Notes under the pieces: generated by a model
Seen by the model: the letters and a program-made list of their open reading frames with translations, nothing else
Database searches by the model: none
Told to the model about the DNA's origin: nothing
Origin: Lachnospiraceae bacterium
Lineage (GTDB): Bacteria > Bacillota > Clostridia > Lachnospirales > Lachnospiraceae
Direction: 5' to 3'
Assembly: GCA_017480445.1 (NCBI GenBank)
Contig: JAFVAO010000073.1
Location: forward strand, 1-33,535
Length of the DNA: 33,535 nucleotides
Made by a program: the position numbers and the translations under genes
Part shown: positions 1 to 33,535 of the stretch, one piece after another
Numbering within the stretch: the first letter of the stretch is position 1
Layout: every line of letters starts with the position of its first letter

Positions 1-878
1 CCGATGCGCAGGAGGCGGCTGAGACACTCTCCCACAATCGCGAGAAACACTATATCCTGCCGGAGGGAACGCCGGTGGATTTCCTGGTGGGACTGGGCGT
101 GCAGACGCCGGAGGGCAAGGTGGTCAAGGCCAAATATGACAAGTTCCGGCAGATCAACCGGTACCTGGAATTCATCGAGGATGTGTTGGATGTGCTGCCG
201 CAGGACAGAACCATCCGCATCATTGACTTCGGCTGCGGCAAGTCCTACCTGACCTTTGCCATGTATTATTATCTGTACCGACAGCAGGGCAGGGACGTAC
301 AGATCACGGGCCTGGACTTGAAGACCGATGTGATCCGGCACTGCAATGAACTGGCGGAGCGTTTGCACTATGACCATCTGCGGTTCGAGCGGGGAGATAT
401 CAGCACCTATGAGGGCACGGATTGTGCGGATATGGTGGTGAGTCTGCACGCCTGCGACAAAGCGACGGATTTTGCGCTGGAGAAAGCGGTCAAATGGAAT
501 GCGCGGGTGATTCTGGCGGTGCCCTGTTGTCAGCACGAGCTGAACGGGCAGATGCGCTGCGCATTGTTGCAGCCGGTTCTGAAATACGGCGTGATCAAGG
601 AGCGCATGGCGGCGCTTTTGACGGACGCGCTACGCGCCAATCTGCTGGAGCAAAACGGATATGACACACAGATTCTGGAATTTATCAGTCTGGAGCATAC
701 CCCCAAAAATCTGCTGATCCGCGCGGTGCGGCGGGGACGTACTATGCAGGCATCCGGTGCGGGCGAGACGGCGCGGATCAAACGAAAGGCATCCGGTTCG
801 GATGTGCGGGAAATCATGGATTTTCTGCATGTGGAACCGACATTGGAGCGATTGTTGCATGAAGAAATTAATGATTAG
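1..878 (+). CDS. Class I SAM-dependent methyltransferase, 5'-truncated by the window edge
   Basis: The reading frame is open from base 3 and ends with TAG at 876-878, so the true start lies upstream of the window. About 291 C-terminal residues are visible. They carry a methyltransferase motif I of the form IDFGCGKSYLTFA (nt ~220-260), then SLHACDKATD and a VPCCQHEL block. This combination is typical of the Methyltransf_32-type family, whose members are thought to modify RNA or protein; the substrate cannot be read from the sequence. The last 20 bases overlap the start of the next gene (ATG 859), which suggests translational coupling. A GTG at 75 could be taken for a start, but the frame continues upstream with normal protein-like sequence. 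Confidence 0.85.
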   Translation, partial: DAQEAAETLSHNREKHYILPEGTPVDFLVGLGVQTPEGKVVKAKYDKFRQINRYLEFIEDVLDVLPQDRTIRIIDFGCGKSYLTFAMYYYLYRQQGRDVQITGLDLKTDVIRHCNELAERLHYDHLRFERGDISTYEGTDCADMVVSLHACDKATDFALEKAVKWNARVILAVPCCQHELNGQMRCALLQPVLKYGVIKERMAALLTDALRANLLEQNGYDTQILEFISLEHTPKNLLIRAVRRGRTMQASGAGETARIKRKASGSDVREIMDFLHVEPTLERLLHEEIND

Positions 879-3384
879 ACTGGTCGTATTTGCGGCCATT
901 TTCCTGCTCACACTGGTGGTGGCGGGAAATATCATGAATCAGGGACATGACAATATGACGATGGAGATGGCGGAAGCGTCATTGCCCATTGTCTCCGTGG
1001 AGCGCGGTGGGGTGCGCTATAACGAATTGCACGGATACACTGTTCCCATGGAGACTTTTGCCATGCGGGAGGCAGTCACGGTCTTGGAGGAAAACCGCAA
1101 TTTCTCCCTGTATATTGATCTGTATGGCAGAAATGTGACAGGGATGTCAATAGAACTGCGCAGTACCGACGGCACACGCCTCGTGGAGAGTACAGAGATC
1201 ACGTCGTACCAAACGGAGGGGAATCGGGCATATGCGGATATCACGCTGAAGGATCTGATTGACCCGAAGACAGAGTATGCTCTGAAAATCACCCTGACGC
1301 TGGACGATGATACGCCGGTGGACTACTACACGCGGGTGGTGTGGAGCGATGATCTGAAGATGGAGGAAAAGCTTTCGTTTGTGCTGGATTTTCACAACCG
1401 GCTCTTTGACAGGGAGGCGGCGAAGGAGCTGACCAAGTATCTGGAGACCAACGCGCAGTTAGAGGACAATGCTTCTTTCCACAAGGTGAATATTCACAGC
1501 AGCTTCCGGCAGCTGACCTGGGGGAATCTCGATGTGCGGCAGCAGGGCGATACGGTGGTACGACTGACGGAGATCGGAGAACAGACGGCTTCGTTTTTAC
1601 TGTATTATACGGTGTACGGCGGGAGCGGTGAGGATCGCACCGACTATCGCGTGGTGGAGCACTATCGGGTGCGCTATACGACGGACCGTATGTATTTACT
1701 GAATTATGAGCGGACGATGACCCAGATCCCCAATCCGGATCGGATGGTGGCGAATGACAAGATTCTGCTCGGGATCACGGGCACGGATATCCCGCTCATG
1801 GAGAGCGAGGACGGCAGCAGTGTGGTATTTGTGGTGGATGGCCAACTCTACAGCTACAACGCCACCAACAATAAGCTGACAATTCTCTTTGGATTTTATG
1901 ATCAAAAGCATATGGATGCGCGGGATATGTACGACGAGCATGCCATCAAGATTTTGGATGTGGATGAGGGGCAAAATGTGAGCTTTGCCGTATACGGCTA
2001 CATGAACCGCGGCCGCCACGAGGGCGAGGTGGGAACGCAGCTCTACACCTACAACAGTGCCACCAACACCATTGAGGAAACGATTTATATCCCCTATGAC
2101 AAGGGATATGCGATGCTGAAGCCGCAGATGGAGAAGCTGTTGTATCTGAACAGGGATCAGAACCTGTATCTGATGCTGGAGGATGTGGTGTATGTCATCG
2201 ATCTGGAGGAGAAGACCTATTATCCCATGGCGAGCGTCCTGCAGAGCGATATGGTACAGGTATCCGACAACCATCATATTCTGGCATGGCAGGAAGGGAG
2301 CGATCTGTATCACAGCAAGCAGCTCCATATCAAGGATCTCAACACGGAGATCCAGCAGGACATGACAGTGACGGCGGAGGAGTCCGTGCGGCTGATGGGC
2401 TTTATGGGAGAGGATATCATCTATGGCGTTGCCCGCAATGAGGATGTTTATCGGGAGAATTCCGGCCGTATCTTTTTCCCGATGTATAAGCTGTGTATCT
2501 GCGATGCCGGAGGCAATCTGCTCAAGGAGTACAGCCAGGAGGAGATCTATGTGACGGATTGCAGCGTGGAGAGCAATCAGATCACTTTAGAGCGGGTAAA
2601 GCGGCAGGCGAACGGGGCGTACGTGGCGGCCGCAACCGATCAGATCATGAACAGCGTCGAGGAGGAGGTCGGTAAATACACCATTGTTGCGCCGGCGATC
2701 GATACCTACGAGCGCTATGTGCAGATCCAGACGAGACGCACGATTGACAGTAAGACGCTACAGGTGCTGACGCCCAAGGAGGTTGTGTTCGAGGGCGGCC
2801 GGGAGCTGGTGCTGGAGACAGACACGGACGCGGTAAAATATTATGTGTACGGTGCTTACGGCGTGGAGGGGATCTACAGTCAGCCGTCCAAGGCGGTCTC
2901 GCTGGCCAACGAGGTCTCCGGCGTGGTGGTGAACAGACAGGGCAATGTGATCTGGCGCAAGGGCAATCGGGCACAGCGCAACCAGATTATGGCGATCACC
3001 GCGATCCAGACCACAGAGGAGCAAAACAGCCTTGCGCAGTGTCTGAACACTATGTTAAAATATGAGGGAATCACCAGAAATGCGGAGTATCTGTTGGAAC
3101 AGGGACAGACGGTGATGGAGGTCTTACAGAACAATCTGGAGCACATACAGGTACTGGACTTGAACGGCTGTGAGCTGGATGCCATGTTGTATTATGTGGA
3201 TCGGGATATTCCGGTGCTGGCGCTGCTGGATGACGGCGGAGCCGTCCTGATCACCGGCTACAACGAGTACAATGTGGTGGTGATGGATCCTGCGAAGGGG
3301 ACATTGGCCAAGATGGGAATGAACGATGCCGCAGAGTGGCTCAAGAAAAACGGAAATAATTTTGTAACCTATAGCAGAGAATAA
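859..3384 (+). CDS. Exported or membrane-anchored protein with propeller-like middle and degenerate C39-like peptidase domain
   Basis: The protein has 841 residues. ATG 859 is preferred over upstream in-frame starts because it is followed at once by a basic N-terminus and a hydrophobic segment (residues ~6-23), a signal peptide or membrane anchor. Residues ~310-600 contain repeated short beta-strand units with patterns like VVFVVDGQLYSYN and LYLMLEDVVYVIDL, suggestive of a beta-propeller. The last ~130 residues resemble the papain-like C39 (YvpB-type) fold: a Cys near residue 728 in AQCLNTMLKYEG, and an ITGYNEYNVVVMDP strand near residue 800. In active members a His normally precedes that strand; here the residues are GGAVLI, so catalysis is doubtful. 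The gene overlaps the methyltransferase and is followed 33 bases later by a small leader-like gene. The function is unknown. Confidence 0.8.
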   Translation: MKKLMIRLVVFAAIFLLTLVVAGNIMNQGHDNMTMEMAEASLPIVSVERGGVRYNELHGYTVPMETFAMREAVTVLEENRNFSLYIDLYGRNVTGMSIELRSTDGTRLVESTEITSYQTEGNRAYADITLKDLIDPKTEYALKITLTLDDDTPVDYYTRVVWSDDLKMEEKLSFVLDFHNRLFDREAAKELTKYLETNAQLEDNASFHKVNIHSSFRQLTWGNLDVRQQGDTVVRLTEIGEQTASFLLYYTVYGGSGEDRTDYRVVEHYRVRYTTDRMYLLNYERTMTQIPNPDRMVANDKILLGITGTDIPLMESEDGSSVVFVVDGQLYSYNATNNKLTILFGFYDQKHMDARDMYDEHAIKILDVDEGQNVSFAVYGYMNRGRHEGEVGTQLYTYNSATNTIEETIYIPYDKGYAMLKPQMEKLLYLNRDQNLYLMLEDVVYVIDLEEKTYYPMASVLQSDMVQVSDNHHILAWQEGSDLYHSKQLHIKDLNTEIQQDMTVTAEESVRLMGFMGEDIIYGVARNEDVYRENSGRIFFPMYKLCICDAGGNLLKEYSQEEIYVTDCSVESNQITLERVKRQANGAYVAAATDQIMNSVEEEVGKYTIVAPAIDTYERYVQIQTRRTIDSKTLQVLTPKEVVFEGGRELVLETDTDAVKYYVYGAYGVEGIYSQPSKAVSLANEVSGVVVNRQGNVIWRKGNRAQRNQIMAITAIQTTEEQNSLAQCLNTMLKYEGITRNAEYLLEQGQTVMEVLQNNLEHIQVLDLNGCELDAMLYYVDRDIPVLALLDDGGAVLITGYNEYNVVVMDPAKGTLAKMGMNDAAEWLKKNGNNFVTYSRE

Positions 3385-3417
3385 CATGCCAAAGTGTGGC
3401 GGAAAGAGAGGAAACAG

Positions 3418-3636
3418 ATGGATATCAAAGAGAAAGTACAGGAGATGGTGAACAAGATTGCTTCGGACAAGGCGCTGCAGGAGCAGTTCCAGAAGGATCC
3501 GGTGAAGGCTGTGGAGAAGGTGCTGGGCGTGGATCTGCCGGACGATGTGGTCAATAAGATCGTGGACGGCGTGAAGGCAAAGCTGACCGCGGATAAAATC
3601 GGGGATGTGGCAGGCGCCATCAAGAAGTTGTTCTAG
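3418..3636 (+). CDS. Small acidic/basic helical protein resembling NHLP/Nif11-type leader peptides
   Basis: The protein has 72 residues. ATG 3418 has a GGAAAGAGAGGA ribosome-binding region just upstream, which decides against an earlier in-frame start. The segment FQKDPVKAVEKVLGVDLPDD (residues ~23-42) resembles the DP...LG...LP pattern of nitrile-hydratase-like leader peptides (NHLP), precursors of some ribosomally made natural products. No C-terminal Gly-Gly site or Cys/Ser/Thr-rich core is visible; the C-terminus is AGAIKKLF. No recognisable maturation enzymes sit nearby, although the upstream gene has a C39-like domain, the fold that trims such leaders. It could equally be a small structural protein unrelated to peptide maturation. 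The call as a gene is firm; the function is open. Confidence 0.75.
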   Translation: MDIKEKVQEMVNKIASDKALQEQFQKDPVKAVEKVLGVDLPDDVVNKIVDGVKAKLTADKIGDVAGAIKKLF

Positions 3637-3656
3637 AGGGGCAAAGTGTGGCGTGG

Positions 3657-3686
3657 CTACAGTGCGCTACAGTGCACTACAGTGAC
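3657..3686 (+). repeat. Triple 10-bp direct repeat
   Basis: Three consecutive units start with CTACAGTG and differ only in the last two bases. They abut the left end of the palindromic element at 3687. They may be a replication-slippage product or part of the same element. Confidence 0.8.
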
Positions 3687-3835
3687 GGCATGGTAAAATA
3701 CAAAAATCCTGTTCGGATGCGCAGGGCGCTTCACTGAGCCCGGGGCACGCATCATTGGAAGCAAAGGCTTCCAACGATGCATCGGTCTCATTTCCGCAGC
3801 GCAAAACGAACAGGATTTTTGTATTTTACCATGCC
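3687..3835. repeat. 149-bp palindromic element with perfect 29-bp terminal inverted repeats
   Basis: The arms 3687-3715 and 3807-3835 are exact reverse complements (29 of 29). Inside lies a second hairpin, 3749-3762 against 3767-3780, with an AAAG loop and one mismatch. Shorter matches (TGCGC/GCGCA, TGAG/CTCA) lie between the two, so the whole region can fold into one long stem. It lies between two converging genes, and both arms are T/A-rich, so it could act as a bidirectional terminator. The architecture also fits a non-autonomous mobile element (MITE-like). No coding capacity is seen. The stretch 3836-3902 shows nothing else recognisable. Confidence 0.85.
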
Positions 3836-3902
3836 TGGTTGAAGCGTACGATAGCGGATTATATAGGATCTGTTAGCCATATCGTGACTAGCAAGCCCCC
3901 TC

Positions 3903-4433
3903 TTATAAATCCTGCCTGTCCGGGAAGATTATTTTCCGGTATTTTTCCAGAACTTTCAAGAGCAGGATGCCCAGAATGCCGCAGGAGATCACCTCGCCGG
4001 CGCCGACCGTCAGCATGAAAAAGGGAATGGAGCCGTCAAAGCGGTATACATAGGCGAGGACGAAGGGTACGATTAGGGTGTTGGCGATGATCGGCGGGAT
4101 CGGTGCCAGAAGCACCTTGACGATACCGGTCTGCCTGGAGGCCTGTGCCTTGCAGCAGAGGAAATAAGTACCGATTGCGCCGAGCAGGGTGGCAATACTT
4201 CCGAACAGCACATCGAGCGGCATACAGCCGGTCAGAATATTGGACAAAATACATCCGACGAATAATCCGGGGATGGCTGCGGGGGTGAAAAACGGAAGGA
4301 TGGTGAGCGCCTCCGAGAAGCGCACCTGGACGGCGTAATTCGCCAGACCGAGGGCGTTGGCCAACAATGTCAGCACAACATAAAGAGCAGCAATGACTGC
4401 TGCGTGGACGAGTGATACGACTTTCTTGTTCAT
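3903..4433 (-). CDS. queT: QueT-type queuosine precursor transporter
   Basis: The protein has 176 residues and is very hydrophobic, with about five membrane segments. It begins MNKKVVSLVHAAVIAALYVV and contains the RFSEALTILPFFTPAAIPGL segment (residues ~39-58) typical of the QueT family (ECF-type substrate-binding subunits for preQ0/preQ1). Upstream in-frame codons exist, but ATG at 4431-4433 has an AAGGAG site at 4441-4446 embedded in a preQ1-I riboswitch, which fixes both start and substrate class. It is expected to act in the cytoplasmic membrane with an energising ECF module; none is encoded in the window. It is transcribed alone from its own promoter, downstream of bioY. Confidence 0.92.
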   Translation of the reverse strand: MNKKVVSLVHAAVIAALYVVLTLLANALGLANYAVQVRFSEALTILPFFTPAAIPGLFVGCILSNILTGCMPLDVLFGSIATLLGAIGTYFLCCKAQASRQTGIVKVLLAPIPPIIANTLIVPFVLAYVYRFDGSIPFFMLTVGAGEVISCGILGILLLKVLEKYRKIIFPDRQDL

Positions 4434-4440
4434 TTTTTCT

Positions 4441-4483
4441 CTCCTTAGTTTTGTTTTACGTGTGGATGGTTTCGAACACACGG
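4441..4483 (-). promoter_or_regulatory. preQ1-I riboswitch controlling queT translation
   Basis: Read on the minus strand, a 6-bp stem CGTGTG/CACACG encloses the loop TTCGAAACCATC. It is followed by the A-rich tail TAAAACAAAACTAAGGAG. This matches the compact preQ1-I H-type pseudoknot, whose tail pairs back into the loop. The AAGGAG at the end of the tail is the queT ribosome-binding site, so ligand binding should hide it and lower translation. Confidence 0.87.
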
Positions 4484-4533
4484 GTCGCCGCTGCAAGATG
4501 CAGGTGCCTGGCGCAGATGCAGACTGCAGCGAC
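4484..4533 (-). other. Leader hairpin 5' of the preQ1 riboswitch
   Basis: GTCGCTGCA and a near-complementary TGCAGCGGCGAC flank an inner TGCAT-containing repeat. The likely transcription start is only a few bases upstream, so the mRNA would begin with this hairpin. It may protect the 5' end; no ligand role is implied. Confidence 0.5.
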
Positions 4534-4540
4534 AACGAGA

Positions 4541-4569
4541 AGTATAGCACAGCAGGAGAGAAAAAGCAA
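4541..4569 (-). promoter_or_regulatory. Sigma-A-type promoter of queT
   Basis: On the minus strand there is TTGCTT (4564-4569), a 17-bp spacer and TATACT (4541-4546). It directly precedes the leader hairpin and riboswitch. Confidence 0.75.
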
Positions 4570-4575
4570 TGATTT

Positions 4576-5181
4576 TTACAACAAATTGGCCTGTATGAGG
4601 CGCTTGCGCAGGGTGATGCCCAGCACTGTGGCAATGATAAGCTTAACCACATCCCCGGGAATGTAAGGAATCACACCCGCCCACAGTGCGGCTTTGAAAG
4701 TCAGATGCATCTGTAAAGCAAGCCACACGGTGCCGAAGAGATACAATACGATGGTGCCGAGAATGGCACCCGCCGCGTTCCATACAGGATGGCTGTTACA
4801 GCGATCCACAAAATAGCCCAGGATCAGCGCGAGGAAGATGTACCCGATGATATAGCCGCCGGTGGGACCGAACAGCTTTCCGGCACCTCCTGTGAAATTA
4901 CTGAATACCGGCAGGCCGACCAGACCGATCAGGATGTAGAGCAATACACTGAAGACACCCCGCTTCATGCCTAGTACCGTCACTGCAAAATAGACTGCCA
5001 TACTGCCTAGCGTCAGCGGGACAACGCTGATGGGAATGGTGAAGGACCAGGGGGCGAGGATGCAGATGACCGCGGCCATCAGAGCGATGAGCGCCATCTG
5101 TTTCACGTTGGCAGCGGTTTTCGCCGGTGCGGCTGCCTTAGAATTGTCGGTTTGTGTCTGGGTTGTTTGTGTAGTATCCAT
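4576..5181 (-). CDS. bioY: BioY biotin transporter, substrate-binding subunit
   Basis: The protein has 201 residues. After a Thr/Gln/Ala-rich N-terminus come about six membrane segments with BioY hallmarks: WSFTIPISVVPLTLGSMAVY (residues ~64-83) and FTGGAGKLFGPTGGYIIGY (residues ~114-132). ATG 5179-5181 has an AAAGGAG site and follows BirA-type inverted repeats, which supports both function and start. BioY is the S component of an ECF biotin importer in the cytoplasmic membrane; the energising EcfA/EcfT proteins are not in this window. Transcription is predicted to be repressed by BirA-biotinyl-AMP. Confidence 0.95.
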   Translation of the reverse strand: MDTTQTTQTQTDNSKAAAPAKTAANVKQMALIALMAAVICILAPWSFTIPISVVPLTLGSMAVYFAVTVLGMKRGVFSVLLYILIGLVGLPVFSNFTGGAGKLFGPTGGYIIGYIFLALILGYFVDRCNSHPVWNAAGAILGTIVLYLFGTVWLALQMHLTFKAALWAGVIPYIPGDVVKLIIATVLGITLRKRLIQANLL

Positions 5182-5191
5182 AATTGACTCC

Positions 5192-5257
5192 TTTTGTTTA
5201 GAATAGAATAAGTAAATCAACTGTATGTCAACTATAATTAAGAAGAGGTTGACATAC
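5192..5257 (-). promoter_or_regulatory. bioY promoter overlapped by a BirA-type operator
   Basis: GTATGTCAAC (5223-5232) and GTTGACATAC (5248-5257) form a perfect 10-bp inverted repeat with a 15-bp spacer. This is the GTTNAC-spaced architecture of Gram-positive BirA operators. On the minus strand the downstream arm supplies TTGACA as the -35 element, followed 17 bp later by a TTCTAT-type -10. Repressor binding would block polymerase. Confidence 0.8.
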
Positions 5258-5279
5258 AACAGATACAGCATACGGCAAA

Positions 5280-5328
5280 AAAGGCGAAATGTCAACTAAT
5301 TTTACAAAATAGTTAACATTTCGCCTTT
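5280..5328 (-). terminator. prs terminator that also forms a second BirA-like inverted repeat
   Basis: The arms 5280-5296 and 5312-5328 are 17 bp with one mismatch and a 15-bp spacer. On the minus strand the 3' arm ends in CCTTTTTT, as expected for an intrinsic terminator after prs (stop at 5345). The inner bases AATGTCAAC and GTTAACATT repeat the spacing and core of the bioY operator, so the site may also bind BirA. Confidence 0.75.
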
Positions 5329-5344
5329 GTCATTCCGCTTTCTG

Positions 5345-6538
5345 TCAGTTGTTTTTTAACTCACCGGCCTTGTAGCGGGTCACGATATTCTGGATGCGCT
5401 CATTGGGATTGAGCAGATCACTGATAGAGGAATCGTGGTTCAGGGTATCGATGATGTAAGCAATATATTTGCTCAGGTCGCAGTTGATGTACCATTCGCG
5501 GCTCAAAAGCTCCGGTGTCTGGTAGATCAGGTTGGTGGTCAGGATCCTGTCGATGATTCCGTCCTCATAGGCCTTATCAAAACGCTCCAGACCGCTGGTG
5601 AAGAGTCCGAAGGTGGCGAAGACGAACACCTTGTTTGCCTTGCGCTTCTTCAATGCGGCGGCTACTTCCAGGACACTTTCGCCGGAGGAGATCATATCGT
5701 CGATGATGATCATGTCTTTCCCTTCCACGCTGCTTCCGAGGAACTCATGCGCAACAATGGGGTTGCGTCCGTCCACCACGCGCGTGTAGTCGCGACGCTT
5801 GTAGAACATACCCATATCCAGCCCGAGCACATTGGCAATGTAGATTGCACGGCTCATACCGCCCTCATCCGGGCTGATGACCATCATGTGTTCGGAATCG
5901 ATTTGCAGATCACTTACATGACGCAGCAGACCTTTGATAAACTGGTAAGCCGGCTGTACCGTCTCAAAGCCGTGAAGCGGGATGGCGTTCTGCACCCGCG
6001 GGTCATGCGCGTCAAAGGTGATGATGTTGTCCACGCCCATGGCAACCAGCTCCTGCAGCGCAAGTGCACAGTCCAGAGATTCTCTGGCAGTTCTCTTGTG
6101 CTGGCGACTCTCATACAAGAATGGCATAATCACGGTAATCCGGCGTGCCTTTCCGCCGACGGCGGCGATCACACGCTTCAGATCCTGATAGTGGTCATCC
6201 GGCGACATGTGGTTCTCATGTCCGCACAGCGAATAGGTCTGGGAATAATTGAGTACATCCACTAACAGGTAGAGATCGGTACCGCGCACCGACTCTAAGA
6301 TCATTCCCTTTCCCTCACCGGATCCGAATCGGGGAACTTTGGTGTCCAACAGGTAGCTGTCCCGCATATAACCGGAAAAGGCAAGCGATTCCTTGTGCTC
6401 GCTCTCGCGCTCGGCCCTCCATTTTACCAGATACTGGTCTACGGATTCTGCGAGAGGGGTGCATCCTTTCAGGGCAATGATCCCCAGGGAACCAACGGGG
6501 ATTGTCTCCAGATTACGCTTCTCTTCACGATTTGGCAT
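5345..6538 (-). CDS. prs: Ribose-phosphate pyrophosphokinase, long Clostridia form
   Basis: The protein has 397 residues, about 80 longer than the common ~315-residue enzyme. The extra length is mostly an N-terminal extension. It makes PRPP from ribose-5-phosphate and ATP for purine, pyrimidine, NAD, His and Trp synthesis. Visible signatures are FDAHDP (residues ~175-180, metal-binding loop), YKRRDY (residues ~246-251, flexible-loop Lys/Arg) and the PRPP-binding IIIDDMISSGES (residues ~277-288). The start ATG 6536-6538 has a TGAGGA site and lies 17 bases after the dnaI-like gene, so it is the last gene of a dnaD-dnaI-prs operon and is followed by a strong terminator. The placement links nucleotide supply with replication initiation. 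Confidence 0.92.
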   Translation of the reverse strand: MPNREEKRNLETIPVGSLGIIALKGCTPLAESVDQYLVKWRAERESEHKESLAFSGYMRDSYLLDTKVPRFGSGEGKGMILESVRGTDLYLLVDVLNYSQTYSLCGHENHMSPDDHYQDLKRVIAAVGGKARRITVIMPFLYESRQHKRTARESLDCALALQELVAMGVDNIITFDAHDPRVQNAIPLHGFETVQPAYQFIKGLLRHVSDLQIDSEHMMVISPDEGGMSRAIYIANVLGLDMGMFYKRRDYTRVVDGRNPIVAHEFLGSSVEGKDMIIIDDMISSGESVLEVAAALKKRKANKVFVFATFGLFTSGLERFDKAYEDGIIDRILTTNLIYQTPELLSREWYINCDLSKYIAYIIDTLNHDSSISDLLNPNERIQNIVTRYKAGELKNN

Positions 6539-6555
6539 GAATATGTCCTCACTTT

Positions 6556-7548
6556 CTATTCACTCATATGTACATTTGATAATTTGCGTTTCATACGGAT
6601 GTCCGGTCCGGTCAGCTTACAGAGTGTAAAATTGCTGGTCACTCTGGAAAAAACACGGTCGGAGTAACGATCACGCAGTTCCGCCAAATTCAGATTGGTG
6701 GATATGATCGTTGATTTGCGGCCGATCTGACGCTCGTTCAGGCAGGAAAACAATTGTGTGGAAACGAAGGAATTGGTCATTTCCGTACCGAGATCGTCTA
6801 TGATCAACAGGTCGCAATTGTACAGATCGTTGTAGAAATTATACAGAGTTTCCTTCTCCTTTGTGCCGAAGGTATACGTGGCCAACAGATCAAACAACCT
6901 GCTGCTGCCGAAATACAGTACAGAGTGGCCGGCATGGAGCAGTTCATTGGCAATACAGCCGGAAAGAAAACTTTTTCCGGTACCTACTGTACCATAAAAA
7001 AACAGATTCGCATAGTCTTGTATAAAATTTTGTACAAAATCTCTGGATATTTTTACTGCCCCGCGGAACCGATCCAGATCCTCATCCTCGTAATAATCGT
7101 AGGATAATGTGGAAAAATTCTCGCGGGAGATGATTTCCCGAATATTGGACTGCTCATACAGCAGGGCAATCTCCTGATCCCGCAGACAGCTGCATTTCTG
7201 CTTTGCCTGCCCGGGAATATCTATGTAGCCGGTATCCCTGCACTTGGAACAGTTGTAAATGGGTTCCAGATAATCCGCGGGGAAACCGGCCTCTGTGAGC
7301 AGTGCCTCCTTGCGGCGCCGGATGTCCTCCACGAAATCGTGCATGGCAGTCATCGCCGAGTCGTCCCCGTCCAGCAGTGCGCGGGCGCGGGAGAGAGCGG
7401 TGCTTCCCACGGAGCGTTCCAGCTCTCTGTAGGCGGGAATCCGTGCATACACCGTCTGCTGCCGTTCCTCCAATGTCTGGCGGTTGGCCAGGCGGGTCTG
7501 CTCATAGCGTTTCATAATGGACTCATATTGCTGATTGCTCAGTGCCAT
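6556..7548 (-). CDS. dnaI: DnaI-like replicative helicase loader (AAA+ ATPase)
   Basis: The protein has 330 residues. The N-terminal ~95 residues are helical. Cys100, Cys103, Cys119 and Cys121 form a CxxC/CxC zinc-binding pattern like the helicase-binding domain of DnaI. The C-terminal AAA+ domain has Walker A GTVGTGKS (residues 186-193) and Walker B LLIIDD (ending at residues 251-252). The family loads the DnaB/DnaC-type helicase onto DNA at the origin and at stalled forks. ATG 7546-7548 has an AAAGGAG site. The gene lies 19 bases downstream of the DnaD-domain gene and 17 bases upstream of prs, so co-transcription is very likely. The symbol is by family resemblance. Confidence 0.92.
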   Translation of the reverse strand: MALSNQQYESIMKRYEQTRLANRQTLEERQQTVYARIPAYRELERSVGSTALSRARALLDGDDSAMTAMHDFVEDIRRRKEALLTEAGFPADYLEPIYNCSKCRDTGYIDIPGQAKQKCSCLRDQEIALLYEQSNIREIISRENFSTLSYDYYEDEDLDRFRGAVKISRDFVQNFIQDYANLFFYGTVGTGKSFLSGCIANELLHAGHSVLYFGSSRLFDLLATYTFGTKEKETLYNFYNDLYNCDLLIIDDLGTEMTNSFVSTQLFSCLNERQIGRKSTIISTNLNLAELRDRYSDRVFSRVTSNFTLCKLTGPDIRMKRKLSNVHMSE

Positions 7549-7567
7549 GGCGGTCTCCTTTTGCCTG

Positions 7568-8716
7568 TCAGTTGCTCAGCAGCTCTTTCTCCAAAGCGTT
7601 AAAATCATAGCTGTTTTGCGAAAACTGATTGAATTTATTGCTGTCGGAGGACTGCTTGGCAGATGCCTTCCGACGATGATACAGCTCGTCAATCTTGTGA
7701 ATGTCCGCCTTGTGATGGACATTTTCATTGTGCCAGCTGCTCAGGATCCGCTCGGCGTACTCCAACCGATGGCGGTCTGTGGCCAGCACCGTGCGCTCAC
7801 AGGCTTCCATTATGACATCCATGTCAAATCCATACTCGCCGGTCCAGCGGGTAATGTATTCGGCCTCCTTCAAGGTAGGCATGCTGTTCTTGCCCAGCGC
7901 GTTCATAATCGTATAGACCTTTTTGTCATATTTATTGGCAAAACGCTTGGCCTGTGCCGGCGTAGATACCTTGTTCTCCGCCCAGTTGACGGCGACGCGT
8001 TCCATATATTTGAAGTCTTTTTTGCCGCGCTCCACACAGTAGGCGATCAGATAGTCGATCAAATCCACGGAGAAATGGAGTACATCCGTGAAGAACAGGA
8101 CGGACTTCATTTCCGCGGGCGTGAGCGGTCTGCCGATGTAGGATTCCGCGATAAAGAGCAGCTGCGCAGTCTCCTCGCGCTGTTTAAACGCCCGAAGCTG
8201 TTCGGTGGAATAGGAGGGCTTGCTGAATACGGGTACAATCGGTTCAGGCGCCTCTGTCACAGGCGTGATCAACTCTGCAGCCGGTGTTCTGGATGGAACC
8301 GGTTCTGTGACGGATGCCATGGGTGCGATCGTCTCCACCGCAGGTGTCACGGACGCGGTGTCGTTCTCCATGTAGATCGCGAGTGACCGGGAGGTGTCGG
8401 CGCGCCGTGCAGTCGTCTCCTCCGCATCCAGATCGCGGAAATGGATCCCCACGGGGATGCCGCTCTCATCGTAATCCAGCGTCAGCAGCTTATGCTTCTC
8501 CCAATATTTCAGGGCGCGGATGATCTCGCGCTCCGTGTGGTTGAACTTGTCCGCCAGATCGGACACACTGGTAGCCCGACTGGCACCCAGCATGCGGAGC
8601 AGATAGAGGTATACCTTCAGCTGAATATCGTTCGCGCCTTCCATATATTCATCGATAAACCGGTTGCAAACCGGGGTAACATTCTTGGAGTCTTTATAGA
8701 TTGTCAATCGTGCCAT
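7568..8716 (-). CDS. DnaD-domain primosome protein
   Basis: The protein has 382 residues. ATG 8714-8716 is chosen because GGGAAGG lies 10 bases upstream; earlier in-frame starts lack a site. The N-terminus forms a winged helix (residues ~35-95, with DLADKFNHTEREIIRALKYW). After a Pro/Thr/Glu-rich linker (~120-175) come two helical DnaB_2/DnaD-like modules: ESYIGRPLTPAEM through NWAENKVS, then YITRWTGEYGFDMDVIMEACE through ILSSWHNENVH. DnaD/DnaB proteins remodel origin DNA and recruit the helicase with DnaI, and this gene is directly followed by the DnaI-like loader. It could correspond to B. subtilis DnaD or DnaB, so no symbol is given. A cluster of DnaA boxes lies just upstream. Confidence 0.9.
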   Translation of the reverse strand: MARLTIYKDSKNVTPVCNRFIDEYMEGANDIQLKVYLYLLRMLGASRATSVSDLADKFNHTEREIIRALKYWEKHKLLTLDYDESGIPVGIHFRDLDAEETTARRADTSRSLAIYMENDTASVTPAVETIAPMASVTEPVPSRTPAAELITPVTEAPEPIVPVFSKPSYSTEQLRAFKQREETAQLLFIAESYIGRPLTPAEMKSVLFFTDVLHFSVDLIDYLIAYCVERGKKDFKYMERVAVNWAENKVSTPAQAKRFANKYDKKVYTIMNALGKNSMPTLKEAEYITRWTGEYGFDMDVIMEACERTVLATDRHRLEYAERILSSWHNENVHHKADIHKIDELYHRRKASAKQSSDSNKFNQFSQNSYDFNALEKELLSN

Positions 8717-8750
8717 AGTCTTGGGACCTTCCCTCATCAAAGTATTTTAG

Positions 8751-8759
8751 AGTATAGCA
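8751..8759 (-). promoter_or_regulatory. Extended -10 promoter of the dnaD-dnaI-prs operon
   Basis: On the minus strand TGCTATACT gives a TATACT -10 (8751-8756) with the extended TGn motif. No good -35 is visible at 17 bp, so the promoter may depend on an activator or be open to DnaA control from the boxes ~70 bp upstream. Confidence 0.6.
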
Positions 8760-8825
8760 CAAGGATTTTGAAAAAGGAATAGGCAAATTTCCGAAAGAAA
8801 AATCGACATTTTCCGACACGCAAAA

Positions 8826-8976
8826 TGTGGATAATGTGGATAATGTGGATAAAAAATCCCGATCCGATCCAAAGAGCCGAGATGGATGGAGAAAAGCCGT
8901 GATCGGGATATCCACAAGGATAAAAAGAATATCCACAGAAACCAAATTTTCCGAAATTTGTCATTTCTGTGGATAT
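8826..8976. promoter_or_regulatory. DnaA-box cluster upstream of the primosome operon
   Basis: Three perfect consensus DnaA boxes (TTATCCACA read on the minus strand) stand head-to-tail without gaps at 8826-8834, 8835-8843 and 8844-8852. Three one-mismatch boxes, ATATCCACA, follow at 8908-8916 (+), 8929-8937 (+) and 8968-8976 (-). Six boxes within 151 bp are far beyond chance for a 9-mer. DnaA binding here could regulate dnaD-dnaI-prs, titrate DnaA, or mark an origin-related locus. Confidence 0.88.
8929..8976 (-). terminator. murC terminator hairpin built from two DnaA-like boxes
   Basis: Perfect 13-bp arms (8929-8941 and 8964-8976) enclose an inner CAAATTT/AAATTTG stem with a TCCG loop. On the minus strand the hairpin begins 10 bases after the murC stop codon and is followed by the T-rich TTCTTTTT. 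The outer arms contain ATATCCACA and its complement, so the terminator and two DnaA-like boxes are the same bases. Confidence 0.7.
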
Positions 8977-8985
8977 CGTGGAAAA

Positions 8986-10377
8986 TTATAAACCCAACAA
9001 ATTTTCGCCGATTTTATGGACGTCTCCGGCGCCCATAGTTATCAACAGGTCGCCCTTTGTGCAATTTTCCAATAGAAAATTTTCAATCTCATCAAAAGTG
9101 GGGAAGTAGTAACCCTCGCCTCCTGCAGCCCGGATTTTGGCAAGCAGTGTCTCGGAGCTGATCCCCAGGCGGTCGGTCTCCCGCGCCGCGTAGATGTCGG
9201 CCAGCACGACTTTATCCGCCAGACAGAGCGCCTTGGCAAAATCGTCCAGAAAGGCCTTGGTGCGGCTGTAGGTGTGGGGCTGGAACACGCACCAGAGTGT
9301 CTTGTGGGGGTAATTTGCCGCCGCTTTCAAAGTTGCAGTAATTTCTGTGGGATGATGTGCATAATCATCTATTATAGTGATATCGCCGATGCGTCCCTTG
9401 AACTCGAAGCGTCTGTCCGTTCCGGGGAAGGACAAGAGTGCCTGCCCGGTCACGGCCGGATCGATGGAGAGATAGTCGGCCAGTGCCAGCGCCGCCAGCG
9501 CGTTCCCGACGTTGTGGTCGCCCGGCACATGCAGGGCAAGCGCGCGGATCGGGTTCACTCCGATCAAAGAGCTGTGGGCGGTAAAGCTTGGATGGCCCAG
9601 CGTATCGTGCGTGATATCCGACGCATAGTAATCGGCCGCGGTATCGGTGATCGAGTAGGTGATCACACGGCAGGACAGGCCCTCCGTGATCTCCTTCAGG
9701 TCGGGAATGTCCGCATTGATGATCAGACAGCCGTCCGCGGGGAGCAGCTGGGCAAACTGACGGAAGGAGCGGCGGATATCCGCCAGATCCTTGAAAAAGT
9801 CCAGATGATCCTCCTCGATATTCAGAATAATGCCGATGGTAGGAAAAGAGCTTAAAAAGCTGTTGGTGTATTCGCAGGCCTCTGTGACAAAGTAGTCGGA
9901 GCCGCCCACGCGGATGTTGCCGCCGATGGGCTTGTAGATCCCGCCGATGGAGAGCGTCGGATCGGTCCCGGCCTCCAGCAGAATCTCGCTGATCATAGAG
10001 GTTGTGGTCGTCTTGCCGTGGGTGCCGCTGATCGCGATGGAATTGCGGTAATTCTTCATCAGCTGTCCCAGAAGCTGGGCTCTGGTCAGATGGGGAATCC
10101 CCTGCTCCATGGTCGCGATGTACTCGGGATTGTCTTCCCGGATGGCGCTGGTAAATACCACACAGTCGATGTCTGCGGTGATATTCTCGGCGCGCTGTCC
10201 GTAGAGGACGCGGATCCCCTTACCAGCCAGATGCTCGGTCAGATCGCTCTTCGCGCGGTCCGAGCCTGCAACGCGGAAACCGGCGTCCGCCAGGATTTCA
10301 GCGAGGCCGCTCATGCTGATGCCGCCGATGCCCACAAAATAAATGGAGGAGGGATGTGCAAAATCAATCTGATACAT
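8986..10377 (-). CDS. murC: UDP-N-acetylmuramate--L-alanine ligase
   Basis: The protein has 463 residues, the normal length for MurC. It adds L-alanine to UDP-MurNAc, the first peptide step of peptidoglycan synthesis, in the cytoplasm. Signatures are the N-terminal VGIGGISMSGLAEIL (residues ~15-29), the ATP-binding GTHGKTTTT (residues 118-126), the central EACEYTNSFLSSFP segment with the family's EACEY motif, and FQPHTYSRTKAF in the C-terminal domain. ATG 10375-10377 is preferred because AAAGGA lies 9 bases upstream. It is a single-gene unit with its own promoter and terminator, divergent from glgC. Confidence 0.96.
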   Translation of the reverse strand: MYQIDFAHPSSIYFVGIGGISMSGLAEILADAGFRVAGSDRAKSDLTEHLAGKGIRVLYGQRAENITADIDCVVFTSAIREDNPEYIATMEQGIPHLTRAQLLGQLMKNYRNSIAISGTHGKTTTTSMISEILLEAGTDPTLSIGGIYKPIGGNIRVGGSDYFVTEACEYTNSFLSSFPTIGIILNIEEDHLDFFKDLADIRRSFRQFAQLLPADGCLIINADIPDLKEITEGLSCRVITYSITDTAADYYASDITHDTLGHPSFTAHSSLIGVNPIRALALHVPGDHNVGNALAALALADYLSIDPAVTGQALLSFPGTDRRFEFKGRIGDITIIDDYAHHPTEITATLKAAANYPHKTLWCVFQPHTYSRTKAFLDDFAKALCLADKVVLADIYAARETDRLGISSETLLAKIRAAGGEGYYFPTFDEIENFLLENCTKGDLLITMGAGDVHKIGENLLGL

Positions 10378-10444
10378 AATATAAATCCTTTCAAAAAGCA
10401 AATGTCTGCTTCGCAGCCGCTTGTTTTTCCTATACGCCTATTAC

Positions 10445-10473
10445 ATTATATACATATTTGTGGGAAAAAACAA
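10445..10473 (-). promoter_or_regulatory. Promoter of murC
   Basis: On the minus strand there is TTGTTT (10468-10473), a 17-bp spacer and TATAAT (10445-10450). It lies ~70 bases upstream of the murC start. A weak DnaA-box-like TTGTCCACA lies at about 10496-10504. The rest of 10474-10626 is AT-rich, with nothing further recognised. Confidence 0.7.
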
Positions 10474-10626
10474 ATATTTATTGAAAATGTGTAAATTGTC
10501 CACAAAATATTGTATATGAAATGCATAAATAGTCAAAATGTGCGATTGATTCAAAAATCAAATGCGAAAATATGTGAAATATATCCATAAAAATGAGAAA
10601 ATACAAAAGATTTTTTGTAAATTGTA

Positions 10627-10655
10627 TTCACTTTCGGCGCAAAGTGTGATATAAT
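10627..10655 (+). promoter_or_regulatory. Promoter of the glgC-glgD-spoVG unit
   Basis: TTCACT (10627-10632), a 17-bp spacer and a perfect TATAAT (10650-10655) preceded by TGA (extended -10). It sits ~45 bases upstream of the glgC start. Confidence 0.75.
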
Positions 10656-10698
10656 GCAATCACCATAAAAAATGGAGAGGGCTAGAAGAGGTGATGAC

Positions 10699-11967
10699 AT
10701 GATCAAGAAAGAGATGATAGCCATGCTATTGGCTGGTGGACAGGGCAGCCGTCTGGGTGTCCTGACATCGAAAGTGGCAAAACCCGCCGTGGCATTCGGC
10801 GGAAAATACCGTATAATTGACTTTCCTCTTTCCAACTGTATTAATTCCGGTGTAGACACAGTGGGTGTGCTGACGCAGTATCAGCCGCTTCGACTGAATA
10901 CACATATCGGAATCGGTATTCCCTGGGATCTGGATCGCAATATCGGTGGCGTTGCTGTGTTGCCGCCCTACGAGAAAAGTGCAAACAGTGAATGGTACAC
11001 AGGTACGGCAAATGCCATTTATCAGAATCTTGAATATATGGAGAGCTTTAATCCGGATTACGTGCTGATCTTATCCGGAGACCATATTTACAAGATGGAT
11101 TACGAGGTAATGCTTGATTTCCACAAGAAAAACGGTGCGGACGTGACGATCGCCGTAATGCCGGTTCCCATGGAGGAGGCCAGCCGTTTCGGTATCATGA
11201 TCGCCGACGAGAACAAGCGCATTACTGAATTTGAGGAGAAGCCGGAGCATCCGAGAAGCAATCTGGCCAGCATGGGTATTTACATATTTAACTGGAAGAC
11301 CCTGCGCGAGGCGTTGATCGCTATGGCGGACCAGCCGGCACTGGACTTTGGTAAACATGTGATCCCTTACTGTCATGACAAAGGTTCGCCTTTGTATGCA
11401 TATGAGTTTACCGGTTACTGGAAGGATGTCGGAACGCTGAATTCCTACTGGGAAGCGAATATGGAGCTGATCGATATCGTGCCGGAGTTCAACCTGTACG
11501 AGGAGTACTGGAAGATCTACACGAAGAGCGAGATTCAGCCGCCGCAGTATTTCTCCGCGGACAGCGTGATCGAGAAGAGTATTGTGGGTGAAGGCACCAA
11601 TATCTACGGCGAAGTGTATAATTCCGTGATCGGATGCGGCGTCACCATCGGCAAGGGTACCGTCGTGAGAGATTCCATCATCATGAACGGCACGACCATC
11701 GGTGACCAGTGTGAGCTGAACAAGGCCATCGTTGCGGAAGAGGTAACGATTCAGGATAATGTCAAGCTGGGTATCGGAGAAGAGGCAGAGAATGAGACCG
11801 CTCCGCATATTTACAACCATGGCATCGTAACGGTAGGTGAAAAGAGTGTGATCCCCAGTGGCATCACTGTGGGCAAGAACTCCGTGGTCTTCGGTGTGAC
11901 AGACGCGTCGGATTATACGGACTCCCATCTTGCCAGCGGCAAAACTTTGATTAAGGCAGGTGAATAA
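10699..11967 (+). CDS. glgC: Glucose-1-phosphate adenylyltransferase, catalytic subunit
   Basis: The protein has 422 residues, the usual length. It makes ADP-glucose from glucose-1-phosphate and ATP for glycogen synthesis. The nucleotide-binding signature GGQGSRLG is at residues 13-20, followed by [20 protein letters not shown] (28-47). The C-terminal third is a left-handed beta-helix of hexapeptide repeats (from about [20 protein letters not shown]). ATG 10699 is chosen because GAAGAGGTG precedes it and the Rossmann-like core begins directly afterwards. glgD follows after two bases, as expected for the heteromeric Firmicutes enzyme. Confidence 0.95.
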
Positions 11968-11969
11968 CA

Positions 11970-13088
11970 GTGAGAGCGATCGGAATTATTTTAGCAGGTG
12001 GTAACAACCACAGAATGAAAGAATTGTCCCAGAAGCGTGCGATCTGTGCTATGCCTGTTGCGGGAAGTTACAGAAGCATCGATTTTACCCTGAGCAATAT
12101 GTCCAATTCCCATATCCAGAAGGTTGCTGTGTTCACACAGTACAATGCGCGCAGCCTGAATGAGCATTTGAACTCTTCCAAATGGTGGGATTTCGGACGT
12201 AAGCAGGGGGGCTTATATGTGTTCACCCCGGTGGTGACCTCGGACAACAGCAACTGGTACCGCGGCACAGCAGATGCGATCTACCAGAACCTGAATTTCC
12301 TGAAAAACAGCCATGAGCCCTATGTGGTGATCTCCTCCGGTGACGGTGTGTACAAGCTGGATTTCAGAAAGGTACTGGAATATCACATCGATAAGAAAGC
12401 GGATATCACGGTGGTGTGTCGGGATATGGAGCCCGATCAGGAGATTGAGCGATTCGGAACTGTTCGTATGAACGAAGAGTGCCGCATCGAAGAGTTCGAG
12501 GAGAAGCCGATCAAGGCGAAGACGAACACCATCTCCTGCGGTATCTATGTCATCCGAAGAAGACTGCTGATCGATATGATCGAGAAATGTGCTGAGGAAG
12601 ACCGTTACGATTTCGTGCGGGACATCCTGATCCGCTACAAGGATCTCAAGCATATTTATGGTTATAAAATGAAAGATTATTGGAGAAATATTGCATCTGT
12701 CGAGGATTACTACGGAACCAATATGGACTTCCTGAAAGCTGAGGTCAGAGACTATTTCTTCAAACAGTATCCGGATATCTACTCGAAGGTGGGTGATCTG
12801 CCGCCTGCAAAATACAATGTGGGTGCGAAGATCAAGAACAGCTTAATCTCCAGTGGATGTATCGTCAATGGAGAAGTAGAGAATTCCGTTGTGTTCAAAC
12901 AAAGCTATATTGGCAATAACTGTGTGATCAAGAATTCCATCATTTTAAATGATGTGTATATTGGCGACAATACATACATTGAAAACTGCATCGTGGAAAG
13001 CCATGGTACGATCAAAGCCGGTTCTCGCTTCGTTGGTGAGAATGATATTAAGATAGTGGTCGAGCACAACGAGAGGTATGTTTTATAG
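11970..13088 (+). CDS. glgD: GlgD, regulatory subunit of glucose-1-phosphate adenylyltransferase
   Basis: The protein has 372 residues. GTG at 11970 lies two bases after the glgC stop, with an AGGCAGGTGA site inside the glgC end. It is homologous to GlgC, but the signature loop reads [10 protein letters not shown] instead of [10 protein letters not shown], and the hexapeptide region is shorter. This is the pattern of GlgD proteins, which are poorly active alone and stimulate GlgC in a GlgC/GlgD complex. The overlapping control regions and tight spacing imply equal expression of both subunits. Confidence 0.94.
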
Positions 13089-13126
13089 AAAGCCTCAAGG
13101 TGGCTAAAGCAGAGGGGGAAGGACGT

Positions 13127-13411
13127 ATGCAGATAACAGATGTACGTGTTCGTAAGATCAACAAAGAAGGAAGGATGCGGGCAGTTGTTTCGATCACACT
13201 GGATGATGAGTTTGTGGTACATGATATCAAGGTGATTGAGGGCGAAAAGGGAATGTTCATCGCGATGCCCAGCAAGAAGACGGCGGATGGTGAGTACAGA
13301 GACATCGCACACCCGATCAATTCTTCCACGAGAGAGCATATTCAGAATGTGATCTTGGAAGCGTATGACAAAGTGAAGGACGAGCCGGACGAGCAGGAAA
13401 CGACGGATTGA
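13127..13411 (+). CDS. spoVG: SpoVG, septation/sporulation RNA- and DNA-binding regulator
   Basis: The protein has 94 residues and begins [37 protein letters not shown], the highly conserved SpoVG core. It also has the [18 protein letters not shown] loop (residues ~45-62). ATG 13127 has a strong GGGGAAGG site; an upstream in-frame start lacks one. SpoVG affects septation and sporulation and binds nucleic acid. It lies 38 bases after glgD, so it is probably read from the glgC promoter, and a clear terminator follows. In B. subtilis spoVG is followed by glmU and prs; here the nucleotidyltransferase genes precede it. Confidence 0.96.
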
Positions 13412-13448
13412 CCGGAGACCTTCTGAAAATTTCATAAGAGTTTAGGGG

Positions 13449-13477
13449 CTGCCGCATCGGGAAGGTGCGGCAGTTTT
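13449..13477 (+). terminator. Intrinsic terminator after spoVG
   Basis: CTGCCGCA (13449-13456) pairs perfectly with TGCGGCAG (13466-13473), followed by TTTT. Confidence 0.85.
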
Positions 13478-13488
13478 CACGTGCGCAC

Positions 13489-13532
13489 GCAAAGGGTCAT
13501 TGCATGGCGTGAGCCCTGCAAAGGGTCATTGC
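13489..13532 (+). repeat. Two-copy 15-bp direct repeat, 29-bp period
   Basis: GCAAAGGGTCATTGC occurs at 13489-13503 and 13518-13532, with partly similar sequence after each copy. It lies next to the palindromic element at 13541 and may belong to it. Two copies are too few for a CRISPR call. Confidence 0.8.
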
Positions 13533-13540
13533 GTGTCGTG

Positions 13541-13654
13541 CGCATGTTCCGCCGCGGGACGCTCTCGCTGCATGCGCATCGTAGCGGCACATAAGGCGGG
13601 AGAGTACCCCGCCTAAGTGCCGACGATGCGTAAGCCCCGCGGCTGGAAAATGCG
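13541..13654. repeat. 114-bp nested palindromic element
   Basis: Outer arms: 13541-13558 against 13636-13654 (CGCAT/ATGCG, TTCC/GGAA, GCCGCGGG/CCCGCGGC). Inner arms: CGCATCGT 13575-13582 against ACGATGCG 13623-13630, then CGGCAC/GTGCCG and GGCGGG/CCCGCC around a short loop. The hairpin is GC-rich and strong, and its architecture is like the element at 3687-3835, although the sequences differ. It marks the junction between the core spoVG unit and the AT-rich island. Confidence 0.8.
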
Positions 13655-13667
13655 AACGCCCCGCAAT

Positions 13668-13697
13668 TTGGCTGCGGCGGGATGTGATAACTATAGA
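13668..13697 (+). promoter_or_regulatory. Possible promoter of the immunity-type gene island
   Basis: TTGGCT (13668-13673), an 18-bp spacer and TATAGA (13692-13697) lie upstream of the first AT-rich genes. The match is only moderate. Confidence 0.35.
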
Positions 13698-13727
13698 TGT
13701 TGTGTTCTGAGTGAGGGGCAAGAAAGA

Positions 13728-13820
13728 ATGGATTTATTTGAAAAAGGTGCTACAATGGAAGAGGATATATTGCGTGTGCGTGAAAGAATCGAGGAGACAA
13801 TTCATGGTATTATTCAATAA
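13728..13820 (+). CDS. Possible 30-residue peptide overlapping the next gene
   Basis: ATG 13728 follows a weak GAGGGG site and encodes a short acidic, helix-prone peptide (ends RVRERIEETIHGIIQ). Its stop overlaps the start of the following gene by 17 bases. It could be a coupling leader, or the remnant end of a larger gene lost on insertion of the island. There is no family match. Confidence 0.3.
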   Translation: MDLFEKGATMEEDILRVRERIEETIHGIIQ

Positions 13821-14181
13821 AGCCAAAGAAGCCGATTTAAAAGAATATATTTATAATAGTAACCTTCATGATGCAATTATAATGGATTCTCATTATGACA
13901 GAATAAAAAAAGAATTAAAGTTGATGATAAAGAGTTCTATATCTGGTAAAGATATTGGGGTTATTTTTTCAGGTGTAGATGTTTTAATATCAATCAGTGG
14001 AACGGCATATGGAGAAAGGAATGTAATATTATCCGCAACGATAGAAGAAGATTTTTCGCCTCTAGGAAAGTGTTTCCCTGCTGATAGAGAGCACAATTCG
14101 GATTCCATATATATGTTGTTTCAAATGTTTTCGGAAGATGAATTACATATAGTTGCAAAAGAAATTTGTTTTGTTATGTGA
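13804..14181 (+). CDS. Small immunity-like protein of unknown family
   Basis: The protein has 125 residues. ATG 13804 has GAGGAG eight bases upstream and is preferred over earlier in-frame codons, whose predicted N-terminus is not protein-like. The sequence is a soluble alpha/beta protein beginning MVLFNKAKEADLKEYIYNSN, with LHDAIIMDSHYDRIKKELKL followed by predicted strands (ILSATIEEDF). No Cys pair, signal peptide or catalytic motif is visible. Its low GC, small size and neighbours (ankyrin and SMI1/KNR4-type proteins) suggest an immunity protein of a polymorphic toxin system; that is inference from context. Confidence 0.65.
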   Translation: MVLFNKAKEADLKEYIYNSNLHDAIIMDSHYDRIKKELKLMIKSSISGKDIGVIFSGVDVLISISGTAYGERNVILSATIEEDFSPLGKCFPADREHNSDSIYMLFQMFSEDELHIVAKEICFVM

Positions 14182-14199
14182 TTTGAGAAAGGAACTTAA

Positions 14200-15006
14200 A
14201 TGAAAGTTGTAAAGACATTTTTGGCAATATGCGGTGTGGTGATCCTATGTTGTTTGGTCATGGATTTAATGCATTGGCCAACCAAGAAGCTGATTCATGC
14301 AATAGAAAACAATGATATAGCCACAGTCGAAAAAATAGTTGAGATTATGCCGAGGTGCGTGAACACCTACTCACAAAGTGTTCCGGAAAGGCTTGTTATT
14401 ACCGTATGTCAAGGGATTCCTGGAGAATATCCGCTGATTACTGCTTGCAGATACAATCACCCGCAGGTCATTCAGTGTTTAATAGATGCCGGCGCGGATG
14501 TGAACCTCCAAACGCCATTGCATACGGCACTTTCTGTGACATACGAGTGTAAAGCAGATAATTGGTATGAAACATCGAAATATTTAATTGCGAATGGAGC
14601 GGATCTGAATTATCAGGTAACTTATGGATCGGTGTTGGAGGATATCGTTATTAGGCATGATCAAACAGATGGTGAAGAGGAGAATGTATATAAGGCATTT
14701 CTCTATGCATTAGAGAATTGCGATCATGATAGTGTAGTTTGGGATGATGTGCTTTATCGGTGCGTCACTTACGACCGGATACAGATCACACAGTACTTGT
14801 TAGACAATCGTTATTGCGATGTCAATGCTTCTGTTACAGGGCTTACAATGTTAATGGCAGCAGCAAGAGATGCCTCGCCCGAGATGGTGCAGCTGCTTCT
14901 GGATTATGGTGCAGATAAGACAATAGTGAATCCGGACAATGGGATGACTGCGTATGATTATGCGGTACAATTTGGTAACGAAGAAAATGCTGTACTTTTG
15001 AAATAG
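14200..15006 (+). CDS. Membrane-anchored ankyrin-repeat protein
   Basis: The protein has 268 residues. A hydrophobic segment (residues ~5-21) anchors or exports the rest. At least three ankyrin-like units are seen: GEYPLITACRYNHPQVIQCLIDAGADVNLQ (around residues 76-105), ETSKYLIANGADLNYQ, and TGLTMLMAAARDASPEMVQLLLDYGADKT near the C-terminus, ending NGMTAYDYAVQFGNEENAVLL. Ankyrin proteins in bacteria often act as immunity or binding partners of secreted toxins. The gene lies 18 bases after the previous one, so it is probably co-transcribed. The start is supported by GAAAGGAAC upstream. Confidence 0.85.
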   Translation: MKVVKTFLAICGVVILCCLVMDLMHWPTKKLIHAIENNDIATVEKIVEIMPRCVNTYSQSVPERLVITVCQGIPGEYPLITACRYNHPQVIQCLIDAGADVNLQTPLHTALSVTYECKADNWYETSKYLIANGADLNYQVTYGSVLEDIVIRHDQTDGEEENVYKAFLYALENCDHDSVVWDDVLYRCVTYDRIQITQYLLDNRYCDVNASVTGLTMLMAAARDASPEMVQLLLDYGADKTIVNPDNGMTAYDYAVQFGNEENAVLLK

Positions 15007-15061
15007 GTGGATTATTACTGACCAAATAAACAGATTGAATCATAGAACAGGGGTGACTTTT

Positions 15062-15607
15062 TTGTATAAGCAGACAATAGAATTTTTGAAAACAAAGAAC
15101 ATACAATTTGAACAAGGACTTACGGACGCGGAAGTAGAACAAACAGAAAAAGTATATGATATCAAATTGCCGAGTAGTTTAAAAAATTTTCTAATGACAG
15201 CACTCCCTATCTCAAAAGGATTTTATAATTGGAGAGATGTTACGGAGGAAAATGTCAGTGAAATTAGAAATGCTATAGCGTTGCCTCGTATTTCCATTGG
15301 AAAAGAGCCGGATCAAGTATATTGGTGCGATGAATGGGGAAGTGAACCGGATGATAGAGAAGAATTTAAAGCAGAAGTGTTTAAACGCTTAAAGGAAGCA
15401 CCACGTTTGATTCCTATTTTCAGCCATAGATATATACCAATGAATTTGTCGGATGATCCACCGGTTATTTCTGTATGTGATTGGGATGTTATATACTATG
15501 GCATTCATTTGGAAGATTATTTTATGCGGGAGTTTGGAGAAAAGAAATGTGATGAAATATATTTTAAGGATGTAGAGTATATACCTTTTTGGACTGATAT
15601 TATGTAA
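15062..15607 (+). CDS. SMI1/KNR4 (SUKH)-type immunity protein
   Basis: The protein has 181 residues. The start is taken as TTG 15062 because AGGGGTGA lies 6 bases upstream; the in-frame ATG at 15035 has no such site. The pattern TDAEVEQTEKVYDIKLPSSLKNFLM near the N-terminus, followed later by LIPIFSHRYIPMNLSDDPPVISVCDWDVIYYG, is that of the SUKH superfamily. Those proteins neutralise nuclease or other toxins of contact-dependent systems. No toxin gene is present in the window. It has low GC like its neighbours. Confidence 0.8.
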   Translation: MYKQTIEFLKTKNIQFEQGLTDAEVEQTEKVYDIKLPSSLKNFLMTALPISKGFYNWRDVTEENVSEIRNAIALPRISIGKEPDQVYWCDEWGSEPDDREEFKAEVFKRLKEAPRLIPIFSHRYIPMNLSDDPPVISVCDWDVIYYGIHLEDYFMREFGEKKCDEIYFKDVEYIPFWTDIM

Positions 15608-15756
15608 ATTCCCTGACGGGATAGCTGTCCAAAACAAGCTTTAGGGGTGTGCACCGACGTTCCCATAGCCTTATGTGTATAGGTTCGCCGGCATGGGCAG
15701 TGCGGATGATATGGCGTACCAATACATTTAATGCAATGGTGATGAAAGGAAAATGT
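15608..15756. other. Non-coding spacer within the immunity island
   Basis: About 150 bases without a convincing gene. Fragments such as GVHRRSHSLMCIGSPAWAV can be translated but lack a start signal and conserved features. It may be the degraded remains of an earlier module. Confidence 0.4.
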
Positions 15757-15858
15757 ATGGAATTCGAATACGATGCATATTGGATCAGAACCTTTATTTT
15801 CCCACTTTGTATAACTATATTTGGGCTTAGTATTGCTGGCCGCGCACTACATGGATGA
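15757..15858 (+). CDS. Possible small membrane protein, or fragment
   Basis: ATG 15757 has an AAAGGA site 7 bases upstream and encodes 33 residues with one hydrophobic segment (WIRTFIFPLCITIFGLSIAG). It may be a genuine small membrane peptide or the truncated start of a larger membrane protein. Confidence 0.35.
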   Translation: MEFEYDAYWIRTFIFPLCITIFGLSIAGRALHG

Positions 15859-15869
15859 TCGGGGGTAAC

Positions 15870-16457
15870 ATGATGAAAATTGATAAACAACTGCAAAAGG
15901 AATGTATTCTATTAATCAAGCAAATTGCGTCCAAAGTTGGGTATAAGAAAATACAAAACACCATATATAAGACAGAAAACGGAAACATTGTATTTGTTGA
16001 TTTCGTTGTTGTGGATTCTGAGTATTTGATTTATAGAATTAATATAAAAAAGGAATCTTATGACAATATTTTTTGGCGGATTATGAGGATGGAAGAAAAC
16101 ATAAATGAAAGTTATTCCTTACGCATAACTGGTGCATTCGCAGCCCCGGCTGCTTTGATTGCTGACGGAAAAGTGGAATTATCAGAAAATGTGGATATGA
16201 TTGCAAAGAATTTTTTTAAAAAAGTAGATGGAGAAATAACCACTTTTCTTGAAAAAAATGATGTGACACAATATATTTTTTCGAATAATGTAAAAATAGA
16301 TGTGAATATTTTGCGCTGTTTGTCTTATATTGAGTCGGGCTCACTTTTAGAAGCTAAAAAGCTGGCTGAAACACAGATAATTTCCGGTGACAGGGGCAGA
16401 TTCAAAAACGAAGGGAAAGGTTTTTTTGAACTTGTTTTATTGTATCATTCACGATAA
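15870..16457 (+). CDS. Immunity-type protein, possibly DUF4304-like
   Basis: The protein has 195 residues counted from ATG 15870; ATG 15873 is equally possible, and GGGGG lies just upstream of both. The N-terminal half reads QLQKECILLIKQIASKVGYKKIQNTIYKTENGNIVFVDFVVV, a helix plus strand pattern like the DUF4304 family found among toxin-immunity loci. The match is by eye only. The C-terminal half is helical with repeated Lys/Glu. It is strongly AT-rich compared with pth downstream. This is the last gene of the island; the next 94 bases hold no clear terminator. Confidence 0.6.
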   Translation: MMKIDKQLQKECILLIKQIASKVGYKKIQNTIYKTENGNIVFVDFVVVDSEYLIYRINIKKESYDNIFWRIMRMEENINESYSLRITGAFAAPAALIADGKVELSENVDMIAKNFFKKVDGEITTFLEKNDVTQYIFSNNVKIDVNILRCLSYIESGSLLEAKKLAETQIISGDRGRFKNEGKGFFELVLLYHSR

Positions 16458-16551
16458 TTGACATGAGCATATATAAAACATACAATGCAGATATGATCCG
16501 GCATGATCTATGACTATCTGTAATGACAGCAAACTTTAGGAGAACAAACAT

Positions 16552-17127
16552 ATGTATATTATTGTAGGCCTGGGGAATCCCGGCAGAGAATATGTGAATA
16601 CGCGTCATAATATCGGTTATGACGTCATAGATAGATTAGCGGACGAGGCGCAGATCAGTGTGCTGGAGCGCAAGCACAAGGCGGTGATCGGCAAGGGCGT
16701 TGTGGCAGGGGTAAAATGTGTGCTGGCCAAGCCGGTCACGTATATGAATTTGAGCGGCGAGAGTGTGCGGGAGCTGGTGGACTATTATAAGGTGGACGAG
16801 CGCACGGAGCTGATTGTGATCTCTGACGATATCAGCCTGGATGTGGGGCAGATTCGTGTGCGCAAGAAGGGCAGCGCCGGCGGGCATAACGGTCTGAAGA
16901 GTATCATCGGGCATCTGGGGCACGACGGCTTCGCGCGGGTGAAAATGGGCGTCGGCGAGAAACCGAAGGGCTGGGATCTGGCGGACTATGTGTTGGGGCA
17001 TTTTTCGGCCGAGGAGCGCAAGGCGGAGGATGAGGCCTGCGCGCGCGCGGTGGAGGCGATCCGGATGATGGTCGCCGGCGATGCGGACGGCGCGATGAAC
17101 CGGTTCAACACGAAGAAGGAGGTATGA
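16552..17127 (+). CDS. pth: Peptidyl-tRNA hydrolase
   Basis: The protein has 191 residues, the normal length. It cleaves peptidyl-tRNA dropped from ribosomes to recycle tRNA. The N-terminal motif IVGLGNPGREYVNTRHNIGY contains Asn9 and catalytic His19. ISDDISLDVGQIRVRKKGSAGGHNGLKSI (residues ~90-118) supplies the substrate-binding Asp and Asn. ATG 16552 has an AGGAGA site. mfd starts one base after its stop, as a coupled pair. The strong conservation and higher GC contrast with the AT-rich island immediately upstream. Confidence 0.96.
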   Translation: MYIIVGLGNPGREYVNTRHNIGYDVIDRLADEAQISVLERKHKAVIGKGVVAGVKCVLAKPVTYMNLSGESVRELVDYYKVDERTELIVISDDISLDVGQIRVRKKGSAGGHNGLKSIIGHLGHDGFARVKMGVGEKPKGWDLADYVLGHFSAEERKAEDEACARAVEAIRMMVAGDADGAMNRFNTKKEV

Positions 17128-17128
17128 T

Positions 17129-20100
17129 ATGCAGGCATTGCTTGCGCCGCTTAGGGAATTGGCGGAATATGATCTGTTGCGGGATAACATCCGGAAAAAG
17201 AAAGGCACCTATGCGTTGTTCGGGTGTGTGGACTCCCAGAAGCTGCATATGATCTACGGACTCAGCGATGGCCTTCGATGTAAGGTCATCGTCACTTATA
17301 GTGACTTGAAGGCAAAGGAAATTTATGAAGAATACAAATTTTATGACAGAAATGTCGTATTGTATCCGGCAAAGGATCTGATTTTTTTCCAGGCAGACAT
17401 TCACGGCAATCAGCTGGTGCGGGAACGGATCAAGGTGCTCAGACGTCTGGCGGAGCGCAAGCCGCTCACGGTGGTCACGACCTTTGCGGCGCTCATGACG
17501 CCGCAGGTGCCCTGGGGAGATGACGATTCTGTCATAAAAATCAATCGAGGGGCGATTCTGGATGAGACACGGTTGGCACAGAAGCTGGTGGACATGGGGT
17601 ATGCGCATTGTTATCAGGTGGAGTCGCCGGGGCAGTTCTCTGTGCGGGGCGGCATTGTGGATGTGTTTGAGCTGACGGAGGAGAATCCTTACCGGATCGA
17701 GCTGTGGGGGGATGAGGTGGATTCGATCCGCAGTTTTGATGTGTTGAGCCAGCGCTCGATTGAGAAGCTGGAAAGTATCAGCATCTATCCGGCGACAGAG
17801 TTTGTGTTGTCGGAGGATAGAATTGCGGAGGGACTTGTGCGTCTGAAGCGGGAGGCGGCGACGTGCGAGAAGGCGTTTCGGGACAAGCATCAGCCGGAGG
17901 AGGCGCACCGGATCGCCACGCAGGTGAAGGAGCTGGAGGAGCAGCTGACCCAGCTGCGCAGTCAGGTGAATCTGGAGAGTTATATCCGCTATTTTTACGA
18001 AGAGACGCTCACGCTGCCGGAACTTTTGACCAAACTGCACGCGGAGCCGGTGTTTTTCGTGGATGAGCCTGCACGGGTGAAGGAGCAGGCGGAGGCGGTA
18101 GAGCTGGAATTTCGCGAGAGTATGGAGCAGCGCGTGTTAAAGGGATATATCCTGCCGGGACAGATGGATCTGCTGTGCAGAGGTGAGGCAGTGATGGAGC
18201 GCATGCGCGGAGAACGCGTCGTTACGCTTTCTACGTTGAATACGCAGGCGGATTATTTTAAATCGGATGCAAAATACGACATAAATGTCAGAAATATTGC
18301 GCCCTACAACAACAGTTTTGAATCGCTGGTGCGGGATCTGACGAATTATCGCAAGAAGGGGTATCGGGTGCTGCTTTTGTCCGGTTCGCGGACGAGGGCG
18401 AAGCGCCTTGCGGAGGATCTGCGGGAGCATGACCTGACGGCGGTCTACACAGAGGATCCCATGCGGGAGGTGCTGTCGGGGGAGGTGCTCACCTGCTATG
18501 GGCATGTGGGCAGAGGGTTTGAGTATCCGCTTCTGAAATATGTGGTGCTCTCCGAGACGGATATTTTCGGTGCGGAGAAAAAGAAAAAAAAGCGGAAAAA
18601 GCAGTATCAAGGCCAGAAAATCAATGATTTCAATGAGCTGAAGGTGGGCGATTATGTCGTGCATGAATCCCATGGTCTGGGCATCTATCGGGGCATTGAG
18701 AAGGTCGAGATGGAGCATGTGGTGAAGGACTACATCAAGATCGAGTATCGGGATGGCGGCAATCTCTATGTGCTGGCCACGGGTCTGGATGTGATCCAGA
18801 AGTATGCTTCCGCGGATGCAAAGCGGCCGAAGTTAAATAAGCTCGGGAGCAAGGAGTGGGAGCACACCAAGACGAAGGTGCGCTCCGCAGTGACGGAGGT
18901 AGCCAGGGATCTGGTGGAGCTCTACGCCAGAAGGCAGCAGGCGGAAGGATACCCTTATGGGCAGGACACGGTCTGGCAGAAGGAATTTGAGGAGATGTTT
19001 CCTTTTGAGGAGACGGAGGACCAGCTTACGGCGATCGCGGACACCAAGGCGGACATGGAGAGCAGCAAGATCATGGATCGTCTGATCTGCGGAGATGTGG
19101 GCTACGGCAAGACGGAGATCGCCATTCGGGCGGCGTTTAAGGCGGTGCAGGAGGGCAGACAGGTGGTGTATCTGGCGCCGACCACCATTCTCGCGGGGCA
19201 GCACTACAACACGTTTGTCCAGCGCATGAAGGACTTTCCGGTGCGTGTGGACTTGCTTAGCCGTTTCCGCACGACCGCGGAGCAGAAAAAGACCGTGGAG
19301 GATCTGAAGAAGGGACTGGTGGACATTGTGATCGGCACCCATCGGGTGTTGTCGGCGGATGTGCAGTTCAAGGATCTGGGGCTTTTGATTGTGGACGAGG
19401 AGCAGCGCTTCGGCGTGGCCCACAAGGAGAAGATCAAAAAGCTGAAGGAAAATGTGGATGTCCTGACCCTCACGGCGACGCCTATTCCCCGCACGCTGCA
19501 TATGAGTCTGATCGGGATCCGGGACATGAGTGTGCTGGAGGAAGCGCCCGAGGAGCGGCTGCCGATCCAGACCTTTGTCTGCGAATACAATGAAGAACTG
19601 GTGCGGGAGGCCATCTCCAGAGAGCTGGCCAGAGACGGGCAGGTGTATTATGTCTATAATCGTGTGAATAACATTGCGGACATAACGACACGCGTGTCGG
19701 CTCTTGTGCCGGATGCGGTGGTGGCGTTTGCCCACGGCCAAATGAAGGAGCAGGAGCTGGAGCGCATCATGTACGATTTTGTCAACGGAGACATTGATGT
19801 GCTGGTGACGACGACGATCATCGAGACCGGTCTGGATATCCCGAACGTCAACACGATCATCATTCACGACTCCGATGATATGGGGCTTGCGCAGCTCTAC
19901 CAGCTGCGCGGACGTGTGGGGCGCTCCAACCGGACGGCCTATGCTTTCTTGATGTATAAGCGGGACAAAGTCTTGAAAGAGGTGGCGGAGAAGCGCCTGG
20001 AGGCGATACGGGAGTTTACGGATCTGGGCAGCGGGTTTAAGATCGCCATGCGGGATCTGGAGATCCGCGGCGCCGGCAATCTCTTAGGGATGCGCCAGCA

Positions 20101-20668
20101 CGGGCACATGGAGGCGGTGGGCTACGATCTGTACTGTAAGATGCTCAACGAGGCCGTGCAGAAAGTGAAGGGCGATCGGCTGGATGCATCGGAGGACGGA
20201 TTTGCCACGCTGATCGATCTGGACGTGGATGCGTTCATCCCGCCGGAATACATTGTAAATGAGGTACAGAAGCTAGATATCTACAAGCGCATCGCCGGCA
20301 TTGAGAACGAGAAGGAGCGGGACGATATGCGGGATGAGCTACTGGATCGGTTCGGCGAGGTGCCACAGTCCGTGGAAAACCTGCTGTCCATCGCGCTGAT
20401 CCGGGTGGCGGCGCACAGTCTGTATCTGACCGAGGTCAAGGGGAAAAACGAGCGGATCGTTTTCACGTTCAAGCCGGACGCCGGTATCAATCCTGCGGGG
20501 ATCCCTGCGGTGCTGCAGACGGTGGGCAAAGCGCTGACCTTCACCGCCTACGGGAATCCGTATTTTACGTATAGATATAAGAGCACAGGGCTAGTGGAGA
20601 AGGATTCGGAGCTGTTGCTCACAGAGACGAATCAGATTTTGACAGTAATGTCACAATTATTGAGGTAG
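17129..20668 (+). CDS. mfd: Transcription-repair coupling factor Mfd
   Basis: The protein has 1179 residues, full length. It removes RNA polymerase stalled at DNA lesions and recruits UvrA. Order of parts: UvrB-like N-terminus (residues ~1-350); an RNA-polymerase-binding CarD-like domain starting at KVGDYVVHESHGLGIYRG (~500-580); helicase/translocase motifs with Walker A GDVGYGKTE (~654) and DEEQRFG (~754); a second helicase half with GRVGRSNR; and the C-terminal TRCF domain (~1020-1130). ATG 17129 has GGAGG within the pth end. It is in an operon with pth, as in Bacillus, but the fin gene that separates them there is missing. Confidence 0.97.
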   Translation: MQALLAPLRELAEYDLLRDNIRKKKGTYALFGCVDSQKLHMIYGLSDGLRCKVIVTYSDLKAKEIYEEYKFYDRNVVLYPAKDLIFFQADIHGNQLVRERIKVLRRLAERKPLTVVTTFAALMTPQVPWGDDDSVIKINRGAILDETRLAQKLVDMGYAHCYQVESPGQFSVRGGIVDVFELTEENPYRIELWGDEVDSIRSFDVLSQRSIEKLESISIYPATEFVLSEDRIAEGLVRLKREAATCEKAFRDKHQPEEAHRIATQVKELEEQLTQLRSQVNLESYIRYFYEETLTLPELLTKLHAEPVFFVDEPARVKEQAEAVELEFRESMEQRVLKGYILPGQMDLLCRGEAVMERMRGERVVTLSTLNTQADYFKSDAKYDINVRNIAPYNNSFESLVRDLTNYRKKGYRVLLLSGSRTRAKRLAEDLREHDLTAVYTEDPMREVLSGEVLTCYGHVGRGFEYPLLKYVVLSETDIFGAEKKKKKRKKQYQGQKINDFNELKVGDYVVHESHGLGIYRGIEKVEMEHVVKDYIKIEYRDGGNLYVLATGLDVIQKYASADAKRPKLNKLGSKEWEHTKTKVRSAVTEVARDLVELYARRQQAEGYPYGQDTVWQKEFEEMFPFEETEDQLTAIADTKADMESSKIMDRLICGDVGYGKTEIAIRAAFKAVQEGRQVVYLAPTTILAGQHYNTFVQRMKDFPVRVDLLSRFRTTAEQKKTVEDLKKGLVDIVIGTHRVLSADVQFKDLGLLIVDEEQRFGVAHKEKIKKLKENVDVLTLTATPIPRTLHMSLIGIRDMSVLEEAPEERLPIQTFVCEYNEELVREAISRELARDGQVYYVYNRVNNIADITTRVSALVPDAVVAFAHGQMKEQELERIMYDFVNGDIDVLVTTTIIETGLDIPNVNTIIIHDSDDMGLAQLYQLRGRVGRSNRTAYAFLMYKRDKVLKEVAEKRLEAIREFTDLGSGFKIAMRDLEIRGAGNLLGMRQHGHMEAVGYDLYCKMLNEAVQKVKGDRLDASEDGFATLIDLDVDAFIPPEYIVNEVQKLDIYKRIAGIENEKERDDMRDELLDRFGEVPQSVENLLSIALIRVAAHSLYLTEVKGKNERIVFTFKPDAGINPAGIPAVLQTVGKALTFTAYGNPYFTYRYKSTGLVEKDSELLLTETNQILTVMSQLLR

Positions 20669-20740
20669 AATTATTGGACTTATCGTTTGCTATTCTTTTT
20701 CCAGAAACAGTACACATGCAGGGAAAAGGAGGCAAACGGT

Positions 20741-20842
20741 ATGAAGGGATATGTGACAGCGAACGGCTATATGGGGTATGTGGCAGGCAGGTACATCCTG
20801 TTCGCCAGTGAGGAGGATTATATGGAATATCTTGAGGCATAA
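20741..20842 (+). CDS. 33-residue small protein downstream of mfd
   Basis: ATG 20741 has an excellent AAAAGGAGG site. The product begins MKGYVTANGYMGYVAGRYIL and continues FASEEDYMEYLEA before TAA. It is rich in Tyr and Gly with an acidic tail. The compact pattern (GY.T..GYMGYV.GRY.LFASE.DY.EY) looks like a conserved small protein rather than a chance frame, but the family name and role are unknown. It lies 72 bases after mfd and may be on the same transcript. Confidence 0.65.
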   Translation: MKGYVTANGYMGYVAGRYILFASEEDYMEYLEA

Positions 20843-20897
20843 AAGTTTTTTTAATACAAAATATAGAGAATCTTAAGATTTTTTTGCCCCTGACGCA

Positions 20898-20926
20898 TTG
20901 CTTTTCAAGCCTGCAAATGGTAGAAT
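20898..20926 (+). promoter_or_regulatory. Promoter of the BspA-like protein gene
   Basis: TTGCTT (20898-20903), a 17-bp spacer and TAGAAT (20921-20926), about 80 bases upstream of the start. The leader contains a partial tandem repeat (GCATAAGATA twice). Nothing else is seen in 20843-21004. Confidence 0.65.
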
Positions 20927-21004
20927 GATCTGGAATGCATAAGATAATGCATAAGATAGTGTAAGCTTCCAAGATCTGGAAAGAGCAAGAAGGAGGAGTA
21001 AAAA

Positions 21005-24000
21005 TTGAAAGCAAAACGAGTACTGGCAATGATACTGAGCGTGGCGCTGACAGTGAATTCTGCAAGTTTCACACTGGATACGCGCGCGGCAGAAGCAGTG
21101 CCGGAGCAGACCGCCTATGTGGAGGATGTCGGTGCCGTTTCGTGGGATGTGTCCGGTGCAGCGGTGTCGGATGTATCCGGTGACGTGACGACTGCGGCGG
21201 AAGAGGATGTATCCGGAGACGTTGCGGATGCGGCGACGAAGGACGGCGGCGATGTGTCCGGCAGCGACGTATCGGACAGTGATCTGTTCGGCAGTAAGTT
21301 GGCGGAGACCCAGTCGGCCTATTTTGATCTGACCGCGGACGGTACACTGAAGTGGAAGGATGGCGTGAGTGCGGATACGCTCAAATCCAACATCACGGTA
21401 AGCCTGCCTGCGGGCACGGTCAAGATCCCGGTGGGTATTTTCAACAGCAATACCAAGATCGTCGGCATGACCATTCCCGACGGATGTGCACTTGCTGAGA
21501 TTGAGGCGGGGGCGTTCGAGCGCTCCGGCGTGAAGAGCATCAAGGATCTGCCTGCGGCGGTGAAGGTGATCGGCGAGGGAACGTTTAAGGATTCCAAGCT
21601 GCAGACCATTTCGTTTGCATCGGGCAGCCAGCTGACGACCATCGGCAAAGAGGCATTTTCAGGATCTAATCTGACGTCCATCACCATTCCGGAGGGCGTT
21701 GATACAGTGAATATTTCTGCCTTTAAGGGTTGTACAGAGCTGAGCACGGTCAATCTGACCAATGTGTCCACCGTGGAGGCGGATGCGTTCAAGGGCTGTT
21801 CGAAGCTGAACGTGATCGGCTGGAGCACGAAGCTTACCGCGATCAAGGACGGCGCGTTCTCCGGATGCGCCATCGCGGAGCTGAAGCTGGCAGGTTCTAC
21901 CTGGGCCGGCAATGTAACCTGGGGAGACAATGTATTCGAGAAGAATAAATCCCTGACCAAAGTAACCTTCCCGGATGCGATGACCAAGATCCCGTACGGT
22001 ATGTTTTCCGAGTGTACAGCGTTGACCTCCGTGACGCTCACCACCACCTGTACGTCGATTGAGGGAGAGGCGTTCGCGGATTGTACCGCATTGAAAAAGA
22101 TTACCATTCCGAAGAATGTGAGCCGCATCGCATCCAGAGCGTTTGCGGGATGTAAGGCGTTAGAAGAGGTTACCATCAACCAGCAGGGCAATACGAGCAC
22201 CGGAGAGAGTACCATCGTGATCGCGACGGATGCGTTCCCGGTTAAGACCATGACCATGAAGGGCTATGATGGTACTGTAGAGGACTATGCTGACATGAGA
22301 GGCTATACCTTCAAATCTCTGTTTGCAAGTCATTCCATTACGGTTGACAAGGGTTCCAACGGATCGGTGAGCCTGTCCTCCAAGAGCGCGAAGGCCGGCA
22401 CGACGATCGAGGTGACGGTGAAGCCCAATACCGGTTATCGATTGAAGGCAAGCACGTTTACCTATAATGACAACCCGATCACGACGCTGAAGGAGGAGAA
22501 GACGACCACAGAGACCTCCGGAACGACGACTACGACGGTTACGACACAGGTGTTCACCTTTGAGATGCCGGATGAGGACGTGACGGTCAATGTGGACTTT
22601 GAGAAGACCAGCGTGTCCTACGGTACGTTGTCCGCAGGCTTTGAGCAGACGGACGAGCAGGTGACCTACACCTGGAATTCCAGCAAGAAAGTGCTGACCC
22701 TGGACAAGGTGGGACATTCCTGTCAGCTGGTGGTTACCAGCAGCAAGGGCTCCTCGTACAATCCCGGCAGCTGGCTGTTTGACTATTCCAGCAACAAGAC
22801 GAATGTGGCGACGGTTACTTCCAAGGGCGTGATCTACGCAAGAGGCGTGGGTACCGCGACGATTACCGCGACCATGAAGTCCGATTCGGAGAAAAAGGTT
22901 ACCTTTAAGGTGACGGTGGAAGAGGAGGCTGATGCGGATCACTTTGAGTTGACCTATTCCGGCCTGAAGAAAGCGAAGCTTACCACGGAGACCATCGCCG
23001 GCAAGAAGTATACGATCATCACCTATACCAAGGGGAATGTGGCAAAGGGAGAGAAGACGTTTGATGTCGATGTGCGGATCACATCCGGCAACAACTCCAC
23101 CAATTTGATGCTGCCCACCACTTGGAAGATCAACAATGAGGATCTGTTGGAGGCTGCCAAGGAAACGGCCAACAACAATAACAATACGATCACCGTGAAG
23201 AAGGGTGTGGTCGGTGAGACGGCTGTCACAGTATCTGTAACAAACGGTCTCACGGATAAGAAAAAGGTTGTCTACTATGAGGAGAGCTTTATCGTCCGTG
23301 TCATCGATGTGACACCCAGACTGGTGCAGAGCAAGCTCACTGTGAACACCCAGTGTGTGACGGGTACAGAGTTTGAACTGTTGTCTGTATACGGCTACGA
23401 TGTCAACCCTGAGAGCCTGCAGGTGGTACAGGCGGTTAAGAACGGCTCCATCACAGAGTATGAGGAGACGGAAGCGGCTGGCTATGTGACCATCAAGAAC
23501 ATTGATGAAAAGTATTACATGGATATGACCGCAGAGGGTAAGAGTGCCGTGAAGGACAAGAACGGTAATCTCTCCTACAGCAATATGTATATTCAGGGCG
23601 ATTATCTGGATCCCGAGGGAACCCTCGACGGGGCGGATTATTTCCTGACACCGATCAAGTCTCTGGTATTGACGGCGAAGTCCTTAAGCCCGAAGGTATC
23701 CACCAGCGGAAAGATCAATCTGTTCTTCCGCGGCAATGCGGCTACCGAAGACAAGGGTGAAGTCACGGTAAAACAGAGCCTGACAGATCTGAATGTGGTC
23801 AGCTACGAGCTGGTTTCCACGGCCAACTACAACAAGGCAGGTTCCGAGAAGGTTGACTCGTTTGCCAACAACTTTACGATCACCAGTGAGGGTGTGATCA
23901 CCAGAACAGAGAATGATCTGAAGTATGATTCGGCAGGCAAACCTGTGACAAGCGGTTATCTGAAGATCACTTATGAGGGATATGAGCCCTGCTACGCGAA

Positions 24001-25732
24001 GATCACGGTTCCGACCCAGAACAAGAAGCCCGCGTATGTGCTTTCCAAGACCAAATTGACGGTCAACAGCTACAGTAAGGGATATGCGTTTACTGTACAG
24101 CTTTTGGATAAAAAGACCAAGAAACCGTTGTCTCTGGCCAACTTAAACAGCCTCAGCTTTGACGAGGATGCCAAGGGCGCGGTAAGCGGTCTGTTCGACA
24201 CCCTGGATACCGCAGCTGCAAGAGAGAGCGATGAGATCACGCTGCAGGTAAAGCAGGTACAGAAGGGCAAGGCGGTCATCAATGTGGAGATGGACACCTG
24301 GAGTGAGCCCATGAAGTTCACATTTGCACTGAGTGTGACGCCGAAGACACCGACTGTAAAGGCGAAGCCGACCACAATTACACTGAACAATCTCTGTGTA
24401 GGCAGAGTGGGTACCACAGTGCTGACCGTGAATCAGGCAGATGTGACGATCGACAGCATCGCACAGGTTTCCTTCAGCGGAAAGCTAACACAGTCCGCGG
24501 AGGCGGCGAAGATTTCCATCTCCTATGCGGACGGTGTGCTGAGCGCAAAGGCAGATCAGGAAGTTGCACCGGGCAGCTACAAATTTACCGTGACGCCGAT
24601 CGTACGTTTTGCGAGTGACAGCGTTGCGCCGGTGACTGTGAAGCCGATTGCGATCACGGTGAAGGTGATCAACACGAAGCTGACAGCAACCGCCAAGCCT
24701 GCAAGTGTGACCCTGAACAATAAGTATGTAGGCGGTGAGCTTGCGATGACCACCTACACGATCAAGAATCTGCCCGTTAGTGAAGAGATCAAAATCAATT
24801 CTGACAATGTGCGCATTGAGGGTGCGAATGCAGCGGCGGCACAGTTCGCAGGCTATTTTGACTTCGATTTTGCAGAGGACAAAACGGAGATCGGTGTGAG
24901 CCAGAAAGAGGCCGTATATAAGGCGGCAAGCTACAAGTACAAGATTTCCGGCCTCGCAGTGGATGTGGACGGCAGAGCAGTGGAGATTCAGCCGTTCAAC
25001 CTCACGGTGAAGGTGATCAACAAAGTCGGTACGCTGGCTGTGAAAGCGACCGGCGCGATCAAGATCGGCAACAGCGGTTCCACTATTGTATACACCTTGA
25101 CGCCGAAGAATACGGCAGTGTGCACGACAGATGCGGACGATGTGATTGTACAGGAGCTGGATACCACCAACAATTTGAATAAGCCTTACGAAGATGGTTT
25201 AGAGAATTTTGTCGTGGTAGATTACAAGAGAAATGACAACGGTTACATCACTGGTGTGGAGATCGCAGCGGATTCTGCTCAGTCACTGGACGCAAAGAAG
25301 ACCTACAAGATCAAGATCGGTATTGTGCCGAAGGATATGAGTGAGAGTAATGCGGTTTGGAGCTCTGTGCTGACCATTAAGCCGACACAGGTGCTGCCGA
25401 AGATCAAGACGGATGTATCCAGCGCGACGATGTACGCGGGCGTGGATATCAACAATCCGAGACGTTCACAGGAGATCAAGATCAGCAAGACCACCGAGGA
25501 GACGGCAGAGATCTCCGGCGTGATTCTTGCAAGCAGCAACGCTTCCGATGTGAAGAATGCGTTTGTGGTCACCTTTGATCCGGAGACGCAGAAGGCGAAG
25601 CTGACATTGGTACGTCCGGATCTGCTCAAGGCGAACACCACCTACGCGGTGAAGCTGGAAGTGAAGGTGGTCGGTCAGATCCAGAACACCACCGGACCGC
25701 AGTTTACCATCAATGTCAAGATTTTGAACTAA
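21005..25732 (+). CDS. Large secreted BspA-like leucine-rich-repeat protein with Ig-like domains
   Basis: The protein has 1575 residues. The start is TTG 21005 with a strong AGGAGGAG site. A signal peptide (MKAKRVLAMILSVALTVNSA) is followed by a low-complexity stretch of DVSG-type repeats (residues ~45-95). Residues ~135-435 hold BspA/TpLRR (LRR_5) repeats with patterns such as AFKGCTELSTVNLTNVSTVEADAFKGCSKL. Next come a bacterial-repeat module (SITVDKGSNGSVSLSSKSAK..., ~443-535, with a Thr-rich loop), a Big_2-like Ig domain (~590-640), and several further beta-sandwich modules to the end. No LPXTG, GW or SLH anchor is visible; the C-terminus is FTINVKILN. It is likely an adhesin or binding protein released or held by another route. 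Confidence 0.88.
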   Translation: MKAKRVLAMILSVALTVNSASFTLDTRAAEAVPEQTAYVEDVGAVSWDVSGAAVSDVSGDVTTAAEEDVSGDVADAATKDGGDVSGSDVSDSDLFGSKLAETQSAYFDLTADGTLKWKDGVSADTLKSNITVSLPAGTVKIPVGIFNSNTKIVGMTIPDGCALAEIEAGAFERSGVKSIKDLPAAVKVIGEGTFKDSKLQTISFASGSQLTTIGKEAFSGSNLTSITIPEGVDTVNISAFKGCTELSTVNLTNVSTVEADAFKGCSKLNVIGWSTKLTAIKDGAFSGCAIAELKLAGSTWAGNVTWGDNVFEKNKSLTKVTFPDAMTKIPYGMFSECTALTSVTLTTTCTSIEGEAFADCTALKKITIPKNVSRIASRAFAGCKALEEVTINQQGNTSTGESTIVIATDAFPVKTMTMKGYDGTVEDYADMRGYTFKSLFASHSITVDKGSNGSVSLSSKSAKAGTTIEVTVKPNTGYRLKASTFTYNDNPITTLKEEKTTTETSGTTTTTVTTQVFTFEMPDEDVTVNVDFEKTSVSYGTLSAGFEQTDEQVTYTWNSSKKVLTLDKVGHSCQLVVTSSKGSSYNPGSWLFDYSSNKTNVATVTSKGVIYARGVGTATITATMKSDSEKKVTFKVTVEEEADADHFELTYSGLKKAKLTTETIAGKKYTIITYTKGNVAKGEKTFDVDVRITSGNNSTNLMLPTTWKINNEDLLEAAKETANNNNNTITVKKGVVGETAVTVSVTNGLTDKKKVVYYEESFIVRVIDVTPRLVQSKLTVNTQCVTGTEFELLSVYGYDVNPESLQVVQAVKNGSITEYEETEAAGYVTIKNIDEKYYMDMTAEGKSAVKDKNGNLSYSNMYIQGDYLDPEGTLDGADYFLTPIKSLVLTAKSLSPKVSTSGKINLFFRGNAATEDKGEVTVKQSLTDLNVVSYELVSTANYNKAGSEKVDSFANNFTITSEGVITRTENDLKYDSAGKPVTSGYLKITYEGYEPCYAKITVPTQNKKPAYVLSKTKLTVNSYSKGYAFTVQLLDKKTKKPLSLANLNSLSFDEDAKGAVSGLFDTLDTAAARESDEITLQVKQVQKGKAVINVEMDTWSEPMKFTFALSVTPKTPTVKAKPTTITLNNLCVGRVGTTVLTVNQADVTIDSIAQVSFSGKLTQSAEAAKISISYADGVLSAKADQEVAPGSYKFTVTPIVRFASDSVAPVTVKPIAITVKVINTKLTATAKPASVTLNNKYVGGELAMTTYTIKNLPVSEEIKINSDNVRIEGANAAAAQFAGYFDFDFAEDKTEIGVSQKEAVYKAASYKYKISGLAVDVDGRAVEIQPFNLTVKVINKVGTLAVKATGAIKIGNSGSTIVYTLTPKNTAVCTTDADDVIVQELDTTNNLNKPYEDGLENFVVVDYKRNDNGYITGVEIAADSAQSLDAKKTYKIKIGIVPKDMSESNAVWSSVLTIKPTQVLPKIKTDVSSATMYAGVDINNPRRSQEIKISKTTEETAEISGVILASSNASDVKNAFVVTFDPETQKAKLTLVRPDLLKANTTYAVKLEVKVVGQIQNTTGPQFTINVKILN

Positions 25733-25738
25733 AACAAT

Positions 25739-26233
25739 ATGAATAAAGCAGTGATTTTGCTCAGAGACATCGGTATACGGTTATGGGAAGACATCCGGCG
25801 GAACAGATTGCCGCTTGCGCTGTTGCTTCTGTATGGTGTGGCAGCGCAGATGCTCTTTCAAACAGTGTGTCCCTGGGCGATCCTGACGCATTTACCATGC
25901 CCGGCCTGTGGTCTCACCAGAGCCGGGCTTTGCGTTTGTACGTTGCATCTGCGCGAAGCGCTGCGCCTCAATGCGACGATCTGCCTCTGGGGACCATATC
26001 TTATCTATGCGTTTGTACTGCGGTATGTCCTGCAGAGGGACAAAGGACGGCTGTTGGCGCCTGCGGCGTGCATCGCGGGGATCACGATTGTCTATTTTGT
26101 TTATCGCGTTCTTCACGGGACGCTGCCGACGGATCTTGTGCCGGCGGCACCTCTGTTGTCAGCGGCAGATCTTGTACAAAGACACTTTACAGCGTGCGGG
26201 ATATATGATAAGATGTACTCGAAATTGCGATGA
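25739..26233 (+). CDS. DUF2752 membrane protein
   Basis: The protein has 164 residues with about three membrane segments. The family motif CPWAILTHLPCPACGLTRA places Cys44, Cys54 and Cys57 in the pattern CPx(n)PCPxCGxTRA. The biochemical role of DUF2752 is not established. It starts 6 bases after the surface-protein stop with no good ribosome-binding site, so translation is probably coupled. Its position suggests it belongs with the secreted protein or the small membrane protein that follows. Confidence 0.85.
   Translation: MNKAVILLRDIGIRLWEDIRRNRLPLALLLLYGVAAQMLFQTVCPWAILTHLPCPACGLTRAGLCVCTLHLREALRLNATICLWGPYLIYAFVLRYVLQRDKGRLLAPAACIAGITIVYFVYRVLHGTLPTDLVPAAPLLSAADLVQRHFTACGIYDKMYSKLR
26186..26214 (+). 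promoter_or_regulatory. Promoter inside the DUF2752 gene end
   Basis: TTTACA (26186-26191), a 17-bp spacer and TAAGAT (26209-26214) would serve the next gene. Confidence 0.55.
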
Positions 26234-26311
26234 GACAGACACGCAATACAATCATTGAGAACACGAATTGAGCACTTGAGAAAGACAGAAGAAAACCGAA
26301 GGAGAACGAAC

Positions 26312-26695
26312 ATGGACAACAATCAGATGCAAAACAATCAAGTCAACAATTATCAGCCGGATCCTTATCAGGGAGGCAATTACCAGCCGAACAATTATCA
26401 GCCGAACAATTACCAGAATTATAACAACATGGGACAGCCGGCCATCCCGGAGGAATATCGTCCGATCAGCCCGTGGGGATACGTGGGATATCAGCTGCTG
26501 TTCTCCATTCCCTGCATCGGCATTATCCTGCTTTTGGTGTTTGCCTTTGGCGGCACGAAAAATATCAACCTGAAGAACTGGACCAGATCGTATCTGTGCA
26601 TCCTGTTGATCGTTGCGATTCTCCTGGCGATTGTCACTTTGCTGGGTGGTGCCGGCTTCCTGGCGGCATTTTCCCAGTACGCGAACCAATACTAA
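26312..26695 (+). CDS. Small membrane protein with Asn/Gln/Tyr-rich N-terminus
   Basis: The protein has 127 residues. ATG 26312 has an AAGGAGA site. The first ~45 residues are low-complexity, with repeated NNYQPNNYQ-like units. Two hydrophobic segments follow (YQLLFSIPCIGIILLLVFAFGG and YLCILLIVAILLAIVTLLGGAGFL). Proteins of this layout are common in Lachnospiraceae but uncharacterised. The tail may mediate weak protein contacts. It converges on the glycosyltransferase gene with 68 bases between; no strong terminator is seen there. Confidence 0.8.
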   Translation: MDNNQMQNNQVNNYQPDPYQGGNYQPNNYQPNNYQNYNNMGQPAIPEEYRPISPWGYVGYQLLFSIPCIGIILLLVFAFGGTKNINLKNWTRSYLCILLIVAILLAIVTLLGGAGFLAAFSQYANQY

Positions 26696-26763
26696 GACAT
26701 CAGGTGGGAATCCTGTGGACATGAAGTCAGTGTGCAGGCGCGCGATGACCGTGAACCTCGGCG

Positions 26764-28386
26764 CTACATCCGAGGAACGGCCACATACCAGTCGCAGAAT
26801 TGCACGAGCGTATAATCCGCCTGGAAACGTTCCGTGTCGATATAGTATAGGATATAGACGCTTTGCGGATCCAGCTGATCATTGTCAATGCGGGTGCGGA
26901 TGAGCAGGTCGCCGGAGCGAAAGCTTGCCGGCGCAGGCGGTTCATCGTACACCACAGAACGCAAATATTCGGAGGGCAGTGTCTCCAGGTACAACAGCAG
27001 CCTGGGCCACTGCGCTCCTTTTTCTACAGTGATGGTGTGCAGATCATTCGCAGAACACATCTCCTGGGCATAAGCGACACATTCTTTCAGACCGGCGCCA
27101 AAGTAGGCATCGGCGATTTCTTTATAATCTGTATAATAATCCCGCTGGAACAGAATGAGACAGACCAGATAGACTGCCGCAACCAGCCCTCCTGCCGCCT
27201 GGGCGATCCGGATGTGGTATCTGCGCACGAGCAGCAGACAGCAATAGACGCCGTAGGCCTCGCACAGTACAAGCGGAATATAGAGTGCGTTGATCTGGTG
27301 TAAAACAGCGGTCACCAACAGACATTCCAGACCACCGCCCACCAATTGGATGAACAGAAAGCTCTCCGGCCGGTATTCCCGCCGGAGGAGCCCCTGCACT
27401 GTCCGGAAGGAGAGGCAGCAGGCGCCGATCACAAGGAACACTCGCCCGATATCGTAGAACAGCCCCCAGGGGAGCAGAATATCATACGGTGCGCCGGTAT
27501 TCTGGTGCCACAGAAGCGAAAGCGCCGTGCGCAGATTGCGGTACATACGTTCCGGCGTGAACGCCACCTCGCCGCCGCGATACCCGCTCATGGACGGAAT
27601 CGTCATAAACGGCAGACGGATCTCGGGGATCACCTGCGCGTTGACCAGAAGGAACAGCAGCAGCGGCAGCGCCATGATAAACAACAGCCCGACGGCGGCC
27701 AGATATACGGGACGAAACCGCAGTTTTTTATGATACACCGCATACGCCGTCTGCAGCAGCAAAAGCACCGGCACAATCGGCCAGATCACCGCATAGGCGT
27801 AGAGACTCAGGCCATACAGGAAAGCGGTGAGCAACCAAAAACCAGTCGCCTGTTTTTTCGATTTCTCTGCCTCCGACGCTTCCAGCGCGCGCAGGAAGAG
27901 ATAGAGTCCAAACATCAAAAAGGCCGGCGCGAGATTCGCATCGAGCCCCCAGCGGGACATCATGATATGCCACGGACAGATGGCCAGCAGAAACATGCTC
28001 CACAGCGCCGCTTTTTCATCGATTGTGCGCCGTACAATGCCGTATACTGCGGGCAGCGTCAGGGTGGCCATAATGGCCTGGGGCAGTCTTGCGAGAAGGG
28101 CGCTTACATGTCCGCCGCCCAATGCGACAAAGGGCAGGGTCAGCCAGACATAGAGGGCGCTGTGCCCGTCTCCCCAGTCGGCCATGTAGACCGGCCACAG
28201 ATGTCCAGCTGAATCCATATGTTCATGAAAAATCGCATAAGCGTTCCACGCTACGAAACTCTCGTCCTGGTGCATCCCCGCCGGCATGCTTCCCAGATAG
28301 AGGAAACGCAGAAGACCGCCCAGCAAAAAGAGCAGATAAGGCAATATGGTCCGGAACCCGAAGGCTTTGTTTGTTTTTGATTTCAT
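26764..28386 (-). CDS. GT-C family (PMT/ArnT-like) glycosyltransferase
   Basis: The protein has 540 residues with about ten to twelve membrane segments and a soluble C-terminal part (~420-540). An acidic pair in HQDESFVAWNAYA (residues 39-51) lies in the first extracytoplasmic loop, where GT-C enzymes place their catalytic Asp/Glu. The family transfers a sugar from a polyprenyl-phosphate donor to protein, lipid or cell-wall glycan; the acceptor is not evident. ATG 28384-28386 has a GAGGAG site and is preferred over an upstream frame extension. It stands alone, divergent from spoVT. Confidence 0.88.
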   Translation of the reverse strand: MKSKTNKAFGFRTILPYLLFLLGGLLRFLYLGSMPAGMHQDESFVAWNAYAIFHEHMDSAGHLWPVYMADWGDGHSALYVWLTLPFVALGGGHVSALLARLPQAIMATLTLPAVYGIVRRTIDEKAALWSMFLLAICPWHIMMSRWGLDANLAPAFLMFGLYLFLRALEASEAEKSKKQATGFWLLTAFLYGLSLYAYAVIWPIVPVLLLLQTAYAVYHKKLRFRPVYLAAVGLLFIMALPLLLFLLVNAQVIPEIRLPFMTIPSMSGYRGGEVAFTPERMYRNLRTALSLLWHQNTGAPYDILLPWGLFYDIGRVFLVIGACCLSFRTVQGLLRREYRPESFLFIQLVGGGLECLLVTAVLHQINALYIPLVLCEAYGVYCCLLLVRRYHIRIAQAAGGLVAAVYLVCLILFQRDYYTDYKEIADAYFGAGLKECVAYAQEMCSANDLHTITVEKGAQWPRLLLYLETLPSEYLRSVVYDEPPAPASFRSGDLLIRTRIDNDQLDPQSVYILYYIDTERFQADYTLVQFCDWYVAVPRM

Positions 28387-28399
28387 CGCTGTAACTCCT

Positions 28400-28415
28400 C
28401 GTATGCAATACAGTA
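28400..28415 (-). promoter_or_regulatory. Extended -10 promoter of the GT-C gene
   Basis: On the minus strand TGATATACT gives an extended -10 about 20 bases upstream of the ribosome-binding site. The -35 match (TTTACC at 19 bp) is weak. The boundaries are approximate. Confidence 0.45.
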
Positions 28416-28439
28416 TATCATATTCTTTTCCATTCCGGT

Positions 28440-28469
28440 AAATAATATTTGCAAAGTTTCCACATAATA
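28440..28469 (+). promoter_or_regulatory. Possible sigma-G/sigma-F promoter of spoVT
   Basis: AAATA (28440-28444), an 18-bp spacer and CATAATA (28463-28469) match the forespore consensus GHATR-N18-CATNHTA except for one base. spoVT is sigma-G-dependent in B. subtilis. Confidence 0.5.
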
Positions 28470-28547
28470 ACACTGCGGCCGATAGATTACCGGTCAGGCA
28501 CAACATGCAGATCAATGAAAACCAAATGGAAATAATGGAGGAAACAC

Positions 28548-29093
28548 ATGAAAGCAACAGGCATTGTCAGAAGAATAGACGATCTGGGGAGGATCGTGAT
28601 CCCCAAGGAAATCAGGCGCACGCTCCACATCAGAGAATCCGATCCCCTCGAAATTTATACAGATCGGGAGGGGCAGATCATCCTGAAAAAATATTCCCCG
28701 ATCGGGGAGATGACCACGTTTGCGAGACAGTATGCGGAAAGTCTGGCACAGGTGTCCGGACATGCGGCGGTGATCGCGGATCGGGATCAGTTCATCGCCG
28801 CAGCCGGCGGATACAAGCAATTGGTCAATAAATCTGTGAGCAGACAGCTCGAAGAGCGGGTCAACAAGCGGGAAACCGTGTTGGCTGCCCGTGGAGACCG
28901 CAACTTTATCCCGGTCTGCGAGGACGGTGAAAATGACTACCAGCATCAGGCCATCGCGCCGATTATCTGCGCGGGAGACATCATCGGCAGTGTGGTACTG
29001 CTGGACAATGACAACCGCAGCAGAATGGGCGAGGTGGAGCAGAAACTGATTCTCTCCGCAGCGGGATTTCTGGGCAGACAGATGGAGCAGTAG
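28548..29093 (+). CDS. spoVT: Stage V sporulation regulator SpoVT
   Basis: The protein has 181 residues, about the length of the Bacillus protein. The N-terminal AbrB-type DNA-binding domain reads MKATGIVRRIDDLGRIVIPKEIRRTLHIRESDPLEIY. The C-terminal GAF-like domain (~60-181) ends with LILSAAGFLGRQMEQ. It adjusts forespore gene expression late in sporulation. ATG 28548 has a GGAGG site. It follows mfd in the ancestral order but is separated here by the surface-protein and glycosyltransferase genes. It converges with the nicotinate phosphoribosyltransferase gene, with only 3 bases between stops. Confidence 0.95.
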   Translation: MKATGIVRRIDDLGRIVIPKEIRRTLHIRESDPLEIYTDREGQIILKKYSPIGEMTTFARQYAESLAQVSGHAAVIADRDQFIAAAGGYKQLVNKSVSRQLEERVNKRETVLAARGDRNFIPVCEDGENDYQHQAIAPIICAGDIIGSVVLLDNDNRSRMGEVEQKLILSAAGFLGRQMEQ

Positions 29094-29096
29094 CCC

Positions 29097-30551
29097 TTAT
29101 TTTTCGCTCATCTGATCCAGCAGGGACAGCTTCACATCGTAGAGCTTCTGCGAGAGATCCACGTATACCTTGTGGGGATTCACCAGACGCTTGGTCTCAT
29201 CCCACAGCGTATCCAGCTCTTTCTGGCAGTACGCGCGGATATCCATCACCTTCGGCGAGGTGTAGACACACTCTCCGTTGCGGAAAATCTGTTCCATAAT
29301 CGGACGCAGAGTGTAGGTGCCGCCCTTGAGTTTGGTTTTCTTCCAGGGCTCTATGGGGTCGAAGAGCAAAAGATCATCGGCCTCGTTGTAGACCTCGTCT
29401 ACCAGACAGATCAGATCGGCCTTGATCTTGCCGTTTTCTTTCTCGTAAATGCGGTAGATCATTTTGTTGCCGGGATTGGTCACTTTTTCTGTATTCTCGG
29501 ACAGCTTGATCTTGGGGATGAACGTGCCGTCTTCGCCCTGAATGGCAGCCAGTTTGTAGACGCCGCCGAAGGAAGGATTGTCCTTGGCGGTGATCAGGTT
29601 GGTACCTACGCCCCAGGAGGTGATCGCGGCACCTTGCACCTTCAGGCTGTCGATCAAAAATTCATCCAGATCGTTGGATGCGGAGATCACCGCATCCGGG
29701 AAGCCTGCGGCATCCAGCATTTTGCGGGCTTTCTTGGACAGATAAGCCAGGTCGCCGCTGTCTAAGCGGATACCATAGAACGTGAGCGGAATACCTGCTT
29801 CGCGCATCTCGGTGAACACGCGGATTGCATTGGGTACGCCGGACTTTAATGTGTTATACGTGTCCACGAGCAAAATGCAGGCCGAAGGGTACATATCCGC
29901 ATAGGTCTTGAAAGCGGTGTATTCGTCCGGAAAGCTCATGATCCAGCTGTGGGCATGGGTTCCCTTGACAGGGATGTCGAAAAGCTGTCCGGCCAGCACA
30001 TTGCTGGTGCCGGTGCAGCCGCCGATGACAGCTGCCCGCGCGCCGTAGGTACCGGCATCCGGCCCCTGTGCGCGGCGCAGACCGAACTCCATGATGCCGT
30101 CTCCGCGTGCCGCATAGCAGACTCTGGCCGCCTTGGTGGCGATCAGACTCTGATGATTGATAATGTTCAAGATGGCAGTCTCTACCAGCTGCGCCTGCAT
30201 GATGGGTGCGATCACCTTTACCATGGGCTCTCTGGGGAACATCACGGTGCCCTCCGGAATCGCATAGATATCGCCGGTAAAGCGGAATTCGCTCAGGTAA
30301 TCCAAGAAGTCCTTGTCAAAGATGCCGAGGGATCCCAGATAATCGATGTCTTCCCTGTCAAAATGCAGCTCCTTGATGTACTGGATCAGTTGCTCCAGAC
30401 CGGCGCTGATGGAGTAGCCACCGTCACAGGGATTGTTGCGGTAGAACGCGTCAAAGATCACCGTCTCGTTCCGATCCTTGTGGCGGAAATATCCCTGCAT
30501 CATGGTCAGTTCGTACAGGTCTGTCAGTAGGGTAAGATTTTGTCTGTCCAT
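29097..30551 (-). CDS. pncB: Nicotinate phosphoribosyltransferase
   Basis: The protein has 484 residues. It makes nicotinate mononucleotide from nicotinate and PRPP, the salvage entry to NAD. The N-terminus LTLLTDLYELTMMQGYF, the GLRRAQGPDAG segment (residues ~157-167), GCTGTSNVLAG and GTHAHSWIMSF (catalytic His region), and FYGIRLDSGDLAYLSKKAR are all characteristic. ATG 30549-30551 has a GAGAGGA site. It lies 60 bases downstream of the diguanylate cyclase gene, with no clear terminator between, so both may share a transcript. It consumes PRPP, the product of Prs encoded in this window. Confidence 0.95.
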   Translation of the reverse strand: MDRQNLTLLTDLYELTMMQGYFRHKDRNETVIFDAFYRNNPCDGGYSISAGLEQLIQYIKELHFDREDIDYLGSLGIFDKDFLDYLSEFRFTGDIYAIPEGTVMFPREPMVKVIAPIMQAQLVETAILNIINHQSLIATKAARVCYAARGDGIMEFGLRRAQGPDAGTYGARAAVIGGCTGTSNVLAGQLFDIPVKGTHAHSWIMSFPDEYTAFKTYADMYPSACILLVDTYNTLKSGVPNAIRVFTEMREAGIPLTFYGIRLDSGDLAYLSKKARKMLDAAGFPDAVISASNDLDEFLIDSLKVQGAAITSWGVGTNLITAKDNPSFGGVYKLAAIQGEDGTFIPKIKLSENTEKVTNPGNKMIYRIYEKENGKIKADLICLVDEVYNEADDLLLFDPIEPWKKTKLKGGTYTLRPIMEQIFRNGECVYTSPKVMDIRAYCQKELDTLWDETKRLVNPHKVYVDLSQKLYDVKLSLLDQMSEK

Positions 30552-30611
30552 TTTTTTCCTCTCTTTTTGTGGTGGTTTTTGTGTTATTTGATAGGTGATT
30601 GAAAAGATTGC

Positions 30612-31973
30612 TCAATTGTCGCGCGGCTTCTCGGGGATCAGATCGCCGATCTCCGACTCGTCCAGGATAATCTCCTCCGGAATGGAAGGCTCCTGCCATA
30701 TAATCCGGTTACGTCCCTGCATTTTACCGTCATAGAGATTCTCGTCGGCACGATTGATCAGGGCGTCTGTATCCGTGGTGTCACCGGCGGTCAGACCGAT
30801 GGTCATGGTCACCTTGATCAACTGTTCTCCGTAATAGCTGTCCAGCGCGCGCACGGACTTCATGAGCTTCTCCAGAATCACGTGGGCTTCACTGACCTTC
30901 GAGTGATCGAATACCAGCAAAAACTCCTCGCCGCCCCATCGCGCTGCAAAGCCGTAGGAGCGCATGTGCTCGCGAAGCTTATCGGAGACATTTTTCAGGA
31001 TCAGATCGCCGGCGTCATGGCCGTACGTATCGTTGACCTTCTTGAAGAAATCGATATCTCCGATGGCAATGCAGAAGGGAATCCCTTCCTCCTCGTACTT
31101 GCGCACGATCTGTTTGAGCCTGCGATCCGCGGCACGGCGGTTGGCCAGTCCCGTCAGCGGATCCTGCTCGATCATGGCGCGCAGAGAACTCTGCATGGAT
31201 ACAGCGGAACGACCGATATCGCCAAACTCGTCATGACGAACCGTGACTTCCTGCTCCAGCTCGGCGGTCAGGTTTCCCTTGGAGATGTCCGCCAGGAAAT
31301 TGCGGATATGCATCAGGGAACCGGCGAGCCGATTCGTGTAAAGCAGGATAAAGATCGATATGACAATGATAAACAATGCAGTGATGAGAATGAACGGATA
31401 CAGGGAGCGCTGTACCGCCGCATCCACATCGGCGTTGGGTTTTCCGACGAACAGAATCCCCACAATGGTGCCGTCCGCGTTGCGCAGCGGCGTGTAAAAA
31501 GCAAAGAACTTGGCGTTATTCACCAGAACGCCGGTGTAAAAGGTCGAGTCCCCTTTCTGCAATACCTGCTCCTGGACAAGCTGCGGCGCCGCGGTTCCCA
31601 CTGCGCGGTTCCCGGTAGAGGTGTCGTAGAGCGTGGATAGAATTCGCGTGTCCTGGTAGAACAGAGTGACGTCAAGACCGGTGTTTTGCTTAAAATGATC
31701 CACAAAATCGTATGCGTAGGTGATGTCGTTTTCGCCCTTGTACAGCTGGTAGGTGTTTTCCCCGTGCAGCTCATAGTCCCCGGGATAGGTAGCATCCAAG
31801 AGCTCCTGCACGCTGTATGCCACATAGCGCAGTTCATTTTTGATCTCCGTCTGCATCGTTTTGGTAAAATAGTAATAGCAGAGCATGACAGAGATAAAGC
31901 CGAATATCAAAAGCGGAACAATGTTGATGATCCGCAGTTTTTGCCCGATTTTTCCCTTGGTCTTAGAATGCAT
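30612..31973 (-). CDS. Membrane diguanylate cyclase with Cache sensor, HAMP and GGDEF domains
   Basis: The protein has 453 residues. ATG 31971-31973 is preceded by GGAGGA. Order: membrane segment (~14-36), extracellular single-Cache-like sensor (~40-190), second membrane segment (~191-213), HAMP linker (~214-265), and GGDEF domain (~270-425) with DPLTGLANRR, GDIDFFKKVNDTYGHDAGD and the active-site motif GGEEF (residues 347-351). The product would be cyclic di-GMP. The usual RxxD inhibitory site upstream of GGEEF reads RSYG, so product inhibition is probably absent. A Glu/Asp-rich tail follows. The sensed ligand is unknown. Confidence 0.93.
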   Translation of the reverse strand: MHSKTKGKIGQKLRIINIVPLLIFGFISVMLCYYYFTKTMQTEIKNELRYVAYSVQELLDATYPGDYELHGENTYQLYKGENDITYAYDFVDHFKQNTGLDVTLFYQDTRILSTLYDTSTGNRAVGTAAPQLVQEQVLQKGDSTFYTGVLVNNAKFFAFYTPLRNADGTIVGILFVGKPNADVDAAVQRSLYPFILITALFIIVISIFILLYTNRLAGSLMHIRNFLADISKGNLTAELEQEVTVRHDEFGDIGRSAVSMQSSLRAMIEQDPLTGLANRRAADRRLKQIVRKYEEEGIPFCIAIGDIDFFKKVNDTYGHDAGDLILKNVSDKLREHMRSYGFAARWGGEEFLLVFDHSKVSEAHVILEKLMKSVRALDSYYGEQLIKVTMTIGLTAGDTTDTDALINRADENLYDGKMQGRNRIIWQEPSIPEEIILDESEIGDLIPEKPRDN

Positions 31974-31997
31974 AGCACAATCCTCCATGATAATTCC

Positions 31998-32025
31998 ATT
32001 ATACTCCTGCGGTGCGGAATTGCAA
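31998..32025 (-). promoter_or_regulatory. Promoter of the diguanylate cyclase gene
   Basis: On the minus strand there is TTGCAA (32020-32025), a 16-bp spacer and TATAAT (31998-32003). Confidence 0.75.
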
Positions 32026-32041
32026 GGAAATCCATAAATAC

Positions 32042-32070
32042 TTGCTTTTTTTCGAGAAGTATGATATAAG
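32042..32070 (+). promoter_or_regulatory. Distal promoter of the SCP2-domain gene
   Basis: TTGCTT (32042-32047), a 17-bp spacer and TATAAG (32065-32070). It lies upstream of a second, proximal promoter. Confidence 0.55.
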
Positions 32071-32110
32071 AAAAGGTGGTGAAAAGGATGTCGATAAATT
32101 TTCGGAATAG

Positions 32111-32139
32111 TTGCAATTTTAGAAAATTTCGAGTATACT
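32111..32139 (+). promoter_or_regulatory. Proximal promoter of the SCP2-domain gene
   Basis: TTGCAA (32111-32116), a 17-bp spacer and TATACT (32134-32139), about 85 bases upstream of the start. Confidence 0.65.
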
Positions 32140-32223
32140 ATCTTATATATACATGCGCATATAGGATGTAATATACAGGATAGGAAAGATGTTCTGAAGA
32201 TCGAGGAGAGGGAGGTGTAAAGC

Positions 32224-32769
32224 ATGACATACGAAGAGGTTGTTCATTACGTCAGAGACGCATATGAGAATGCCGATGCCAGAGAGATATACGAGCATAT
32301 CGCTGTGCAGGTGAATGTTACGGGAGAAGGAGCGGGCGCACTCTACATTGAAGTGGCCGGTCGGGCAGTTTGTGTAGAGCCTTACGATTATTACGACAGA
32401 GATGGACTGTTGACTGCTTCCTCCGCAACGATTGTAGATATTGCCAAGGGTGTACTCACATTCAGAGAGGCAATTGATCAGGGCTTGTTAAAAGTAGAAG
32501 GCAACATGGATAAGCTGACCAAGCTTGCGAAGATCAAGCCTGAGGTGGCGCACAAAAAGCGCGCTGCCAAAGCAGAGCCGAAGGCGGAGACAAAGGCCGC
32601 GGCAAAGGCTGATGTGAAGGCAGAAGCAAAACCCGCAGCAAAGGCAGAGGTGAAAGCGGAAGCAAAGGCCGAGGAAAAGGCGGAAGCAAAACCTACGGCG
32701 AAGGCTGACGCGAAGCCGGTTGCAAAACCAGTAGCAAAGGCTGACGCGAAGCCGGTTGCAAAACCGTAA
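32224..32769 (+). CDS. SCP2-like domain protein with Lys/Ala-rich tail
   Basis: The protein has 181 residues. ATG 32224 has a GGGAGG site. Residues ~1-100 resemble an SCP2 (sterol carrier-like) domain: IAVQVNVTGEGAGALYIEVAGRAV, then ATIVDIAKGVLTFREAIDQGLLKVEGNMDKL. In bacteria this fold holds hydrophobic ligands. Residues ~110-181 are a repetitive tail of units like KAEAKP and KADAKPVAKP, strongly basic and Pro/Ala-rich, as in histone H1-like or cell-wall-binding tails. The domain plus tail could tether a lipid-binding domain to nucleic acid or an anionic polymer; this is inference. The repeats make tail length prone to vary. Confidence 0.82.
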   Translation: MTYEEVVHYVRDAYENADAREIYEHIAVQVNVTGEGAGALYIEVAGRAVCVEPYDYYDRDGLLTASSATIVDIAKGVLTFREAIDQGLLKVEGNMDKLTKLAKIKPEVAHKKRAAKAEPKAETKAAAKADVKAEAKPAAKAEVKAEAKAEEKAEAKPTAKADAKPVAKPVAKADAKPVAKP

Positions 32770-32794
32770 GGATTGGACTTGACAAGCCGCGAAC

Positions 32795-33093
32795 AGCGGA
32801 TATATAATTTTCAACAGCGAAATGCGTCGAGGGAGACAGTAGCCGCCACTTGAAAGACAAAGCGAGCCGGAGATGGTGAGAGACCGGTGCGAGTAGAGGG
32901 CAGACGAAAATCACTCCTGAGCAGACAGTGCGAAAACCGGAGCCGGCGATGGAGACATGGTGCGGATCACAGTAGCGCTGTACGGTAAGTCTGCCGTTAT
33001 CGGACACCATATCACTCCCGCCGGATACCGGATGGGAAGTATGTTTGTAAGAGGTGGTTGAGCTTCGTCCTGTTACAGGGCGGAGCTTTTTTT
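32795..33093 (+). promoter_or_regulatory. T-box leader (tRNA-Ile sensor) of ileS
   Basis: Stem I landmarks are GAGGGAGACAGTAG (~32829-32842), the distal GATGGTGAGAGACCGGTGCG (~32872-32891), and GAAAATCACTCCTGAG (~32906-32921), where the specifier triplet ATC (Ile) lies at 32910-32912. The T-box element AGAGGTGGTTGAG (~33049-33061) includes TGGT, which pairs with the ACCA end of tRNA-Ile. Uncharged tRNA-Ile should favour the antiterminator and expression of ileS. Confidence 0.85.
33061..33093 (+). terminator. Regulated terminator of the ileS T-box
   Basis: AGCTTCGTCCTGT and ACAGGGCGGAGCT form a 13-bp stem with two G-U pairs, followed by seven T. Its 5' side overlaps the antiterminator. Confidence 0.88.
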
Positions 33094-33095
33094 GT

Positions 33096-33233
33096 GGATC
33101 AGAGTGTCAAAAGTTTGTTTGAAAGTTCCGATATGGCACAATACACAATATGATTATTCGCAGCGCAAACTCATAATCGTATTGTGTAGTTGGCCATATC
33201 TAGTCCTAAAAAGGACTTTTGATATTCGGATCC
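33096..33233. repeat. 138-bp nested inverted-repeat element between T-box and ileS
   Basis: Nested arms: GGATC 33096-33100 with GATCC 33229-33233; TCAAAAGT 33107-33114 with ACTTTTGA 33215-33222; GATATGGC 33130-33137 with GCCATATC 33193-33200; ACACAATA 33143-33150 with TATTGTGT 33180-33187; GATTAT 33152-33157 with ATAATC 33173-33178. A small AGTCC/GGACT hairpin lies at ~33202-33219. It has no coding potential. It is MITE-like or a structured leader segment. Confidence 0.75.
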
Positions 33234-33263
33234 TGAGAGCAAGTTGCAGAAAAGGAGAGCGAC

Positions 33264-33535
33264 ATGTACAAGCAGGTAGACAAGAATTTGAATTTTGTGG
33301 ATCGTGAGAAAGCGGTGGAGCAGTTCTGGACGGACAATGACATCTTCCGCAAGAGTATTGACACGCGCAAGGAGGGACCGACCTATACTTTTTATGACGG
33401 ACCGCCCACGGCGAACGGCAAGCCACACATCGGACATGTGGAGACGCGTACCATCAAGGATATGATTCCGAGATACCGCACCATGAAGGGCTATATGGTG
33501 CCGAGAAAAGCGGGCTGGGATACCCACGGACTGCC
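33264..33535 (+). CDS. ileS: Isoleucyl-tRNA synthetase, 3'-truncated by the window edge
   Basis: Ninety codons are visible. ATG 33264 has an AAAAGGAGA site. The sequence [20 protein letters not shown] is followed by [20 protein letters not shown] with the class I HIGH motif (HIGH, residues 55-58), then [23 protein letters not shown]. This is the N-terminus of the eukaryote-like IleRS type found in many Clostridia, sometimes less sensitive to mupirocin. The T-box leader upstream with an Ile specifier supports the amino-acid assignment. Confidence 0.95.

Follow-up and report, generated by a model that had tools for sequence, protein, structure and literature searches.

A candidate composite DnaA-binding element upstream of the dnaD-dnaI-prs operon in Lachnospiraceae

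Positions 8751 to 9047 of the window, the 33,535-nucleotide stretch of Lachnospiraceae DNA analyzed here as a whole, probably form a composite DnaA-binding element that is characteristic of this family and governs transcription from the dnaD-dnaI-prs promoter. As the repeats have the sequence of DnaA boxes, share their variants with an oriC, keep a set spacing to a promoter, and are conserved together with the operon, DnaA control is the best reading of the locus. The element would perhaps titrate DnaA in addition.

Box modules between murC and dnaD

All genes at the locus lie on the minus strand. murC (8986 to 10401; TIGR01082, 468 bits against a cut-off of 335) is separated by 269 bp from a dnaD-like gene with a DnaD/DnaB_2 domain (7568 to 8716, with the ATG at 8716; PF07261 and TIGR01446), which is followed by a DnaC/DnaI-type helicase-loader ATPase gene (6556 to 7548; over the cut-off of NF005304, with only 53 of 228 bits against the B. 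subtilis-type DnaI model NF006505) and a prs homologue of the PRPP synthetase family (5345 to 6538; over the cut-off of NF005299). The first-pass annotation had placed a DnaA-box cluster upstream of this operon.

The sites fall into four modules, designated M, A, B, and C. Module M is TTATCAACA at 9039 to 9047 (plus strand), within the last codons of murC and in its frame (TTG ATA A..). Module A adjoins the murC stop; its first box, A1 (8977 to 8985, minus), directly past the stop, is lost in the window, where it has decayed to TTTTCCACG, and A2 is ATATCCACA at 8968 to 8976 (minus). Module B consists of one or two boxes on the strand opposite to A, in the genus mostly 38 to 41 and 59 to 62 bp past A2, here B1 (8929 to 8937, plus) and B2 (8908 to 8916, plus), both ATATCCACA. 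Module C, ahead of the promoter, has two or three boxes that follow one another every 9 bp: in the window C1 (8844 to 8852), C2 (8835 to 8843), and C3 (8826 to 8834), each TTATCCACA on the minus strand, with the end of C3 69 bp ahead of the -10 hexamer. The promoter itself is an extended -10, TGCTATACT, at 8751 to 8759 (minus), without a good -35. The A2, B, and C boxes and the promoter are all recovered in the genus alignment. Both the spacerless triple of perfect boxes and the three ATATCCACA boxes had been described in the first-pass annotation and are confirmed; M and the decayed A1 are additions to it.

Within the window's own genome, a draft of 2.17 Mb in 82 contigs that is 83% complete, TTATCCACA occurs 28 times, and the murC-dnaD gap alone holds a close triple. 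Head-to-tail TATCCACA pairs with start distances of 9 to 39 bp number three, all in this gap, and the reversed control pattern gives none. Across the whole window, 45 TTATNCACA sites with at most one mismatch are observed against 25 expected, so that lone one-mismatch sites mean little and it is the cluster that is meaningful.

Conservation of the array and codon constraint in murC

Conservation in relatives had been set beforehand as a test that could refute the first reading, and the array is found to be kept with the operon. The 450 bp ahead of dnaD contain three or more strict boxes at all 58 usable loci of the window's genus and at 70 of 107 loci representing as many other Lachnospiraceae genera. 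The gap-free layout recurs as well, with an abutting same-strand pair at 50 of 58 genus and 68 of 107 family loci. Sequence resampled from a first-order Markov model has a mean of 0.03 boxes per 450 bp and never an abutting pair, and in control stretches of neighboring coding DNA the mean box count is 0 to 0.11, with an abutting pair in at most one locus per control set. The DnaD of the window is 46 to 72% identical to that of the other genus loci (tblastn segments), and within the family identity to the nearest query is about 29 to 60%. In the 58-locus genus alignment, the well-conserved blocks are the boxes, the end of murC, and the promoter region.

The genus sample started from 61 genomes, from which G007 (no match), G051 (a C-terminal piece), and L045 (cut at a contig end) were dropped. 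The family sample started from 120 genomes; G080 and G092 gave no match, G000 and G045 are from the genus of the window itself, and weak matches (G103, G120, G127, G132, G148, G156, G168, and G176) were left out, which leaves 108 loci, one of which (L136, with 76 bp upstream) does not enter the array count. A third set, the named loci, holds the best 80 of 570 matches, mostly from Lachnospiraceae or genera thereof. One of these, L250 from Anaerobium acetethylicum (by taxonomy a member of Lachnospiraceae), has a DnaD 100% identical over the best segment to that of L080, from the window's family, and was excluded from pooled counts as a copy. Boxes were allowed at most one mismatch in the first genus and family scans; the strict class was used for array counts, codon and A-position counts, and promoter spacing, and a wider class for dnaD loci outside the family, for co-occurrence of M with gap boxes, and for counts of M against A pairs. 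All counts take the loci as they come, ignoring kinship, and most of the genomes are drafts.

The remaining 37 family loci have fewer than three boxes, and some have the operon and no box at all. Among cultured members of the family, Lachnotalea glycerini (L190) and A. acetethylicum (L250) are examples that carry the array. No array is kept in [Ruminococcus] torques (L254) or Coprococcus comes (L228), and several Mediterraneibacter-like loci have a single box left. The initial interpretation therefore stands in part: that the cluster belongs to the operon's control region is supported, since it is kept with the operon and at a set distance from a conserved promoter, and the array is not indispensable, since about one-third of the genera sampled keep the operon and do without the array.

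In the genus, the first A box abuts the murC stop (0 bp) at 48 of 58 loci. In the family, its offset is 0 or 1 bp at 52 of 108 loci, and at 20 of them the 80 bp past the stop contain no plus-strand box. An extra site 21 bp past A1 is present at 36 of the 170 loci having a strict pair. Removal of 4 duplicates and of 11 loci that could not be parsed left 227 distinct loci. Of these, 128 have a first strict pair that begins at most 12 bp from the stop, and 122 of the 128 carry M. Where the first strict pair lies farther away (42 loci), M is kept in 23 and gone in 19, and in 8 of the latter a same-strand box stands 43 to 44 bp upstream of the pair; the window is one of the 23, its A module having decayed so that its first strict pair is C. 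M occurs in 31 of the 57 loci without a strict pair. Co-occurrence of M with at least two gap boxes gives, for the family (n = 101), 68 loci with both, 10 with neither, 15 with boxes only, and 8 with M only (Fisher P = 0.002, kinship ignored) and, for the named loci, the best 80 of 570 (n = 73), 43, 11, 17, and 2, respectively (P = 0.0003, kinship ignored), with 7 and 10 loci skipped. At the 6 of 101 family loci where dnaD lies within 70 bp of murC, M and the gap boxes are both gone.

Displaced arrangements occur too. In L123, boxes persist at the murC stop (0, 9, 21, and 45 bp) despite a 516-amino-acid frame between that gene and dnaD, and the gap between the two showed no C array. In L121 and L260, the array and the extended -10 are kept but lie some 520 to 590 bp ahead of dnaD, and the long leader that results has no convincing reading frame.

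The M codons TTG, ATA, and ACT are used in 55, 55, and 49 of 55 genus loci and in 76, 84, and 77 of 101 family loci; elsewhere in genus murC, their shares of the Leu, Ile, and Thr codons are about 10%, 16%, and 18%. Over the last 150 murC codons, the M positions hold ranks 1, 2, and 4 for synonymous constraint in the genus (148 columns) and ranks 1, 2, and 3 in the family (149 columns). As a perfect TTATCCACA would change the murC Leu to Trp, TTATCAACA represents, under the genetic code, a compromise compatible with the protein. A regulatory site appears to constrain the synonymous codons of a cell-wall gene, and the case is a clean one.

Outside Lachnospiraceae, no boxes were found at 24 dnaD loci from other Clostridia families (among 30 listed; 184 of 196 genomes matched) up to 600 bp upstream, or 170 bp in L276. 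M is absent from the 28 murC loci parsed from such families (30 listed of 79 matching genomes), and the 500 bp past the murC stop hold no box in 26 of these and one lone TTATCAACA in the other 2. Where Lachnospiraceae murC mostly has Leu (the TTG codon), 27 of the 28 have Ile or Val.

Promoter spacing, relation to oriC, and competing explanations

The dnaD -10 element reads TGCTATAAT or TGCTATACT, and an extended -10 of the form TG[N]TATA[AC]T is present at 193 of 249 pooled loci. From the end of the last strict box to the -10, the distance in the genus (n = 51) is 68 to 71 bp in 39 loci, 78 to 79 in 7, 87 to 88 in 4, and 98 in 1 (median, 70 bp; interquartile range [IQR], 69 to 71). Neighboring distances are looser, with IQRs of 46 to 72 bp from the -10 to the ATG, a distance that varies overall from 15 to 140 bp, and of 118 to 137 bp for the largest interbox gap. 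Outside the genus, where 94 of 188 loci could be measured, 39 fall at 65 to 71 bp, 16 at 76 to 80, 12 at 58 to 60, 8 at 49, and a few elsewhere, with the bins at 61 to 64, 72 to 75, and 81 to 86 bp empty; 55 of the 94 thus lie outside 65 to 71 bp. Because gain or loss of boxes in the 9-bp register accounts for part of these steps, they do not prove helical phasing. The boxes do stand at a set distance from the promoter, as expected of a DnaA-regulated promoter. A generic promoter scan of the window did not list the extended -10 at 8751 to 8759 and gave no excess over shuffled sequence.

The first-pass annotation had raised the question of whether oriC lies at the dnaD locus. The answer, from a closed genome of the genus (G006), is no. 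Its dnaA starts at position 122, a stretch of about 245 bp just ahead of dnaA contains nine sites with at most one mismatch, and the GC skew changes sign there and not at the dnaD element, dnaD being about 789 kb away. An oriC is expected next to dnaA, at a GC-skew sign change, and the dnaD element has neither property; with several boxes within a few hundred base pairs outside oriC, it is in G006 a cluster of the extraorigin kind. In the window's own draft genome, dnaA gave no match over the cut-off, and the window has no lasting GC-skew sign change at the element. dnaA lies away from dnaD in all nine genomes examined: at about 100 to 789 kb in the seven where the distance is measurable (for G161, on the assumption that contig 1 closes) and on different contigs in the other two. 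A conserved distance to oriC was considered and rejected, as it varies widely among these seven.

The G006 oriC contains TTATCCACA, ATATCCACA, and TTATCAACA. Same-strand spacings of up to 40 bp in the nine dnaA regions, three of which are cut at a contig start, are 11, 12, 20, 22, 33, 39, and 40 bp, and the 9-bp spacing never occurs among them. The G006 chromosome also shows strong strand polarity of WTATCCACA: among the first 100 of 188 places listed, the minus strand carries 56 of the 62 below 1.49 Mb, and the plus strand carries all 38 between 1.70 and 2.99 Mb. The reversed control has 35 places in total. This polarity may reflect codon use or leading-strand bias.

A first competing explanation is that the locus serves mainly to titrate DnaA or reset its activity, like the B. 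subtilis clusters or datA and DARS, with any effect on dnaD transcription incidental. Six to eight sites outside oriC, A boxes that stay by murC in L123 where dnaD is not adjacent, and the 100 to 789 kb between dnaD and dnaA in the measured genomes would all suit it, as would the early initiation of B. subtilis deprived of its six non-oriC clusters (PMC5295017, PMC13220808). However, the C array holds its distance to the dnaD promoter, the 24 dnaD loci of other families lack boxes, and not only does the distance to oriC vary, but the element is missing from most of the seven measured genomes. We therefore regard titration as the main function as unlikely.

Less likely by a good margin is that a different regulator binds the repeats or that they work at the RNA level, for example in murC termination, their likeness to DnaA boxes being misleading. 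The abutting 9-bp register, absent from the nine oriC regions (some cut at contig ends), could be so explained, and in the window a terminator-like hairpin (8856 to 8909, minus) followed by a T run enters C1. This possible murC terminator, which is not conserved as such, has a predicted energy of -18.5 kcal/mol (z = -1.6; 12 of 200 shuffles equally stable), and a scan with a loop limit of 8 found no terminator in the gap. A conserved RNA structure was rejected: the window has no Rfam match, and in 12 genus loci picked from the 58 the hairpins are inconsistent, whereas the boxes are consistent. The three variants shared with the G006 oriC and the presence of sites on both strands likewise argue against this explanation. 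A second or relic origin, although the box number and density rival those of oriC and helicase-loader genes adjoin, is hardly tenable given the G006 skew, which flips at dnaA and not at the element, the lack of a lasting sign change there in the window, and the location of dnaA elsewhere in nine of nine genomes.

Possible mechanism and known DnaA targets

Under the preferred reading, control of the dnaD-dnaI-prs promoter by DnaA, the initiator would bind both the upstream group (M in murC, A at the stop, and B opposed to A) and the abutting promoter-proximal array, C1 to C3. If transcription starts 7 bp past the -10 hexamer, the C boxes would be centered about 86, 95, and 104 bp upstream; an upstream center at such a distance resembles the position of a class I activator. 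This position, together with the poor -35 of the dnaD promoter, makes us lean toward activation, which on sequence grounds seems somewhat more likely than repression. DnaA occupancy would then set transcription of the helicase-loading genes, the upstream group might support a cooperative or looped complex, and the six to eight sites could also hold some DnaA.

With a conserved array of likely DnaA sites before the loader genes in many Lachnospiraceae, the initiator may tune how much of its partner proteins is available. Feedback through the DnaD produced is speculative, and a self-damping loop is possible. In its widest form, the idea would be that initiation in Lachnospiraceae is partly set by loader supply, with DnaA firing or throttling dnaD-dnaI, DnaD being drawn to the complex and damping it, and selection for the switch having fixed rare codons, and perhaps a change of Val or Ile to Leu, toward the end of the essential gene murC; we consider this whole scenario doubtful.

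DnaA-regulated promoters as such are already known. In B. subtilis, sda is activated and ywlC, vpr, yyzF-yydD, trmE-noc, and ywcI-sacT are apparently repressed (PMC4447404). At these promoters DnaA acts as a transcription factor (PMC4447404). The element resembles them in having boxes ahead of a promoter but differs in its helicase-loader target, its abutting 9-bp arrays, and the box in the codons of the upstream gene. B. subtilis also has six DnaA-box clusters outside oriC, which share with the element several boxes at a nonorigin site (PMC5295017, PMC11019786, PMC13220808); unlike them, the element has a conserved architecture tied to one promoter. The Caulobacter genes dnaB (helicase) and dnaQ, replication genes with predicted DnaA boxes upstream, offer a parallel in another phylum and with other genes, no comparable array appearing in the passage that treats them (PMC8203912). 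The main text of the same review, on DnaA as a transcription factor, contains neither dnaD nor dnaI (0 occurrences each; PMC8203912). In Staphylococcus aureus, a WalR site lies upstream of dnaD and prs is regulated by the same system; this regulator is not DnaA, and no regulation of dnaD was detected there (PMC10746227).

Like the element, E. coli datA and DARS are non-oriC DnaA-box elements, and they act on initiation. They depend on IHF or Fis and change the nucleotide state of DnaA. A possible role of the B. subtilis dnaB-dnaI operon as a DnaA target has reportedly been raised; in that event, the target would be less novel, and the layout no less so. In the literature searched (titles and the starts of abstracts), we found no description of DnaA control of dnaD or dnaI, nor of a helicase-loader target with this layout. 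The element bears both on the balance between initiator and helicase loader in Gram-positive bacteria and on DnaA targets beyond model species. The question can be put to a direct test, since the element occurs in most sampled genera of a large family of gut bacteria, has defined modules, and has been lost or displaced naturally at some loci.

Two other features of the window were noted. A small protein encoded at 3394 to 3636 (plus strand) has weak, sub-cut-off matches to NHLP/Os17-type RiPP leader models and stands behind a large frame (757 to 3384) without an NCBIfam match. On visual inspection, a 1,575-amino-acid reading frame at 21005 to 25732 (plus strand) resembles a large, repetitive surface protein.
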